Assembly: GCA_019637395.1 (NCBI GenBank)
Contig: JAHBVR010000022.1
Coordinates: forward strand, 1-64,000
Direction of reading: 5' to 3'
DNA length: 64,000 nt
Source of the DNA: Vulcanimicrobiota bacterium
GTDB lineage: Bacteria > Vulcanimicrobiota > Xenobia > Xenobiales > JADMJV01
Position numbers and translations under genes: made by a program
In this document: positions 1-64,000 of the stretch, in pieces
Layout: each line of letters starts with the position of its first letter
Position numbering within the stretch: the first letter of the stretch is position 1
The notes under the pieces: model-generated
What the model was told of the DNA's origin: nothing
What the model saw: the letters and a program-made list of their open reading frames with translations, nothing else
The model's database searches: none

Positions 1-684
1 ATGTACATGAGACAAAGATGGTATGACCCCACCTTGCAGCGGTTTATCTCGAGAGATCCTGAGAAGCTAGCGGGTGGCCTGAATCTTTATGCTTACTGCT
101 TAAACAACCCGGTCAACCTGCTCGACCCATGGGGCTTGAAGCCCAGGATTGACATCGTCTGGGGCCCGAACCTTAAGGGCCGTCTGAAGCCGGAGCTGTA
201 TGACCTTAAGAACTTCGAAGTCAGGCTTCACGAAAACCCCACCCCAGATGAGCTGCGTAAACTCATTAACGACTGTCCGGACGTTTTGATCATCAACGCT
301 CACACCTACCCCAAAGGAATGCAGTTCCAGCAGCCAGGATCGGGATTTTGTAGTGGACCTCACTTTGTATACATCGACATGAGGACTGAGTTGGCCAACT
401 GCAAATGCCAAGGCAAGGTAATTGTTTTGAACGGCTGTCAGACGAACCGAATGCTGCCTCCCCTTCCCCCTGCGCCCCCGGTAGGTCCGCAGAATCAAGG
501 TCCGAACACAATAGTTACCAATGACGCCTTTGAGGATAGCTTGAGCCCCTTACTGGATTTCTTGGCTGACTTTTTGCCAGGGCTGGATTCTGGCAATAGC
601 GTGCAAGAATCAGTGGAAAACTTTAACCGAAACAGCGGATACCCGCTGCGGTTTGAAGCCCGAGGCCCTTATCGGCGCTTCTAG
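1..684 (+). CDS. Rhs protein C-terminal end with caspase-like tip (5' partial)
   Basis: The gene enters from the left edge. The first ~45 residues are the end of an Rhs core: [15 protein letters not shown], then NLYAYCLNNPVNLLDPWG, after which Rhs proteins normally switch to a variable toxin tip. The ~180-residue tip has a hydrophobic strand ending in His (DVLIINAHTYPKG, ~residues 94-106) and, ~40 residues later, a second strand ending in Cys (KVIVLNGCQTN, ~139-149). This His/Cys spacing and the strand-ACxT pattern resemble CHAT/caspase-like (clan CD) proteases, so a protease effector is inferred, not proven. The tip is more AT-rich than the core. The next gene overlaps its end by 32 bp and is the likely partner. 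Confidence 0.8.
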   Translation: MYMRQRWYDPTLQRFISRDPEKLAGGLNLYAYCLNNPVNLLDPWGLKPRIDIVWGPNLKGRLKPELYDLKNFEVRLHENPTPDELRKLINDCPDVLIINAHTYPKGMQFQQPGSGFCSGPHFVYIDMRTELANCKCQGKVIVLNGCQTNRMLPPLPPAPPVGPQNQGPNTIVTNDAFEDSLSPLLDFLADFLPGLDSGNSVQESVENFNRNSGYPLRFEARGPYRRF

Positions 685-1162
685 CAGTAGCGGGCTGAGG
701 CTTTGCATAGTTGTGTTGCTGGCGCTTCAACTTGCAAGGCCCGTCCTTTCGATCGACTTTCATCAAGTAGGCGCTTTTGGCATAAAAGCTTGGGCGACTA
801 GACGAGAAATCGATCTAAGACTGACTTTCCTCGGCTTTAACCGGACAAGGCATCTTGTGTCCAGGACGGGTATTGAAACAGACCGATACGAGAAGGCCGG
901 CCAGTTTGTCGTTCTATCCGCTATAAACGGTGACACCTTTGAACTTGAAACCAGTCGAGTCTCGGTCGGGGGCTCAACTCTTGATCGGGGCAACACGGTT
1001 GGATTAATTCTGTCAAAAATCGGCCGTCCAACTCGAGTTGTAAATAATAGCCGCCAGCGCCCCGACGAGTGGTGGATTTATGAGGATGCAAGTAACTCTA
1101 ATTCGTTGGGAGTTCTATTCCGGGGCGGAGCTGTGGTGAAGTTCAGATTCAATTTCGTTTAA
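653..1162 (+). CDS. BamE/SmpA-like secreted protein, candidate immunity partner of Rhs cassette 1
   Basis: The TTG start at 653 lies inside the Rhs gene. It gives 169 residues with an N-terminal hydrophobic stretch (LCIVVLLALQLARPVLS) that looks like a signal peptide or anchor. The C-terminal half has the layout of a BamE/OmlA-like fold: GSTLDRGNTVGLILSKIG, then Pro, then DEWWIYEDA, then VLFRGGAVVKFRF. The position right after a displaced Rhs tip is the usual one for a cognate immunity gene, and a periplasmic protein would fit a toxin acting there. The partner role is inferred from position only. A short stretch (residues ~66-79) recurs as a relic near 7853-7894. Confidence 0.6.
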   Translation: MKPEALIGASSSSGLRLCIVVLLALQLARPVLSIDFHQVGAFGIKAWATRREIDLRLTFLGFNRTRHLVSRTGIETDRYEKAGQFVVLSAINGDTFELETSRVSVGGSTLDRGNTVGLILSKIGRPTRVVNNSRQRPDEWWIYEDASNSNSLGVLFRGGAVVKFRFNFV

Positions 1163-1172
1163 TTTAGTTGGA

Positions 1173-1922
1173 TTGAGCAAACCCGTTAGCCGCAAACAGT
1201 TCGATGGTCATCTTTGGGGCGTAAGCGCCAAAGTGACCTTACAGAGGTTTATCTCGAGGGATCCCATTGGTTTACGTGGCGGTGCCAACCTCTATTCCTA
1301 CGTAGAGAACTCCCCGGCCGGAGCTGTAGACCCAGCAGGTATGAGACGTATCCCAACCCCTGGGGGAGCGGTTCAAGCCATGATGGACACTGCTGCAGCA
1401 ACCGCTCGTCAAATTCTTCAGGGGCTCGCTAGAGCTGGAGGGGGAGGAGCCGCGACAACTGCTGCAGATGCCACGGCTGCAAGTGCCACAGCGGCAGGAG
1501 CTTCTCGCGTCGTTCCTAAGCCGAATCCCGGTCTTACAACTGTGCTTGCGTTGCACCCTTGGCAAAAGTTGGGTGACGGCACGATATCGGGAAGAAGAGG
1601 CTCAGGAACAGCTACCGGGCCCGAGCCAGGTGGGGGTAAGTTTCCCTATGAACACAAGAATGAGGGTCCAGCAGAGGGACCAGTCTTCCCTCCGATTCCG
1701 CCGCCTCACGATCTACCACCACCACCTAGAGGACCCGGTGAATGCGATCTTTTCATTGACCAAGTCGTGAATTTTCCAGATGGAGGAACACCAACAAATG
1801 GGCGAGCGGATTGCAGCAATTCAAAAAGGATGTGCCTCTACCTTTGCGAGAACGGCACCTTTAGGATAGTATTGAAGCCTAAAAATAAGCGGTGCGACCC
1901 TTCTTTCAGACCACTTATGTGA
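1173..1922 (+). CDS. Orphan Rhs tip with vestigial core (cassette 2)
   Basis: A TTG start gives 249 residues. Only about 33 residues of Rhs core survive ([20 protein letters not shown], then SYVENSPAGAVDPAGM). The ~20 residues before them do not resemble a core, so the cassette was joined or cut at about base 1236. An Ala/Gly-rich low-complexity segment and a Pro-rich linker follow. The last ~60 residues are a compact Cys-containing domain with Cys near positions 190, 214, 221, 225 and 241. I do not recognise the fold. No secretion or N-terminal Rhs shell remains, so it is probably a silent cassette that could act only after recombination with a full-length rhs gene. Confidence 0.6.
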   Translation: MSKPVSRKQFDGHLWGVSAKVTLQRFISRDPIGLRGGANLYSYVENSPAGAVDPAGMRRIPTPGGAVQAMMDTAAATARQILQGLARAGGGGAATTAADATAASATAAGASRVVPKPNPGLTTVLALHPWQKLGDGTISGRRGSGTATGPEPGGGKFPYEHKNEGPAEGPVFPPIPPPHDLPPPPRGPGECDLFIDQVVNFPDGGTPTNGRADCSNSKRMCLYLCENGTFRIVLKPKNKRCDPSFRPLM

Positions 1923-1933
1923 GGGAGATTCAA

Positions 1934-2386
1934 ATGACAGATAAGCCGAAGTTTGATGGTGGTGTTGAGCATGTGCGATACATCAACGAACGATTTCGTT
2001 CCGAACTTTTAGACGAAGCTTTGGCTGAGAGCGTTTTCGAGCTGCTGCCTAACCGCCAGCAACTTCTGAGCCAGCTCGCGAACGAATGGTTAAACAACCC
2101 TGAAATAAGGTTTGAGGATGAATACTTTGCTTCAATGAATTTGATGCAGTTGATTTTCGTTGCTTATCGAGGGCAAGTAGACCCCAAGCCTCATAAAGTA
2201 TTTCGTGGATTCATGAGGCATCCAAACCCGAGAATCGCGAGAAAAGCGTACTCTTACCAACTTGCTTCGGAGAGCAATGAGGTTAAAGACCTCCGCAACC
2301 TGAGTAGGGGAATGGAGTATCAGCGAACAGGCAGTTTGCCATCTCAGTACTTCTCTATCGATATAGAGGCACCGGAACAGAGCTGA
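1934..2386 (+). CDS. Candidate immunity protein of Rhs cassette 2, unknown family
   Basis: The chosen ATG at 1934 has a purine-rich site (GAGGGAG at 1921-1927) at good spacing and makes a 150-residue soluble protein beginning MTDKPKFDGG. An in-frame codon at 1892 would run into the preceding Rhs tip and is less likely. It is acidic at the N-terminus and predicted mainly helical (QQLLSQLANEWLNN; SMNLMQLIFVAYRG), with no signal peptide or membrane segment. I recognise no domain. Its place directly after an orphan Rhs tip, with base composition like the tip, suggests a cytoplasmic immunity protein. That role is inferred. Confidence 0.55.
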   Translation: MTDKPKFDGGVEHVRYINERFRSELLDEALAESVFELLPNRQQLLSQLANEWLNNPEIRFEDEYFASMNLMQLIFVAYRGQVDPKPHKVFRGFMRHPNPRIARKAYSYQLASESNEVKDLRNLSRGMEYQRTGSLPSQYFSIDIEAPEQS

Positions 2387-2547
2387 TCCCAGCGTAAGAA
2401 CATGGGCGGAGGCTGAGCCAACAAACGAAATAGAGAATCGTCAGAACATCCTCAAGGCGCTTCCGGAATCGCTAGAATGGCGCCTCCGAATACGGCTCGG
2501 CCATCTATGGAACCGACGTTTACGGTCCGGGCCCGGTCACCTGGAAC

Positions 2548-5283
2548 GTGGACCAACCCCGCTACGGCACAGCCAGTTACGGCGCCGATCTTTACGCCGG
2601 GGGATACAACGCGCGCAACCAGATGCCGGGCTATTTGGACCCCTTGGGAAATCCAGTTGACTTTCGCTACGACGTGGAGGGACGGCGGACCCAGATTGTC
2701 TATCCTCACGGTTCTCCCCGTATTGTCACCACGGCCACTTATGATATTGTGGGCCGACTGCTGAGCCAGCTCACCAGCCAGGGAGCCAATTCCCTGCTCT
2801 CTTTAACCTACGGCTACGACCAGGCCTCGCAGCGGATCGCCATGGTGGTGGGCAACGATACTTTTGACTATGACCTGGACGCGGCCAATCGCCTGACGGC
2901 GGTCTGCCAGAACCTTTGGGTCGAGCAACTCCCTGCTCACTTCGCGCTGGGAACTTGCAACGCCACGGTGGTCGATTCGGCGGCTCCCGGCGTATCTTTG
3001 CTGGCGCTGAGCGACTCCTTTAGCGGGGATACCTTGAATCTGGACCGTTGGCGCCTGTGCTATTTTAACCAGGGCAGTCGTGGCCTGGATTTCGTCGGCA
3101 TGGAAATGCGCCAGCGCAACGGCCTGGTGATGACCTACCCACGAGGCTACACGGAATATAGCTACGCCGCCCGGGCCGCGGGTTGGGAGGAATCTTACGG
3201 GAACTGGAACGACAATTTTCAGTTCGGAGCCGAGCTGCGCCAACAACTGACCGGAGATTTTGACTTCCAGGTGGACTTCAGCGACTTTCAGGCCCTGGGC
3301 GTGGCCAGCGGGGGCGGCAACAGTATTTCTCAACTGGCTCTGCTGGCCAATTCCAATCATATGGATGACAGCCTGTCCTGGCAGATTGCCATGGTGCGCA
3401 TGAATGACGGCTCCGGCAACGACCGCTATCTGGCCGCCCTCAACGGCGGTCCCGCCAGTGCGGCCAGCACCGATGTGAGCGGCAAACTGAGGCTGGAGCG
3501 GACCGGCACCCAGTGCAAGATGAGCTACTTCAGCGGCGGCTCCTGGGTGGTTCTGCTGAATGTGAACGGCGGCTACGCCGGCCCCATCTGGGCCAGCCTG
3601 CGCCTGCAAAACATCCAGGGAACCGGTGGCGGCCGCTGGTCCAACTTCACCGTCAACCTGCCCTCTAATTCTTACGTCACGACGGGCACATTCACCAGCT
3701 CGCTCTATGACAGCGGCCAGGCCGCGCCCACCTGGGGAGAGTTGAGCTGGCAGGCGACTTTGCCAGGAAGCACTTCCGTGCAATTTCAATTGGCCTCCAG
3801 CAATTCGCCGAATGGCCCCTGGACCTACCTGGGTCCGACCGGACCGGCTTCGTTTTACACCAGCTCCGGAACCGCCATTCCCTCCGTCGGGGCCGGAGCC
3901 ATAACCGGCCGCTACCTGCGCTATCAGGTCACCCTGGCAGGGCCGGGCACGGCCACGCCGAAATTAACCCAGGTCATGGTCACCTTCGCCGGCACCAACC
4001 CCTCCACGCTGTATGGATATGCCTATGACAGTCGCGGAAATATGACGGACGTGACCACCCAGGTGGCCGCCGGCACCGCGACCGAGGTGCGCACGTTCAA
4101 CGATTTGAACCAACTGCTGAGCAACGCCGTGACTCCAGTTGGGGGCGGCACGACCAACTGGACCTATACCTGGAACCTGGACGGCACATTAGCGACGAAA
4201 TCGGACGGCACAAATACCTACGCCTACACTTGGGACCCAGGTGGGGACCAGCGGTTGCTTTCCATGTCGCTGAACGGCGTGACCCAGGTGGCTTTCACGT
4301 ATGACTCGCTGGGCCGAATGTTAACCCGCACGCCGTATTCGGCCGGGGTGGCACAGGCGCCGACCAATTTCGAATGGGACCATTGGGACTGCGTCCGAGA
4401 ATTCGCACCGGCTGGAACCTATCGGTATTATGCGCCTCAGGGTGAGTTGGTGACGTTCGATTACACGCCCACGGCGGGGGCGACTTCGACGTATTGCCTA
4501 CATTCCGACGCACTTGGGTCTGTGCGTATGATTACGGATTCGACCGGCGCTTCTGTGGCTCACTACGATTACGATGCCTGGGGCAATCTGCTGGCCAGTA
4601 GCTCTGACATCTCGTTTGGATTTAATTACCGAAATGTGGGTGCACTCGGCGTGCGATGGGACGCCGCTTCGGGCCTGTATTACATGAGACAAAGGTGGTA
4701 TGACCCATCGACCCAGCGTTTCATTTCGAGAGATCCTATTGGAATCGAAGGGGGAGCAAATCTCTACAATTACGTCAGAAACAATCCAATTTTGATGACC
4801 GATCCGATGGGTCAGGATGGTTTTCCGCCGCCACGGCCGTCGCCGACCCCAACCCCGACGCCCAGGCCGAGTCCCACTCCTATCCCCACGCCAACTCCGT
4901 CGCCAACCCCAACCCCGATGCCCAGGCCGAGTCCCACTCCTATCCCCACGCCAACTCCGTCGCCAACCCCAACCCCAAGACCTACGCCTACGCCTACGCC
5001 TACTCCAACTCCACGGATTCCGACTCCCACTCCAACACCGTTCCTAACCCCTATCCCGCCTCGCGAGAGACCAACACCTGCCGATGAACTGCCTCAAGAA
5101 CCAGAATTTGATCCGCTGTCAAGGTGGAACACTTGCACCGACTACTCGTCAAGATTCTGGAATTGTGTTACTACTTATTGGTGGGTAGGTGGCGGGATAG
5201 GCGCTTTAGTGGGATGGGGACCTCAGGGTGGATTTTTTGGGGTGTTAACTGTTGTTATCTTCTGCTCCATAGGTGCAATTTAA
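2548..5283 (+). CDS. 5'-truncated Rhs/YD-repeat protein with Pro-rich linker and membrane-type tip (cassette 3)
   Basis: YD-repeat coding is open from about 2476, after a TAG at 2473, but has no clear initiation site; the GTG at 2548 is simply the first candidate. So this is a truncated gene or silent cassette. Order: YD repeats (~1-115); a LamG-like insert (~150-370) beginning [13 protein letters not shown]; a beta-rich domain (~370-485); more YD repeats; an Rhs core ending [18 protein letters not shown]...DPMG near residue 754; a Pro/Thr linker (~755-850) encoded by 60-bp direct repeats; then a 60-residue tip with two Gly-rich hydrophobic helices ([23 protein letters not shown]). The tip could act on membranes. 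The small membrane protein that follows is the obvious partner. Confidence 0.75.
4849..4980 (+). repeat. 60-bp in-frame direct repeat encoding Pro/Thr linker
   Basis: Bases 4861-4914 recur almost exactly at 4921-4974 (period 60). They are preceded by a partial copy and followed by a run of CCTACG hexamers. Because 60 is a multiple of 3, the repeat lengthens a Pro-Thr-Ser linker between the Rhs core and tip without changing frame. Apparent open frames on the other strand here are artefacts of the repeat. Confidence 0.85.
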
Positions 5284-5318
5284 CCAGGTCCCCAAATGAA
5301 TAGTAAGGAGCTGAGGCA

Positions 5319-5615
5319 TTGAGAAGAAAATGGACGGACTACATCAGATTTACTCGAGTCAACTTGAGGTGGTCCAAAGGACAAATCCAAGGACTTAGCA
5401 CAGATGAGCTGATATTTGAGAGAGAGCTCTTCACTTTCTACACCGCTCTGATGATGACTGTTGTTGTGTTTATGTCCTGGCAGTCCTTCCAGATACTCAC
5501 TGAACTTCGTCTCTTTTATTGGGTCCTGGCACTGTTCGCCTTGGTTTTCTGGAAATCCAGGTCGATGATTTCACTGATGAACCGGGAGTTGCACTCCAGG
5601 AGTCTTTCAGGCTAG
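5319..5615 (+). CDS. Small two-helix membrane protein, candidate immunity partner of Rhs cassette 3
   Basis: The TTG start at 5319 is preceded by TAAGGAG (5304-5310) at 8 bases, a strong site. The 98-residue product has a basic, charged N-terminal half and two hydrophobic helices (FYTALMMTVVVFMSWQSF and LFYWVLALFALVFW), with a short basic tail. No family is recognised. A membrane immunity protein fits the membrane-type tip encoded just upstream. Its stop codon (5613-5615) is followed at once by open Rhs-type coding sequence, so the next cassette is joined directly to its end. Confidence 0.6.
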   Translation: MRRKWTDYIRFTRVNLRWSKGQIQGLSTDELIFERELFTFYTALMMTVVVFMSWQSFQILTELRLFYWVLALFALVFWKSRSMISLMNRELHSRSLSG

Positions 5616-5690
5616 CTGACCGCGGGTCAGATCAGCTGGCAGGGGGAGCAGGCCAACAGCTTCGACTACGCCCTGGATCAGAGCGGCCGG

Positions 5691-6686
5691 TTGGTCTCGG
5701 AAACCCTCAACCGGATGGTGCTGTCCCCCGAGCGGGCCGCCCAGTTGGGCCAGTTGGAAGGCCTGGGGTTCTTTGGCCAGAAAATGACTCTGGTGCCTTA
5801 CGCGGACGATTTCAGCGGCCAGGTGCTGGATTTGCAGCCCTGGGAGCCGGTCTCCTTCGAGCCACTCGTGGATCGTGGCATCGTGACGGCTTGCCTACGC
5901 CAGGACGAAGGGCTTCACCTGATGCTCTCCCGCGGCACGGGCAACATCGGAGGCTACCGGCCCCCGGGCGGGTACTACGACGGCAACCAGGTAGACTACC
6001 CCAGCCAGACTCCGTCCGCCACCGACTACGCCGGCCGGGGCCGGAATACGTTGCTGGTGCGCCAGCGCGTGGCTCTGGTGGGGGCTTTCCGTCTGGAGGT
6101 CTCGGTTTCCGACCTTCGCCAAGACCAGGGCTGCTACGCCGGTCTGGGCTTGACCGTCCTGCGCGGCGACGTGAACGTGGGCTCGGAGAAATACCCCTAT
6201 CGGGGGGGAACGCAACGCTGTTATTACCTCTACCGCAGGATCGTGTCCAAAAGTCAGCTTATTAAGAAAAAGATTGATGACCTGAAGAAAGGAGGACTGG
6301 ATTACGATCACTGCAATAATAGAGACAGCGGCCGTTGGCACGAACTGAGAATTGAAAAGGAAATCATGGAGCTTACAGCGTATTCAATCGAATATTGGCT
6401 GAAATGCAATAATCGAAACACACCTCCTCCATTCCCGAACCCCGTGCCGATTCCTCAGCCGAACTTCGAACCCAAGCCTCTACCGCCCCCGGGTTGGAGA
6501 CCCGTTTTTCAACCTCAGATCTTACCTATTCTGATTGATTTGAAGAGCCCATTGCCTTACCCCATCTCTGAGGTACCAAGAATCGACATGACTGGACGAG
6601 ATGCTGCGCCGCTCACCGCAGCGGCAATGCTTTTGCTTCTGAGCCAAGCTCTAAGAGTAATTCCAGCAAGGAATTTGGCCCCGTGA
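5691..6686 (+). CDS. Rhs-family fragment with LamG-like segment and divergent tip (cassette 4)
   Basis: The frame is open from 5616, right after the previous stop, and reads as a YD-type segment (NSFDYALDQSGRLVSETLN). No start with a good ribosome site is seen, and GTG 5691 is only the first usable codon, so a truncated cassette is likely. Residues ~35-180 (YADDFSGQVLDLQPWEPVS ... GAFRLEVSVSDLRQDQG) match the layout of the LamG-like insert in cassette 3, so they share ancestry. From ~185 the composition shifts to Lys/Asn-rich sequence (SQLIKKKIDDLKKGG; HELRIEKEIMEL), then Pro-rich sequence and a hydrophobic C-terminus. There is no recognisable core motif. It overlaps the ankyrin gene by 4 bases. 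Confidence 0.55.
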   Translation: MVSETLNRMVLSPERAAQLGQLEGLGFFGQKMTLVPYADDFSGQVLDLQPWEPVSFEPLVDRGIVTACLRQDEGLHLMLSRGTGNIGGYRPPGGYYDGNQVDYPSQTPSATDYAGRGRNTLLVRQRVALVGAFRLEVSVSDLRQDQGCYAGLGLTVLRGDVNVGSEKYPYRGGTQRCYYLYRRIVSKSQLIKKKIDDLKKGGLDYDHCNNRDSGRWHELRIEKEIMELTAYSIEYWLKCNNRNTPPPFPNPVPIPQPNFEPKPLPPPGWRPVFQPQILPILIDLKSPLPYPISEVPRIDMTGRDAAPLTAAAMLLLLSQALRVIPARNLAP

Positions 6687-7279
6687 AGTCTGAGGATGAA
6701 CTGGTGAGGGTCATAGACTCAGGCTCAGTCAGTGCTTTAGCTTCGTTACTAGCGGAGGGGTTCGACCCTAACCAGTTATTGGAGGCTCTTACTCCTTTGA
6801 CTCACGCGACGATGAACGATGCCACCGAAATAGTGGAGTTGCTTCTGAAAAACGGAGCTAATGTGAGTGGACGAAATAGAGATGGTTCCACGGCTCTGAG
6901 CACTGCTAATCTAGAAATCACCGCGTTGTTATTACAATACGGTGCAAAGGTTAGCGATGAGCTGGGTGTGCAGGCTCCTTCTTGCCTGCATTACGCTGCC
7001 TCGTTGGGACAAACCGAGCGCTTACGCTTGCTACTGTCGGAGCGAGCAGACGGTCGAAGTTGCCTGCTATGGCTTGATCCTGAAGGCAAAACACCTCTCG
7101 GATGTGGCGTAGAAGCGGGCGAAGTGGAGGTAGTGAAATTACTGCTGAATTCCGGAGCAGAGATCGACGACAATGAGCTGACGGTTGACTTTAACAGACC
7201 ATTAGCCTTAGCGGCCGACTATGGGCACCAGCATGTCTTAGAGCTTTTAGAAGCTTGGAAGACGGCAAAAGGTAAATAA
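6683..7279 (+). CDS. Ankyrin-repeat protein, candidate immunity partner of Rhs cassette 4
   Basis: The GTG start at 6683 overlaps the previous stop (GTGA). The 198-residue product is made of ankyrin repeats: TPLTHATMNDATEIVELLLK then NGANV; DGSTALSTAN...LLLQYGAKV; SCLHYAASLGQTERLRLLL; GKTPLGCGVEAGEVEVVKLL then NSGAEI; RPLALAADYGHQHVLELLE. There is no signal peptide or membrane helix, so it is cytoplasmic. Ankyrin proteins bind other proteins, and translational coupling to the Rhs fragment suggests it binds that tip. The immunity role is inferred. Base composition is lower in GC than the chromosomal genes to the right. Confidence 0.7.
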   Translation: MKSEDELVRVIDSGSVSALASLLAEGFDPNQLLEALTPLTHATMNDATEIVELLLKNGANVSGRNRDGSTALSTANLEITALLLQYGAKVSDELGVQAPSCLHYAASLGQTERLRLLLSERADGRSCLLWLDPEGKTPLGCGVEAGEVEVVKLLLNSGAEIDDNELTVDFNRPLALAADYGHQHVLELLEAWKTAKGK

Positions 7280-7476
7280 GCTCAGACCGGTGACGGCCCG
7301 CTGGCGGGACCGGACTTCACCGTCAGCTAGACGGGGATCTAAGCGGGCCGAGTTCTTTACCGCCTTTGTCAAGAGTCAATTTCTGGTTCTTTCATTGAGA
7401 CTTACTTCAAATTTGGACACGGCGAAGCAGACCCGCTTTCGCTTGGGGGATTTCTGAGCAGGTCCTGAGCCAGCTC

Positions 7477-7605
7477 TTATGGCCGGTAGGGCTTGGACTT
7501 CTTCAGCATCGAGTAGATGACGCGGATTAAATGCCTGGCCAAGGCCCGGCGCGCCTGCAGCGGTTCTTACCTTCTGCCCAACTTGCGACTGACGTAGGCG
7601 GCGGA
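7477..7605 (-). pseudogene. Relic of an IS110-type transposase C-terminus
   Basis: Read leftwards, one frame gives AYVSRKLGRR, a stop, then a segment containing RRALARHLIRVIYSMLKK and ending SKPYRP-stop. The helix followed by a final PYRP resembles the C-terminal end of IS110-family transposases. Only ~40 codons remain, one interrupted by a stop, and no catalytic region is present. The family call is from pattern memory only. Confidence 0.35.
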
Positions 7606-7843
7606 ACGGGAGTCCCGTTGTGAATTGATCAGTGCTCAAAGTGACCATCAACCGGCGCTGGCGTCGGAATCGGACCGAACCTTCAACCAGCCGGAAATCG
7701 AAGCGGGCCGCAGGCCGCCACGGAACCAATCTTGCTTATGGCGGCTGCGCCCTTCGGGACGCCAGCATCGTAGGGGGAGCGGCCGCCAGGCACGGCACTT
7801 GCAGCCAAGTTCCCACTCAATTCAAAAGCCTTCGGGGTACGGC

Positions 7844-7900
7844 AGTTTGTCCAGACACTCTGTTTCGAAGACTGGTATTGAAACTGATAGCTACAGCATC
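7844..7900 (+). pseudogene. Relic of a paralog of the BamE-like gene at 653-1162
   Basis: The frame through 7853-7894 reads RHSVSKTGIETDSY, against RHLVSRTGIETDRY at 848-889: 11 of 14 residues identical. Several codons differ only at silent positions (Ser, Thr, Asp), so this looks like diverged protein-coding descent and not a recent DNA copy. No start or longer frame of that family survives around it. Confidence 0.45.
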
Positions 7901-7934
7901 CGGGCACCGATAGGGCAGGGGCAGTAACTCCACA

Positions 7935-8116
7935 AAAGTTAGCGCCGGGACGGGATGCTGGCCGCCTGTGCTCGAGAGCGCCAAGCGCTTGAGTTTCGCG
8001 TGATCCAATCGCAGAGCTTTGGCCACTGGGCCCACCCCCATGCGATTTGTAAGCGCCGCTGCTTCAGACCAGATCGCGCCGGGAGCAGCCGCGTTGATGG
8101 GTTCTCGCTTCGCCAT
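7935..8116 (-). pseudogene. Possible relic of a small insertion-sequence helper protein
   Basis: From 8116 leftwards the frame reads IWSEAAALTNRMGVGPVAKA, then LRLDHAKLKRL and TFVELL. The helix-turn-helix-like pattern and the FVELL ending recall small helper proteins encoded beside IS66-type transposases. The frame then runs into unrelated sequence antisense to the relic at 7853-7894, so it is not an intact gene. The rest of 7280-8225 holds no coding sequence I can support. Confidence 0.3.
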
Positions 8117-8225
8117 CCATCGAGTTCGCTCGCCAGTGTTCTAAGGCCCTGGTGATTTCCGTAGCCGAGGGCGTCCTTCGCCCAGCGACAGAAATCAGGT
8201 CGCTTCAAGCACGCCTGTCGCAAGA

Positions 8226-8954
8226 TCACTCTGTTTTATGCGTTTGGACGGCCATTCCAGGCAAGGTAACCACGCGGAAGCTGGCCAGTCGCAGCGAATT
8301 TTCCGCTCTAAATTGCTCCCAGTCGGCTGCGGGAATCTCGGGTCCCGAGACCACCAGGCAGACTTCCGTTACCATCACGCGTTGTGAGGGCGGTTGGGTC
8401 ACGTAGGCGCGGCGGCCGTAGAGCTTATTCTCTTGATAGGATCGAGCTTCTTGGGCGTCCACCAGCACCAGGGCGCGACCTGGTCCCAACTTGCGCTCCA
8501 GAGCGCCGGTCAACTGGCGCCCTGTCAACTGACAAAGGCGCTCTTCCTCGTCTTCGAAATTGGCGCGCGGGGCCACCCGGTCGGCCACCAGTCCAGCCAT
8601 GGCCACTTCGGGTATGGCCCGATGGCTGCCAGCTTCGACCACATGGAGATTTCCGATCGAGACGGCGGGATGGCGCGCGGCCACGAAACGCAAAAACGGA
8701 TAGTTCCAACGCTGCTGGCGCAGGCGCAGGCCGCGCGGCAGGGAAACCGACACACGCGCATCCAGCCGATCACCCGCCGGCACCAGCTCGACCTGGTGGC
8801 CTTCCTTTTCCCACAGCCGGGTCAGGCTGCTCACCATGTCTTTGCGTAGCAACTGCCAATCGGGGTTTCCGCCGCTCTGGCGGGTCAGTTGGGCCACCAC
8901 CGCCACCAGCACGATGACTACGAGGAGAATTGGAAAGTTGTAGTTCTTTTTCAC
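8226..8954 (-). CDS. Membrane-anchored protein, unknown family (paralog of upstream gene)
   Basis: The 242-residue product has a short basic start and one N-terminal membrane helix (NFPILLVVIVLVAVVAQL), then a soluble, probably extracytoplasmic domain. It is clearly a paralog of the gene just upstream: both have RQSG, a helix ending RLW, GHQVEL, then RQQ and WNYP at matching places, and both carry GPG-AL-LVD further on. The WNYP and GPGRALVLVD segments are the best family markers. It starts inside the stop of its upstream neighbour (4-base overlap), so the two form a tandem-duplicate operon. No domain name can be assigned. Confidence 0.65.
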   Translation of the reverse strand: MKKNYNFPILLVVIVLVAVVAQLTRQSGGNPDWQLLRKDMVSSLTRLWEKEGHQVELVPAGDRLDARVSVSLPRGLRLRQQRWNYPFLRFVAARHPAVSIGNLHVVEAGSHRAIPEVAMAGLVADRVAPRANFEDEEERLCQLTGRQLTGALERKLGPGRALVLVDAQEARSYQENKLYGRRAYVTQPPSQRVMVTEVCLVVSGPEIPAADWEQFRAENSLRLASFRVVTLPGMAVQTHKTE

Positions 8955-9631
8955 GGCAGCACCACCACCCGCCGGCTATCGCGCTCACCTAACTGCAACC
9001 GCAGAGCTTGCTCCAGTTCCGGCAGGCGACTCAACTTTGCCTCCGCTCCTGCGGCCCGCCCGTTGATGACCAGGACCAGCACCGTGCTGTATTCGGCCTG
9101 GAAAGGCTGGGCTACCTCCCGTTTCGACCTACCCTCTTCGCGCGCGCGCACGAAGTGGCTTTCAGATTCCCCGTCAACCAGGGCCAGAGCGTTGCCGGGC
9201 CCGATCCTACCGTCCAGCCAGGCCTGGGCCTGGCGGCGGACCAGCTCCAGACGGGCTTCGAGGGCGCCGCCGGTAGCAATACCTGGAGAGGGCATTTCCT
9301 GGAGAGACCCCAGCGAACTGTGGAGGACCAGGCCGTGCAGCAATGGAGCGCCGTTGCGCTGCGCCACATAGTGGAGCAGCGGGTAGTTCCATTGTTGCTG
9401 GCGCGGACTGCAGTCCGGCGGTAGGACCACCTGGGCGCTGACGTTCACTCCTTTGCCGTCGGGGAGCAGCTCCACTTGATGCCCGCGCGTGTTCCAGAGA
9501 CGCTCCAGAGCATCGACCATATCCACGCGCAGAGCCATCCATTCCTTGCTCTGGCCGCTCTGGCGCAGGAATTGCGCGGCCAGCGCGCATACGATGGCGA
9601 CCAGCGCCAGAGCCAGCAGGTTTCTTTTCAA
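8951..9631 (-). CDS. Membrane-anchored protein, unknown family (tandem paralog)
   Basis: The TTG start at 9631 follows GGAGG by nine bases and puts the membrane helix (LLALALVAIVCALAAQFL) right at the N-terminus, as in the downstream paralog. Longer in-frame starts up to 9808 add a charged, low-complexity leader and would overlap the divergent gene. The 226-residue product shares with its paralog the RQSG, GHQVEL, RQQQWNYPLLHYVAQR and GPGNALALVDGE segments. Function is unknown. The ~87 bases to the divergent propeller gene (9632-9718) must hold both promoters. Confidence 0.65.
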   Translation of the reverse strand: MKRNLLALALVAIVCALAAQFLRQSGQSKEWMALRVDMVDALERLWNTRGHQVELLPDGKGVNVSAQVVLPPDCSPRQQQWNYPLLHYVAQRNGAPLLHGLVLHSSLGSLQEMPSPGIATGGALEARLELVRRQAQAWLDGRIGPGNALALVDGESESHFVRAREEGRSKREVAQPFQAEYSTVLVLVINGRAAGAEAKLSRLPELEQALRLQLGERDSRRVVVLP

Positions 9632-9718
9632 CTTGGAAATCCTCCAGAAAGAAAAGCGGTCGTATTTCGACTCAAAATCTTCACAAGTGATTCTGGGTGA
9701 AAGAGAGAACCCATTCCC

Positions 9719-11131
9719 GTGCCGCTTCTGATCGTGCTCCTCTTGCTGACTCGACCTGCTTTGGCTGTGGCACCGGGTCTTATCGGGCCTGTGCAGGCTC
9801 TGTTGCAAATGCTGCCGCAGATGTTGGCCGCCCTGGCGGCCCTTTTGGGGGGTCTGCTCAGCAATACCTATCTACGCTTGCTGGCCCGCAAACATTGGAA
9901 GTCCCTGGGCTTCCTGGGCCTTTTGCTGGGCGCAGCCCTGGCAGCTCTGCTTTACAGCGCGCAGGATCGGCGCGCGCCGGTCCTGGCCACGCCTACCGCC
10001 AGCCCCGCCCCGACCAACCAGAACTGGGTGGCTTTTCGCGGGACTCTGGATGGCGGCGGTAGCGGCTCACTGGATGGTCAACCTTTGCGAGCCAATCCAT
10101 CCACTCGCTGGATTCACACGGACCAGGACAAGGCTCAATATCTTTCTTCGCCGGTGGCCGTCAACGGACGTTGCTATATCGGCGCCTCACTCTTTCAGGC
10201 CAGCAATTCTTTTGGGGCTATCGAGTGTTTTGACACTCGGGACGGAAAGCTGTGCTGGCGGGCTCTCACCCGCCACCCGGTGTTTTCTTCTCCGGTGGTG
10301 GCCGACGGCCGCCTTTACTGCGGGGAAGGTTTGCACGAGGACAACGATTGCAAGCTCTATTGCTTGGATGTTCAGACGGGTAAGCAGCTCTTCGCCGTCC
10401 AGACTCACGGCCATGTGGAGGCGGCGCCCACCATTGTGGGAGAAAAACTGCTTTTCTCGGCAGGCGGCGAGGGATTCTATTGCGTGCGCGCGGATAACGG
10501 AAAGTTGCTCTGGCGCAGCGCCTGCGGCCACAGCGATAGTTCCGCGGCCGTCGCCGGGGGGCGCGTCTATCTGGGCACGGCCTATGGAGATAACGCGGTG
10601 GTCTGCCTGGATCTGGAGTCCGGCCGGCAGATTTGGAGTGCGGCCCAGGACCTGCCCGTCTGGGGCCACGCGGCGCTGGCCGGCGAAACGGTCTTTGTCG
10701 GCCTGGGCAACGGCACTTTTGGCGCCAGTGACCAGCATCCGCGCGGAGCGGTGGTGGCCCTGCGCGGCGCGGATGGGGAGAGGAGATGGCGCCGTCAGTT
10801 GCCGGATTCGGTGAACACTTCGCTGCTTCTCAACCAGGAGCGCGTCTTGCTCGGTTGCCGCGACGGCTTTGTCTATTGCTTGAGCCAGTTGGATGGACAA
10901 ATTCTTTGGAAGGCTCCCTGTGGGGTTCCCGTGCTTTCCTCCCTGGTGCTTCAGGATCAGCAATTGCTGGTGGCCGGCGGTGACGGGCACTTGCACGCCC
11001 TGGAGCTGGAAACGGGCCAGGAACTCTGGCGCTACCTGATTTCCGATGTGCCCTGCGAAGCCTCGCCCATGTTGAATGGAAATCACCTGTTCTTGGGCTG
11101 TGGCAGTTTCTTAGAATGTTTGGGTCCCTGA
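9719..11131 (+). CDS. PQQ-type beta-propeller repeat protein, membrane-anchored
   Basis: The GTG start gives 470 residues. The N-terminal ~80 residues are hydrophobic (PLLIVLLLLTRPALA; a Leu/Ala-rich stretch; LGFLGLLLGAALAALLY), then a short Pro/Thr linker leads to a propeller from ~100. The blades show the PQQ_2 pattern: ECFDTRDGKLCWRA, YCLDVQTGKQLFA, YCVRADNGKLLWRSA, VCLDLESGRQIWSAA, VALRGADGERRWRR, YCLSQLDGQILWKA, HALELETGQELWRY. That is seven to eight blades. Enzymatic PQQ dehydrogenases are larger and have a disulfide and Asp-Glu active site not seen here, so a binding or scaffold role outside the cytoplasm is more likely (inferred). Confidence 0.75.
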   Translation: MPLLIVLLLLTRPALAVAPGLIGPVQALLQMLPQMLAALAALLGGLLSNTYLRLLARKHWKSLGFLGLLLGAALAALLYSAQDRRAPVLATPTASPAPTNQNWVAFRGTLDGGGSGSLDGQPLRANPSTRWIHTDQDKAQYLSSPVAVNGRCYIGASLFQASNSFGAIECFDTRDGKLCWRALTRHPVFSSPVVADGRLYCGEGLHEDNDCKLYCLDVQTGKQLFAVQTHGHVEAAPTIVGEKLLFSAGGEGFYCVRADNGKLLWRSACGHSDSSAAVAGGRVYLGTAYGDNAVVCLDLESGRQIWSAAQDLPVWGHAALAGETVFVGLGNGTFGASDQHPRGAVVALRGADGERRWRRQLPDSVNTSLLLNQERVLLGCRDGFVYCLSQLDGQILWKAPCGVPVLSSLVLQDQQLLVAGGDGHLHALELETGQELWRYLISDVPCEASPMLNGNHLFLGCGSFLECLGP

Positions 11132-11152
11132 AGGACGGAGCAAAACCTGAAG

Positions 11153-11467
11153 ATGACCGATAAAATGGAAAGAAATGAAGCCGAGCAAGCGCTGATCTCG
11201 CGAGTGTCCGATCGACTTCAGCAGCGCATTGCACAAGAACCCCGCCCCGATGAGGCCACGCGAATGAAAATGATCGAAGCCATGCGGGCCAACGGAGCCG
11301 ACCCGGCCTATATTCATGCCTTCGAAAAAACCGGTCTGCTGGTTTTTCAGGAGACCATGCATTTGATCGAGCCTGCCGATTTGGAAGCCTGGCACCAGGC
11401 CTACGAGGAATATGGCCGCCCCGGCAAAGGGGTCAGACCGGAGTCACCAGAGGAAGGCGAACTTTGA
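11153..11467 (+). CDS. Small helical protein, unknown
   Basis: The 104-residue acidic protein is predicted almost wholly helical (EQALISRVSDRLQQRIAQ; TRMKMIEAMRANGADPAYIH; YIHAFEKTGLLVFQ). The segment DPAYIHAFEKTGLLV followed by YEEYG is distinctive, but I do not recognise it. ATG 11153 lies 22 bases after the propeller gene, so the two may be co-transcribed. Its 3' end overlaps the convergent histidine-kinase gene by 35 bases. Confidence 0.55.
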   Translation: MTDKMERNEAEQALISRVSDRLQQRIAQEPRPDEATRMKMIEAMRANGADPAYIHAFEKTGLLVFQETMHLIEPADLEAWHQAYEEYGRPGKGVRPESPEEGEL

Positions 11468-12725
11468 AGGTGCTGCCGCGGCCCGGCTCGCTGTCCAGTT
11501 CGATGGTGCCGCCGTGGCCTTCCACGATGCGCTTGACGATGGCCAGCCCCAGGCCGGTGCTCTTTTCACCGGCGGTGGACTTCACGCTGGTGCGCTGATA
11601 GTGCTGGAAAATGTTGGCCTGTTCTTCTTTAGGGATGCCCTGGCCGCGGTCGCTCACCGATAATTCCGCCCAGCCACTTTCGGAAGAGCGCAGTTCCAGG
11701 CGGACCTGGCTGTTGGGAAAAGAGAATTTGATAGCGTTGCTGAGCAGATTATTGACGACCTGCTCCATTTTATTGGGGTCGAGCACGGTCATGGGAATGG
11801 GCTCTAAGGATGAAACGATCTGGATGTTTTTGTCCTCGGCCAGGAATCCGTTCAGTTCCACCGCCTGCTCCACCAGGGCCACCAGGTCGGTGGCCTGCTT
11901 GTCCAGGCGCAGATTGCCCGATTCGATTTCGCTGATCTCCAAAAGGTCGTTGACCAGGGCGATGAGAGACTTGGAGCTGCGGTGAATGGCTTCGGAAAAT
12001 TTGGCCTGTTTCTCGCTCAGCGGGCCACCGAGGCCGTCGGCCAGGATGCGGGAGTAGCCGAGAATGACGCCGAGCGGGTTGCGCATGTCGTGGGTGACCA
12101 TTCCCAGGAACTGATTCTGCAGGGTCATCAACTTTTGCAGTTGTTCATTCTTTTCCGCAATTTCCCGGTGGGCAAGGGATAATTCTTCGTTACTACGGAG
12201 TAGCTGTTGATTTTGCCAGACCGCGCCTTCAAAGGTGGAGAGCAGCAAATTCAAGATCTGGCCGCGATTCGAGCGGATGGTAAAGTCCCGGCCGTGGAGG
12301 CGGAAAGAGAGCGATTCGGCGCTGTCGGATTTTTCGTAGAGATTGGGGTTGGATAGCAGGGAGGCGATTCGACCCAGCAGCAACTGGTTGTCGAAAGGCT
12401 TGGTGATATAGTTGTCGGCGCCGGCCTGCAATCCCGAGACCACATGGAGCGGATCGCTCAAATTGGTGAGTAGAATCACCGGCACTCCGGCGTAACGAGC
12501 GTCATTCTTGACTTTGCGGCAAAGCTCATAGCCATCGAGATTGGGCATCTCGATGTCACTCAAGAGCAGGTCCGGGGCCTGGCTGGCCTGATCCAGGTAG
12601 GCCCAGGCTTCCTGGCCGTCCCGGGCCAGAGTTACCCGGTAGCCGGCTTCACTCAGTAAACGGCGCACGACAGCCGCCTGCAGAGCGCTGTCTTCGGCTA
12701 CCAGTATGTGCAGGCCACTACTCAA
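11433..12725 (-). CDS. Response-regulator/histidine-kinase fusion protein
   Basis: The 430-residue protein begins with a receiver domain (LVAEDSALQ; acceptor Asp in LLLSDIEMPNLDGYE near residue 57; Lys in NYITKPFD). A helical linker leads to a HisKA dimerisation helix with the phospho-acceptor His in MVTHDMRNPLG, then a HATPase domain with NNLLSNAIKFS (N box), DRGQGIP (G1) and GLGLAIVKRI (G2). There is no membrane helix, so it is a soluble receiver-kinase. It is last in the chemosensory operon and overlaps cheB by 4 bases. It probably takes phosphate from, or reports on, the CheA protein encoded two genes earlier (inferred). Confidence 0.9.
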   Translation of the reverse strand: MSSGLHILVAEDSALQAAVVRRLLSEAGYRVTLARDGQEAWAYLDQASQAPDLLLSDIEMPNLDGYELCRKVKNDARYAGVPVILLTNLSDPLHVVSGLQAGADNYITKPFDNQLLLGRIASLLSNPNLYEKSDSAESLSFRLHGRDFTIRSNRGQILNLLLSTFEGAVWQNQQLLRSNEELSLAHREIAEKNEQLQKLMTLQNQFLGMVTHDMRNPLGVILGYSRILADGLGGPLSEKQAKFSEAIHRSSKSLIALVNDLLEISEIESGNLRLDKQATDLVALVEQAVELNGFLAEDKNIQIVSSLEPIPMTVLDPNKMEQVVNNLLSNAIKFSFPNSQVRLELRSSESGWAELSVSDRGQGIPKEEQANIFQHYQRTSVKSTAGEKSTGLGLAIVKRIVEGHGGTIELDSEPGRGSTFKVRLPLVTPV

Positions 12726-13744
12726 AAACGCTTCTTTCTCTCTTTCTCCGGCAGGCGAACGGCTGCCAGTAAGTGGGCGCTTATCTCCTCCAGTGGCAAT
12801 ACCTGCCGGATCGCCCCCAGTTCGACAGCTTTGCGAGCCATGCCAAAAACTACGGAAGATTGCTCATCTTGCGCCAATGTCAAGGCGCCGGCGCGGTGCA
12901 GCGCCAGCAAGCCCTCGGCGCCATCCGCGCCCATCCCGGTGAGAATCACTCCGATGGCGGAGCCGCCGAAGGCTCTGGCCACCGCCTGGAAGAGCACCGT
13001 TGCCGAGGGGCGGTGCCCGTCCACCCGCTGGCCCGGATCGAGTTCGATACGGCCGGAGGAATCGAGAGACAGATGGCACTCCTCGGGGGCGAAGTAGACG
13101 GTGCCGGGTCGCGGGCGCTCTCCCGCTTCGGCCAGTTTGACGCGCAGTTGGGTGAGTCCGCCCAGCCAGTTGATCATACCGTCCAGGAAGCCCGGACTGA
13201 TGTGCTGCACACATAGCACGGGTAGCGGAAAGTTCGGGCCCAGGGCGGAAAACAACTGGTGCAGTGCTTGCGGTCCTCCGGTCGAGGCGCCCACGGCCAG
13301 CACTCTGGGGGTGCGCACCCAGGACGGCACGGGCTGCTGTTTGGCGGCCGGACGGGAGACGGCCGGTCTACGGGAGAACATTTTGACCCCGGCGGCTACT
13401 CGGATCTTGGCTACCAGCGTCGCGCCCGGGCTATTTTTCTGCAGGACATCCAGGGCTCCATCCTGGATTAACTGGAAGGCCGATTGGCGCTCCTGTACAT
13501 CCGACAAACCGAGCACCGGCGTGGGTTTTTCACTCATGATCTTGTGCGTCAGGCTGACTCCATCCAGCGGCGGCATGCCTAAATCCAGGCAGACGACGGC
13601 CGGCTGCAGCCTGTGCACCAGGTTGAGGGCGGCGCTACTGGTGGTGGCTGTGCCCACCACTTGCAGGTCGGCGGTGTCCGCCAGGCTGCGGCGCACGGCT
13701 TCCAGGCCGGCCGGGCTGCGGTCCACCAGCAGAACGCGAATCAC
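12722..13744 (-). CDS. cheB: CheB protein-glutamate methylesterase
   Basis: The 340-residue protein has a receiver domain (VLLVDRSPAG; acceptor Asp in VVCLDLGMPPLDG), a linker, and a C-terminal methylesterase domain with all three catalytic parts: Ser in VGASTGGPQAL, His in VQHISPGF, Asp in GMGADGAEG. It removes methyl groups from receptor glutamates and deamidates glutamines, opposing the CheR protein of the same operon. The first Asp of the usual acidic pair is followed by Arg (VDRS, not DD), but the acceptor Asp is present. It overlaps both neighbours by 4 bases. Confidence 0.95.
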   Translation of the reverse strand: MIRVLLVDRSPAGLEAVRRSLADTADLQVVGTATTSSAALNLVHRLQPAVVCLDLGMPPLDGVSLTHKIMSEKPTPVLGLSDVQERQSAFQLIQDGALDVLQKNSPGATLVAKIRVAAGVKMFSRRPAVSRPAAKQQPVPSWVRTPRVLAVGASTGGPQALHQLFSALGPNFPLPVLCVQHISPGFLDGMINWLGGLTQLRVKLAEAGERPRPGTVYFAPEECHLSLDSSGRIELDPGQRVDGHRPSATVLFQAVARAFGGSAIGVILTGMGADGAEGLLALHRAGALTLAQDEQSSVVFGMARKAVELGAIRQVLPLEEISAHLLAAVRLPEKERKKRF

Positions 13745-15810
13745 AGCAGGCGTTCCAGATAACGGACCAGCGAACCGGATTCGACCGAAGATTTACTCAG
13801 ATAAGCGCTGGCACCGGCTTCCAGGCCGCCCTGACGCTCGGTGTCGGAAGCCAGGGCGGTGATCAGAATGACAGGCACTTCACGGTAGCGAGACAGACCG
13901 CGCAACCGCCGCGTCAATTCCAATCCCGACAGATGGGGCATCTCGATATCCGAAACCACTGCGTCGAAAGCTTCGCTCTGCAGGCGTTCCCAGGCCTCCT
14001 GCCCGTCTCGCGTCAAGTGAACTGAATATCCGGCCGCTTCCAAAATTTTGTGCTCGAAGTTTGGCGTGATCGGAGAATCTTCCACCAGCAGGATGCGTTT
14101 ACCCGGGGTCACGGCCTCTTTGCGGAGGGAGACGGAAAAGGCGTGCTCTCGCGAACGCTGCAATAACTCGCCGGGATTGAGCAGCAAGCAGATGCTTCCC
14201 TCCGGCAAAATCGAGGCCCCTGATACCAGCGGGCTTTCGTGTAGCGGCTTGACTACCAGTTCCATCACTCCTACCAACTGGCCGGATATAAAACCGCAGC
14301 GGCGATTCTGTTCGTGTAGAATGACACAGGACCTGGCGCCGGGTTGGTCTGGATGGCCTAGAATCAAGGCCAGTGAAGAGAGGGGCAGGGGAAGATCCTG
14401 CTCGGCTGAATGGAGGTCCACGGTGCGCTCCACGCTGGCCAGGGGAAGCGCGTAAAGATGGCCTCCCTCGCGGCAGATCATGACCGGGGTGGTGGAAACT
14501 GTCAGAGGCACGCGCAGTCGGAAGGTAGTGCCCTGACCTGGCCTGGACTCGAGTTCCACGGTTCCGTTGAGGGCTTCCACCGAGGTGCGCACGGCGTCCA
14601 GGCCGGTACCGCGTCCGGAGAGGTCGGAAATCTCGGTGCGCGTGGAAAAGCCAGGAGCAAAGATCAGCGAACTGATTTCGCCGGCGCTGGCTCGGGCCAG
14701 TTGCTCGGGCGTGCGCAGTTGCTGCTCCAGGGCGCGCCGAGAAATGGCGGCCAGGTCCAGGCCGGCCCCATCATCACTAAGTTCCAGTTGCAACATGGCG
14801 GCCTGACGCGAAGCCCGCAACCAGATGGAAGCGTGGCTGGACTTGCCGGCGGCCCGGCGGCGCTCCGGTCTTTCCACACCGTGGTCAATGGCATTGCGCA
14901 TCAGATGGATCAGAGGCTCCTTCAGCTTTTCCAATAAGCGGCGGTCGGCGGTGGTCTCGCCGCCTTCCAAAAAGAGACGTATCTCTTTGCCTTCTTGCTG
15001 AGCCAGATCGCGCACCAGGCGCGGAAAGAGATTGAAAGTGCCGGTCAGAGGCAAAAGCCGGATTTCCTGAATTTCGTCACGTAGCTGCTCGGTTATGCCG
15101 GCCAGACGGGCCCGATCATCTTCCAGGTTGCGTGCCACCACTTCCAGAGCCTCGCTTAACTGGGCCAGCCGGAGCCCGTCGCGCCGCCGGGCGTTTTCTT
15201 CGGTCGCACTACCTGAGGAGCCAATGCGCCATTCTCGCTGCCATTGTTCGAGGAGTTCGCGTAGTTTCTCGACTTCCGTCTGGCGCAGAGCGGCGCGGGC
15301 GGTAGTGACCACCAGGTCGCCGACCTTTTCCAGCAGCCGGTCGAGCCGTTGGGTTTCCACACGAATGGTGTGCGCATTCAGATCGCCTCGAGGCGCGGGG
15401 GTCTCCAGTGGGGCGGGCGCCGTCCCAGCCACCTTGGGGGCTCTCAGGCTTTCCAGCAGGGCCCGCAGGTCGATGCCCGAGGGCTTGCCGGTGATGGCTT
15501 CATCGAGCAGGGCACGCATGCTGTCGAGGGCTTGATAGAGCTGGTCGGCCACTGCCGAGGTGAGCGGAGAGCGGCCGCGCCGAGCCAGATCGAGGATGTC
15601 CTCGAATTGATGCGCCAGCAATTCGATAGAACTGACCCCCAGCATTCCGGCCGAGCCCTTCAAGGAATGGGCTGCGCGGAAGACACTCTCGATGAGTTCC
15701 GAATCGTCAGGCCTGGCCTCCAGAGCCAGCAGGCCTTGCTCAAGCTTTTCCAGGCTCTCGCTGCCTTCCGCCTGGAAGATGCCGCGCAGTTCCTCATCTT
15801 CGATCTTCAA
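13741..15810 (-). CDS. cheA: Hybrid CheA histidine kinase with C-terminal receiver domain
   Basis: Domain order over 689 residues: HPt (phospho-His in FRAAHSLKGSAG, ~1-105); a linker with no recognisable CheY-binding P2 domain; the dimerisation helices (DRLLEKVGDLVVTTARA); the kinase domain (LIHLMRNAIDHGVE; DDGAGLD; SGRGTGLDAVR); a CheW-like domain (~440-560); and a receiver (LLVEDSPITPNFEHKILEAA; acceptor Asp in AVVSDIEMPHLSG; ~570-689). A missing P2 and an attached receiver are typical of alternative-function chemosensory systems such as Frz. No cheY gene lies in the operon, so output probably goes through this receiver or the following REC-kinase (inferred). Confidence 0.93.
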   Translation of the reverse strand: MKIEDEELRGIFQAEGSESLEKLEQGLLALEARPDDSELIESVFRAAHSLKGSAGMLGVSSIELLAHQFEDILDLARRGRSPLTSAVADQLYQALDSMRALLDEAITGKPSGIDLRALLESLRAPKVAGTAPAPLETPAPRGDLNAHTIRVETQRLDRLLEKVGDLVVTTARAALRQTEVEKLRELLEQWQREWRIGSSGSATEENARRRDGLRLAQLSEALEVVARNLEDDRARLAGITEQLRDEIQEIRLLPLTGTFNLFPRLVRDLAQQEGKEIRLFLEGGETTADRRLLEKLKEPLIHLMRNAIDHGVERPERRRAAGKSSHASIWLRASRQAAMLQLELSDDGAGLDLAAISRRALEQQLRTPEQLARASAGEISSLIFAPGFSTRTEISDLSGRGTGLDAVRTSVEALNGTVELESRPGQGTTFRLRVPLTVSTTPVMICREGGHLYALPLASVERTVDLHSAEQDLPLPLSSLALILGHPDQPGARSCVILHEQNRRCGFISGQLVGVMELVVKPLHESPLVSGASILPEGSICLLLNPGELLQRSREHAFSVSLRKEAVTPGKRILLVEDSPITPNFEHKILEAAGYSVHLTRDGQEAWERLQSEAFDAVVSDIEMPHLSGLELTRRLRGLSRYREVPVILITALASDTERQGGLEAGASAYLSKSSVESGSLVRYLERLL

Positions 15811-16631
15811 AATGCGCCTACCTGTAAGCGTTCCGGCTCAAGCAGGGTGAGTCTGTGTGACTGGAAATCGTCAGGGTCCAGCGCGACCACCGCTTCGACG
15901 GCGTCCACTGCGATGCCGGTCAGCATTCCCTCGCCGTTGAGGACCACCACTTCCGACATTTGCTGGGAAGGAACCGGCAGGCCCAGTTGCGGGCGAATGT
16001 CCACCAGGCGCAACAAGCCGCCGCGATGGTAGATCAGTCCGAGCAAATGGGGCGGACCTCCGGGCAGGGGGGTCACGGGAGAGTTGCGGACCAGTTCCGC
16101 TACCCCCGTTACGTCCAGGGCAAAGCGCTCCTGCCCCAGGCGCACGATCACTACGTTGAGGGTTTTCCGGTTGCTGCCGTGCTCGGTCTTTTGGGCCAGG
16201 GAGCGGGCTCTTGCGCGCAGGATAGCACGTTCTTCCGGGCTGAACGCCGCCGCGAAGTCCGGTGGGGGCTGCGAGTCCGGAACCGGATCGAAGCAAAAGT
16301 CGATCAAGCGCGACAGGTCCAGGATCGGGGCCACGCGCTCTCCGACCGTGACCAGTTCGCAGTTTCCCTCCACCAACAAAGCGGCCATTCCCTTTGGGGA
16401 GTTGAAGAAAAGCAATTGGGAGTGAATACCGGGACAAGAGGCCGGGCCTCCGAGCCGTTTAGATAGATCCAGCACGGGAACCGGACTGCCCCGGTAGTCT
16501 ACCAGGCCGAGCACCGAGTCCGGACTGCCGGGGCAGCGGCTGAGCCAGGGCATTTCCAGAATCTCCAGCACCAGCTCCGCCTCGACCGCAAAGACAGAGT
16601 CGGCGACGTGGATCAGCACATAGCCTTTCAC
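15807..16631 (-). CDS. Double-CheW coupling protein
   Basis: The GTG at 16631 overlaps the cheR stop (GTGA) and gives 274 residues beginning [12 protein letters not shown]. Two CheW-type SH3-like modules are visible. The first has VLGLVDYRGSPVPVLDLS and the second LLGLIYHRGGLLRLVDIR; the second also has IVRLGQERFALDVTGVAELV before it. They are joined by a charged helical linker (~135-165). CheW couples receptors to the CheA kinase. A tandem protein could bridge two kinases or receptors in the array (inferred). An in-frame TTG at 16706 would extend it into cheR and is not needed. Confidence 0.85.
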   Translation of the reverse strand: MKGYVLIHVADSVFAVEAELVLEILEMPWLSRCPGSPDSVLGLVDYRGSPVPVLDLSKRLGGPASCPGIHSQLLFFNSPKGMAALLVEGNCELVTVGERVAPILDLSRLIDFCFDPVPDSQPPPDFAAAFSPEERAILRARARSLAQKTEHGSNRKTLNVVIVRLGQERFALDVTGVAELVRNSPVTPLPGGPPHLLGLIYHRGGLLRLVDIRPQLGLPVPSQQMSEVVVLNGEGMLTGIAVDAVEAVVALDPDDFQSHRLTLLEPERLQVGAF

Positions 16632-17884
16632 CCGTCGCTCTTCCCCAAGCGACAGTCCAGTTCCGCCACTACTTCCGGAAGATCCTGGCGGCCTCCAGGC
16701 CAGCATTCCAGCCCGGCCTGGCGAAGTTTGCGCGCCTTGCGCAGATCGCCCTCGTGAGCGTGCACCAGAGCCATTTCCAGCAGGCTGGGGCCATGATCCG
16801 GATCCAGGTAAAGGGCTTTGGAAAGGAGGTCACGGGCCTCCGACCAGCGTCCCTGGGCGCGGGCCAGGCGGGCCTCCAACAGGCGCGGCATCACCTCCAG
16901 CGGTCTTTCCCGGGCCGCTTTTTGACAGGCGGCTTGCCCCCGGGCGTAGTCCGCCTGGAGCAAACATTGGGCGACCAGGCCGGCCAGATCGGGTGGAACG
17001 GGCCGGTGGGCGGCAGGTTTGGGAGGGGTGGGAATAGCCAGCGCGGGAAGCACTCGCCGGGGTCGCTGATACACGATGGAATTTTCGAAGGAACAGAGGT
17101 CGAGAGGCAGGTTGGCCAGGCCTTGCAGCTCACCATGGCCGGTGAGCAGAAAGCCGCCGGGACGTAAACTGTGCATGAATCGCTCCAGAACCGCCGCGAT
17201 CAGGCTGCGCTCGAAGTAAATCAACACGTTGCGGCAGACGATCAAATCCAGCCCGGTGCGAGGATTGAGACTGGCACCGGCCAAATTTTCCGGCCAGAAG
17301 CTTACCCGGTCGCGGATGCGTGGCAGCAACTCCCAGGTGTTCTTGTGCTGGATAAAGTAATTCTGGCGGATCGGGGGTGGGGTGCTGCGCAGAGAGCGCT
17401 CTCGGTAGAAGCCCTTCCTGGCCGCCTGAAGGACCGCCAGGTTGATATCGGTCCCGGCGAGCTGAGCCGGCTGCCGGGATGGCAGTCCATCCAGCAGAAT
17501 GGCCAGGGAATAGGGCTCTTCGCCGGTGGAGCAACCGGCGCTCCAGACCCGCAGAGGGCGCCCTTCGCTCTCGCGCAGCAACCGTGGGAAAAGCTCGTTG
17601 CGCAGCAGCTCCATCTGGCCGGTATCGCGAAAAAAGTAAGTTTCCGCGATGGTCAGCTGGTCGATCAGGCGCGCCCAGGCCGGTCCATCCTCTTTTTCCA
17701 GCTCCAGCAGACGTTGGTAGTCGGCCAGCGAGCGGCAGCGGTGATGTTCGGCCTGAGCCGAGAATACTTCCGCAATCGAACGCGCACTCCGGCGGGAAAG
17801 GTCTAAGGCCAGCCGGGAGGAGACCAGGTGTCGCAGACCCTGGTAGAGATCTCCTCCAGAAAGCTCTTCACCGGCTGATAGCAT
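16628..17884 (-). CDS. cheR: CheR protein-glutamate methyltransferase with C-terminal TPR region
   Basis: The first ~280 residues are CheR: the N-terminal helical part, [10 protein letters not shown], the SAM-binding [23 protein letters not shown], and [12 protein letters not shown]. It methylates receptor glutamates using S-adenosylmethionine. The last ~110 residues form TPR-like helices ([38 protein letters not shown]), as in several alternative-system CheR proteins where the TPR binds partners. It is the first gene of a five-gene operon in which every junction overlaps by 4 bases. The divergent receptor gene starts 79 bases away. Confidence 0.95.
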
Positions 17885-17891
17885 AAGGGTG

Positions 17892-17909
17892 CTGTCCAGT
17901 TTCTGTCCA
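17892..17909. promoter_or_regulatory. Direct repeat in the cheR/receptor divergent promoter region
   Basis: CTGTCCA occurs twice, 11 bases apart (17892-17898 and 17903-17909), in the short gap between cheR and the receptor gene. One-helical-turn spacing fits a dimeric regulator site. This is suggestive only. Confidence 0.25.
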
Positions 17910-17963
17910 AGGATTGTTTACTCCTGGGCAAGACATTGTATATCCTCGGAGAAGCTCATCTCT

Positions 17964-19427
17964 ATGAGTCCAAAAACGCGTTCCGGACTACGCCTTGGAC
18001 CCACCGTAAGGTGGGTCTTCGGGATCATTATCGGGCTGGTCTTGGCCAGGACCCTGGGAGCCGCCTGGGTGACGGCGCGCATGCAGGCTGACGCCCGGTT
18101 GGTGGAACGTACCTTTCGCATCGAACTGGCTCTGAGGTACGTGGATAAGTTGATCGTGGACGCCGAGAGCGGGCAGCGCGGTTTCGTCTATACGGGTAAG
18201 GAACACTACCTGGACCCCTACAACAATGCGGTCGCCGAAATACCTAAAGCCATCGAGCAGATCCAGGCTTTGATCGTGGATAGAGCCCAACACGAGCTGG
18301 TGAGCCAGCTTGAACCGTTGATTGAGGCCAAACTCAGCGAGCTCAAGGAAACCATTGACCTGCGTAAGGCCGGCCGGGAGCAGGAGTGCAGACAACTGGT
18401 TCTTTCCGACCGCGGTAAGGAAGTGATGGATAAGTTTCGCGCCAAACTGGCCGAGATCGATCGAGTTGAGGAAGATTTGCTCGAGCAGCGCCGCTCCAAC
18501 GCTCAGCGCACAACCGGTGATTTGAACGCCTTTAACTGGCTGAGCGGTTTGGGTGTGATCGCGGCCGCGCTGTTTTGCGGTACCTACTTGTCGCGCCATG
18601 TGGTGGGCTCGATCGCTCGCGTCATCCATACTCTGGCGGCCACAACCGCCGAGCTTTCGGTGGCTGTGGAGCAGCATGAGGCCATCGCGGCTGATCAAGC
18701 CGCGGCGGTGGTCGAAATCAGCACGACTACCGAGGAATTGAATGCTTCCTTTCGACAGGTCAGCGATCAATCCGAGAACGCTCTGTTCCGAGCTTCCGGC
18801 GCTCTGGATACGGCCAACGCGGGGGGCACCAGGGTGCAGGCCACTTTGTTGGGGGTGCAAAATTTAGAGGAGAAAGTGCGGGCCGTGGCCGAGCAGATTT
18901 CCCGACTCAAGGAGCACACCAGCCAGATCGGAGCCATTACTTCTTTTGTTACGGAAGTTGCCAATCAGACCAATATGCTGGCCCTGAACGCGGCCGTCGA
19001 GGCGGCGCGAGCCGGAGAACACGGTCGTGGGTTCGCGGTGGTGGCCGCCGAAATTCGTAAGCTGGCCGAGCAAAGCAAGACCTCGGCGGTGCGCATCACC
19101 GCCCTGGTCGGTGATACCCAGACGGCCAGCCGGGCCACCGCCGAGGCCAGCCAGGAAGGCATCACCGAGGTGGAAAGGGTGCGCCGCCTGGCCGACGAGA
19201 CGGCCGACGCATTTGAGTCGATCGCCAACGCCATGCACTCGGTGGTGGAAAGCACTCAACAGGCCTCTTTGAATGTACGCCAACAGATGATGGCCGTGGG
19301 CCAGGTGGCCGCGGCTATGGTCTCGCTGAGCAACGGCTCGCGCCAGACCTCGGCGGGCATTACCCAGACTCGCGTCGGCCTGGTGGATATCAAGGGATCG
19401 GCTCAGGAACTGGATTCGATCATTTGA
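17964..19427 (+). CDS. Methyl-accepting chemoreceptor with CHASE3-type sensor
   Basis: ATG 17964 follows GGAGAAG and gives 487 residues. Layout: a basic N-terminus; TM1 ([16 protein letters not shown]); an extracytoplasmic helical bundle (~40-175) with the CHASE3-like mark [18 protein letters not shown]2 ([17 protein letters not shown]); no obvious HAMP; then the cytoplasmic signalling coiled coil with a hairpin tip reading [20 protein letters not shown]. The tip binds CheW and CheA. It is divergent from the cheR operon and is its likely dedicated receptor. The upstream in-frame codon at 17889 would add a leader with no ribosome site. Confidence 0.93.
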
Positions 19428-19537
19428 AGTCGGTTCCTATCGGCTGGTTGGAGTTTGAGCTGGAGCCAGGTCGTGACCGGCGAGGACGGCTGCAATCGGG
19501 CGAAGAGTTTCACGCCTTCGGAAGGAGCGATGGTTTA

Positions 19538-20104
19538 ATGGAAGAGTTCTTTGAAAGCGCGGCGGCCTTTCGCGACTGGCTGGCCGAGAATCACCGGTCG
19601 GCGGCCTACCTATGGGTGGGCTTTCACAAGAAGGCCACGGGCCGCCCCACGCTGACCTGGCCCGAGGCCGTGGACGAGGCTCTCTGCTACGGCTGGATCG
19701 ATGGGTTGCGCAAGGGCATGGATGGCGAGCGCTATCGCATCCGCTTTACTCCGCGCCGCCGCGATAGCACCTGGAGCGCCGTCAATCTAAAGCGAGTGCC
19801 CGAACTGGTGGCCGACGGTCGCATGCAGCCGGAGGGCCTGGCCGTGTACGCGGGGCGGCGCGCTGACAAAGCCGAGCAGTACTCGTATGAACGCCAGCAG
19901 GCCGCTCTGGATGAGGAAAGCCTGGCCCACTTCCAGTCCCATCCCGAAGCTTGGGAATTTTGGTGCGCCCAGCCGCCTGGCTATCGCAAGCAGGCCACCT
20001 GGTGGGTCATCAGCGCCAAGAAGGCGGAAACGCGCCAACGCCGGTTGGACACTTTGATCGAGGACTCGAGACAGGGACGGCTGATCAAGGCTTTGGCGCG
20101 GTAA
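19538..20104 (+). CDS. YdeI/OmpD-associated family protein
   Basis: ATG 19538 gives 188 residues; GGAAGGAG lies at 19520-19527. The sequence fits the YdeI family: an N-terminal FRDWLAENH, then LWVGFHKKATGRPTLTWPEA, EALCYGWIDGLRKG, YRIRFTPRRRDSTWSAVN and a C-terminal TWWVISAKKAETRQRRLDTL. The family is linked to antimicrobial-peptide or bacteriocin tolerance in a few bacteria, but its molecular role is unsettled. It is cytoplasmic, with no signal peptide. It sits between the chemoreceptor and the deaminase-like gene with no clear operon partner. Confidence 0.85.
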   Translation: MEEFFESAAAFRDWLAENHRSAAYLWVGFHKKATGRPTLTWPEAVDEALCYGWIDGLRKGMDGERYRIRFTPRRRDSTWSAVNLKRVPELVADGRMQPEGLAVYAGRRADKAEQYSYERQQAALDEESLAHFQSHPEAWEFWCAQPPGYRKQATWWVISAKKAETRQRRLDTLIEDSRQGRLIKALAR

Positions 20105-20271
20105 CCGGCACGGTGGAAATGATCAGGCGGCTCTCCCTTTCGCCAGGCCAGGCTTTGGAGGCGGTCGGCCGGAGCAACGAAGCCGGGACATCGGCCGCCA
20201 GTTGTGGGGTGGATCTGCGCCGAACTGCAGAATTCTTGTGGATTAGTGTTCTAGAACAACCGGCTGCGCTC

Positions 20272-21375
20272 CTAGTGGACCAGGCGATGGAGGAACGTGG
20301 TCTGGGCGGCGGTTTCGAAAGACTGCTCGATTTGCTCAGGGCGGACCGCCTGGGACTGCAACAGCGAGCCGATTTCACCGGCCAGCGTGCTCTTTTGCAG
20401 CGAAGGCGCGTCGGTGCTGAAAGTGTAGCGAATGCCGAACTGGTCAAAAGCATTGAGGATGGTGCGGTAAGATTCGATGTTCTGTACGGCGCCCGTGAGC
20501 AAATTGGAGAGCATGCAGAGCTCGGCGGTGATACCGCGTTCGGCCATCAGCTTGAGTCCGCTGGCGTCTTCGTTTTCGCAGTAGGCCCGCACCGCCGTGA
20601 GCGGATGGCCGATGCGTTCCGGTTGGAGGGTTTTTACCGTCTGGAGGAAGGTCTCGAGGTCGATGGCGCGCGTTTCGCCGCAGTGCACGGTGCGGCCCAC
20701 CCTGGGCCCGGCCAGACGGTAGAGTTCGGCCATTTCCTCCAGGCGTGCCGGATCTTTCAAGGAATTGGACGACTCCGGGCCGGCCAGGTCCAGGCCCACC
20801 ACCGGCAGGCCCTCTTCCGACCAGCGGGCCACTTTTTTGGCCAGGATCAGGTTTTCTTCGAAGGGCAGGTCGCGCCCCAGGCAGACCATCAGCCCGGCTT
20901 TCAGATTGCCCTTGTAGGCGGTGCGGATTTCGTTGACGGCCGAGCAGGCGGCCAGCATGACCCGATCCAGATCCCAAATGCCGTTGCCGTTGCGCTTCAT
21001 CGGATTGAAGCGCAACTCCAGGGCGCGAATGGGCAGTTGTTGCTTGTCGGGGGTGGTGGCCTCGCCTTCCAGATCCACCGCCAGGGAACCGCCGGTGCGG
21101 GCCGCGCCGTTGAGGGCGATGAGCACGCTTTCGCGCACGGCCTGGGGACCGCTCTGGATGCGCTCGGCCACTTCATAGATTTCCAGATAGCGCTCCAGCG
21201 TGCCCGAGTTATCACGGCGGCGGTGCAGCAGGCTGGCGAATTCGTGGTAGCTTTGCACGGGCAGGCGAATGCCGCGGTCCACAGCCGCTTCGTAGAGCCG
21301 GTGGATGGGCACGGCGCCGCCCAGGTGGACGTGTTGTTCCACCACGCCGGCTTCCGGGATTTGCAGGTTGATCAT
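20272..21375 (-). CDS. Adenosine-deaminase-like metallohydrolase with altered active site
   Basis: The 367-residue protein has the adenosine/AMP deaminase layout: zinc ligands in EQHVHLGGA, then TVHCGE (usually HAGE), ERIGHP, and FSTDAPSL (usually a T-D-D-P block). The metal-binding His and first Asp are kept. The second Asp, which in adenosine deaminase contacts the purine ring, is Ala, so the substrate may not be adenosine. Length is normal for the family. It overlaps the upstream HTTM gene by 4 bases, which implies co-translation with a membrane protein, an unusual pairing. Confidence 0.75.
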   Translation of the reverse strand: MINLQIPEAGVVEQHVHLGGAVPIHRLYEAAVDRGIRLPVQSYHEFASLLHRRRDNSGTLERYLEIYEVAERIQSGPQAVRESVLIALNGAARTGGSLAVDLEGEATTPDKQQLPIRALELRFNPMKRNGNGIWDLDRVMLAACSAVNEIRTAYKGNLKAGLMVCLGRDLPFEENLILAKKVARWSEEGLPVVGLDLAGPESSNSLKDPARLEEMAELYRLAGPRVGRTVHCGETRAIDLETFLQTVKTLQPERIGHPLTAVRAYCENEDASGLKLMAERGITAELCMLSNLLTGAVQNIESYRTILNAFDQFGIRYTFSTDAPSLQKSTLAGEIGSLLQSQAVRPEQIEQSFETAAQTTFLHRLVH

Positions 21376-22797
21376 TTGGGGGTAAAGCTCCCTACATTGG
21401 CCGACTCGCGCACCGGACTGAATTTGGAGGGGGCGGTGAAGTCGAAGTCAGGCTGCAGCTTTTCTTCGCTGACCTGATGGGTATCGAAGTCGACTCGGAA
21501 ATTTCCTACGTGCACGAAGACAAAACGGTCTTTGAGTTTGTGAATGGAGACGTATTCGTAGCGCAGCTTTTCTACAGGTCGGCCCAGCGCGTGCTGGATC
21601 GATTGACTGTATTTGAGGAGTTTGTCCTCGAACATCCGGCGGTTGGACGGAAAGTATTTGAGAGTAGTGAAGACGCTGACCGAGGCGATCGACTCGCTGA
21701 CGTGCCAGAACCGTAATTTAAGGAGCGGGTTTTTCCAGTTGCGCAGGGTGAGGACACTTTCATCCAGGATGGGCCGTTCGGGATTTTCCTCGTAAATTCG
21801 GATATAAAAATTGGTGACGTCGGGAGTGAAGACCCGCCACATGATCAGCGGAACCTTGTTGGCGTAAGTGCTCACCCACTTTTGCAGAGGCTCGGGCAGC
21901 GAGCGGTTGGCAAAAAGGTTATAGTACTGCATGAATTTGACCAGGGGGAGCAGTGCCAAGAAGACCCAGATCAGGACGTGGCCCCATTGCAAGATGGTTT
22001 CGGGCGTTTGGAGGTGGAACGGGGTGCCGGCGCTGAGACTGGGGCCGAAACCCGGAAAATAGCAGAGGGGAAGTACGCTCATGAGCCAGGCCAGCCGGCC
22101 CAGCCGAATGAGCAGAGCCACGTAGAGAAAGCTGAGGCTGATGGCGATGGCACCAATGACCCGGGTCGGCGGAAAGAGCATCATGACTCCCGCCGCGAAT
22201 TCGACGCCGGAAGCCAGCCAGTTTTGGGCGCGGAACCACCAGTGGCCGGGGTTGAGCTTGAGGAAGACCGGCCAGAAGTAGCCCCACAACGGGTTGACGC
22301 AACCATATTCCATGCCGTCGTGGTGCAGATAGCCCACCATGTATTTGTAGGTGCCGGCGCAGATCATGATGACGGCGAAGTCGATCTGCATGACCCACCA
22401 GATCTGGTTGGGGAGCTTACCCGATGCGTCCAAGAAGGCCGAGAGTTGCAGCAGCACCAGATAGAGGGCGGTCCAGTGGCTCATGAAACCGGGAGCGCCG
22501 GCACCGCGGCGGATGCTGCTCCAGCGCGTGTCGATATAGTAGTGGCGGTAGAGGATGTAGAAAAAGCAACTGGCCGCCAGCTTGAACAGGCGGTTGCCGA
22601 ACATGAGGGAGAGGCCGGCGGCCAGCCAGGCCAGTTTGAGCTTGCGAGTATAGGTGGAGTTCTCGCCCTCGTAACCGCGCTCTTCGATTTTGCCGAAGAA
22701 GACGGTGAACATGGGCAGGTAGGCCAGCAGGTCGATCAGCCAGAGGAAGCCCACCAACCAGCAAAAGATGTCAAAGTTCACCCCTTCGTATTGCACC
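21372..22797 (-). CDS. HTTM-domain (vitamin K-dependent gamma-carboxylase-like) membrane protein
   Basis: A polytopic protein of ~475 residues with helices such as IFCWLVGFLWLIDLLAYLP, FAVIMICAGTYKYMVGYLHH and LASGVEFAAGVMMLFPP, ending in a ~120-residue soluble tail. The layout and the WWVMQIDFAVIMICAGTYKY region match bacterial HTTM proteins related to gamma-carboxylase. Catalysis is not established for most bacterial members. The start is uncertain: GTG at 22797 or 22781 fits the family, while the reading frame remains open to 22895 only because it crosses the first tandem-repeat unit. It is translationally coupled to the deaminase-like gene. Confidence 0.75.
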
Positions 22798-22829
22798 GGG
22801 GAAGCCGCCTTGAAACCAGACCTCCTCTG

Positions 22830-23410
22830 TTCCCGCGTGGCGGTAACCTTGTTGCGGTTCGCCGGCCGCGGGCTGTTGTCGTGTGAGGGTGACATTGTTG
22901 CGGGTCACCGGCGACAGATGGCGGGGCAGGGGCTGTTGTCGTGTGAGGGTAACTTTGTTGCGGTTCGCCGGCAACAGGCGGCGGGCAGGGGCTGTTGCCG
23001 TGTGGCGGTAACCTTGTTGCGGACCAGCGGTAACAGACGAAGGGGCGGGGCGTGTTGCCGTGTGGCGGTAACCTTGTTGCGGACTACCGGCAACAGGCGG
23101 CGGGCAGGGGCTGTTGCCGTATAGCGGTAACATTGTTGCGGGTTGCCAGCAACAGGCGGCGGGGCAGAGGGGTATGTTGCTGTGTGGCGGTAACATTGTT
23201 GCGGACTACCGGTAACAGACGAAAGGGCGGGGGTGTGTTGCCGTGTTGCGGTAACTTTGTTGCGGGTCACCGGCGACAGACGGCGGGCACCGGCCGGTTA
23301 TCGTGTGGCAGTAACATTGTTGCGGACCAGCGGTAACAGTCGAAGGAGCGGGGCGTGTTCCTGTGTGGCGGTAACCTTGTTGCGGTTCACCGGCAACAGG
23401 CGGCGGGCAG
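22830..23410. repeat. Tandem array of about ten ~60-bp repeats
   Basis: The core CGGTAACNTTGTTGCGG recurs with GTAAC/GTGAC at 22843, 22889, 22949, 23008, 23068, 23127, 23190, 23251, 23311 and 23371; spacings are 46, then 59-63. Two unit types alternate irregularly: one continues with CCGGCAACAGGCGGCGGGCA, the other with GCGGTAACAGACGAAGGGGC. Units end in TGTTGCC, which can pair with the next GGTAAC across a 5-base loop, so each border could fold. The variable period breaks frame, so it does not encode protein. It lies between two leftward genes, just upstream of the HTTM gene. Confidence 0.9.
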
Positions 23411-23475
23411 GCCGGGTCGACGGGGCAGCGGGGCCCCCCCGGCGGTAAATGCCCGGCGGGCCATCGGCAACGTGC

Positions 23476-24063
23476 TTACCGGCTGACCAGCGCGAATTTC
23501 TGGGCGCGGCCGTTGTGCAGCCAGACCTGCACTTCGACGCCGCTGGCCAGGGGGAAGCTGTGGCGGGTGGAGCCGTCGCGTTCGGTCTTCTGCGACTCGC
23601 GGCGGGTGGGCAGGGCCGCGCGTAATTGGGCCAGCTCGACTTTGTCGCCGGCCTTCCATTCGCGTTCGTCCACCTGGAGGGTCCTGGCCTCGAGCACCTG
23701 GACCAGCGAAGTCCCTTTGAATATCAGCCGTTTCGAGGGTTGCACCGCCCCTTTGGACATTCCCAGCATATAGCCGTCGGCGCTGATGCTGGCGCTAAAG
23801 TCTTGGGGTAGCGGCGTTTCTTCGGCAACGGGCGTAGCCGTGGCCATCGGCTGGGGCGTGCCGGTCACCGCCACATTCACCTGGGCGCCCCCGGACTGGA
23901 TCTCCACGCGGCGCGCCGGGGTCTGGTGCACCATGGGCCGCACCTCGGCGGGGCGGGGGCGCAGGAAATACCAGAGGGCGAGGATAGCGGCCGCGGCCAC
24001 CACCAGCAGGCAGCCCACGGCTGCGCAGGATACGAGCAGGCATTCACCACGATTTCTTCTCAT
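23476..24063 (-). CDS. Single-pass membrane protein, unknown
   Basis: ATG 24063 gives 195 residues: MRRNRGE, then one membrane helix (LLVVAAAAILALWYFL), then an extracytoplasmic part with a Thr/Pro-rich linker and a C-terminal domain (FKGTSLVQVLEARTLQV ... HSFPLASGVEVQVWLHNGR). No family is recognised. Earlier in-frame starts at 24108 and 24195 would overlap the divergent gene, so 24063 is preferred, though its ribosome site is weak. The gene ends just before the GC-rich edge of the 60-bp repeat array. Confidence 0.55.
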   Translation of the reverse strand: MRRNRGECLLVSCAAVGCLLVVAAAAILALWYFLRPRPAEVRPMVHQTPARRVEIQSGGAQVNVAVTGTPQPMATATPVAEETPLPQDFSASISADGYMLGMSKGAVQPSKRLIFKGTSLVQVLEARTLQVDEREWKAGDKVELAQLRAALPTRRESQKTERDGSTRHSFPLASGVEVQVWLHNGRAQKFALVSR

Positions 24064-24117
24064 GGCTTTGTAGTCTAAGGGTAGGAATTCGGACTGTCCA
24101 TCTTGCATTGGCTCCAG

Positions 24118-25515
24118 GTGAAGCCCCTCTGGTTCTTTTTGTGTTGTTGTCTTGGATTGGTCCGTCTCGGACTGGCCGAACCCCTGAGTTATCAAAAGGA
24201 ATTCGAGCTGCAGCTGTGCCCGGACGGGAGCAAACTGGAGCCGCCGCTGAGCGGCGACGCCGAAGCCACGATGAAACTGGTGCGAGAGCTCTTCGAACGG
24301 GCCGGACCCAAGATCGGCAGCCGCTTTGTCGAGTCATGCTATCTTCTTTGCCTGGGCGACCTGCGCCCGTATGCGGCCTGGAACGGCTTTATGACCGATC
24401 CGCAGCCTCAGGATGATGAAGTCATCGATAACCTGAACCGCTATCTGGTGCCGCGCGGTTACTCCCTGCATCTGCACAAACCTCGGCCGGGGGAGAAGCA
24501 GGGCTCCTTCTCGCTGCACAGCCTCGAGGGCCTCGACAAGCGCACCCGCGAGACCCGGCTGGCCTGGATTCCACGCTACCGGCGCGAAACCGGCTGGCCG
24601 GGCTATTACAGGTGGAAGAAAGAGATCTATAGGCGCCTGCCTGAAAAAGGTCCCTACAACTTCGATAAAGTCGAGGGCGTGATGCTCGGCTACCCGGACG
24701 TCGCCGTGGAGCACTTTGAAAACCTGGTCTGGTCGGATTGGCCCACCACGGTGGATGCCTACCTTCCGGAAAGCCGCTTTTACACGTGCGGATTGCCCAT
24801 CTATTCCCTGCGCTGGCAGGATGCCGCCGATCCCGGGCTGGTGGCCCTCGAGAGTGAATGGCGCACCTTTCTGGCGGCCGCCTGGGCTTCGCCCACGCAT
24901 AAGGCGCTGGCTCGCGAGCAGGCTTTCATACACGCCCGCCGCCAGAGAACTCTCGAGGAGGCCAAACCGGATACCCTGCCCAACGGCGACGCGCGCTACG
25001 CCGAGGCGTTCCGTTATGGCTATACCTGGCGGGCTCGCGAAGAGTGCGAGCTGGATTCAGACCTGGAGCGCTGGCTACCCGCCCACGCCGGCGACCTGTG
25101 CCAGGCGCTGGCGGAGAACTCGAATTTGCAGGAGGTGGCCCGGGCTTCGGGCCATCCCCGGCTGCGCTCGGAACATCTGTGGTCCTGGATCCTGCGCGGG
25201 TCCTGCCTGCCCGACAGTGACGCCGGGCGTCTCTTTGAGGTTTTCCAGCGGCAGCACCCGGATGTCCTCTTGCAGCTTTACCGCAAACAACTGAACGACA
25301 AGGCCGAGCAGATCCTCCGGCGGGGGGAGACGGACAACCCGGGCTGGGACGGCCAGGCCTTTGCGCAAATGCTGGGATGTTCTTACTGCCGTTCGCTATT
25401 TCCCCAACTGGCCGGTTGGGAACAGCAGGTCGTCCTGAAGGCGGCCCGCTCGCGTTCCGGCTACGCGCCCCTGGCCCGATTGCTGCAAGCAAGCCCTTAC
25501 GCCGGGAAAGTTTAG
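24118..25515 (+). CDS. Secreted protein of unknown function
   Basis: The GTG at 24118 puts a classic signal peptide at the N-terminus (MKPLWFFLCCCLGLVRLGLA, cleavage near AEP); a TTG 15 bases earlier is the alternative. The mature ~445 residues are rich in Trp, Arg and Glu and mainly helical, with conserved-looking pieces such as WIPRYRRETGWPGYYRWKKE and YLPESRFYTCGLPIYSL. No known domain is seen. It is divergent from the membrane protein at 23476-24063, with only ~54 bases between starts. Its stop overlaps the convergent small Gly-rich protein gene by 4 bases. Confidence 0.55.
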   Translation: MKPLWFFLCCCLGLVRLGLAEPLSYQKEFELQLCPDGSKLEPPLSGDAEATMKLVRELFERAGPKIGSRFVESCYLLCLGDLRPYAAWNGFMTDPQPQDDEVIDNLNRYLVPRGYSLHLHKPRPGEKQGSFSLHSLEGLDKRTRETRLAWIPRYRRETGWPGYYRWKKEIYRRLPEKGPYNFDKVEGVMLGYPDVAVEHFENLVWSDWPTTVDAYLPESRFYTCGLPIYSLRWQDAADPGLVALESEWRTFLAAAWASPTHKALAREQAFIHARRQRTLEEAKPDTLPNGDARYAEAFRYGYTWRAREECELDSDLERWLPAHAGDLCQALAENSNLQEVARASGHPRLRSEHLWSWILRGSCLPDSDAGRLFEVFQRQHPDVLLQLYRKQLNDKAEQILRRGETDNPGWDGQAFAQMLGCSYCRSLFPQLAGWEQQVVLKAARSRSGYAPLARLLQASPYAGKV

Positions 25516-25901
25516 CCGAAGAGCCAGGCTACCAGGGTGCCGGTGCCGGCCGCGCCCATCACGCCCGCGCCGGGTAGACCGGCCAGGGTAGCGATGCCCG
25601 CGCCCACGGCGGCACCGCCGGCCATCAGAGCGGCTTTCTTGGGGGAACCGGCGAAGAAGCCGGCCAGTGCGCCCGAACCGGCGGCCGACATCACAGCTTC
25701 ACTCGGCAGTCCGCACCACTTGGCCAGACCCGCTCCGATGAGAGCACCACCGCCAATATTCACCGGGGTTTCATACTGTTCCCAGAACTCCATGATGGCG
25801 TTCTGCTGTTTGGGTTCCTCGGGAGGCTTGGGAGAATCCCCGCCGTCGTTTTTCTTGAGAGCCTTAGGCTGATGGAACTGGGGGGTATTTTGAACTCGCA
25901 T
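25512..25901 (-). CDS. Small glycine-zipper membrane protein
   Basis: The 129-residue product has a polar N-terminal ~45 residues (Lys/Pro/Gln-rich), then a Gly/Ala-rich hydrophobic region of glycine-zipper type: IGGGALIGAGLAKWCGL, SAAGSGALAGFFAG, LMAGGAAVGAGIATLAGL, GVMGAAGTGTLVAWLFG. Such sequences pack as oligomeric membrane helices and occur in some bacteriocins, holins and envelope proteins. Which of these applies cannot be told here. There is no leader-peptide GG cleavage site or maturation gene nearby, so a bacteriocin call is not supported. Confidence 0.55.
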   Translation of the reverse strand: MRVQNTPQFHQPKALKKNDGGDSPKPPEEPKQQNAIMEFWEQYETPVNIGGGALIGAGLAKWCGLPSEAVMSAAGSGALAGFFAGSPKKAALMAGGAAVGAGIATLAGLPGAGVMGAAGTGTLVAWLFG

Positions 25902-25969
25902 TGGTCATTCTCCCTGTGCTTCTTTGTGTATGAGATGAAGGTAGGCGAGGGGACTTAAAAAGTTCTGAC

Positions 25970-26614
25970 CTAGATCCCGAGGAGAAGTCGTCCGAGCAAT
26001 TCGTCGAGCACGTGGGCGGTGGCTCCCCAGACAATGTCTTCGTCGAGTTCGAAGAAGTGGATGGCCAGTCCCGAGATTTCCGGTAGATCCCAGATCTCCT
26101 GATGGTAAACCCCCTTCTCCCAGAGGCGGGCCAGCGGGACGCGCAGCACCTGCTCGACCTCGTCGGGGTTGGGCCGCAGAGTGGGTGGTTTGGGCAGCCA
26201 GCCCACCAGGGGCAGGATGGCCACTTCCAGTTTGCGCGTGGAAAAGGGGCTGAGGTTCCCCAGGATTTCGACTTCCTCGGGATCGAGGCCGACTTCCTCG
26301 AAGGCTTCGCGCAGCGCCGCCGCTCGCGGGGTCTCGTCCGGTTCCAGGCGGCCGCCGGGAAAAGATACTTCGCTGGTGTGCGAGCGCAGACTGGCGGCCC
26401 GGCGCGTAAGCAACACGCACAGGCAGCCGTCTTCCTCGAAGAGGGCGCAGAGCACGGCCGCTCGGATGGAGCCCGGCCAGGTCTCCCGGGTCACCGGGGC
26501 CAGCGCCTGCTGGACCAGCTCCTTGGTCAGCAAGGGGATCTCCGCGATGTCTTGCCAGCGCGGCGCGGACCCGAGCTGGAAGCCGGGCGGGCGGGGAATT
26601 TTCTGGATCTTCAC
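25970..26614 (-). CDS. Nudix hydrolase, CoA-pyrophosphatase-like
   Basis: The 214-residue protein has a complete Nudix box: GGRLEPDETPRAAALREAFE followed directly by EVGLDPEEV, with the metal-binding REAFEEVG. Just before it is SEVSFPGG, and further on LSPFSTRKLEVAILPLVGWL; together these recall the CoA/acyl-CoA pyrophosphatase (NudL) group. The UPF0035-type mark of that group is only partly matched, so the substrate is uncertain. It is divergent from the polyamine-synthase-like gene, with 59 bases between starts. Confidence 0.85.
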   Translation of the reverse strand: MKIQKIPRPPGFQLGSAPRWQDIAEIPLLTKELVQQALAPVTRETWPGSIRAAVLCALFEEDGCLCVLLTRRAASLRSHTSEVSFPGGRLEPDETPRAAALREAFEEVGLDPEEVEILGNLSPFSTRKLEVAILPLVGWLPKPPTLRPNPDEVEQVLRVPLARLWEKGVYHQEIWDLPEISGLAIHFFELDEDIVWGATAHVLDELLGRLLLGI

Positions 26615-26673
26615 TGCCGATCCGTTTCCTGCCTCGGGCGGTTTTCCTCGCCGCCCGCCGAAGAGCCCGGTCT

Positions 26674-27564
26674 GTGTCAGCCAAACAATTGAGCGAACTG
26701 ATCGGGCAACTGTTGGGGGAAAAGCCGTCGGTGCCTTATTTGCCGAAAGAATTCAGGCAGAGAATCGAGACTCTGCTGCAGCGCTTCCAGAGCCGAGACC
26801 GCCTGCAGAGCTTCTATATGCACTATAGCCTGCGCATGACCGAAGCCACCTATCAACGCCTGCACCAGCCCGCTCCCGGGCCTGACGAGCAAATCCTGGA
26901 GCAGTTCCTGGCCCGCTTGCAGCCATACCCTGAGGCCAGCCAGGAGTTCGCTCAAGGCTCGGTCGACCCCGCTTCCAGTCTGCGCCGGGCCGAGACCGTG
27001 CACCGTCACCTGCAAGGACGCGGGCGAGTGCTGGCCTTGGGCGACGACGACGCCACCGGCCTGGCTTTGAGTTTGCTGGGGGACTATCAAATCCAGGTCA
27101 TCGATATCGATGAGCGCATCATCGCCTGGCTGGCCGCCATGGGCCTGCCCGGAGAGGTCCACGACCTGCGGGAACTGCCGGACTCTTATAGCGGCGCTTA
27201 CGACGCGGTGATAACCGACCCGCCGCGCGACCTGGAGCTGGCTGGAGAGTTTCTCCAGGCTGCTTTGCGCTGCCTGGCCCCGGGAGGGCTGCTCTTTTGG
27301 GCCGATCACCCCGACTGGAACCAGGCCGCTCTGACGTTGCTGGAACGGGCCCAAAGGCAGGGTCTGGAATTGCTGGAGGAGCATTCCAACTGGCATTGCT
27401 ACGTGCCTCACGTCATCAGCGACGCGACCGCTCATCACTTTCGTATTCCACCGGGCTGGTTCCACGAACTGGTGAAATACGCCCGCCTCTGGTCTCATCT
27501 CTACGTGCTGCGCGACACCAGGGCCGGCGGCATTTCTCGCAGAAGGGCCAGCCATGATGAATGA
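26674..27564 (+). CDS. Branched-polyamine synthase-like aminopropyltransferase (BpsA family)
   Basis: The 296-residue protein has an N-terminal helical part (~1-110) and a Rossmann domain with the family marks VLALGDDDATGLALSLLG, IQVIDIDERIIAWLA and YDAVITDPPRD, followed by LRCLAPGGLLFWADHPDW. The GDDD...DIDER...DPP order matches N4-bis(aminopropyl)spermidine synthase of thermophilic archaea and bacteria, which adds aminopropyl groups from decarboxylated SAM. Here DPP is followed by RDLELAG where those enzymes usually have aromatic residues, so activity needs testing. The 3' end overlaps the DUF4262 gene by 11 bases. Confidence 0.7.
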   Translation: MSAKQLSELIGQLLGEKPSVPYLPKEFRQRIETLLQRFQSRDRLQSFYMHYSLRMTEATYQRLHQPAPGPDEQILEQFLARLQPYPEASQEFAQGSVDPASSLRRAETVHRHLQGRGRVLALGDDDATGLALSLLGDYQIQVIDIDERIIAWLAAMGLPGEVHDLRELPDSYSGAYDAVITDPPRDLELAGEFLQAALRCLAPGGLLFWADHPDWNQAALTLLERAQRQGLELLEEHSNWHCYVPHVISDATAHHFRIPPGWFHELVKYARLWSHLYVLRDTRAGGISRRRASHDE

Positions 27565-27997
27565 CGCTGATCGCAAACTTTTAGCCGATGTTGAGGCTCA
27601 TGGCTGGCACTTTGTGCATGTGCGGGGGGACGCCGAGGGGCCTGGATATAGTTTTACTGTCGGACTCTATCGAACTTACGGTCATCCCGAACTGATGGTG
27701 ATGGGCCTGGAGCCGGAGGTTTCCCATCCGATCATGGGTCTGGCCGTGGAGCAAATCAAGCAGGGCCACGCTTACCGCGACGGCGTTCGGGATGATACCC
27801 TGCTCGACGGAGTGGACTGCCTGCTACGTAAGATACCGGCCGAATTGCACCGCAAATACCTGGGCTACAACGTCTGGTTTTATAAGGACCGTCCCGAGGG
27901 CTTTCCGGCTTTGCAGATTCTCTGGCCGGACTCGCAGGGGCGCTATCCGGGCCAGGAAGGCTTTGAAATGGAGTCCATGCAGCCATCACTCACATGA
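27554..27997 (+). CDS. DUF4262 family protein
   Basis: The 147-residue protein starts MMNDADRKLL after AGAAGGG. The DUF4262 marks are visible: GWHFVHVRGDAEGPGYSFTV with GLYRTYGHPELMVMGL directly after it, then LGYNVWFYKD and ALQILWPDSQGRYPGQ. Members are small cytoplasmic proteins of unknown function. It overlaps the end of the aminopropyltransferase-like gene and its own stop overlaps the nitrilase start (ATGA), so three genes are probably translated together. Confidence 0.85.
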   Translation: MMNDADRKLLADVEAHGWHFVHVRGDAEGPGYSFTVGLYRTYGHPELMVMGLEPEVSHPIMGLAVEQIKQGHAYRDGVRDDTLLDGVDCLLRKIPAELHRKYLGYNVWFYKDRPEGFPALQILWPDSQGRYPGQEGFEMESMQPSLT

Positions 27998-28818
27998 GAG
28001 TGGGAGTGGTTCAGCTCAGCTCGACTTTAGAGACGGAACGGAATCTCTCGGTGGCGGCCGGCTTGATCGAAAATGCCGGCCGGTCCGGCGCTCGCCTGGT
28101 GGTTCTGCCGGAAGTCTTCAATCGCCGCGGTGAAAGCGCGCGTGTGCGCGAGCAGGCCGAAGAGTTGGAGGGAGCCAGTTTAGGCTGGGCGGCCGAGCAG
28201 GCGCGCGCTCAACGGTTGTGGCTGGTGGCCGGTTCCATCGCCGAGCAGGCGGGGACCGCCTGTCACAATACCTCCTGTCTTTTTTCCCCCGAGGGTGAGC
28301 GCGTGGCCGTCTACCGCAAGATCCACCTGTTTGACGTGGATATTCCGGGGGCGGTGGCCAAAGAGTCGGCTCACGTCACCGCCGGGGGCGAATTGGTGGT
28401 TTCCCAGGTCGAAGGCTGCCCGGTCGGGCTGACGGTCTGCTACGATTTGCGCTTTCCCGAATTGTATCGACGCCTCACTCTGCTGGGGGCGCGCATGATT
28501 ACCGTTCCTTCCGCTTTTACAGAACGGACTGGACGAGACCACTGGGAGGTTCTGTTACGTGCCCGGGCTATTGAAAACCAGGTTTTCGTGCTCGCCCCCA
28601 ATCAGTTCGGCACTACTGCCGGGACCCCCACCAGCTACGGGCGCTCGATGATCATCGACCCTTGGGGAACGGTGCTGGCCCAGGCCGGGGACGGCGAGAG
28701 TTTGATTCTGGCCGACCTGGACTTCGCACGTCAGGCTGAGGTGCGCTCGCGGTTGCCCAGTTTGCAACATCGCCGGCCTGATTTATACGCCTGGCCGGAT
28801 CCGATCGCAGAAGGTTAA
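27994..28818 (+). CDS. Carbon-nitrogen hydrolase, Nit1/deaminated-glutathione-amidase-like
   Basis: The 274-residue nitrilase-fold enzyme has its full triad: Glu in VVLPEVFNRRG, Lys in VYRKIHLFDVDIPG, Cys in LTVCYDLRFPELYR. The KIHLFDVDIPG and CYDLRFPELYR motifs are characteristic of the Nit1/Nit2 branch (deaminated glutathione amidase or omega-amidase), which repairs transamination by-products. It is cytoplasmic and of normal length. The start overlaps the DUF4262 stop by 4 bases. Confidence 0.9.
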   Translation: MRVGVVQLSSTLETERNLSVAAGLIENAGRSGARLVVLPEVFNRRGESARVREQAEELEGASLGWAAEQARAQRLWLVAGSIAEQAGTACHNTSCLFSPEGERVAVYRKIHLFDVDIPGAVAKESAHVTAGGELVVSQVEGCPVGLTVCYDLRFPELYRRLTLLGARMITVPSAFTERTGRDHWEVLLRARAIENQVFVLAPNQFGTTAGTPTSYGRSMIIDPWGTVLAQAGDGESLILADLDFARQAEVRSRLPSLQHRRPDLYAWPDPIAEG

Positions 28819-28896
28819 CAAATTTCGGCTTCGGTAGTACTTTGGGAGAAATCCCGCTCCTAAGCTTCCTCCATAATACCAAGGAGGAACCCAGAA

Positions 28897-29811
28897 ATGC
28901 CTACCCATACCGAACTATTTCACGAAGCCGGCGTTTGCAGCTACTCACAAAGCTGGACGCCCATCTGGCGCCCTGGTGCCGAGGAAGTGACGCGCGGCTG
29001 TCTGGCGATTCTGGTCTCGGAAACCAATCAGCAGCCGGTTTTCACCGAAGTGGTGGCCCAGCCCCTCGATTTTGATAGCCAGATTGCCTGGCTGGATAAA
29101 TGCTTCAAGCAGGCGGGCGCCCCCACCCAACTGCTGGTGCCAACCGAGGCTCTGGCTGAAGTGTTGCGGCCCCGCTGTCCCAACTCCGAGATTTTCGTCG
29201 ACCCGGCTCCCCGCCACCACGGCTGGATCCGCGAATCCCTGTGGCCGGCGGATGCCGAAGCGGTGCCCTTTTCGATTCTGGCCATGCTGGGAGAAAAAAA
29301 GGCCCGCGAACTCTATGTGGATTGCGAGCATTTTCTGGTGCTGGAGCCCTGGAACACCATCAAGGATGACGAAGTCTTCCGTTTCACCAGCCACGGTAAG
29401 GAATACGGCGTGGTCGTGGGCGGGTCGACGCGCTTCCAAGATGGCGGAATCAGCGTCTTTGCCAGCGTGAAAACGGCCATAAAGCAGAGCTCGCCGCCGA
29501 TCAGCTGGTTTGGGCCGGGGAATGCACTGGTGGTTCACTACAGGGATTTGAATTTTCTGGACCGCTGTAATATCCGCATCCCTCAGCGCTTGCTGCCCAG
29601 GTTGAAGTTCCCCATGATCACTCCGGACAAAAGAGACCGGCGCACTTCTTTAAAGGACTTGCGCTTTCTGGTGCGCCAGTTGCCGGAAATGCTGCACACC
29701 GGTAAGAAGCTGCTGGAAGAGGGCAAACGGCGCCTGGAATGGACGGAGTTGCGCATCAAAAAGGGCCGGGCCGGACTGTTTCCCGCCTATTGGGATCGGT
29801 TGGCCAGCTAG
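28897..29811 (+). CDS. Conserved-looking cytoplasmic protein, unknown
   Basis: AAGGAGG lies at 28880-28886, before ATG 28897, a strong translation signal. The 304-residue protein has no signal peptide or membrane helix. Notable segments are SWTPIWRPGAEEVTRGCLA, LVLEPWNTIKDDEVFRFTSH, GVVVGGSTRFQDGGISVFAS and a basic helical C-terminus (LHTGKKLLEEGKRRLEWTEL). I do not recognise the family. It appears to be transcribed alone after a ~78-base gap from the nitrilase gene. Confidence 0.6.
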   Translation: MPTHTELFHEAGVCSYSQSWTPIWRPGAEEVTRGCLAILVSETNQQPVFTEVVAQPLDFDSQIAWLDKCFKQAGAPTQLLVPTEALAEVLRPRCPNSEIFVDPAPRHHGWIRESLWPADAEAVPFSILAMLGEKKARELYVDCEHFLVLEPWNTIKDDEVFRFTSHGKEYGVVVGGSTRFQDGGISVFASVKTAIKQSSPPISWFGPGNALVVHYRDLNFLDRCNIRIPQRLLPRLKFPMITPDKRDRRTSLKDLRFLVRQLPEMLHTGKKLLEEGKRRLEWTELRIKKGRAGLFPAYWDRLAS

Positions 29812-29938
29812 AAGTCCGGCCGAAAACCCCCAGTTCCGTCGCGGACTGGATATGGTATCGTCGGCCGGATTCTAGCACAACCCGTTGGGCGTCGCTGACT
29901 GAAGGAACGTCGGAGGGGGGCCGGCGGTTGACCCATGG

Positions 29939-30691
29939 GTGAAAATACTCGACTGGAGCAGCATGTGGCGCCGCCTGGACCCGGGCTATCCGACCAATGT
30001 GGCCATTGTGCTCTGGGTGGCTCTGGGCTGGTGGCTATGGGGCTGGGGGTCCGGGCTGGCCATCTTTTTCGCCTGGGCCATTGCTCGCGAACTCGACCCC
30101 GACCGACCACCCGCGGCCCTGCTGGCGGCTCTGCTGGCCACTCTCTGGGGCGGCTATTCCGGCGGACTCTTTTTGCTGCTGCTGGGAATGCGCTTCGTCA
30201 ACCGGACTCCGGGCCTGCCGGCCCGCTGGCTGGATTCCGTGCTGCTGTTGGGCCTGGCCTGGACCCGCCCCAACGCCGCCTGGATAGCGGCCTCCGCCTT
30301 TTTCCTGGACGCCGTGCTGGAGAAGCCCTTGAAGCGGCATCTGGTTTTTGGCGCGCTGGCGCTGGTCAGTATGGCCTACAGCGATAGTTTATCCGGTGCG
30401 GGTGTATCGCCCCAGTTGAGCTGGGGACTGCTGTTGTGTTTGAGCTTCCTGTCGGTGTGTCTGACGGAGGCGCCCGACAGTGGTGGCGACCAGGGCGGTC
30501 ACCGGCTTGACCCATCGCGGGTGCTTTCAGCGCAAATGCTGGCCTTGCTGTGTGCTCTGTTGAGCGTATGGTGCTGGCAGGCAACCGGGGTCTACGCCTG
30601 GTGGTCGCTCTGGAGCGGTATTTTCGCGGTGGTCTTCTGGCGCGCGCTCAGCTGGTTTTGGCCAGCGGGAACTGGTAGCGATTCTGCTTGA
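29939..30691 (+). CDS. Polytopic membrane protein, unknown
   Basis: The GTG start gives 250 residues with about seven to eight hydrophobic helices, for example VAIVLWVALGWWLWGWGSGL, GLFLLLLGMRFVN, LSWGLLLCLSFLSVCL and WWSLWSGIFAVVFWRAL. It is Trp-rich, and no conserved charged motif points to a transporter family. The last ~44 bases overlap the 3' end of the convergent PilP-like gene. The 127 bases before it hold no gene. Confidence 0.55.
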   Translation: MKILDWSSMWRRLDPGYPTNVAIVLWVALGWWLWGWGSGLAIFFAWAIARELDPDRPPAALLAALLATLWGGYSGGLFLLLLGMRFVNRTPGLPARWLDSVLLLGLAWTRPNAAWIAASAFFLDAVLEKPLKRHLVFGALALVSMAYSDSLSGAGVSPQLSWGLLLCLSFLSVCLTEAPDSGGDQGGHRLDPSRVLSAQMLALLCALLSVWCWQATGVYAWWSLWSGIFAVVFWRALSWFWPAGTGSDSA

Positions 30692-31022
30692 AGGCCAGTG
30701 TGACGCCGCTACGGTCGATCTTGGCCACGCGGTAATCGCCCAATTTATCCCCTTGAGCCACGATAAAGGTACTTTTTTCGCCGGCCACGATGGCTTTGGG
30801 TTGGCGCGAATTGGTCACCAGTCCCAAGACGTTCAATTTCGGGGCGGTGGGAATGATTTTCACCGGCGTCTTGGTGTGAACGCGCGGGGTGATTTCGTCC
30901 TCGGTGACCACGCCCGAGTTCTTTTGGGCTAAATTGACGAAGGGATCACGCTCGGGCTTAGGCTGGGCCCAGCCGGCCAGGGTCAAGGCAACCAGAGAAA
31001 TGGCAAATACAATCTTTTTCAT
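30648..31022 (-). CDS. PilP-like secreted protein
   Basis: The 124-residue product starts with a signal peptide (MKKIVFAISLVALTLAGWAQ). The mature part has PERDPFVNL near its start, then LNVLGLVTNSRQPKAIVAG, FIVAQGDKLGDYRVAKIDRS and GVTLAFKQ. This RDPF, then LxLxG, then VxxGDxLGxxxVxxI order is that of PilP/GspC-type periplasmic subunits of type IV pilus or type II secretion systems. It stands alone here. The prepilin-like genes lie ~19 kb away. Confidence 0.6.
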   Translation of the reverse strand: MKKIVFAISLVALTLAGWAQPKPERDPFVNLAQKNSGVVTEDEITPRVHTKTPVKIIPTAPKLNVLGLVTNSRQPKAIVAGEKSTFIVAQGDKLGDYRVAKIDRSGVTLAFKQNRYQFPLAKTS

Positions 31023-31091
31023 GGAATTGGTCTCTCCCCAAGAATTTGCGTTCCGAATTCAGACCTGGCCCCCGTCGCCGCCGTTTGGGGT

Positions 31092-31925
31092 TTATTCCAC
31101 GTCTTGAAAATTCATTTCCCAGGGTCCGCCTCCCTGGCATTCCAGGCAACGATAGAGGCGCCGACCGCTCCATTCTTCTTTGCGAATGAGGGCTTCGCAA
31201 ATCCAGCAGGGGCGCCCCAGCCGGTTGAAGACCCAGTGTCGATGATTGGTTCGACTCACCAGATCGGGGGGAGTGGTGAGGCCTCTGGTTTTCAGGGAAC
31301 GGCGCGCCAATCCTTGGGCAGCGCGAGCCAACCGTTCCTGCTGCTGCTCGTTCAGGTCCCTGGGGCGCATTTCCGGAGTCAGCCCCGCGCAGAAGAGAAT
31401 CTCGCTGCGCAGATAGTTTCCCGGACCTGCCCAGAACGTTTGATCGAGAAGTAGCGAGGCCAGGCGCCGGCCGGAAAATTGCTTATCACGAAGTCGCTCG
31501 ACAAGATCCGTGGGTAGAACGCCGGGGTCGAGCAGGTCCGGGCCGAGGCGGGTCAGATAGGGGTGCCTTTTCAGACCGGCCGCGTTCAGTAGCTCAATCT
31601 GAGTCGCGCTGTACAGCCGGGCTTCCTGCTCGGGCGTGGCCAGTGCCAGTCGCAACTGTCGGTTGGTTTTAGCCTCCTGGCCGGGTTTGCCGAACACCCA
31701 GCGGCCGTAGAGCTGCATGTGGGCGTACAGAGTCTGTCCGCCTTCAAAGGTGATCAAGAAGGCCTTGCCGCGCGCGCCGACTTCTTTTACCCGCCTGCCC
31801 TGCAGATTCTCGAGAGCTGGCAGGTAGGGGGAGCAAAGACGAGGCCGCTCGCCTTTCAGAAACTGAAGACGAACGGCCTGGGCGTGGATCTCGGGGCCCT
31901 CAGGCGAGGCTTTTGACCACCTCAA
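31092..31925 (-). CDS. nei: Endonuclease VIII-like DNA glycosylase (Fpg/Nei family)
   Basis: The protein has the Nei features: PEGPEI at the N-terminus (catalytic Pro and Glu), a Lys-containing [15 protein letters not shown] strand, [15 protein letters not shown], and a C-terminal zinc finger CWIC-x16-CLEC. It excises oxidised pyrimidines and cuts the strand. The start is odd: in-frame TTG 31925 gives MRWSKAS before PEGPEI, yet the enzyme needs Pro right after the initiator Met, and the codon before that Pro is TCG. It overlaps the transketolase 3' end by 26 bases. A noncanonical start, processing or a sequence error is possible. Confidence 0.85.
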
Positions 31926-33900
31926 CGAGGTGGTCGGCGCTGATCCCCAGTTCCTTCATGACCTTGTCACCAGGGGAGCTCATGCCGAAACGGTCGATAC
32001 CGACCACTTTGCCCTGCAGGCCGACGTATTTCCACCACAGACCGGTGGCGCCGGCTTCGATGGCCACGCGGCGGGTGCAGCTGGCGGGCAGTACGGCTTC
32101 GCGATATTTGGCGTCCTGCTGGTCGAAGCGGTAGAAGCTGGGCACGCTGACCACGCGCACCCCCTCGCCCAGGGTCCTGGCGGCGGCCACGGCGTGCTGT
32201 ACTTCACTGCCGGAAGCCAGCAGGATGGTCTTGAGGTCGCCCTTTTCCCTGAGGATGATGTAGGCGCCCCTGGCCACGCCTTCACGGCGTTGCTGAGCGG
32301 AGGCATCGTTGAGCATAGGCACGGCCTGGCGCGTCAGCGAGAGCAGGGTGGGGCCTTCCAGTCGGGTGAGTGCGGCTGCGAAGGCGCCCGCCACTTCTTC
32401 CGGGTCGGCCGGGCGGATGACGTCCAGGTTGGGCACCAGGCGCAGAGCGCTGACGGTTTCCACCGGCTGGTGGGTGGGCCCGTCCTCGCCCACACCCACG
32501 CTGTCGTGCGTGAAAATATAGAGAGTGGGCAGGCCGGAGAGGGCGGCCAGGCGGATCGATCCGCGGCAGTAGTCGGCGAACACGAGGAAGGTGGCCCCCG
32601 AGGCCCGGAACAGGCCGTCGTAAGCGATGCCGTTCAGGATGCCGCACATGCCGTGTTCGCGAATGCCGAAGCGGATGTTGCGCCCGCTCCAACTGTCCGG
32701 GCCCCAGTCCTGCGAAGCCGAAATGTAGTTGAGCGTCGAACCGTGCAGATCGGCGCTGCCCGAGATCAGCCAGGGCACGGCGGCGGCCAGCGGCTGCAGC
32801 ACTTCCTGGCCGGCCTTGCGGGTGGCGATTTTGCTGTCGGCCGGGAACTCGGGGACCTGAGAGAGCAAATCGGCCGGTGGCTCGCCCTTAAGAGCGAGCT
32901 GCAGTTCTTTATCCTTTTCCGGATGGGCTTTTTGCCAGGCCTCAAAGCTCTTGACCCAGTCGTTATAGCGGGCGGTCAGCTGCTTGCCGTGTTCGGCAAA
33001 GAAATCGCGGGTTTCCTGACTGACGAAGAAATGTTCCTCGGGCAGGGCCAGTCCCTTGCGGGCGCTCTCGATGAACTTGGCGCCGCCTTCGCCGTGGGCC
33101 TTGGCCGTGCCGGCGACTTCGGGAATGCCCTTGCCGATCAGGGTTTTGCAGATGATCAACTGGGGCTTGCCGCTGGCCGCTTTGGCCTTTTCGTAGGCGG
33201 CCAGGAAGGCGGTCATATCATGGCCGTCGACCTGCTGCACGTCCCATTCGATGGCTTCAAAGCGCTTCTGGGTGTTTTCGCTCTGGGTGGCTGCGGCCAT
33301 CGCGTCCAGGGTCACGTCATTGCTGTCGTAGAGCAGAATCAGGTTGTCCAGCTTGAAGTGGCCGGCGAATCCGAGCGCTTCCATAGCCACGCCTTCTTGC
33401 ATACAGCCGTCCCCGGCCAGGCAGACCACGTGATGGTCGAAGATTTTGTGCTCGGGGGTATTGTAGCGGGCCTCGGCCATTTTGGCCGAAACGGCGTAAC
33501 CGACAGCGTTGGCGATGCCCTGTCCGAGCGGCCCGGTGGTGGCTTCCACCCCTTCGGTCCAGTGAAATTCCGGATGACCCGGAGTCTTGGAGTGAAGCAC
33601 GCGGAATTTCTTGATGTCGTCCAAAGTGACCGCGTAGCCGGCCAGGTGCAGCCAGCCATACAGAAACATGGATCCGTGCCCGGCGCTGAGCACGAACCGG
33701 TCGCGGTTGAGCCACTTGGGCCGGGCGGGATTGTAGCTGAGGGCATGGCCGAAGAGCACGGCGCCGATTTCGGCGCAGCCCAGAGGCAGGCCGAGGTGGC
33801 CGCTGCTACAGGTGTGGACCGCGTCCATGGCCAGTCCGCGCGCTTCGTTGGCGGCGCGCGCCAGGGCAGTTTCGTTGATGGTTGGGTTTTGCGTCGTCAT
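31900..33900 (-). CDS. tkt: Transketolase
   Basis: ATG 33900 follows AAGGAAAGG at good spacing and gives 666 residues, the normal length. Marks include [38 protein letters not shown], the thiamine-diphosphate-binding [20 protein letters not shown] and NDVTLD, and the C-terminal [18 protein letters not shown]. It moves two-carbon ketol units between sugar phosphates in the pentose phosphate pathway. An upstream in-frame extension to 34137 is antisense to a membrane-protein gene and is rejected. It overlaps nei downstream. Confidence 0.95.
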
Positions 33901-33955
33901 GAGGCACCTTTCCTTAAAGAGGGGGTGCGAACCTTTTTGGGAACTCTCCTGGAAC

Positions 33956-34435
33956 ATGCGCTGGGAATATGGGCTGGGTCTACTGGTATTGGCGGGCTCC
34001 CACTGGATTCCGGGAACGACGCTCGTGAGCGAGGCCGGCCTCTGGTTTGGCGGTCTGGTGCTGGGCGCGGGAATGCTGCGCGATTTTTGGGAGTTGAGTC
34101 GCGGCGGCGAGCAAGGCGGCCCCAGCCAGGTAGCCATGTGCGTGGAATCGGTGGTGGGCGTGGCGGCTGTGATGCTGGGATTGGTGCTGGTGTTGCTCAG
34201 CTTTGCCCGCCTGTTGCCGCCCTGGTTGGAACTGCCGGTGCCTCTCGCCCCGCTGGCCGGGGTTTCGCTTCTGTTCGCCGGCTGGGTTCACGATCTGGTT
34301 TGGGTCAAGCACAAAGGTGGCTGGGAGTTGCGCCGAGACCCCCATCACGGCAGTTTCGTGGTGCACTTTTTCCGGGGCCGGGCCGACGTCTGCCTGTTAG
34401 GGGCCGATGGCGAGGCTGAGACTGAGGCCGGGTAG
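33956..34435 (+). CDS. Membrane protein with four hydrophobic helices, unknown
   Basis: ATG 33956 gives 159 residues: hydrophobic stretches [48 protein letters not shown] and [20 protein letters not shown], then a soluble tail ([17 protein letters not shown]). No family is recognised. It is divergent from transketolase, 55 bases away, and heads a run with the NADAR and hydrolase genes, each starting at or inside the previous stop. Confidence 0.5.
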
Positions 34436-34945
34436 TTGGCCGGGGGATGGCAGCCGAAGTACATTTTCTTCTGGGGGCATCGGCCTCAGAAAGACGGTGT
34501 TCTCGGCAAGAGCTGTTTTTCCCAGTGGTGGCCGTCCGCTTTCGAACTCGACGGGAGAAAGTACGCCAGCGCCGAGCACTACATGATGGCCGAGAAGGCC
34601 CGCCTGTTTGGCGACGAGGCTTCCCATCGGGCGATTGTGCAAGCCCCGACGCCCGCCGAAGCCAAGAAATTGGGAGCCCGGGTCGGTGGTTTCAGCGAGG
34701 AGACCTGGCTCCAGCACCGCTTTGACATCGTAGTGCGGGGCAACCTGGCGCGCTTTACCCAGAATTCCGAGTTGGGGGAGTTTTTAGCTAAAACCGGCGA
34801 TCAGGTGCTGGTGGAGGCCAGTCCTATCGACCGCATCTGGGGGATCGGGCTGGCCGAAGGCGATCCGCGTTGCCAGCATCCGGAACAGTGGCAGGGCTTG
34901 AATTTGCTGGGCTTCGCCCTGATGGAAGTCCGGTCCAGGCTGTGA
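34436..34945 (+). CDS. NADAR family protein (YbiA-like N-glycosidase)
   Basis: The TTG start directly follows the previous stop. The 169-residue protein matches the NADAR/DUF1768 family: YIFFWGHRPQ, CFSQWWPSAFELDGRKYASA then EHYMMAEKARLFGD, then VVRGNLARF, LVEASPIDRIWGIGL and NLLGFALMEVR. Members cleave the N-glycosidic bond of damaged riboflavin intermediates or of ADP-ribosylated guanosine. The conserved EHYM/W and DRIWGIGL blocks are intact, so activity is plausible. The stop overlaps the next start by 4 bases. Confidence 0.9.
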   Translation: MAGGWQPKYIFFWGHRPQKDGVLGKSCFSQWWPSAFELDGRKYASAEHYMMAEKARLFGDEASHRAIVQAPTPAEAKKLGARVGGFSEETWLQHRFDIVVRGNLARFTQNSELGEFLAKTGDQVLVEASPIDRIWGIGLAEGDPRCQHPEQWQGLNLLGFALMEVRSRL

Positions 34946-35970
34946 AGCGGTTGCTCTGCTGGCTGGCCGTCTGTGGCGCTGTGGCCGCTGAGCCGATTCA
35001 GATTCCGGTAGGAACCGACTATTCCCTTCCGGGCCGGCTGGACATACCGGCCGGAGCGCGCGGCGTGGTGGTGCTGCTGCACGGCTCCGGAGCGGCCAAC
35101 ATGGACGAGGAACTGCAGATGGCCACCAAGGATAAGGCGCCGAATCCGTTTTTCGCCGATCTGTCGGCGGCTCTGCAAGGACAGAAGCTGGCCGTGCTGC
35201 GCTACGATAAGCGCAACTTTGCGCTGAGTCAGAGGAATTCGGAAGCCGCCCTGCAGTCCCTGAAAGAACATCCCGGCCTGGCTTATATCCAGGACGCGCT
35301 CAGCGCGGTGGCGGTGGCCCGCCAGAAGTGCCCTGGCCTTCCCGTGTTTTTGCTGGGACACAGCGAGGGTACCTGGGTGGCTCAGCAGGCCGCCCGGCAG
35401 GACGGACAGATCCAGGGCCTGGGCCTGATCGGTTTCACCGGGTCCGCTCTGGAAACGCTGGTCAGCGAGCAAATTGCTTATCGCCCGCTCGACTACTTCA
35501 ACGATCTGGACAAGAACCACGATCGGGTGCTCCAGCCTGAAGAGTTGAACGACGCTTTGAGACCTCAGCTGGTCGTGCTCGATCTGAATCGAGACGGGAA
35601 CTTGAGCCGCTCCGAGTTTCAGGCCGGCAATTTTAGCCAGTTGCTGCTCAAGCCGCTGCTTTCCGATGCCTGGCGCCGCGACGAAGCCTCACTGCCCGCT
35701 CCGCTGCAACTGGTCGAGCAGGCCGAGATTCCCCTGGTTTTCCTGCAGGGCGAATGGGACAACCAGACGCCGGCCTTTGTAGTGCAGGCGCTGGATATTT
35801 GTGAAAGTCGGGTCTGGAAGAAGGGCAACAAGCGCTTCGTCTACTTTCCGGGTTGCGGCCACGCTCTGGATGCGCGCGACCGTTATGATGACGTGGTCTA
35901 CCGGCGTCCCGACCAGGCCACTTTAGAGCGGGCCGCGGGAGAACTGGCCCGCTTCTGGTTTCAGCGATAG
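34942..35970 (+). CDS. Secreted alpha/beta hydrolase with inserted EF-hand pair
   Basis: GTG 34942 overlaps the NADAR stop and gives 342 residues with a signal peptide (MKRLLCWLAVCGAVAA). The hydrolase fold shows VVVLLHGSGAANMDEE, the nucleophile elbow LLGHSEGTWVAQQ, Asp in FLQGEWDNQTP and His in PGCGHALD. Between the elbow and the late Asp, where a lid usually sits, are two EF-hand-like loops: DLDKNHDRVLQPEE and DLNRDGNLSRSEF. This suggests calcium-dependent folding or control outside the cytoplasm (inferred). The 3' end overlaps the convergent GNAT gene by 10 bases. Confidence 0.8.
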   Translation: MKRLLCWLAVCGAVAAEPIQIPVGTDYSLPGRLDIPAGARGVVVLLHGSGAANMDEELQMATKDKAPNPFFADLSAALQGQKLAVLRYDKRNFALSQRNSEAALQSLKEHPGLAYIQDALSAVAVARQKCPGLPVFLLGHSEGTWVAQQAARQDGQIQGLGLIGFTGSALETLVSEQIAYRPLDYFNDLDKNHDRVLQPEELNDALRPQLVVLDLNRDGNLSRSEFQAGNFSQLLLKPLLSDAWRRDEASLPAPLQLVEQAEIPLVFLQGEWDNQTPAFVVQALDICESRVWKKGNKRFVYFPGCGHALDARDRYDDVVYRRPDQATLERAAGELARFWFQR

Positions 35971-36656
35971 TCTTCCAGCCTGTGCAGCTGGTTGCCCTGA
36001 GCATCGAAGTTGGAGGGGTCGAGCCATTTCTGGAATGCCTGGTCAAGAATCGGCCACTCTTTGTCCACAACGGAGTACCAGGCGGTGTCGCGGTTGTGCC
36101 CCTTGACCACCCGATGCTGGCGAAAAATGCCTTCGAAGGTGAAGCCCAGACGTAGAGCCGCTTTGCGCGAGGGCGCGTTGAGACGGTCGCACTTCCACTC
36201 GTAGCGGCGGTAGCCCAGATCCTCGAAGGCGTGGCGCATCATCAGATACATCGCTTCGGTGCTGAGCGGTCCGCGCTGCATCCGGGGCGTAAAGTGGATG
36301 TGGCCGACTTCGAGGCTGCCCGCCTCCGGCTCGATGCGCAGATAGCTGGCCGTGCCCACCGGCTCCTGCGCATTGTCGAGTACGGTGTAGAAAAGCGGGT
36401 CGGTGCTGAGCTGTTGTTGCTCGAGACGGGACCGGTACTCATGCTCGTCGGCCGGGGGCGGCTGGGAGAGGTAGGTCCAGTTCGCCCCGGTCGTATCGAG
36501 GGCCTGGGCGGCAAACAGGGCCGCCGCATGGTCGGCGGCCTGCAAGGGATCGACCCGGCAGAAACGCCCCTGACCCAGGCTCTGGCGGGCGGGTCGGGCG
36601 GCTCCGCTCCAGTTGACGGGCTCTCCCAAAGGCTGTCCCAGGTGGTTGCTGATCAT
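35961..36656 (-). CDS. GNAT-family N-acetyltransferase (RimJ/RimL-like)
   Basis: The 231-residue protein shows the RimJ/RimL-type GNAT pattern: VGTASYLRIEPEAGSLEVGH, then MQRGPLSTEAMYLMMRHAFE (acetyl-CoA region), YRRYEWKCDRLNAPSRKAAL with RLGFTFEGIFRQH, and WYSVVDKEWP near the end. Such enzymes acetylate ribosomal-protein N-termini or small amines. The substrate here is unknown. The closest subgroup is the large GNAT_3 set that includes YjcK/YdaF. Confidence 0.88.
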   Translation of the reverse strand: MISNHLGQPLGEPVNWSGAARPARQSLGQGRFCRVDPLQAADHAAALFAAQALDTTGANWTYLSQPPPADEHEYRSRLEQQQLSTDPLFYTVLDNAQEPVGTASYLRIEPEAGSLEVGHIHFTPRMQRGPLSTEAMYLMMRHAFEDLGYRRYEWKCDRLNAPSRKAALRLGFTFEGIFRQHRVVKGHNRDTAWYSVVDKEWPILDQAFQKWLDPSNFDAQGNQLHRLEDYR

Positions 36657-36739
36657 GCTTTTTAGCTACGCCATCATCAAGTCCAAAGTCCTGGTCATGA
36701 GTTATTGACAGGTCGTTCCAAAATGAGTAAGGTGAGTTT

Positions 36740-37312
36740 GTGAGACCCAAGAATTTTTGCCCCGAGCAATGCCTGGGAAAGGCGGTGGAAGTTTTCTCCC
36801 GCCTGGGATTCGAGGGCACTTCCTTTCGTGACCTGACCACAGCTCTGGGAGTCAATCGTCAGAGTCTCTACGATACTTACGGCGACAAACTCAGCCTCTA
36901 CCTCCGCTGTATCGAGGTAGCCGCCGAGCGTTTCCAGCCGAGGCAGCAACTATTGCGCGAGGACCTGAGCGGGCGCCAGGCTTTGGAGAATTTCTTCGAA
37001 GCCGTCGTCAGCGATGGAGCCGAACATAGCAATCCTGGCTGCCTGCTTACCAACGCCCTGCTCGATAAGGCTGCTTCTCAACCCGAGGTGGCCGCTACCG
37101 TGCGACGTTGTTCCGCCTTGACGCGCCAGGCCATGGAACGGTGCGTGCAACGCGGAGTAGAGGACGGATCGATCTCCCGCCGCTGTGAACCTGGTCCCAC
37201 TGCCGACGCTCTCTTTAACCTCCTGGCCGGCCTGCGTGTCTCCCAACGCGCCGGCCAGGAAGTGGCCCGGATGCGCCAGGTCGTCCGCGTCAGCTTAAGA
37301 ATGCTTGATTAA
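36740..37312 (+). CDS. TetR-family transcriptional regulator
   Basis: GTG 36740 gives 190 residues. The helix-turn-helix is at ~10-58 (AVEVFSRLGFEGTSFRDLTT and VNRQSLYDTYGDKLSLYLRC), followed by a ligand-binding helical domain with SNPGCLLTNALLDKA, a mark of the TetR_C_16/AcrR-like subgroup. Its regulated genes are not evident: downstream is an overlapping pseudouridine-synthase gene, and the divergent side has the GNAT gene with ~83 bases between starts. Confidence 0.9.
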   Translation: MRPKNFCPEQCLGKAVEVFSRLGFEGTSFRDLTTALGVNRQSLYDTYGDKLSLYLRCIEVAAERFQPRQQLLREDLSGRQALENFFEAVVSDGAEHSNPGCLLTNALLDKAASQPEVAATVRRCSALTRQAMERCVQRGVEDGSISRRCEPGPTADALFNLLAGLRVSQRAGQEVARMRQVVRVSLRMLD

Positions 37313-38003
37313 TAGGGAGCGAGCTGCCGCGGCCCGTTTACGGGTGGTGGATGAGGGCGAAGATTATCTGGTGGTGGACAAACCGGGCGACCTGATGTGC
37401 CATCCTACCGTGGGAGACGAGTACTCCAGCCTGATTTCGCGCCTGCGTCTTTATCTGGGTGGGCAGGCGCGCCCTCATTTCGTGAACCGGCTCGATCGGG
37501 AAACCAGCGGATTGGTGCTGATTTCCAAGAGCAATCATAAGGCCTGGTGCCGAGCCTTTGAGGAGGCTGAAAAGACCTACTGGGCCCTGGTGCATGGCTG
37601 GCCGGACCAGGACGAAGGGGTCCTCGAGGCTCCGCTCGGTCCCCTGCGCGGTAGCCTGGTGCGCATCAAACAGGCGGTTGTTCTCGAGGGAAAGCCGGCC
37701 GTTACGCAGTGGCGGGTGCTGCAACGCTTGTCCGGCGGCAAGGCTTTGCTGGAGGCGTGCCCGCGCACCGGGCGGATGCACCAGATCAGGGTGCATTTGA
37801 GCTATCTGGGGCACCCCGTGGTGGGGGACAAAATATACGGTTCGGATGAATCTTTTTTTGTGGAGTTTCTCGATCACGGATGGACGGAGCGGTTGGAGAA
37901 GCAACTGGGCGTGCGCCGTCACCTGTTGAGCGCCCTGCGCCTGCGCCTGCGCAACTTCGATTGGCGGATTGAACCGCCGGATGACATCAAGTCTTACGTT
38001 TGA
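37305..38003 (+). CDS. RluA-family RNA pseudouridine synthase
   Basis: The TTG start overlaps the TetR stop. The 232-residue protein lacks an S4 domain and has the catalytic loop HFVNRLDRETSGLVL (Asp is the nucleophile), preceded by DEGEDYLVVDKPGDLMCHP and followed by RTGRMHQIRVHLSYLGHPVV and GDKIYG. It converts uridine to pseudouridine in rRNA or tRNA. The target cannot be told, though the compact form recalls TruC or RluA. It overlaps the convergent kinase gene by 17 bases. Confidence 0.9.
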   Translation: MINRERAAAARLRVVDEGEDYLVVDKPGDLMCHPTVGDEYSSLISRLRLYLGGQARPHFVNRLDRETSGLVLISKSNHKAWCRAFEEAEKTYWALVHGWPDQDEGVLEAPLGPLRGSLVRIKQAVVLEGKPAVTQWRVLQRLSGGKALLEACPRTGRMHQIRVHLSYLGHPVVGDKIYGSDESFFVEFLDHGWTERLEKQLGVRRHLLSALRLRLRNFDWRIEPPDDIKSYV

Positions 38004-41000
38004 ACAGGCCGCTGATCATTTCCAGCACGGTGGACTTTTTCCAGGCATCGGCCAGCCCGCTGACCTCCTTCTGCGCATTCAGCTCCCAGTCCAATTCCCA
38101 CAGCCGCAGCACCCTGTCGGCACCGGCCGTGAGTAGAAAACGGCCTTCGGGCGTGATGGACATGGCCTCGTAGGGCCCCGGCCAGGTTTCCCAACGCCGG
38201 CCGCTGACGACGTCCCAGCAACTCACCGTTCCATCCTGCGCGGAAGAAAAGGCCACGCGACCGTCGCTGCTCAAACGCACGCTGCGAACCGCTTGATGGT
38301 GGGCCTGCCAGGCCGATCGGCACCATCCCTCCTCGACATCCAGCAAACGCAGCCAGCCCTGTGCGTCGCCGGCCAGCACAAAGCGCCCCTCACCGGAAAG
38401 CGCCAGGGCCGTGGCCGAGCCCGGACCCAGCGCTCCGGGTTGGGTGCGCGGAGCCCGCCAGGGCCGCGTGAAAGTGGCCGCGGGAAGGCGCCAGAGACGT
38501 AAGGATTCGGGCTCCTCCGAGCCGCTCACAGCCAGCCGGCCGTCCCGGCTGAGGGCCAGGCAAACCGGCTCGTTGATAGGCACCGTCAGCAGCGGATCGG
38601 GCCGGGCCACTCGGGCTACTATCAGCTTGTCTGGACTGCTGACCAGAAAAAGACTGCTGTTGCTGACGCCGAGGTGGAGGACCGGTTCATGCATGCGATA
38701 GACTTCGAGACATTCCCCGCTGGCCAAACTCCAGAGGCGCACCGTGCCGTCCAGGCTGGCCGAGAGGGCGGTCTCCCGGCTGAGAGCCACGGCCGTGACC
38801 TGGTCGGTATGGCCGGTAAAACCACGCAGGCAAGAGCCGCTGGAGAGTTCCCAGAGATAGAGAAACTTGCCCGATGCGGATAGGGCCAGCTGGCCATCGG
38901 CGCTCATTTTGAGGGCGGCTACGCTGCCGTTGGAAGCGAAAGAGCGCAGTTGCCAGACGGCCTGGATTCCCTGCCGGCTCAAGCGTTCCAGCATGCGGGC
39001 GTTGAGGGCCAGGGCTCCGGGATCGCGGGCGTAGCCGGCCAGATTGCGGGCTTCCCTCAACTGGGCGCAGGCCGCCGCCGTCTCGCGCGCTTCCCATTGA
39101 CGTTCCGCCGTGTCCAGGTGTTTCAGAAATAACTGTTGCGTGGATTCGACTTGATCGTGATCAAAGGTGCGATTGACGACCAGTGAAAACTCGCCCACGC
39201 GGGCGGCCCAATCGACTTCCCACAGGCGCAGGCTACCATCGTTACCGCCGCTCAAGGCCCAGCGATTGTCGCGGCTTAAGGCCAGACCGGTAATTTCGCC
39301 GGGGGATTCGCTGAAGGCGCAGAGCTGTCTTCCGCTGGGTATTTCCCACAGCGTCAACGGTGCCGGCCGGGCCGTCTTGGAGGCTACCAGCGCCCAGGGA
39401 CCGGTGCTGAAAGGGCACAGCCAGTGGCCCCCGGGTCGGGTAAAGAGGCGCTGACCGGTAGCCACTTCCCAAACATCGAGCTGATCTTTCTCGCCCAGCG
39501 CCCAGTTGGCCACCAGCAGATGGTGTCCATCGGCCGTCAAACGAATGCGCCGGACTTCATGGGCGTGTTGCAGCACGTAAAGGCAATCGCCGGTAGACAC
39601 CTGCCAGATGCGCACGGTTTTGTCACGGCTGCCGGAAAAGGCCAGTGAGCAATCGCTGCTTAAGACCACGCTTTCGACCAGGTCGGTATGTCCTTCCAGA
39701 AGATGCAGGCAGCGGCCGGCCTCAAGATCCCACAGCCGCACACTGCGGTCGCCGCCGCCGGTCGCGGCCAACTTTCCATCCGCACTCAAGGCCGCGGTGG
39801 TAATGGGTTTACCGTGACCTTCCAGGGCCTGCAGGACGTCGCCGCCGGGCAGCTTGACCTGTTCCAACACTTCGCCGCCCACCAGACCCCAGCCCAGGCG
39901 TGAATGCACGGCCAGAATGCGTTTGCGGCCTTCGACCTCAAAGAGCAACTGGCCGGTGGAGCGGGACCAACAGCGTCCGTGGGCGCTGGCCAGGGAGAGC
40001 ACCCAGCCGCGTTCGATAACCAGCCGGCCGGGCGCGGCCGCCCCGCTCTCCGCGCGCCAACTCCAAAGTAACGAACCATCCTGGGTGTTCCACAGCTCCA
40101 GCGTGTCGTCGGCCCAATGGGCTGCCTGGTCTCCTTCCGGGCTGAGGGCCACGGCCGCTACCGCCGAACGTTTTTCCAGCACCAGCCGGGGCGTGGTCCG
40201 GGGGAAAAGGACGCGATCCAATTGGCGCTGGTTCTGGCGGGCCATTTCCAACCGGGCCGAAGCCTGGCGGTCGTCGGGCATACGCCGCAGGGCCTGCTGA
40301 TAGGCTTCCGCCGCCGGCGTATATTGCTCCAGGTACATGCGGGCGTCGCCCAGGGCGCGCCAGGCCGTGCCCTGGCGCGCCGCCAGCGGATTGACCAGGG
40401 CCTGGCGGATCTCTTGCTCGGCCGTTTGAGCATCGCCCTGTTCCAGCAGAAAGTAGCCCAAATAAGTGCCCAAATGGGGATAGGTCGTCTTCACCTGGGT
40501 CAGCCGCTGCATGACTTCGGCGTCGTCGATCTGGGCCAGGCGCCACTGGACCAGGGTTTTGTTGTAGACGGTTTCGGGGTGCAACCCGTCCAGCTTGGCC
40601 GCCTCCCGCCAGGCGTCAAAGGCTCGCTGGCCAAAACCCAGATTCCAAAAAGAAACGGCTTTATTATTCAGGGCGTCGGCCCGCTGAGTGCCGGCCCGGG
40701 GAGCGGGCCTGGGATAAGGGCGGCCGCCGCAGTCCTGGTAAAGTGCGGCCAGTTCTTCGCGCAGTTCTTGCATCGAGGCGGGACGCTGCAAAGGATCTTT
40801 GGCCAGGCAGCGCAGACAGAGAGCGGCCAACCTCTCGGGAATTTCCGGGCGAAACTGGCGCGGGTCGGGCGCCGGGGTCATCAAGTGCTCGCCCAGCATA
40901 ATGGCGGCCGAAACCTTCTTGACTCCGTCGTCGAAAGGCCGGCGCCCGGCGCAAAGTTCATAGAGGATGATGCCGAGCGCATAGATATCCGCTTGAATTC

Positions 41001-41694
41001 CCACGTTGCCGGCGGCCATCCATTGCTCGGGAGCGCCATATTCGGGAGTGCCCAAAAGCGTGCCGGTGCGCGTCAAGGTCAGCGACTCTTCATCGAGCCC
41101 CCGGGCCTCCAGATCGGCCAGGATCTTTTCCAGCTCCGCGGCCGAAGGAGCGCTGGAACTCAAATCGGTAACCTTGACCAGCCCGAAATCGGTGACGCAC
41201 AGGCGGCCGTCCTCGCGCATCAAGAGATTGGCCGGTTTGACATCGCGATGGACCAGGCCTTGCTCGTGAGCGTAGCCCAATCCGGCGGTGGCCTGAATCA
41301 TCAGATCGAGAATGACTTCCCAGTCGCCCGGGGCGATTTTGCCCTGCTCGCGCCATTCCTTGAGGCTGCCGGCCGGCAGGTAGTCCATGAAAACCAGGGG
41401 AGAGCCCTCGTACTCTCGCACGAACCAGCACTGCACGATATGGGGATGAACGCCCAGCTCGATCCAGGTTTGGGCTTCGAGCAGGAAGCGCTCCTTGGCT
41501 ACCCAGTCGGAAATCAGGTGTCTGGCCGGCACTTTGACGGCCAGGTCGACGTTCCAATCCCAGTCTCGAACTCGGTAAACGGTGCCCATGCCGCCGCGTC
41601 CCACCAGCTCTTTGACGTCATAGCGGTGGTCCAGAACCTGCCCGAGTTGCAGGCCGTCTTGAATCGGCGCGCCGTCGATACCGCTGGAGCTCAT
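37987..41694 (-). CDS. Ser/Thr protein kinase with TPR and WD40 regions
   Basis: The 1235-residue cytoplasmic protein begins with a Hanks-type kinase domain (~24-290): GRGGMGTVYR, DLAVKVP, LVHRDVKPANLL, DFGLVKVTD, then a GTPEYGAPEQW activation segment. A helical TPR-like region follows (~335-490; AWRALGDARMYLEQYTPAAE; AYQQALRRMPDDRQASARLE). Two WD40 beta-propellers come next (~520-860 and ~940-1215; DGKLAATGGGDRSVRLWDLE; SLDGTVRLWSLASGECLEVY), split by a helical segment with a Gln/Glu-rich stretch. The catalytic residues are intact. The propellers probably recruit partners. The organism has another, transmembrane kinase in this window. Confidence 0.93.
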   Translation of the reverse strand: MSSSGIDGAPIQDGLQLGQVLDHRYDVKELVGRGGMGTVYRVRDWDWNVDLAVKVPARHLISDWVAKERFLLEAQTWIELGVHPHIVQCWFVREYEGSPLVFMDYLPAGSLKEWREQGKIAPGDWEVILDLMIQATAGLGYAHEQGLVHRDVKPANLLMREDGRLCVTDFGLVKVTDLSSSAPSAAELEKILADLEARGLDEESLTLTRTGTLLGTPEYGAPEQWMAAGNVGIQADIYALGIILYELCAGRRPFDDGVKKVSAAIMLGEHLMTPAPDPRQFRPEIPERLAALCLRCLAKDPLQRPASMQELREELAALYQDCGGRPYPRPAPRAGTQRADALNNKAVSFWNLGFGQRAFDAWREAAKLDGLHPETVYNKTLVQWRLAQIDDAEVMQRLTQVKTTYPHLGTYLGYFLLEQGDAQTAEQEIRQALVNPLAARQGTAWRALGDARMYLEQYTPAAEAYQQALRRMPDDRQASARLEMARQNQRQLDRVLFPRTTPRLVLEKRSAVAAVALSPEGDQAAHWADDTLELWNTQDGSLLWSWRAESGAAAPGRLVIERGWVLSLASAHGRCWSRSTGQLLFEVEGRKRILAVHSRLGWGLVGGEVLEQVKLPGGDVLQALEGHGKPITTAALSADGKLAATGGGDRSVRLWDLEAGRCLHLLEGHTDLVESVVLSSDCSLAFSGSRDKTVRIWQVSTGDCLYVLQHAHEVRRIRLTADGHHLLVANWALGEKDQLDVWEVATGQRLFTRPGGHWLCPFSTGPWALVASKTARPAPLTLWEIPSGRQLCAFSESPGEITGLALSRDNRWALSGGNDGSLRLWEVDWAARVGEFSLVVNRTFDHDQVESTQQLFLKHLDTAERQWEARETAAACAQLREARNLAGYARDPGALALNARMLERLSRQGIQAVWQLRSFASNGSVAALKMSADGQLALSASGKFLYLWELSSGSCLRGFTGHTDQVTAVALSRETALSASLDGTVRLWSLASGECLEVYRMHEPVLHLGVSNSSLFLVSSPDKLIVARVARPDPLLTVPINEPVCLALSRDGRLAVSGSEEPESLRLWRLPAATFTRPWRAPRTQPGALGPGSATALALSGEGRFVLAGDAQGWLRLLDVEEGWCRSAWQAHHQAVRSVRLSSDGRVAFSSAQDGTVSCWDVVSGRRWETWPGPYEAMSITPEGRFLLTAGADRVLRLWELDWELNAQKEVSGLADAWKKSTVLEMISGLFKRKT

Positions 41695-41727
41695 GGCTCC
41701 TGCTTCGCCCGGGCGGACAGGCTTACC

Positions 41728-42357
41728 TTATTTGGGTAAAAATACGTGGAAATTGGTATTGAGCAATAGCTGGTTGCGGACCTTGCTGGAGGCTTCCCGA
41801 CCGTCGCCCAGGGCCACCGAGATATGTCCATAGGGCAATCCGGAGCCTTTGTCCCAAATGACCACGGCCCCGGCCGGCAGTGATTTGAGCTGCTCTTTGG
41901 AAACTTTGACTTCTTTGAATTTAGGATTCTTCTGGAAATCATCCACGGCCATCCAGGCGGCCGCTTCGCGGTGCACCGGCAGACCCATGGCTTGCATGGC
42001 GTCATTGACGCCCTTCAGACAGAGCCCCGGGGTATTGATCTGATTGGCGGTCTTTTCTGCTTGGGCCGCTAGTTTTTTACCGAAATCGCTGCCCGGGGCG
42101 TCCTTCAGGTCGGTGTTCGGGGCTGAATTGGTTGACTGGACGGGGCTGGCGCTGCCGCTGGCACCGCCATTCATCAGCGTGCGCAGCATCAGGTACATTT
42201 CCCCGATCAACATCTGCATTTGCTGCATGCCTCCCAGGGCCGGCAGCGATGGCATCGAGACGATGGGGTCTTGTAGCCGTTGCGTCGCTCCAAAGGCGGG
42301 CAGAGGAGTGGCCAGGGGGGCGTCGGAGATGGTGAGGGAAAGCGCGGAAACAAACAT
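41728..42357 (-). CDS. CHAP/NlpC-P60-like cysteine-hydrolase-fold protein
   Basis: The 209-residue protein has a low-complexity N-terminal ~95 residues (Met/Gln/Ser-rich) and a C-terminal domain with a Cys at the start of a helix (NTPGLCLKGVNDAMQAMG), AWMAVDDFQKN, a strand pair with LPAGAVVIWDKGSGLPYGHI, then SVALGDGREAS and a final LLLNTNFHVFLP. Cys, then His in YGHISVALGDG, is the layout of peptidoglycan-cleaving CHAP/NlpC-P60 domains. There is no clear signal peptide, so export is uncertain. It lies 33 bases upstream of the kinase gene in the same direction. Confidence 0.6.
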   Translation of the reverse strand: MFVSALSLTISDAPLATPLPAFGATQRLQDPIVSMPSLPALGGMQQMQMLIGEMYLMLRTLMNGGASGSASPVQSTNSAPNTDLKDAPGSDFGKKLAAQAEKTANQINTPGLCLKGVNDAMQAMGLPVHREAAAWMAVDDFQKNPKFKEVKVSKEQLKSLPAGAVVIWDKGSGLPYGHISVALGDGREASSKVRNQLLLNTNFHVFLPK

Positions 42358-42411
42358 GGCACGATCTTACCGGCCCGGGCGGAAAAGGGAGATAAATGAT
42401 GTTCCCGATTG

Positions 42412-43188
42412 TTACCGGTTCGTCACGAAGAAGCGTCGGCCATTGAGCAACAATTCATTGCCCGCCTGGCCCGGCGCCAGCCTGTAAGTGCCAAGGTTGC
42501 CATTGTTGAATTGCAGCACCAATTGTCCACCCGGCATGACCCGCCAGCTTCCATCGCCCCCGCCGGCCACGAAACCGCTGCCGTTGATGGAGGCGCTGCT
42601 GGCGTCGTTGCGCTGAGCGAACTGGCCGTCGGCGCCTAGATAGAGGTCCTTGCGTTCCGAATAGCCGTTGCCGGTATATAAGTAGATCAAGTGCTTGCCG
42701 GCCAGGGCCGAAGTCCAGAGCCTGTCCTGCTGGGGCCGGGTATACTGGAGGTTTTGGGCCATTTGGTAGGCGCTCTGGTAGGCGGCGTCGGCGTTTTTTT
42801 CGTCGGAAAGGGCCACGATCAGGCTGCCGCCGCCGTGGGGAGAGAAGCACACGAAGGTGTCGGCCAACAGATAGCCGGTGGCGGTCTGTTTGGCGGCGCG
42901 GAAGCTGCGGTCGCTGCCGTTGAGGGTGCGTACATCGCCCACCAGGGTGAAGCCGTCTTTTTCCAGATTGGCCTGTTGGGCAAAGGCTTCGAAGTTGTTG
43001 TAGGCGTGGTTCTTGATGACCACCATATATTTCTGGTGCGGCTCGACGGCGACCGTGCCGGAGGCATCCTGTGAGACTTGGAACGAGGCGGGAATCCGGG
43101 TGGAGAACCCGGCCGGGTGGCTGACCCGCTGTTCCTGGGCCCAGACCGGAGTGACGGTGAGCAAGGCGGCTAAAAGAAGGTGTTTCAT
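42412..43188 (-). CDS. Secreted protein, unknown
   Basis: ATG 43188 gives a clear signal peptide (MKHLLLAALLTVTPVWAQ). The mature ~240 residues are beta-rich, with VSHPAGFSTRIPASFQVSQD near the start and a Gly-rich C-terminal lipocalin-like stretch (GSGFVAGGGDGSWRVMPGGQ; LVLQFNNGNLGTYRLAPGQ). No family name is certain. A much longer in-frame reading to 43866 is antisense-like low-complexity sequence overlapping the hydrolase gene and is not credited. It is probably co-transcribed with the hydrolase just upstream. Confidence 0.6.
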   Translation of the reverse strand: MKHLLLAALLTVTPVWAQEQRVSHPAGFSTRIPASFQVSQDASGTVAVEPHQKYMVVIKNHAYNNFEAFAQQANLEKDGFTLVGDVRTLNGSDRSFRAAKQTATGYLLADTFVCFSPHGGGSLIVALSDEKNADAAYQSAYQMAQNLQYTRPQQDRLWTSALAGKHLIYLYTGNGYSERKDLYLGADGQFAQRNDASSASINGSGFVAGGGDGSWRVMPGGQLVLQFNNGNLGTYRLAPGQAGNELLLNGRRFFVTNR

Positions 43189-43193
43189 AGGAG

Positions 43194-44036
43194 CTAAAAT
43201 GCACCCATGGGGGGCAGGCCGTCTGTGAATTGGCTTACAGGAATTGTCTGGCGCAGGTGTTCGCTGAAAAAGCCGCCCACTCGGTACTCGTATTCGCGGG
43301 CCGCCATCAGGGCGGCCCGGGTATGCAAAGTCCAGGGAGCCACCCACAACTGGCTGGGACCGGCCGCGCTGCGGGTCAGGCGCCTGGAGGCATCCAGGGA
43401 AACGCACCAGTCCAGGCTGTCGTGGATGAAGAACAGCGGCTGCTTGATCCGGCCGACATGCCGTAGGGGACTGATATCTCGGATGGGCAGGCCGTAAGTG
43501 CTTTCCAGGCGCCGGGCGATGGGGGCTACCTGGTGGCGCGGCGCCCGGGCGGCAATGGCCTCCTCCAGAGTGGCGAAACAGGCCTCCAGACAGGCGCACT
43601 GCAAGCCACCTTCGAGCGCCATCGCCTGCAGCAAGGAAGAAGCTCCCAGGCTCTCGCCCAGCCCGGCCAGCGGCAGACCGGGCAGTTGCGCCCGCAAAAA
43701 GTCCAGGCCGCCCAGCACATCCAGGGATTCCCGGAAACCGAGGGTGCAATTCCCCCGGCTGCGCCCACGCCCGCGGAAGTCGAAGAGCAAACTGGCGTAT
43801 CCCCAGCGCTGCAGCATGCGCGCCCTGGCCACCATGGCCATGCGCGTGCTGTAAATGCCGTGACACAACAACACCCCCGCGCGCGCTTGCGGGTGGGGCA
43901 CGTACCAGCCGGACAGTTGGGTTCCGTCGCGCGCCGGGAAAATTACCTCGCGCAGGGGCAGGTCAGGCGGGGTCCGGAGGTAGCGCCAGCGCAACGGCAG
44001 GCGTCCCAGCCAGATCAAAAAGGAACTAAGGTCCAA
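43194..44036 (-). CDS. Alpha/beta hydrolase, BAAT/YqkD-like
   Basis: The 280-residue protein has an N-terminal hydrophobic segment, then the alpha/beta-hydrolase fold: GVLLCHGIYSTRMAMVARAR, LFDFRGRGRSRG (oxyanion region), the nucleophile elbow LAGLGESLGASSLL, Asp in FFIHDSLDWCVSL, and His in PWTLHTRAAL. The arrangement is that of serine esterases or aminopeptidase-like hydrolases with a membrane-proximal N-terminus. The substrate is unknown. It starts inside the end of the membrane-protein gene upstream (11-base overlap). Confidence 0.8.
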   Translation of the reverse strand: MDLSSFLIWLGRLPLRWRYLRTPPDLPLREVIFPARDGTQLSGWYVPHPQARAGVLLCHGIYSTRMAMVARARMLQRWGYASLLFDFRGRGRSRGNCTLGFRESLDVLGGLDFLRAQLPGLPLAGLGESLGASSLLQAMALEGGLQCACLEACFATLEEAIAARAPRHQVAPIARRLESTYGLPIRDISPLRHVGRIKQPLFFIHDSLDWCVSLDASRRLTRSAAGPSQLWVAPWTLHTRAALMAAREYEYRVGGFFSEHLRQTIPVSQFTDGLPPMGAF

Positions 44037-44778
44037 ATTCGCGATCCCAGCGGCTGATTTGATAGCGGGCGCGATGCTGGCGCCCCAGATTGGCGACGAG
44101 CAAGCTCAGGCTGAGAGCGAAGAGGGCACCGCCGCCGAGAGCCAGGGCTTGGGCCCGCTCCAGGCAGGGCAGCACCAGCAAGTCACCCGGCTGTTCTTGC
44201 AGGAAGCCGGTGTGGATCTGGCGCACATAGACGTTGTCGCGGATGCCGTCTAAGGGAGCGGGCGGCAAAAAACGGTGGGCCAGACGCTCCAGTGGATCGT
44301 GGTCCAGGGTCAGGAAAAAACTGGGGGGCTGGTCGGGACCGTGATTGCCGGGGAAACGAGGATGACGGCGCGAGTAGATGGGCTGGACCCAGCCGTAGTC
44401 CCGCGTATGGACTTTTTCTTGGGCCGAGAAATAGACGCTGCCGCACAGTTGGAATTTGTGGAAGTCGGGCAGGGGCTGCGAAAATTGTTCCAGGCGGGCG
44501 AGGTCGAAGCAGCGGCCGGCGGGGCCCTCCTGTCCGGCCAGGAAGCCCAGGCCGAAGACGGCCAGGCAACTGATGGAAAGTCCCAAGAGCATCAGCAGGC
44601 CATCGGCAAAGAGCGAGCCGGCCGAGTGAGGACGCAGCCGGCGCCAGGTGGGGGCAGCCAAAACCAGTGGCGCTATCACGAGCCAGGGAAGTTTACCCGC
44701 CAGCACCGCCGCCACCAGAGCGGCTCCGCACAACCAGGCCAGCAGAATGGGTAGAACCTTGCGCTTCAAGACTTCCAC
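44026..44778 (-). CDS. Membrane protein with three helices and an extracytoplasmic loop, unknown
   Basis: GTG 44778 (or TTG 44769) gives ~250 residues: helices VLPILLAWLCGAALVAAVLA and WLVIAPLVLAAPTW, a third at GLLMLLGLSISCLAVFGLGF, then a ~120-residue soluble loop (HTRDYGWVQPIYSRRHPRF) and a last helix (GGGALFALSLSLLVANLG). No family is recognised. The frame stays open to 45045 but would then overlap the divergent gene for ~210 bases, so a start near 44770 is preferred. Confidence 0.5.
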   Translation of the reverse strand: MEVLKRKVLPILLAWLCGAALVAAVLAGKLPWLVIAPLVLAAPTWRRLRPHSAGSLFADGLLMLLGLSISCLAVFGLGFLAGQEGPAGRCFDLARLEQFSQPLPDFHKFQLCGSVYFSAQEKVHTRDYGWVQPIYSRRHPRFPGNHGPDQPPSFFLTLDHDPLERLAHRFLPPAPLDGIRDNVYVRQIHTGFLQEQPGDLLVLPCLERAQALALGGGALFALSLSLLVANLGRQHRARYQISRWDREFGP

Positions 44779-44833
44779 CCGGGGAGTATTCGCTTCAGAG
44801 GGGCCAATCCCGCTCAGGGAGAAATACCCCCCG

Positions 44834-46840
44834 GTGAATCCCATCCAGTCTAAAAGGCTCGTCGCTCCGCCGCTGCGCAATTTGTCGCCCTTGACCAGGC
44901 CGACGGCCGCTGACCAGGTCGAGCTTTCCGGTCTGAAATTACCGGAGGCGCCCGATCCGCGCCCGCCGGGGAAGCCGCCTGAGAGTCTGGTGCCTCGCTT
45001 GCTCAAATGGGCGGGCATCGCCACTTTGGGAGTGACGGCCGGCACCTCGATTTTGGGTGGAATCGCCTACCAGGGCAACCATCAGGCGCTGGTAGCCCCG
45101 ACCGTGCACGTTTACCCACAACAGTTGGAACAGCCGGCCACTCCCAGCCTGGCGCAACAGGTGCGCGGTATTCCGGGGGCTGTTCCCAAGGCTCCCACTC
45201 CACCCGGAGTGGAGATCCTGATTCCCTCGGGCACTGTGCAGCAGTGGATCAACAGCCCGCAGTTGCAGGCCCAGATTTCGAGCCAACTGGATCAGGCCCA
45301 GGGACAGATTCAGCAGCAAATCGGCCAGGTCAAAGTGCCTTCCGGCCAGGTTCTGCTGGACGTGACTTTGCCCATGCCGACCTCCGATCAGAGTTTTCTT
45401 CATGTGGGCGGGGTGAACTTGCCCTCCTTGGGCTATCAAGCTCTGCAGACCGAAGCGGTGCCGCTGCAGGTCGATTATCGCGCTGACACGGTGGATACCG
45501 GTTTGAAGGTGGATGTGCAGCAACTGCGCGAGGCTCCCGGCCAGGGTCCAGGGATCTGGCTGGGGGGTGTCAAGGTGACGGTGAGTGCTCCCGAAGGCCA
45601 CCTTCCCGTGGCCGGTGAGGTGAATCTGGCGCTGGACCTGCAGGGGGAGTCGACGCGCGCTCAGATCGAGCGTTTGCGCGAAATGCCCGGGCAGGAGAAG
45701 CTCATTCAGCAGTTGGAAGCGCGCCTGGAGCAAGGCCAGCGTTTGCAGCGTATTCTTCACGAGCAAGGGCTGGACAACGTGCTCGAGGCCGGCCTGAATC
45801 AGGATCTGGCCTTTCAGGGGCAGGTGCTGACCGGCCAGGACCCCCTGGTGCAGACCACTTTGCACGTTTGGGCCGTGCCCGATCGAACCGGCGATGGCAA
45901 AGCCGACCTGCAGGTCACCCAGCAGAACCAACTGGACAATCTGCGCCACCTGCGCGTCCAGGTCGACGAAATCGGGGGCGACAAGGCGCCCGTCGGAAGG
46001 ATCGATCAATTCGTCCACGACCAGGCCCGTAAGGCTCTGATCTCCCATCTGGAGAACCAGATTCCTCAGCTCAACCAGCAGATTCAGCAGACGGCCCTCG
46101 AGCAGGTGGGCGCTCAATTGCGGGCCCAGTCCGGACAAATTCAGGCTCAGGCCAACGGCCAGTTAAATCAGCTCTACGCCGGCTTGGGCTCGGTCCAGCA
46201 GATTAAGGTCGCGCCCGGCGGCCTGCTGCTGGAACTGCCGGGGCAACCAGGAGGGGACGGTCTGAAGCTGGCGCCCGGCCCGCTGCAGCCGGGGCAGGTA
46301 GCGGTAGGAATCGACCGCTCCAGTCTCAATCAGCAGCTCCAGCAACAGGTCAACTGGGATCAGATATTGGAAAAGGCCGGCGGCTCCAGTTTCCATATGA
46401 GCTGGGCTCGCGATACCCAGAATCGCCCTGTTCATCCTGAATTGCGCAGCCGCGACAGCAGGCTTTTTCTGCACGTGGAAGTCAACGCCCAGCGGAACCT
46501 GTTGCCGGGTCAGAAACCGGGACTGCTGGACAACCTCAGCACGGCTATGGACATTCCGCTGCAATTTAAGACTGACCAGGGCAAGCTGATGGTGAATGCC
46601 GATCTCAAAGGCGCCGAGTTGCAGCGTCTGCAGGCGGGGGGCCTGGACCTGAGCAAACTGGTGCCGGCTTCGGCCCTTACCAAACTGGTCGGAGATCAGG
46701 CTTTGGAGCAAACGGTGGATCCGGCCGGTTGGGGCGGAGCGCGCTTCGACCGCGTGCAGGTCAGCTCCGGCGGCGACCTTACGGTGGTGGTGGGGACCAC
46801 GGCGGCCACCGTCGACTGGGCCACGCAGGCGCTGAAGTAA
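44834..46840 (+). CDS. Large Gln-rich single-pass membrane protein, unknown
   Basis: GTG 44834 lies after AGGGAG (44815-44820) and gives 668 residues; earlier starts overlap the divergent gene. After a Pro-rich ~55-residue cytoplasmic part comes one helix (AGIATLGVTAGTSILGGIAY), then a long soluble region rich in Gln and Leu (LNQQIQQTALEQVGAQL; QIQAQANGQLNQLYAGLG) with repeated strand-like modules (GQVLLDVTLPMPTSDQSFLH; VAPGGLLLELPGQPG). It may be elongated or self-associating. No domain is recognised. The kinase gene starts 12 bases later, so the two are probably co-transcribed. Confidence 0.55.
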   Translation: MNPIQSKRLVAPPLRNLSPLTRPTAADQVELSGLKLPEAPDPRPPGKPPESLVPRLLKWAGIATLGVTAGTSILGGIAYQGNHQALVAPTVHVYPQQLEQPATPSLAQQVRGIPGAVPKAPTPPGVEILIPSGTVQQWINSPQLQAQISSQLDQAQGQIQQQIGQVKVPSGQVLLDVTLPMPTSDQSFLHVGGVNLPSLGYQALQTEAVPLQVDYRADTVDTGLKVDVQQLREAPGQGPGIWLGGVKVTVSAPEGHLPVAGEVNLALDLQGESTRAQIERLREMPGQEKLIQQLEARLEQGQRLQRILHEQGLDNVLEAGLNQDLAFQGQVLTGQDPLVQTTLHVWAVPDRTGDGKADLQVTQQNQLDNLRHLRVQVDEIGGDKAPVGRIDQFVHDQARKALISHLENQIPQLNQQIQQTALEQVGAQLRAQSGQIQAQANGQLNQLYAGLGSVQQIKVAPGGLLLELPGQPGGDGLKLAPGPLQPGQVAVGIDRSSLNQQLQQQVNWDQILEKAGGSSFHMSWARDTQNRPVHPELRSRDSRLFLHVEVNAQRNLLPGQKPGLLDNLSTAMDIPLQFKTDQGKLMVNADLKGAELQRLQAGGLDLSKLVPASALTKLVGDQALEQTVDPAGWGGARFDRVQVSSGGDLTVVVGTTAATVDWATQALK

Positions 46841-46852
46841 GCACTGTCTGCC

Positions 46853-48142
46853 GTGGGGGTTCGGGTACTTGCCGCCGCCTTATTGTTGGCTCCGCTTGCT
46901 TGGGGCGAGCCGGGGAAGATCCTGCACACGGTCAAGTTTCGTACCCAACCGCGCAGCGGCGTTGAGGTGGTGGTGGACTCCGCCAGCTACCCGGCCTCTG
47001 AGACGGTGGCTTTGGATTTTTCCTTCGTCGATTCCAAGATCGTCGAGTTCCGGCGCCAGGGTTTTGTCAGCGAGCAACGTACTGTCAGTGCTCAGGAGGC
47101 CAGCGCGGGAGTTTATCCTCCATTGTCCCTGGCGCCCATTTCACTGCATGCTTCCAGCCCTTTGACCGGTCTGGTGGTTTGGATGCAGGAAAATCCCTTT
47201 CAGGGATTGCTTGGTTTGGCCTTGCTGGGCCTGGCCTTACCCGCCGTTATCTATCGTGGAGTGGCCACCTGGCGTCGCCAGCAAGTGCTCCAGGAGCGCT
47301 TGAGCCGGCTGGATGCCGGGCGAGATCGCGGTGATTCGGTCTTGATGTCTCGCATCGAAGGTTATCTGCTGGTGGAATTGTTGGGGCATGGCGGTATGGC
47401 TGCGGTTTACCGGGCGGTTCCGGCCGACTCTATGGATGAAAGCCAGGCGGTCGCTGTCAAGCTGCTCTCGCGCCATCTCTTCAGAGAGCCGGATTTTATA
47501 CGTCGCTTTCAACGGGAGGTGAGCGCCTACCAGAAGTTGGCCCATCCCAACATTGTGCGGGTCGTTTCCTGGCGTGAAATGGATGCCTCAGGAGATCCGC
47601 CCTATATCATTCTCGAGCTGGTTCCCGGGCGAACGCTGCCCCAGGAGGGAATGAGTTGGCCGGAAGCGCGCCCGTTGCTGGAACAGATTTTTTCGGCGGT
47701 GGCCTTTGCCCATCGCCACGGCGTGGTTCACCGCGATTTGAAGCCGGACAACATCATGGTGCACCAGGGGCGGGTCAAGGTCATGGACTTTGGCCTGGCT
47801 CGCAATCACGATGCCTCTCAGCTCACGGCCTCGGGGACCGTGCTGGGGACCCCGGCCTACATGGCTCCCGAGCAGCTTTCCCAGGGCTCCTCCGCGCCGG
47901 CTGTCGATCAGTACGCACTGGGAGCGGTGGCCTACCGGCTGCTGTCCGGGCGCTTGCCCCACGAAGCGGACGATGTGATGGCATTGTTCGCCAGGGTTCT
48001 CTCGGCCGACCCGGTGCCGCTGGATCACTATCAGCCGGACTTGCCGCCCCAGGTCGTTGCCGTGGTAATGCGCATGCTGGCACATAACCAGGAGCATCGG
48101 TTTGAATCGGTGGAGGAAGCCTGGAAGGCTTTTCCGGCATGA
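46853..48142 (+). CDS. Transmembrane Ser/Thr protein kinase with N-terminal extracytoplasmic domain
   Basis: The 429-residue product begins with a signal-like peptide (VLAAALLLAPLAWG), then a ~85-residue PEGA-like beta domain (TVKFRTQPRSGVEVVVDSAS), a membrane helix (NPFQGLLGLALLGLALPAVI), and a cytoplasmic kinase domain: LLGHGGMAAVYR, AVAVKLL, GVVHRDLKPDNIM, KVMDFGLARN, GTPAYMAPEQL. In most bacterial Hanks kinases the sensor follows the kinase; here it precedes it. The stop overlaps the start of the GAF-PilC/GspF gene (ATGA), so the kinase is translationally tied to a pilus-type inner-membrane protein. Confidence 0.9.
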   Translation: MGVRVLAAALLLAPLAWGEPGKILHTVKFRTQPRSGVEVVVDSASYPASETVALDFSFVDSKIVEFRRQGFVSEQRTVSAQEASAGVYPPLSLAPISLHASSPLTGLVVWMQENPFQGLLGLALLGLALPAVIYRGVATWRRQQVLQERLSRLDAGRDRGDSVLMSRIEGYLLVELLGHGGMAAVYRAVPADSMDESQAVAVKLLSRHLFREPDFIRRFQREVSAYQKLAHPNIVRVVSWREMDASGDPPYIILELVPGRTLPQEGMSWPEARPLLEQIFSAVAFAHRHGVVHRDLKPDNIMVHQGRVKVMDFGLARNHDASQLTASGTVLGTPAYMAPEQLSQGSSAPAVDQYALGAVAYRLLSGRLPHEADDVMALFARVLSADPVPLDHYQPDLPPQVVAVVMRMLAHNQEHRFESVEEAWKAFPA

Positions 48143-49668
48143 GCAGCCTGGGCAGCCAACCACAAGTAGCCCGCGTCTTTCAAAGCGCCTTGCGGCAGGT
48201 TGTGGCCGTGACTGAGGCGGAGCGCTCGGTGATTCTTTTCGGGGAGGGCCTGGAGGAACCCAAGGTGCGTGCGGTAACCGGCTTTCCGGCCGACAACTTC
48301 TGGCTGACCGCTCCGCTCAGCCTGTCTCTCTTGCGCAATGTCTGCAAAACCGGCGAACCAGTGGAGGTTGCGGATGTTAACGATACTCCTGGTCTTCAGG
48401 CGGAGCTCAGTATGGTGCTCGCCAATGTGCGCTCACTGGCTTGCGCTCCGATTTGGAGCCCGCGCGGTAACGTGGCCGGCCTGATTTACGCTGATTGGGT
48501 GGGGCGGGCCTCGCTGCGCCCGCGGATTTTGCCTCGCCTGCAGGAAGTGGCCCGGCAGATCGAAGCATTTTTGCGCAAGGTAGAGGCGGGCGAGCCAAAC
48601 CTTCGCGATCCTTTCGAAGGAGCTCCTCTGGAAAAACCGGCTCCGCGTCCCGTCGCGCCGGCCGCCCCACCTATCAGCCGCCGCAGCCGCCGCTTTCCGA
48701 TTCCTGATGCCCGTTCCTTGTCGGTCTTCTTTCGCTCGCTGGCGGCCATGTTTGGGGCCGGGCTCCCCTTGGTCCGGTCTCTCTATAGCTTGAGTAAGAA
48801 CCCCGGAAAAATGGGGGAGATTTCCGAGGAGCTGGCCCGCCGGCTGGAACGGGGCCAGCCCCTCAGCCTGGCGGCGGCCGAATTGCAGGTTTTTCCCGCC
48901 ATGGCAGTGACCATCTTACGGGCCGGGGAAAAGTCCGGGCGTCTTCATCTTTGTTTGGAGCGCCTGGCCGAGCTTGAGGACCACAACCATCAGCGCTGGA
49001 GCAAGTTGCGCTCCGCCTTGATTTATCCCGCTTTCGTGCTGGCAGCCTGCGCGCTTTTTCTCGTGTTGGCACCAGCCGCCATGCTTTCGGCCCAGGTGAA
49101 ACTGCTGGAGAATCTGCGCACGCCCTTGCCCTGGGTCAGCCAGGTCCTTTTGGGAGCCTATGGGGCTCTGGTCAAACCCTGGGTGTGGCTGCCGCTGCTG
49201 TTTGTAGCGGTGTGGGCGCTACGCCGCCACGACCTCTGGAGTGGTAAGCTGATCGCGCTCTTGCGGCGCTGGTCTCCGCTGGGAGACTTGCTGGTCAGCT
49301 ACGAAATGTCGCAGTGGTGCGACTTGTTGTCCTTGCAGCTGCAAAGCGGGTTGAGCATCCTCAACTGTCTGGGGGCTGACACCAGCCTCCGCCAGGGATT
49401 GATCGAGGGGGAAGAATTGTCGAGTTGTCTGCGCCGCCAGGGCTATCCGCGCATTGTAAGCGAGATCGTGCGGGCGGGCGAGGAGAGCGGCCGGCTGGCG
49501 GACATGCTGGGCTGGCTTTCGCGGCACTTTGATGAGGATTTTCAGAATCGCCTGGAGACCCTGACACGCCTGATTGAACCGCTTGTTATGGCCATACTGG
49601 GGATTGTGGCCGGAGCCTTGATGATCGCCACCCTGTTGCCCATGTCGAAGGCCTTGCAGAGCTTATGA
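48139..49668 (+). CDS. GAF domain fused to PilC/GspF-type inner-membrane platform protein
   Basis: The first ~155 residues are a GAF domain (LRQVVAVTEAERSVILFGEG; SLACAPIWSPRGNVAGLIYA). From ~185 come two T2SSF modules: FFRSLAAMFGAGLPLVRSL with AVTILRAGEKSGRL and LRSALIYPAFVLAACALFLV, then SQWCDLLSLQLQSGLSILNC with IVRAGEESGRLADML and a final helix LVMAILGIVAGALMIATLLP. T2SSF proteins form the inner-membrane platform of type IV pili and type II secretion. The fused GAF suggests direct ligand or phosphorylation control (inferred). It overlaps the kinase upstream and the first prepilin gene downstream by 4 bases each. Confidence 0.9.
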   Translation: MSSLGSQPQVARVFQSALRQVVAVTEAERSVILFGEGLEEPKVRAVTGFPADNFWLTAPLSLSLLRNVCKTGEPVEVADVNDTPGLQAELSMVLANVRSLACAPIWSPRGNVAGLIYADWVGRASLRPRILPRLQEVARQIEAFLRKVEAGEPNLRDPFEGAPLEKPAPRPVAPAAPPISRRSRRFPIPDARSLSVFFRSLAAMFGAGLPLVRSLYSLSKNPGKMGEISEELARRLERGQPLSLAAAELQVFPAMAVTILRAGEKSGRLHLCLERLAELEDHNHQRWSKLRSALIYPAFVLAACALFLVLAPAAMLSAQVKLLENLRTPLPWVSQVLLGAYGALVKPWVWLPLLFVAVWALRRHDLWSGKLIALLRRWSPLGDLLVSYEMSQWCDLLSLQLQSGLSILNCLGADTSLRQGLIEGEELSSCLRRQGYPRIVSEIVRAGEESGRLADMLGWLSRHFDEDFQNRLETLTRLIEPLVMAILGIVAGALMIATLLPMSKALQSL

Positions 49669-50048
49669 AGCGCCGGGGATTGACGCTGCTGGAGCTGATT
49701 GTCTGCCTTTCGGTGGTGTTGCTGCTGGTGATTTTCGTACTCAATTTGTTCCCCGGTTCCCTGTTGGCCTTACGCCAGAGCGAGGCGCGTCTGGAAGCTC
49801 AGCGCCAGGCCGAATTGGTGCTGGACCGGGCCCGGCTGGCCCGCTTCGATACTTATGCCGTCGGCAGCACGCAAACTTTGCCCGCGCGCGCTCTCAACGG
49901 AAACCAGTTTGTGCCGGTGTTGCAGTCGAGCGCGCTGGCCGGCTACGACTCTCATCTGGTCAAGGAGTTGCGCGTGACAGTGAGTTGGGACGACCACGGC
50001 ACGACTCGCCGATTTTCTATGGCCGCCTGGGTCAGCCGTGCGCGCTAA
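49665..50048 (+). CDS. Type IV prepilin-like protein (GspI/minor-pilin type)
   Basis: The 127-residue product has a canonical prepilin leader: a short basic N-terminus MKRRG, cleaved before LTLLELIVCLSVVLLLVIFV with Glu at +5 of the mature protein. The rest is a small globular head (~40-127). It is coupled to the GAF-PilC/GspF gene (4-base overlap) and overlaps the next prepilin gene by 11 bases. No peptidase or ATPase gene is in the window, so those must lie elsewhere. Confidence 0.85.
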   Translation: MKRRGLTLLELIVCLSVVLLLVIFVLNLFPGSLLALRQSEARLEAQRQAELVLDRARLARFDTYAVGSTQTLPARALNGNQFVPVLQSSALAGYDSHLVKELRVTVSWDDHGTTRRFSMAAWVSRAR

Positions 50049-50619
50049 ACGGGCCTTTTCTTTGCTGGAAGCGGTCCTGACCGGCACGCTGTTTTTCCTG
50101 CTTTTGCATTTGCTCTTCAGCATTGTCGTGCCCATGATGCGGGCCAGCCAAAAAGGCAGCGAGCTGAGCGACCTGCGTCAGATGGCCGCCCTGACTTTGG
50201 AAACGATATGCGCTGACGTGGAAGAGAGTGGCGCCCCCGGTCTGCAGCTTTTTGACAACGCTCTCAGCGTGCACCGAGTCGAGACCATCAGTGCGGATGG
50301 TTCTACCGTTTGGAATCGATATGTGCATTTCTACGTCTGGGGCCAGGGCCGCCTGCGGCGCTGCACTTTTCCGCCCGTTCCGGCGGGGTTGCCGGCTCCT
50401 CAGCAAGGACGTCCCTTCCGTTTGCAACCGGGCGAGTTGAGCGCCGCTCTGTCCGCTCCGGGTAGCCTGCTGTGTAGCGATTTGGCGGAGTTTTCGGTGG
50501 AGGGATTTTCCCCTCACGGATTGCGTCCGCCGCTGGTCTTCCAGCTCCGTTTGCGGCGCGACCAGCAGGTGTTTTCTCTGGAGCAGTCGGCCGTGCCGGC
50601 GGTGCGCAATCTACGTTAA
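50038..50619 (+). CDS. Type IV prepilin-like protein (GspJ/PilW type)
   Basis: GTG 50038 gives 193 residues with the prepilin motif MRAKRAFSLLEAVLTGTLFF: cleavage after Ala or before Phe, with Glu five residues on. A hydrophobic helix and a larger globular domain follow. The length and the LxxAALTLETICADVEESG segment resemble GspJ/PilW minor pseudopilins, which sit at the tip of the fibre. It overlaps the previous prepilin by 11 bases and the convergent gene by 4. Confidence 0.8.
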   Translation: MRAKRAFSLLEAVLTGTLFFLLLHLLFSIVVPMMRASQKGSELSDLRQMAALTLETICADVEESGAPGLQLFDNALSVHRVETISADGSTVWNRYVHFYVWGQGRLRRCTFPPVPAGLPAPQQGRPFRLQPGELSAALSAPGSLLCSDLAEFSVEGFSPHGLRPPLVFQLRLRRDQQVFSLEQSAVPAVRNLR

Positions 50620-52280
50620 TGGATGCGCCGGCAACTGGCGATGCGCAGGCGCTCGTTGGGGCGCAGGAATTGATTCAGGTCGAAAAGCGTGCTGGTGGCG
50701 CCGGGGATGGTGCCCAGGTAATCTTTCACCTCCAGCAGTTTTTCCTGCAGGCTGTTTGCGTTGGAGAACCCTAACTCGATCCGGGTTTCGGGACCCGGAC
50801 CGGGGTTGGGATTCGTGGGAAGGCCTGGACCGATGACCTGGCTGTTGAACAGGATTCGGAAATAGGCCGTGTCGGGAAAACTTTGCAAGAATTCGTTTTT
50901 GAAAGCTTCGGTGCTCGATAGGTCGTGTGGATCGACTTCGAAGGTGAAGCGGGGGCCTCCCCTGGGTTCGCTGAGGGTCATTTGCAGCCGGTTGGCGGCC
51001 AGCATTTGCGCGCTGAGCTGGAAGAGCCGGCTGGCTTCATTCTGGTGATCCGGGCTATAGAAGTATAAATCCCCGGCTCCGGTCGCCGGTGCTGAACTGG
51101 TTGCCGTCAAAGGCCCGGTTTCCTGGACCACCACGCAATCCTGCAAATCCAATTGAGGGCCGCTGGCCGGTCCTGGGGCAGCACCCAGCAAGCAACCGTA
51201 AATCATCAGGCCGTGGGCGGTCAACTTGCCCTTTGTGTAGACCAGCCCTTTGAAATAAGATTGCTGGGGACCGGTGCCTTCCAGGGTAATGTCCCCCTGG
51301 GAAACCAGAGCCACCCGCCCCAGAGTATTCAGGTTGGCCGAACCGTGCAGGTGGGTGACGCCCTCGACCGTCAGAGTGCCGTTGCCCTGGAGCTCGCCGC
51401 CCACGTCCAGGTCGCCCTTGACGTAGAGCGAGGCTCCTTCGAGCTTGAGGTTGCCGGTGCAGATAAAGGGGCCGTTGCACACGACCGCGCCGTGCAGGGT
51501 GGGAGAGATGGAGGGAGCCGAGGAGATGATTTGGGGGGAGCCGGGGAGGAGCTGAGCCAGGTCGATTTCGGGGATGTTGCCCGGGTCCTGATCTTCGCGC
51601 AGTTCGCCGAGAACCTGAATGGGATTGCCGCTGAGGTCGGCTCGCCCCGAAGTCTGCAGGTCGCCGCAGATGGTCGATGGGCCCAGGATCTGGACGGATT
51701 GGAGACCGCTGCCGTTGCTGAGCACGTTGGCCGGTCTGCCGTAGCGGGCCGGGTCGGCCAGCAGGTTTTGGCGACCGGTCGGAGTGTCTTCGGCCAGAGT
51801 GGCCACGATCAATCCCTGAGTGCTGTGGATGGGGCCGTGACAGGCCAGCGCGAAGGGGAATACCGGTTGGGTAATGAGCGCCTCGAGAGTTTCCTGCGCG
51901 CTACCGTAGTGCCCCTGGGCAACCAGGCGGGCGCTGGCGGCGGGAACTCCTCCCAGGGCGGTCAGCCCGGTCAGATTATTGACCGAAGCGCGCGGTTCGC
52001 TGGGATTGAAGGACAGGCGACCCTGGTTGTGCCCGTCCCCACCGGGCACGATGATGGCCGGGTCGTTGCCGTTGACTCCGAACTGAGGCTGCTGGTTGAG
52101 TTTGCCCAGGGCTGCTTCGATGGCCGACATGGCCAGGCGGTGGGCGTGACGTTTGTGCTGCAGGCTGCCCAGCAACTGGAGCCGCCCAACGGTGAGAGCG
52201 GCCAGGGTGAAACCCACCACGGCCAGAAGAGCCACGATGACCAGGGTAACGCCCAGACCGACTCCCTTTCGGCGTCTCAT
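50616..52280 (-). CDS. PilX-like N-terminus with large beta-rich passenger
   Basis: The 554-residue product starts MRRRKGVGLGVTLVIVALLA, a basic stretch and single hydrophobic helix like PilX/GspK-type pilus proteins, though the Glu at +5 is missing. The passenger has a beta-helix-like run (NLKLEGASLYVKGDLDVGGE; LQGNGTLTVEGVTHLHGSAN) resembling bactofilin-type repeats, then a globular C-terminus. It may be a surface or pilus-associated structural protein. It is convergent with the prepilin genes and divergent from hflX, with a 27-base gap. Confidence 0.65.
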   Translation of the reverse strand: MRRRKGVGLGVTLVIVALLAVVGFTLAALTVGRLQLLGSLQHKRHAHRLAMSAIEAALGKLNQQPQFGVNGNDPAIIVPGGDGHNQGRLSFNPSEPRASVNNLTGLTALGGVPAASARLVAQGHYGSAQETLEALITQPVFPFALACHGPIHSTQGLIVATLAEDTPTGRQNLLADPARYGRPANVLSNGSGLQSVQILGPSTICGDLQTSGRADLSGNPIQVLGELREDQDPGNIPEIDLAQLLPGSPQIISSAPSISPTLHGAVVCNGPFICTGNLKLEGASLYVKGDLDVGGELQGNGTLTVEGVTHLHGSANLNTLGRVALVSQGDITLEGTGPQQSYFKGLVYTKGKLTAHGLMIYGCLLGAAPGPASGPQLDLQDCVVVQETGPLTATSSAPATGAGDLYFYSPDHQNEASRLFQLSAQMLAANRLQMTLSEPRGGPRFTFEVDPHDLSSTEAFKNEFLQSFPDTAYFRILFNSQVIGPGLPTNPNPGPGPETRIELGFSNANSLQEKLLEVKDYLGTIPGATSTLFDLNQFLRPNERLRIASCRRIH

Positions 52281-52307
52281 TTTGCGTTATTCGCGTTGGG
52301 AGAGTTT

Positions 52308-53528
52308 GTGACCTACGAAACGGAAAAACCGCAGCCTCGGGCTGTGCTGGTGGGAGTGCCGCTGGATGACGAAGACGATTCGTTGTCCGAATTGGCCCAG
52401 TTGGCCAAGACGTTGGGCTTTGTGGTGGTGGATCAACTGGTGCAGCGCCGTCGTTCTTTGTCCGGCCCTTACGTGCTGGGCGAGGGCAAGCTGGAAGAGT
52501 TGAAGACGCGCTGTGGCGAGGAGGTGGAAGCGGTCATTTTCGATTGCGAGTTGACGCCTTCCCAGGTGAGCAATTTGCAGACCGCCTGTGGCGTCGAGGT
52601 GCTGGACCGCACCGGCGTGATCGTGGAGATCTTCTCGCGTCATGCGCGCACCCGGGAAGCCCGGCTGCAGGTGGAGATCGCCCGGCTCAAGTATCTGGCA
52701 CCGCGTTTGCGCAAAGCCGGGCGTGGGCCCACGGCGCGCGCCGATAAGGGCGGAGAGACGGGTCTGGAGCTGGATCGCCGGCGTATCCGCGACCGTATCG
52801 CCGAGTTGAAAAAGGAGCTGGAAGCCATTGCCGACGAGGCGGCCGCCGGTCGCTCGCGCCGCGCCGAGCAACGCTGTGTGGCTCTGGTGGGCTATACCAA
52901 TGCCGGCAAGTCTTCGTTGATGCGGGCTCTGACCGGCAGTCAGGTGTTGGTGGAGGACAAGCTCTTCGCCACCCTGGACACGACCGTGCGCACCTTGCAG
53001 CCGGAAACGGTGCCCAAGATCCTGGTTTCGGATACGGTGGGGTTCATCCGCAAGCTGCCCCACGATCTGGTGGCTTCTTTCCGCTCCACGCTCGAGGAAG
53101 CGCGCAACGCCTGGTTGTTGCTCTTCGTGGTGGATGCCTCGGATCCTGATTTCCGCTCGCAATTGCAGGTGACGCGTGACGTGCTGGATGAGTTGGGGGC
53201 CGGTGATATCGAGTCGCGCCTGGTCTTGAATAAGATCGATCGCCTGGATTCGCTGGTTTCACTGCGCCAGGAGTTTCCGGACGGCTGGTTCGTCTCGGCC
53301 AAGGACCCCGCTTCCGTGGCGGAGCTGCGCGGCCGGGTGGTCGCCTCCTTCGAAGCGGGCATGGTCGAGGAAGAGATCTTCGTGCCCTACGCCCAGGGCC
53401 GAGCTCTGGGCAGGCTGCGCTCCCTGGTTCATGTCCTGGGAGAACGCCACTCCGCTGAAGGCACTTTCGTAATGGTGCGCACCGACGAGTCTCGCCTGGC
53501 GGGCCTGCGCGAGCTGGCCAGAGGCTAA
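52308..53528 (+). CDS. hflX: GTPase HflX
   Basis: GTG 52308 follows GGGAGAG and gives 406 residues, the normal size. The N-terminal HflX domain has QRRRSLSGPYVLGEGKLEEL and LDRTGVIVEIFSRHARTREA; then the Gly-rich linker GRGPTARADKGGETGLELDR, and the G domain with VALVGYTNAGKSSLMRALTG (G1), TLDTTVR, VSDTVGFIRKLPHDL (G3) and LNKIDRLDS (G4). HflX splits stalled ribosomes. A much longer in-frame reading to 51153 is antisense to the beta-rich gene and is rejected. Confidence 0.95.
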   Translation: MTYETEKPQPRAVLVGVPLDDEDDSLSELAQLAKTLGFVVVDQLVQRRRSLSGPYVLGEGKLEELKTRCGEEVEAVIFDCELTPSQVSNLQTACGVEVLDRTGVIVEIFSRHARTREARLQVEIARLKYLAPRLRKAGRGPTARADKGGETGLELDRRRIRDRIAELKKELEAIADEAAAGRSRRAEQRCVALVGYTNAGKSSLMRALTGSQVLVEDKLFATLDTTVRTLQPETVPKILVSDTVGFIRKLPHDLVASFRSTLEEARNAWLLLFVVDASDPDFRSQLQVTRDVLDELGAGDIESRLVLNKIDRLDSLVSLRQEFPDGWFVSAKDPASVAELRGRVVASFEAGMVEEEIFVPYAQGRALGRLRSLVHVLGERHSAEGTFVMVRTDESRLAGLRELARG

Positions 53529-53542
53529 GTTGGCCAGGGGGT

Positions 53543-54240
53543 GTGCGCTCACCGGTGCGCGCAGGTCGGTCTGCGGGGCGGGTGCGCTCACCGGTGCACG
53601 CAATGCCGGGACCGGTGTACGCAGGTCGGTGCGAGGTGGTCTGCGGGGCGGGTGCGCTCACCGGTGCACGCAATGCCGTCACCAGTGCACGCGGCTCTGG
53701 GTAGGCGGCCTCTGGGGCGGGTGCGCTCACCGGTGTGCGCAATGCCGGAACCGGTGCACGCAGGTCGGTGCGAGGTGGTCTCTGGGGCGGGTGCGCTCAC
53801 CGGTGTGCGCATTGCCGGGACCGGTGCACGCGGGTCGGGGCGAGGCGGCCTCTGGGGCGGGTGCGCTCACCGGTGCACGCAGGTCGGTGCGAGGTGGTCT
53901 CCGGGGCGGGTGCGTTCACCGGTGCACGCATTGCCGGGACCGGTGCACGCGGGTCGGTGCGAGGTGGTCTCCGGGGCGGGTGCGTTCACCGGTGCACTCA
54001 ATGCCGGGACCGGTGCACGCAGGTCGGGGCGAGGCGGCCTCTGGGGCGGGTGCGCTCACCGGTGCACGCATTGCCGGGACCGGTGCACGCGGGTCGGTGC
54101 GAGGTGGTCTCCGGGGCGGGTGCGTTCACCAGTGCACGCATTGCCGGGACCGGTGCACGCAGGTCGGTGCGAGGTGGTCTCCGGGGCGGGTGCGCTCACC
54201 GGTGCGCGCAATGCCGGGACCGGTGAGCGCGCCGCTGGGG
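53543..54240. repeat. Tandem array of eleven 70-bp-type repeats
   Basis: Units begin GTGCGCTCACCGGTGCACGC (or GTGCGTTCAC) at 53543, 53582, 53652, 53721, 53791, 53861, 53910, 53980, 54050, 54120 and 54190. Spacings are 39, 70, 69, 70, 70, 49, then 70 until a partial last unit. Each full unit holds ACCGGTGCACGC twice, 21 bases apart, so the 49-base unit is a full unit minus one 21-base step. ACCGGT and GTGCAC are overlapping palindromes. Two subtypes differ in GTGCGAGGTGGTCT versus GGGCGAGGCGGCCT. A 70-base period shifts frame, so the open frames here are artefacts. Confidence 0.93.
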
Positions 54241-54346
54241 CGAGCCAGGCCGATTTCCCCTGGTTTGTCCGGATGTTCATTTCCAGATCGCAGGTTTCGC
54301 AAAAGTAATCAACCAATGCCTCCCGGTAAACTGGTAGCCTGACCGC

Positions 54347-55156
54347 ATGGACCACATCAATCAACGACGAAAGGAACTCAAGCTGTCACAAGCTCAACTG
54401 GCGGCCCCTTGCAACGTTGGTCGCCAGTGCATCAGCGGCATCGAAAGCGGGCTTTACCTGCCATCGCCGGAACTGGCGGCGGCACTTCAAAGGGAACTGA
54501 AAACCAAGGGACTTTCGGACAGCTCGCAGCTTTTGACTCCCAGAGACATCAGGCAATTGGTGACGCTACGCCCGTTCGAATTGCCGCCGGTCGATCGAGA
54601 ATCCTGGCAGAGAATGCACAAAGCCTATCCAAAGCTGGTCCGCGCCTTGAACCTTGCGCGTCAAACCAGTCTTTGGATCGAACGGAATCTGCCGGCGGAG
54701 TGTGCCGCCGAGGGTATAGGGCTGTTTAGCCTTGCAACTAAAGGTGCGAAGGAGATTTGGGCCAGTCCCTCTCAATTGGGATACCGCGGGAACAGCCTTT
54801 TGGACTCTCGGGGAGACGCCCTGGGAGAACGCTTGCTGCCCGGACTACGGTGGGTGGAAAACGACTTTGACGCGATTCTTTGGCCGCAGCCTCGTCTGCT
54901 CGGTGCACACGGCACCTTTCGTCCCGACGGTCTGATCCTGGTAAAGGTGAATGCGGGAGTTTTTTGGCGTGGTATGGAGGTAGACGGTCCCGTTCACCGG
55001 ACTGCAGAGCGCAGCACCTGGGACCGAGAAAGAGAGAGGCTGCTGGGGCTTGATCTCATTCGCATCCCGTTAGAGGCCGTGCTCAGGTTGGAGATGCCCC
55101 GTCTGCTGGCTTCCGCATTTCTTGCGCTCGGCTCTTCCGTGGGTCGGGTCGCCTAG
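54347..55156 (+). CDS. XRE helix-turn-helix protein fused to DUF559/Vsr-like nuclease domain
   Basis: The 269-residue protein starts with an XRE/Cro helix-turn-helix (~1-55: RKELKLSQAQLAAPCNVGRQ, CISGIESGLYLPS). The C-terminal ~80 residues have FRPDGLILVKVNAGVFWRGM, then EVDGPVHRTAERSTWDRERE, then LLGLDLIRIPLEAVL. The order D, E-x-D-G-x-x-H, D-R-E-R, L-G-x-x-x-x-R-I is that of DUF559/Vsr-like PD-(D/E)XK nucleases. A middle region (~85-180) is unknown. The gene starts 107 bases after the 70-bp array; whether it binds the array is untested. There is no methylase neighbour. Confidence 0.75.
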   Translation: MDHINQRRKELKLSQAQLAAPCNVGRQCISGIESGLYLPSPELAAALQRELKTKGLSDSSQLLTPRDIRQLVTLRPFELPPVDRESWQRMHKAYPKLVRALNLARQTSLWIERNLPAECAAEGIGLFSLATKGAKEIWASPSQLGYRGNSLLDSRGDALGERLLPGLRWVENDFDAILWPQPRLLGAHGTFRPDGLILVKVNAGVFWRGMEVDGPVHRTAERSTWDRERERLLGLDLIRIPLEAVLRLEMPRLLASAFLALGSSVGRVA

Positions 55157-55277
55157 GTGTGCACAAATCCGTGGCGAGATGTTTACATTTTATTCATAAA
55201 TACCGCCGAATATTTGCGCTGTGGTAATGCGGCCGGGGCATTCTGACGTCAGAGAACGGCGAAAGGTGGATGGTCAG

Positions 55278-55373
55278 ATGAAAGCTTCCGTAACGCAAGT
55301 CAAGGCCAGTTGGACGGCTAACAGCTCGGTGAAGGCCCGGGTTCGCATGTTAGTGAGCGTTGCCGCCAAGTAA
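55278..55373 (+). CDS. Possible small ORF of 31 residues
   Basis: ATG 55278 follows GAAAGGTGGA and opens a 31-residue frame (MKASVTQVKASWTANSSVKA, then RVRMLVSVAAK), basic and without hydrophobic segment. Its 3' end overlaps the decayed beta-propeller gene on the other strand. With no homolog known, this may be chance. Confidence 0.2.
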   Translation: MKASVTQVKASWTANSSVKARVRMLVSVAAK

Positions 55374-56188
55374 CCGGACGCGATCGTCGAGTTGGACGGC
55401 CGGGCGATGTTGGGCGCCGAATCCCAGTTGAGAAGCGCGCACGGGTAGTCGGAAGAGCAGGCTCTTGGTCAGGTGGAGGATTTCCAGGCAATCGCCGTAG
55501 CTGGAGGCGACCCAGGGGCCGCTGGAGGCGGCCGATGGATTCCGCGGCGGAAAGCATAGGGGGGTCTGCAGTCCGCCGGGTCCGAGGTGTCGGACCTGCG
55601 CGATTCCAAACCGGTAGTCGCCTGGCAAGGACAAGGGCGATGGACGCATCGCTCGAGAACGACAGATGGGTCAAGTAGTCGGAGTCCTCGCCGTGCTCCA
55701 TCAGCATGCCGGTCCTGCCGGTGCCCAAGTCCAGCCCCGGCGTTTCTGCCCCAGCCGGAGCTGATTCGAGCCGTGGGGGAGTAGGCGTCGGTAAGCGTGG
55801 GTCGGGCCGCGAAAGTGCGCCGGGTCTGTCCGGTGCTCGCGGCGAGCCAACGCACTTCCCGTTCGGGGGTCACCCGGAGCCGGCCTGGGGGTCGAGCGAG
55901 AGGGAGCGTAGGGGAGGGTCGTTTTCCAGTCGTTGCTCCGCACGACCCGGCCTTGCCGCCAGACGACCCGACCGTTGCAGAAGCTCCAGTGTTGGGAGCG
56001 GGCTGGGAGCGCCGCACGGCACCGTCGGCGCTGGCGTGGAGCTCCAGCAAGATCGCCGCGGCGCACGGCGATTGCCGGCCCGGAAATGACCCGGTAGGGA
56101 GTAGAATGGGCCGGCGTCACCGAAAAGTCCGCTGATAGACGGGCTCGGCCGCCGCCGGTAGAGCCAGCAACAAAACCAGCCGCTGCAA
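55350..56188 (-). pseudogene. Frameshifted gene for a secreted beta-propeller-like protein
   Basis: A TTG at 56188 has GGAGG six bases upstream and opens a signal peptide (LQRLVLLLALPAAAEPVYQR), but the frame stops at 56117. Further on, propeller-like pieces appear in other frames: WSFCNGRVVWRQGRVV, VTPEREVRWLAASTGQTRRT, YLTHLSFSSDASIALVLA. The frame switches several times and no single frame covers the region. The natural reading is a gene inactivated by a nonsense change and several frameshifts. Which propeller family it came from is uncertain. Confidence 0.5.
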
Positions 56189-56298
56189 TCCAGGCCTCCG
56201 GCACGCACGGGCGGAAGTCCGTTAGAGTTGCGCCGACGTTTCTTCGGCGTGAGCCACGGTCTCCTCCACCTTGCTGGTCAAATCGGATAAGGATCCCT

Positions 56299-56742
56299 TT
56301 ATTTGGGGTCGTTGCCTTTAAGCTGAGCAGTCACTTCCTGGATGGCCGGGTGGCCGAAGAAATGCTCGGCGAATTTTTGCTGGTCCCAGTGCCCACTCTC
56401 GGGCCCGGCCGGGCCCGAGAGTGGGTAAGCCAGGCAGCCCCAGTGCCCCTTACTGTTGGCCGGATGCGTATGCCAGAGCCCGTCTGCCTCCGCCTGTTCC
56501 AGGATGGTGAGGTAGTCTTCGTGTCCAAGTTTTCTCACGACATAGCGGGAGGCCGAGTCATCGCTTCTGGCCATCAGGTAGGGCGGGTCATAGCGACCAT
56601 CGACGGTAATTTCCAGCACTTCCCAGTTGGCCTGCATCCGCTGCACCACGAAGGATACGTGAGGATTGGCGCGGCGGTGGGCCCGACCGTGAAAAGAAGC
56701 CGCCGTTAGCAAGGCCAGGAGCCAGAGCAGGTCCCGTCTCAT
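56299..56742 (-). CDS. Small secreted protein, unknown
   Basis: The 147-residue product has a short signal peptide (LLWLLALLTAASFHGRA). The mature part contains VQRMQANWEVLEITVDGRYD, YLTILEQAEADGLWHTHPAN then GCLAYPLSGPAG, and no known domain. It is the longer copy of a tandem pair: the next gene upstream shares LLWLL, LLEQxEADxL, HPxxS and the CLAxPLS stretch. The pair overlaps by 4 bases. Confidence 0.55.
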   Translation of the reverse strand: MRRDLLWLLALLTAASFHGRAHRRANPHVSFVVQRMQANWEVLEITVDGRYDPPYLMARSDDSASRYVVRKLGHEDYLTILEQAEADGLWHTHPANSKGHWGCLAYPLSGPAGPESGHWDQQKFAEHFFGHPAIQEVTAQLKGNDPK

Positions 56743-56969
56743 TTTGGGGGCCTCTGAGAGGTTGTTTCCTGGCCGCAGGCTGAGAGCGGCCGCGCCAGGC
56801 AGCTAGAGTCGCTCGGATGGTTGTGGAAGCACAGGCTATCTGCTTCTACCTGTTCGAGAAGGGTTGGGGTGACAGGAGTTTCAGTTGGTACCGTTGATTT
56901 GGGGTCAAGGGTCGGGTGCAAGGAGGCTGCGCACAGCCGGAACAGCAGCCAAAGTAGATTGTGTTTCAT
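56739..56969 (-). CDS. Truncated tandem paralog of the small secreted protein
   Basis: ATG 56969 gives 76 residues: signal peptide MKHNLLWLLFRLCAASLHP, then TLLEQVEADSLCFHNHPSDS and SCLARPLSACGQ. Against the downstream 147-residue paralog it keeps the signal peptide and the EQxEADxLxxxxHP block but has lost ~45 residues between them and most of the C-terminus. It is probably a decaying duplicate, though the frame is still open and coupled to its neighbour. Confidence 0.45.
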   Translation of the reverse strand: MKHNLLWLLFRLCAASLHPTLDPKSTVPTETPVTPTLLEQVEADSLCFHNHPSDSSCLARPLSACGQETTSQRPPK

Positions 56970-57239
56970 CCTGGTCTTACGGTTGAATTCCCTCAGGAGT
57001 TCAGTTGGGCGCGTCACTTTGTGGTCTATCGCCCGGCGTGGTCGGGATTTCCTAGCTTGGAGACGGCGGCACGCTGGCTTCAAGAGGGGTTTTCAAGTAT
57101 GTCTTTGCGAGAAATTCCCTGGATGGCTGTTTCAGCTCCCTTTCAGTCAGCGGCGCCAGGTGGCCGCATTTGTGGGTATCTCTTGTGGTGGCCGGGGTCC
57201 TAGCCTGGATCCACACAAATTCAGAGTCTTCAGCGGCCC

Positions 57240-57590
57240 GCCATCTTGAAGTTGTTGCTCAGCAACGACCCGATGCTGCACCAGCCGGCCGCGCCCATGG
57301 ACCGGGTCGATCAGTCGGTTCAGGAGGCGTAGGCTTTGATGCGCACCGAGGGCGGTTGTGGTCTGGGCCGGACCGCACCAGATGATCATTGTCGATGGAG
57401 CCAGGGTCCGGTGGCCATGGCCAATCCCGAGATCGTGGCCCGCAACGGCGCTACTCTCAGCCTGGAGGGCTGTCTGAGCTTAGCGAATTCGATGTCGCAG
57501 GTATGGCGCTCCAGTAAGGTTACCGTCGAGGAATTGGTCTAGAATGTCGATAAGATTCGTAAGTTTTGCTACAAGCCCTGGTCGCGGTGA
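57240..57590 (+). pseudogene. Broken peptide deformylase gene
   Basis: One frame reads AILKLLLSNDPMLHQPAAPM then DRVDQSVQEA-stop-ALM, then after a short deletion GPVAMANPEIVARNGATLSL, EGCLSLANSMSQVWRSSKVT, VEELV-stop. This is the peptide deformylase order, with the EGCLS active-site motif. The first codon of the family (Met-Ala-Ile) is GCC here with no start before it. The GLAAPQ motif is destroyed (GLGRTAPDD), and the HExxH zinc site is missing after the second stop. Stops are at 57327 and 57540. The 270 bases before it (56970-57239) and the ~130 after hold no supported gene. Confidence 0.7.
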
Positions 57591-57719
57591 CCCCGCTCCG
57601 CCTTTCTAGGAACCGCCGGCGGGCGGCGGGATCTGGGCGGCTACCGCCTGGGCTATCGAGAAGACCGTTCAGCACTGAGCCAACGCGGAGACGCGGTCCT
57701 GACGCTTGCGCTCCGAGAA

Positions 57720-58700
57720 CTAGCGAACGCCGGCGGGAGTGAAGGCTTTCAGGACTTCCTCGTTGTAGCGTTGGAAGGTCTCGGCGCTGGGGGTGAGCCC
57801 GCAGAGGATGACTTCGTCGATGTCCAGGCCTTCGATGTTGCGGGCGATGCCGTCGATGATGAACTGGGGGCTGCCGAAGAGCAGGTCCTGGCGGCCGGCT
57901 TCGTCGGTGTGGGCGCCCATGAAGTCGCGCTGCGCCTTGGCCCTGGCGTCGTCGCTGACGATGTCGCTGAAGAAGCAGACGCTGCGGCGAATTTCCTTGG
58001 GATCGCGGCCGATGGCCCGGCAGTGTTCGTCGAGCACGCGGTTTTTATGGGCGTAGGCCTCTTTGGAGGCGATGCCGCCGATGAAGAAGTTGTAGTGGTC
58101 GGCGTATTCGGCCACCATGCGCAGGGTGCGCTTTTCGCCGCCGCCTCCGATGAGGATCGGGATCTTCTTCTGCACGGGTGGAGGTGAGAAGGGCGCGTCT
58201 TCGATGCGATAATAGTGTCCCTGGAAGCTTTTCTGCTGGTCATCGTTGAGCAGGCGACGGATCACCTCCAGACCTTCGTTGAAGCGGTCCAGTCGCTCCT
58301 TGGGTGTTCCCAGGTCGATGCCGTAGGCTTTCGTCTCGCTCTCGTGCCAGGCGGCGCCCAGGCCGAATTCGAAGCGACCGTTAGAGATGTGGTCGATGGT
58401 GGCGGCCTGCTTGGCCAGCACGGCCGGATTGCGGAAGGGCATGGCGGTGACCAGGCAGCCGAGGCGGACGCGCTCGGTCAGGGCGGCCCAGGCGGACAGG
58501 ATGGAGTAACCTTCAAAGCAATCTTTCTCTTCATAGGCGCGGCGATTGTCGGTGATGTGGGGCATCAGCTCGGCGTGGGGCGGCACCAGATGGTCGTAAT
58601 TGTAGAGGGTGTGCCAACTGCCTTTGTCGATTTCCAGGGCAATGGACTTGAGGGCGGTCCAGGAGACGTTGTCGTTGCCGACCTGGGTGCTGAACTTCAT
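57720..58700 (-). CDS. LLM-class (luciferase-like) flavin/F420-dependent oxidoreductase
   Basis: The 326-residue TIM-barrel protein starts MKFSTQVGNDNVSWTALKSI and has WAALTERVRLGCLVTAMPFR, NPAVLAKQAATIDHISNGRF with EFGLGAAWHESETKAYGIDL, FQGHYYRIEDAPFSPPPVQK and PILIGGGGEKRTLRMVAEYA. The last block and the GLGAAWHE mark are typical of F420-dependent LLM oxidoreductases, but FMN use cannot be excluded. The substrate is unknown. The ArsR-type regulator gene is divergent from it, 87 bases away. Confidence 0.9.
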   Translation of the reverse strand: MKFSTQVGNDNVSWTALKSIALEIDKGSWHTLYNYDHLVPPHAELMPHITDNRRAYEEKDCFEGYSILSAWAALTERVRLGCLVTAMPFRNPAVLAKQAATIDHISNGRFEFGLGAAWHESETKAYGIDLGTPKERLDRFNEGLEVIRRLLNDDQQKSFQGHYYRIEDAPFSPPPVQKKIPILIGGGGEKRTLRMVAEYADHYNFFIGGIASKEAYAHKNRVLDEHCRAIGRDPKEIRRSVCFFSDIVSDDARAKAQRDFMGAHTDEAGRQDLLFGSPQFIIDGIARNIEGLDIDEVILCGLTPSAETFQRYNEEVLKAFTPAGVR

Positions 58701-58731
58701 GAAGAGGACTCCTTCGAGAATTTAGTGCGAT

Positions 58732-58767
58732 AGTTCGAGACTACTGAACTATTGAACCAGTTGTCAA
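58732..58767. promoter_or_regulatory. Candidate operator between LLM oxidoreductase and ArsR genes
   Basis: The gap holds two dyads in a row: AGTTC (58732-58736) with GAACT (58746-58750), then TTGA (58752-58755) with TCAA (58764-58767). An AT-richer stretch around 58720-58780 could carry both promoters. ArsR-family dimers bind such dyads, so the divergent regulator is the natural candidate. Confidence 0.4.
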
Positions 58768-58787
58768 GACCATGTTATAACGGGTTC

Positions 58788-59132
58788 ATGAAGCCCCTGG
58801 TCCATCCCGCTCTTGAAGACATCACGGTAGAAGGCTTGCTTTACGCTCTCTCCGATCCGGTTCGGGTGCGAATTTACGCGGAGATCGCCGCCTCGGGGTG
58901 CCCCCAGATTTGTTCCAATTTCTTGACGGTCTCCAATCGCACCTTGCCCAAGTCGACCCTCTCCATGCACTTCAAGGTGCTCCGGGAGGCCGGTTTGATC
59001 CGGAGCGAAAGACACGGAGTGGAAGTGCGCAATGTGTCTCGGTGCGAGGAACTGAAAGAGCGGTTCGGAGATATGGTCGGTTCGATCTTGCGGGCTTACC
59101 AGGAGCAAACCGGACGCTGTGGCGGGGTTTGA
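58788..59132 (+). CDS. ArsR-family winged-helix regulator
   Basis: ATG 58788 gives 114 residues with the ArsR winged helix: LLYALSDPVRVRIYAEIAAS, CPQICSNFLTVSNRTLPKST, LSMHFKVLREAGLIRSERHG, VEVRNVSRCEEL. It has one short Cys-containing segment (SGCPQIC) early on but no classic metal-binding ELCVCDL block, so it may respond to an organic signal. It is divergent from the LLM oxidoreductase and probably controls it and itself through the dyads between them. Confidence 0.85.
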   Translation: MKPLVHPALEDITVEGLLYALSDPVRVRIYAEIAASGCPQICSNFLTVSNRTLPKSTLSMHFKVLREAGLIRSERHGVEVRNVSRCEELKERFGDMVGSILRAYQEQTGRCGGV

Positions 59133-59191
59133 CGGATTTCGGGTCTTTTGCTACCCTTCTCGCAGCAATTCCCTGAAGGAGATGACCTACC

Positions 59192-59239
59192 ATGTTTGAC
59201 TGTATGCGGCCCGTGGCTCTGGTCACTTCCGGGGGCTGA
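59192..59239 (+). pseudogene. Fifteen-codon ORF, probably a flavin-reductase-like relic or a leader peptide
   Basis: ATG 59192 follows AAGGAG by eleven bases and reads MFDCMRPVALVTSGG-stop. In the next frame after the stop comes NPFGLSPFFSPF-stop. RPVALVTS followed by N-P-x-x-x-S-x-F is the N-terminal order of flavin-reductase-like domains, which often work with LLM oxidoreductases, so a broken reductase gene is likely. A GGGG/CCCC hairpin spans the stop. A regulatory leader for the large gene downstream is the alternative. Confidence 0.35.
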
Positions 59240-59296
59240 TAACCCCTTCGGCCTGAGCCCGTTCTTTTCCCCATTTTGATTTCCTGAGGTTTTTCT

Positions 59297-62200
59297 ATGC
59301 ATTTGCCCTACCCCGGGCGGCTTCGCCCATGGGTTCGCTTTCGCACGCCTCGTGGTTGGGTGGAAGCGAAGCCGAATCATTCTCTGTCCCTGATCGTCTG
59401 GTCGGAAATGCTCTGGGATTCCATTTCCGGAGGTTATTGCGGCCGCATCCAACGGAACGTGACGGCTTGTCAGAGTATTAGCGCGCCGCTGGCCTTGGAG
59501 AAAGAGGTCTGCCCGCAAAGTAAGTCGGCGCTGCTGGAAATGGGACGATACCAACCGGCAGAGGCGGCTTTGCGTTGGGGTCAGATTCATACCCATTCGC
59601 CCGTGCCCTGGCCCCGGTGGAAACGTTGGGCCGCGTTGGCCCGGCGGCGCCTGTGGCCGCTAGGTTTATTGTTGGAACTGGCGCGGGCGGATAGTGAGGC
59701 TGAACTGCTGGAGCCGACCGCTAACTTTCCTCTTTGGGCGGAAGAGCTGGCGGTGACGGCAGCCAATTGGTTTGGAGCTGAATGCGGCGCCAGGACCTGG
59801 AACAGTTTTTGTCGCGCGCTCACGCCCGAGGCTCAAGAGCTGCGTTGGAAACTGGCGGTGGTCTGCCAACTGGAGCCGCCGGCCTGTTGCGACGACGCTT
59901 GCCTGGAGACCTTGTTGGAGGTTCTCCAGCGTTGCCATCCGGCCAATCGGCCTCACTGGGAATTACTGCTGGCGGCGGACACCGGAGATTCCGAGGAATT
60001 GGCCAGGGCCTGGAAGCAGCCGCTGTCGGCCGACCAATTAGAGTGGCTGGTCTTGGAAAGTGAAGGCTGTTCCGAGGTCATCGACAAAGCCCCGGAGCGG
60101 TTGGCGGAGTTCCTGAATTTCCGCCAAGAGTTTGGCTCATTGGAGCAATCGGAGCTTGCCGGCCTGTTCTTGGAGACCCAGGACTTCCGGCGGCGGGCCC
60201 TGCTGCTCACCTGCCTGGTTCACCTGCAAAGCGCGGCTCCCAGCGCGGCCCTGCTGCGAGCGGCCCGGGCAACCCCCTTGGGTTCGCGCGTGTTATCGGC
60301 GGCCGCCCGTTGGGAGCGCGTGGACGAACCGAGCGCACTATCCGTAGCTGGTCTGCAGCCTGAGCAACTGGCCCGGCTTTCCCACTGGCGGAGTCTCAAC
60401 GGGGAGGGCCAGAGATGGCCGAAATCCTTGCGCCGCTGGCTGGACAGACAGGACCAATGGCGCAGTCAGCACGACGAACTCAAACGACTGCTTAAGCTGC
60501 AGCAGAATTTCGAAGCCACTTTGCGGGCCTCCGCCTGCCGGGCCTGGAGAAAGTTGTTGCGCGAGGTGACGCTGGACTTGCTGGAAGATTGGTGCGGTCA
60601 GCCGCTCCGTGAGGACCAGTTGGAGCTGGGTTGGCTGCTGCGTTGGCCCAAACTCACTCGTCAACATCTGCAGCTGGCCCTGCGCGGCAATCCGGACGCC
60701 AACCTGGATTGGCTGGCGCGCAAAGCCCCCGGTTGTCTGAAGCAAGAAGTCTGGCGGCGGGGATTATCCGGCCGGATCGATTGGCGCGGGCGGGAATTAC
60801 GGGCAGAAACCGCCGATTTCTTCCAGGCTTTGCGCATGGGCAGCGACTTCAATACCTGCCTGAGCCTGCAGAACGGAGCTTACGCTTTCAGCGCGCTGGT
60901 CAACGCCCTGGACATGAACAAGCAGGTGCTCTATTTGCGCCAGCCGGGTGGCCAGGCGGTGCTGCGCCAGTTGGTTGCCGTCACTCAGGGCGGCGACCTG
61001 ATCGCTTACCCCATCTATGGCCGGAAGTCCCCCGAACTCACCAGGCTCTGGGAAGAATTGGTCAACGATTACGCCGGCCGTTGCGGGCTGGGACGCACCA
61101 AGGATGGAGAGGTGCTCCAGTTGTTCGACACCGGTGAATACTACTATACCGATTCTATCGAAGAGACTGCTCTGGACGTAAGAGACGAGTTGGATTTTCT
61201 GCAGGATCCGACTCGTCTTTCGCCGTTGTCCGCCTGGTCGCAGGTTCGCTGCTTTTTACATGCTCTGCACGGCAGCGGTCCGCCGGTCACAAACAGACCG
61301 GTGATTCAGCGTCTGGCGGAAACCGGAAAAACTTGCTGGTTGCACCGACTGGCTCGCGGCAGGCTCGACCAGCGGTTCATCGAGGCGTTGGATTACCGTG
61401 CTGACCCGGAGCCTTTGGCCGGCTATTTGCTTAGAGCACGAAAACCTCTTAAAAGGACTGTGCGAGAGCTCCCCGTCGCCTTGCTGGGGTTGTCTTTTGA
61501 TAGGCTGGCGCGAGTGTTGGCCTGTCTGCGCGGCAAAGGCTGGCGCGACTACCATATGGTTCATCAGGTCGAAATTTTGCTCTACGTAAGCTGGCTGTTG
61601 AGACCGGATCTGCCGGCATTCTGGCATCATTTGCGCCAGTCGGATCTGGCGCACAACTTGTGGCGACTCTACTCGCTCTTGCCCGAATCGCCCTTCGATT
61701 GCCTGCTCAAGCGGGCGCCTCCCGGGCATACGGTGGAATGGCGCATGGCCGCATCTAGATTCTGTCCGGAGGATGCTCGCCAGGCCTTGCTGCAGAACCC
61801 GCGCCGCTGGACCTGCGCCCTCGGGTTGGCGGCTTCCGGCTGCCCTTCCGTCGCGCTGGCCCCGATTCCCATGCGGTCCCAGTATGAGGAAATGGCCTTT
61901 TGCGAGATTCTGGGAAACTCGCCTTCCGATCTGACCTGGAGCGTCAGCCGGTTCTCCTTCCAGGCCTTACGTCAGGGACTTCAGGGCGATCGGCTGGCCC
62001 TGAAGGAGTGGGCTTTTCGTGGCCACCCGGGGCAACGGGAATGGCGTCTCAAACTGTTGGCGCGGCTGTGCCGGCAGGGTGACCTGAATCTGGACTGCCT
62101 GGGTGATTGGTTTCGCGAGGAAGGGAGTACAAGCTGGGCCGCGCTGGACCAACAGCCGGAATGGAGTTATCTGGAGGACAGCCGGGTAGCGGTGGCGTTG

Positions 62201-62665
62201 ACCCGCTCTCCGGAGAAGGCGCGTGCCTACCTTGGCCAACTGCAGGTCAGCAGACGGTTCGAGCTGATGATCGGGCTGATCTTTCAGTTGGAGCCATGGG
62301 TCTGGCAGGAGTTATGCGCCTGGCATCCCGACCCGGGGCTGCTCGGTCGGGAGCAAGTGAAACGGGCCTGGCTGGTGGCGCGGAACAGCCCGCGGTTGGG
62401 CGCCTGGCTAGAAGCGAGTGGCCTGGCGAAAAATCGTGAGCAGGTCGTCTTGCTCCATGAGCGCGGACATTTGAAAGAGGAGCTGGCCGGAATACACGTC
62501 GTGGAAAATGGCCGGCAGGTCCTGGCGGATGCGCGCATACAGCCGGTCGGTCCCCTGGCCCAGGCGGAGCCCCGGGTGCTCCCGGCGGACCAGGTCGATG
62601 CCCTGGCAGGCGCAGAGGAATTCGACGGCCAGCGTCATCTGCACGCCTTCCAGGATGCGCAGTAG
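59297..62665 (+). CDS. Very large cytoplasmic protein, unknown, 3' end overlapping the lyase gene
   Basis: ATG 59297 follows GAGG and gives 1122 residues, rich in Leu, Arg and Trp and mainly helical, without signal peptide or membrane helix. Residues ~510-580 are distinctive: FFQALRMGSDFNTCLSLQNG, AYAFSALVNALDMNKQVLYL, RQLVAVTQGGDLIAYPIYG. I have a sense of such segments in unannotated proteins of large-genome bacteria but no name. The last ~85 codons (62408-62665) lie antisense to the lyase gene and read like a shadow of it, so the native stop was probably earlier and lost. Confidence 0.7.
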   Translation: MHLPYPGRLRPWVRFRTPRGWVEAKPNHSLSLIVWSEMLWDSISGGYCGRIQRNVTACQSISAPLALEKEVCPQSKSALLEMGRYQPAEAALRWGQIHTHSPVPWPRWKRWAALARRRLWPLGLLLELARADSEAELLEPTANFPLWAEELAVTAANWFGAECGARTWNSFCRALTPEAQELRWKLAVVCQLEPPACCDDACLETLLEVLQRCHPANRPHWELLLAADTGDSEELARAWKQPLSADQLEWLVLESEGCSEVIDKAPERLAEFLNFRQEFGSLEQSELAGLFLETQDFRRRALLLTCLVHLQSAAPSAALLRAARATPLGSRVLSAAARWERVDEPSALSVAGLQPEQLARLSHWRSLNGEGQRWPKSLRRWLDRQDQWRSQHDELKRLLKLQQNFEATLRASACRAWRKLLREVTLDLLEDWCGQPLREDQLELGWLLRWPKLTRQHLQLALRGNPDANLDWLARKAPGCLKQEVWRRGLSGRIDWRGRELRAETADFFQALRMGSDFNTCLSLQNGAYAFSALVNALDMNKQVLYLRQPGGQAVLRQLVAVTQGGDLIAYPIYGRKSPELTRLWEELVNDYAGRCGLGRTKDGEVLQLFDTGEYYYTDSIEETALDVRDELDFLQDPTRLSPLSAWSQVRCFLHALHGSGPPVTNRPVIQRLAETGKTCWLHRLARGRLDQRFIEALDYRADPEPLAGYLLRARKPLKRTVRELPVALLGLSFDRLARVLACLRGKGWRDYHMVHQVEILLYVSWLLRPDLPAFWHHLRQSDLAHNLWRLYSLLPESPFDCLLKRAPPGHTVEWRMAASRFCPEDARQALLQNPRRWTCALGLAASGCPSVALAPIPMRSQYEEMAFCEILGNSPSDLTWSVSRFSFQALRQGLQGDRLALKEWAFRGHPGQREWRLKLLARLCRQGDLNLDCLGDWFREEGSTSWAALDQQPEWSYLEDSRVAVALTRSPEKARAYLGQLQVSRRFELMIGLIFQLEPWVWQELCAWHPDPGLLGREQVKRAWLVARNSPRLGAWLEASGLAKNREQVVLLHERGHLKEELAGIHVVENGRQVLADARIQPVGPLAQAEPRVLPADQVDALAGAEEFDGQRHLHAFQDAQ

Positions 62666-63970
62666 CTTACGCACGGCCGTCATGCCCATGCTGTTATGGT
62701 CTTCCTGGTTGTTTTTTGAGGGCATGGAGCCGACGCTGGCCGGAGTGGCGTGCACGCGCATTTCGCTGACCAGGGCGGTGGCGTTGGCCTGAATCAGGGC
62801 AAACCCGGTGTTGAGGCCCTGTTGCTCGGCCACCAGGTTGAGAGGCAGGCCGTGGCTCATGGTGGGGTCGAGCAGGCGGGCCGAGCGGCGTTCCGAGAGC
62901 ACCGACAGATCGGTCATGACGATGGCCGCCAGGTCCATGGCGTAACTGGTCAAGGAGCCATGGAAATTGCCGCCGCTGAGGCTGTCGAATTGACCGTCCT
63001 CGCCTTCGAAGAACATGGGATTGTGGGTGGAGGCGTTGAGACCGCGGGCCAGCACCGTTTCCACATAGGCCAGCGTGTCGCGTACGGCGCCGTGAATTTG
63101 CGGACCCGAGCGAAAGCTGACCGGATCCTGCACGCGCGGGCCGGTGCTGAAGAGCTGGTTGCCTAAAAACTGGCTACCCCGCACCAGGCGGCGCACACAT
63201 TCGGCGCTGTGGATCTGGCCGGCGATGCCGCGAGCCTGGTGCACCCGGGGGTCGTAGGCGTCGATTTCGCCGCGCAGGGCTTCCATGTTCAGGGCCAGGG
63301 CGGCGTCGGCCAGGTCGATGAGCCGGCTGGCCTTATGATAGGCCAGCAGGGAGGCGGCGTAGAGAACCGTGCCGCCGCTGATGAGAGCCAGCGCTTCCAG
63401 ACGGGCCAGCGGAAAATAGATGGGATCGACGCCGGCCTTACGCAGGATGTCGGGGGCCGGTCCCACCTCGCCGGCGAACTTGAGCTCTCCTTCGGGCATT
63501 CCGGTCAGGCATAAGCCCAACTGGGCCATCGGTTGCAGATCGCCCACCCCCAGTGAGCCGATTTGGCGAAGCATCGGGTAGACCCGGTGATTGATCAGAG
63601 TCAGCAGGCGCTCCACCAGCTCCGGGCGCACGCCGGCGTGTCCGCGCGAGAGCACGTTGGCCCGCAGCAGCAGAGCCAACCGGGAGATCTTATCGTTGAA
63701 GTAGGGGCCGATGCCGGTGGCGTGAGAGTGCAGGATATTGATCTGGAAGAGAGCCTGATCCTCGGCGTGGACGGTAAAGTCTTTGAGGCGGCCCAGCCCG
63801 GTGTGATAGCCGTAGACCATCTTGGTGCCGCTGGCCAACAGCCGGTCGACTCCTTGCTGGTAGCGTTCCATATGGCGCCGGGCCGAGGGGTTGAGGCTGA
63901 CCATCAGCTCATCGTCCGCCAGAAACTGCTGGACCTTGTCGATGGTGAGGGAATGGCCGTCGATTTCCAC
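62408..63970 (-). CDS. HAL/PAL-superfamily ammonia-lyase homolog without the MIO tripeptide
   Basis: The 520-residue protein follows histidine/phenylalanine ammonia-lyase closely: YGYHTGLGRL, LHSHATGIG, LALLLRANVLSRGHAGVRPE, QDPVSFRSGPQIHGAV, STHNPMFFEG, SLSGGNFHGS, LSERRSARLLDP and NNQEDHNSMG. The block that should read GSVGASGDLAP reads GSLGVGDLQP, so Ala-Ser-Gly, which cyclises to the MIO electrophile, is replaced by a single Val before Gly. The YGxNTGFG Asn is His. Deamination by the MIO route is therefore unlikely; it may have another reaction or none. A GTG start at 63970 follows the upstream stop directly. Confidence 0.88.
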   Translation of the reverse strand: MEIDGHSLTIDKVQQFLADDELMVSLNPSARRHMERYQQGVDRLLASGTKMVYGYHTGLGRLKDFTVHAEDQALFQINILHSHATGIGPYFNDKISRLALLLRANVLSRGHAGVRPELVERLLTLINHRVYPMLRQIGSLGVGDLQPMAQLGLCLTGMPEGELKFAGEVGPAPDILRKAGVDPIYFPLARLEALALISGGTVLYAASLLAYHKASRLIDLADAALALNMEALRGEIDAYDPRVHQARGIAGQIHSAECVRRLVRGSQFLGNQLFSTGPRVQDPVSFRSGPQIHGAVRDTLAYVETVLARGLNASTHNPMFFEGEDGQFDSLSGGNFHGSLTSYAMDLAAIVMTDLSVLSERRSARLLDPTMSHGLPLNLVAEQQGLNTGFALIQANATALVSEMRVHATPASVGSMPSKNNQEDHNSMGMTAVRKLLRILEGVQMTLAVEFLCACQGIDLVRREHPGLRLGQGTDRLYARIRQDLPAIFHDVYSGQLLFQMSALMEQDDLLTIFRQATRF

Positions 63971-64000
63971 TTAGTCGGCCAGGGCGTAGGCGGCGATGGA
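63971..64000 (-). CDS. 3' end of a gene running off the window
   Basis: Nine codons are visible (SIAAYALAD then TAA at 63971-63973) directly before the lyase start, so the two genes probably form an operon. The product cannot be told from this much. Confidence 0.4.
   Translation of the reverse strand, partial: SIAAYALAD

What the first reader, a model, noticed from the sequence alone, without database searches (positions are those of the whole stretch)
63535..63575. Ammonia-lyase homolog has lost the MIO-forming Ala-Ser-Gly
The rest of the protein matches the HAL/PAL superfamily in order and length, but the cofactor loop reads GSLGVGDLQP where GSVGASGDLAP is expected, one residue shorter. 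MIO forms only by cyclisation of Ala-Ser-Gly, so the usual deamination cannot occur. An adjacent Asn (in YGxNTGFG) is His. The remaining fold motifs (SGGNFHG, NNQEDHNSMG) are preserved, which argues against simple decay and for a changed function.
Basis: partly seen in the sequence, partly recalled or inferred. Interest (0 to 1): 0.75.

Follow-up and report, generated by a model that had tools for sequence, protein, structure and literature searches.

The report
MIO-less ergothionase-like lyase in ergothioneine operon
This bacterial relative of histidine ammonia-lyase has really lost its built-in cofactor and sits in an operon for breaking down the antioxidant ergothioneine, where it most likely removes trimethylamine instead of ammonia; known ergothioneine-degrading enzymes lack the same cofactor, but this one belongs to a separate, so far unlabelled branch closer to ordinary histidine ammonia-lyases.

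Summary
Two further residues that all 57 MIO-type sequences in my alignment keep are also changed: HAL Asn195 to Ser and Tyr280 to Val. The loop is shared by a 92%-identical gene in a second genome of the genus and by 49 of the 80 relatives fetched (Bacillota, Actinomycetota); dN/dS is 0.07.

Just past the window end lie a thiohydantoin desulfurase, touching the lyase, and a thiourocanate-hydratase-like gene. A Brevibacillus homologue sits in an operon that also holds ErtD-like and ErtE genes and a betaine-type ABC importer. The lyase occupies the ergothionase slot. Ergothionase is published as a MIO-less HAL homologue.

Best reading: a MIO-independent trimethylamine lyase acting on ergothioneine. 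In trees it forms its own clade, nearer MIO enzymes than to the characterised ergothionases. Separate loss of MIO is favoured but not proven (AU p = 0.18). So: known chemistry, new unlabelled subfamily.

The parts
62408..63970 (-). MIO-less HAL/PAL-superfamily lyase, 520 aa, GTG start; predicted ergothionase-like trimethylamine lyase
   Evidence: PF00221 484 bits, full length; HutH models match but below cut-off (431 vs 539); AF2 model pLDDT 89.5, fold matches HAL (TM 0.89-0.90) and ergothionase 6s7j (TM 0.86)
63530..63559 (-). Former MIO loop, residues 138-147 GSLGVGDLQP; Ala-Ser-Gly absent, one residue shorter
   Evidence: gap at Ala142 in 50/50 clade members
63377..63379 (-). Ser198, equivalent of HAL Asn195
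   Evidence: Asn in 57/57 MIO sequences; Ser 46 / Asp 4 of 50 in the clade; Ser in 6/7 ergothionase-type sequences
63119..63121 (-). Val284, equivalent of HAL Tyr280
   Evidence: Tyr in 57/57 MIO sequences; Val 45 / Thr 5 of 50 in the clade; Leu in 7/7 ergothionase-type sequences
63782..63784 (-). Lys63, in YGYHTGLGRLKD
   Evidence: Lys in 50/50 clade members, 6/7 ergothionase-type, 11/57 MIO
62714..62716 (-). Lys419 (HAL position 410), just before the QEDH motif
   Evidence: Lys in 49/50 clade members, 1/57 MIO (only A. vitis L037), 0/7 ergothionase-type
63971..64000 (-). 3' end of the thiohydantoin desulfurase gene (continues to G000:C15:65059, outside the window); its TAA stop is followed directly by the GTG start of the lyase
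   Evidence: NF058529 478.7 bits over cut-off 440; junction sequence

Best explanation
The gene encodes a MIO-independent lyase that most likely splits trimethylamine off ergothioneine (2-thiohistidine betaine), giving thiourocanate. The neighbouring urocanase paralogue would then hydrate thiourocanate, and the thiohydantoin desulfurase would take the sulfur off the resulting thiohydantoin propionate. A quaternary trimethylammonium is already a good leaving group, so the electrophilic MIO that activates a primary amine is not needed; acid/base residues of the HAL scaffold, possibly including the clade-specific Lys63 and Lys419 with Glu423, would do the work. Shown: loop loss, the conserved clade, the residue changes, purifying selection, gene order. 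Inferred: substrate, product and the catalytic roles of individual residues.
For: The operon is tight: desulfurase stop directly followed by the lyase start, hydratase and desulfurase overlapping. The desulfurase passes the curated cut-off (478.7 vs 440), and the hydratase scores 901 for thiourocanate hydratase against 646 for urocanate hydratase, a little under the 930 cut-off. The Brevibacillus SYP-B805 homologue lies in an operon with thiourocanate hydratase 1038.6 (cut-off 930), desulfurase 617.6 (440), ErtE 582.6 (520), an ErtD-like hydrolase (527, cut-off 650) and an OsmF/ProVW-type ABC importer. All 7 nearest relatives carry the desulfurase within 8 kb, and the six from Bacillota also ErtD/ErtE-like genes; none of 31 MIO-type loci has the desulfurase. 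Characterised ergothionase is described as lacking MIO (PMC13405746). T. denticola ergothionase 6s7j shares the shortened loop, Ser at 195, an aliphatic residue at 280, and Lys63.
Against: No activity data. The query clade does not group with the characterised ergothionases, and its loop residue is Val/Thr where theirs is mostly Glu. The window's hydratase is just under its curated cut-off. No clear ErtD or ErtE was found in this genome. Of 41 actinobacterial members of the clade, 38 have no desulfurase in the stretch fetched (some stretches are short), so the function may not hold for the whole clade.
Confidence: 0.82

Rival explanations
1. It is a MIO-free betaine lyase, but its natural substrate is not ergothioneine itself: for example ergothioneine sulfonate, S-methyl-ergothioneine or hercynine.
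For: The genome also has an EgtD-type histidine methyltransferase (297.8 bits, cut-off 290.9), so hercynine may be present; S-methyl variants of the hydratase and desulfurase exist as NCBIfam models.
Against: The neighbours score clearly higher for the thio models than for the S-methyl ones: hydratase 901 vs 721, desulfurase 479 vs 283. A desulfurase would be pointless for hercynine.
Confidence: 0.1
2. It is a pseudoenzyme kept as a structural or regulatory partner, with no catalysis.
For: The MIO tripeptide, Asn195 and Tyr280, all needed in HAL, are gone.
Against: The same three positions are changed in the characterised ergothionase. The replacements are uniform, other active-site residues (Tyr53, His83, Arg283, Phe329, Glu414) are kept in the query, and it sits where the pathway needs an enzyme.
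Confidence: 0.05
3. It is a sequencing error or decaying copy of an ordinary HAL.
For: None beyond the missing residue itself; the genome has another, canonical HAL with ASG at C33.
Against: Independent genomes and other phyla share the loop; dN/dS 0.069; open over 520 codons.
Confidence: 0.01

Closest known systems
Ergothionase (ergothioneine trimethylamine lyase) of Treponema denticola (PDB 6s7j/6s7q) and the Burkholderia type
   Same: HAL-superfamily fold; loop one residue short without Ala-Ser-Gly; Ser at HAL Asn195, aliphatic at Tyr280, Lys63; linked in several genomes to thiourocanate hydratase, thiohydantoin desulfurase, ErtD and ErtE
   Different: Only about 27% identical and in a separate clade (100/99); loop reads SSIGEGDI or GSIGEADI, not GSLGVGDLQP; no Lys at 410; IED instead of QED; the Burkholderia arboris gene begins with a signal-peptide-like stretch
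Histidine ammonia-lyase HutH (PpHAL 1b8f/1gkm) and SgTAM
   Same: Full-length homology, 33% identity in the fold alignment to PpHAL, SGGNFHG and QEDH motifs, Tyr53, His83, Arg283, Phe329, Glu414
   Different: No Ala-Ser-Gly, so no MIO; Asn195 and Tyr280 replaced; below HutH curated cut-offs
Agrobacterium vitis 'histidine ammonia-lyase' L037:7986-9599
   Same: Shares Lys63 and the Lys419 equivalent with the query clade; lies next to ErtD (746 bits, cut-off 600) and ErtE-type hydrolases; sister to the clade in trees (92-93 bootstrap)
   Different: Keeps Ala-Ser-Gly, Asn195 and Tyr280, so it should be MIO-dependent; no hydratase or desulfurase nearby

Membership tests
Ergothionase (as function) | HAL/PAL-superfamily fold | tested here: met
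   PF00221 full length; AF2 model TM 0.86-0.90 to 6s7j and HAL
Ergothionase (as function) | No MIO-forming tripeptide | tested here: met
   known ergothionases share the shortened loop
Ergothionase (as function) | Genomic link to thiourocanate hydratase and thiohydantoin desulfurase | tested here: met
   the hydratase in this genome is slightly below its curated cut-off
Ergothionase (as function) | Releases trimethylamine and thiourocanate from ergothioneine | not testable with these tools
   Needs an enzyme assay
Ergothionase (as function) | Catalytic residues reported for the T. denticola enzyme | not tested
   The structure paper is not held
Ergothionase (T. denticola/Burkholderia clade) | Descends from the same MIO-less ancestor | tested here: inconclusive
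   Separate clades in three trees; AU test does not reject one MIO-less clade, p = 0.18
Histidine ammonia-lyase (MIO-dependent) | Ala/Ser/Cys-Ser-Gly tripeptide forming MIO | tested here: not met
Histidine ammonia-lyase (MIO-dependent) | Asn195 and Tyr280 | tested here: not met
   Ser198 and Val284
Histidine ammonia-lyase (MIO-dependent) | Score over HutH curated cut-off | tested here: not met
   431 vs 539 and 450 vs 524 bits

The most novel reading that the evidence does not exclude
Ergothionase activity, and loss of MIO, arose a second time inside the HAL lineage from a MIO-dependent ancestor resembling the A. vitis enzyme, arriving at the same changes as the T. denticola/Burkholderia ergothionases (one-residue loop deletion, Asn195 to Ser, Tyr280 to aliphatic, Lys63). 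The mirror reading, that this clade is a relic from before MIO evolved, is also not excluded (roughly 0.15-0.2).
Probability: 0.55. Interest if true: 0.65.

Novelty: new variant of a known kind. Interest (0 to 1): 0.5.

Why it matters
It turns a puzzling broken enzyme into a specific prediction and shows that ergothionase-like lyases are wider spread than BLAST with the Burkholderia enzyme suggests: PMC13405746 found only HAL-like hits and called ergothionase rare, while warning that divergent homologues could be missed. NCBIfam has models for the other pathway steps, but none of the lyases scanned here, query or Burkholderia type, hit an ergothionase model. If MIO was lost twice with the same substitutions, the family is a natural replicate for asking what a MIO enzyme must change to work without it.

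Tried and rejected
Resequencing error or decay (rejected). Importance of the Asn-to-His change (rejected: variable site). Simple membership in the T. denticola/Burkholderia ergothionase clade (not supported by trees). Proof of independent MIO loss: sought with masked alignments, AU tests and more HAL sequences from Bacillota and Actinomycetota; only one MIO-bearing sister, L037, turned up, so it stays open. Searching for the published catalytic residues of ergothionase: papers not held. Neighbours of the desulfurase-less actinobacterial members gave no consistent partner.

Full report
Observation. The window holds an open reading frame at 62408-63970 on the minus strand, 520 codons from a GTG. 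It matches Pfam Lyase_aromatic over the whole model at 484 bits, and falls below the HutH cut-offs of NCBIfam. The stretch 63530-63559 translates to GSLGVGDLQP. Aligned to P. putida HAL, the column of Ala142 is empty, Ser143 is Val142 and Gly144 is Gly143; Asn195 is Ser198, Tyr280 is Val284, and Lys63 and Lys419 replace Ala63 and Ser410. In my alignment 57 of 57 MIO-type sequences keep Ser143, Asn195 and Tyr280. That Asn195 and Tyr280 matter for MIO enzymes is my own knowledge of HAL mutagenesis.

Not an error. The window is the start of contig C15 of a 7.66 Mb genome that also has a canonical HAL with ASG on contig C33. A second genome of the genus has a 92% identical copy with the same loop; a record of Candidatus Eremiobacterota carries what appears to be the same copy. 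Between the two copies dN/dS is 0.069, like that of the neighbouring genes. Among 98 relatives searched, mostly of the same phylum, only these two have a match above 41% identity.

A clade. A scan of one genome per species with an alignment of MIO-less sequences returned 80 loci: 49 have a loop of the form GS(L/T)GxGDLQP, 31 have a normal MIO loop, none is in between. The nearest MIO-less ones outside the genus are Brevibacillus (55-57%) and Lederbergia (about 50%), then many Actinomycetota (40-43%). In 50 members including the query, Lys63, Gln147 and the Ala142 gap are invariant, Asn195 is Ser or Asp, Tyr280 is Val or Thr, and Lys410 occurs in 49.

The neighbours. Beyond the window end the same strand carries, in order of transcription, a CitMHS/ArsB-type permease, a urocanase paralogue, a protein of the S-Me-THD (DUF917) family, and the lyase. 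The urocanase paralogue scores 901 bits for thiourocanate hydratase (cut-off 930) against 646 for urocanate hydratase; the S-Me-THD protein scores 478.7 for thiohydantoin desulfurase (cut-off 440). The desulfurase stop codon is followed at once by the lyase start, and hydratase and desulfurase overlap by four bases. In Brevibacillus SYP-B805 the MIO-less lyase sits with thiourocanate hydratase (1038.6), desulfurase (617.6), an ErtD-like hydrolase (527, below its cut-off), ErtE (582.6, above) and an ABC importer of the OsmF/ProVW type. An ergothioneine-specific importer of this osmoprotectant-uptake type has been described (PMC9732360). All seven nearest relatives have the desulfurase nearby, and all six from Bacillota have ErtD- and ErtE-like genes. 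None of the 31 MIO-type loci has the desulfurase (Fisher p = 0.006 against all 49 MIO-less loci; related loci are not independent, so this p is only indicative).

What it does. Steps two to five of the ergothioneine pathway are thus present around this lyase in Brevibacillus, and the lyase fills the slot of step one, ergothionase. Ergothionase is described as a trimethylamine lyase structurally similar to ammonia-lyases that lacks MIO (PMC13405746). The T. denticola enzyme 6s7j, read from an alignment, has the loop SSIGEGDI, Ser at 195, Leu at 280 and Lys at 63. Loci with the remaining Ert genes on a Deinococcus plasmid and in Burkholderia arboris carry lyases with a loop shortened in the same way. 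The explanation is chemical: a primary amine needs MIO to become a leaving group, a trimethylammonium does not. This last step is inference from general chemistry.

Is it the same enzyme family? By fold yes, by descent unclear. In trees built without the diagnostic columns the query clade is supported 100/100, the T. denticola/Burkholderia ergothionases form another clade at 100/99, and a strongly supported branch puts the query clade on the side of the MIO enzymes (also with all columns). One MIO-bearing protein, from Agrobacterium vitis (L037), comes out as its sister (92-93 bootstrap). It shares Lys63 and Lys410, columns not used in the masked trees, and lies beside ErtD and ErtE. Lys410 occurs in 1 of 57 MIO sequences in the tally and in none of 30 further ones from Actinomycetota. 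This favours a second, separate loss of MIO. But forcing all MIO-less sequences together costs only 4.6 log units, p-AU 0.18. So independent loss is favoured, not shown, and a relic from before MIO cannot be excluded.

Structure. An AF2 model from 35 sequences has mean pLDDT 89.5; its best PDB matches are HALs, TM 0.89-0.90, then TAM and ergothionase 6s7j, TM 0.86. It confirms the fold and nothing about catalysis.

Limits. There is no assay. The genome has no clear ErtD or ErtE, only generic relatives (199 and 321 bits against cut-offs of 650 and 520). The substrate could be a close relative of ergothioneine. Most actinobacterial members begin with signal-peptide-like stretches and lack the pathway genes nearby, so their role is open; four of them (L056, L068, L088, L094) do lie beside pathway genes.

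Noticed in passing
L142:6001-7533 (Klebsiella pneumoniae plasmid pQDE2-C), P0001: Another HAL homologue with a destroyed MIO loop (GGSVGYLIATA), Asn195 to Gly and Tyr280 to Leu, next to a canonical HutU (1019.6 bits), HutC, HutD, a formimidoylglutamate deiminase and an ABC importer. A lead: a MIO-free lyase feeding urocanate would fit hercynine (histidine betaine) use.
   Followed up: partly
L037:5237-9599 (Agrobacterium vitis plasmid): HAL with intact Ala-Ser-Gly but the Lys63/Lys410 of the MIO-less clade, beside ErtD and ErtE-type hydrolases and ABC transporters; may act on a primary-amine histidine analogue.
   Followed up: partly
L140:6932-8572 (Sinorhizobium meliloti pSymA): Ergothionase-type MIO-less protein annotated as hutH, close to a gene annotated as DMSP lyase and an ABC transporter; no other pathway gene nearby.
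   Followed up: no
L035, L036, L048-L070 and similar actinobacterial loci: Exported-looking MIO-less lyases (signal-peptide-like N-termini) with GGNWDG in place of GGNFHG and no pathway genes nearby in most; function open.
   Followed up: partly
window:59297-62665(+): A 1122-aa ORF convergent with the lyase, overlapping its 3' end by 258 bases; in the sister genome (L040) the counterpart overlaps by only about 47 bases.
   Followed up: no
G000:C20:87888-88796 (L169): EgtD-type histidine methyltransferase (297.8 bits, cut-off 290.9): the organism may make as well as break down ergothioneine.
   Followed up: partly
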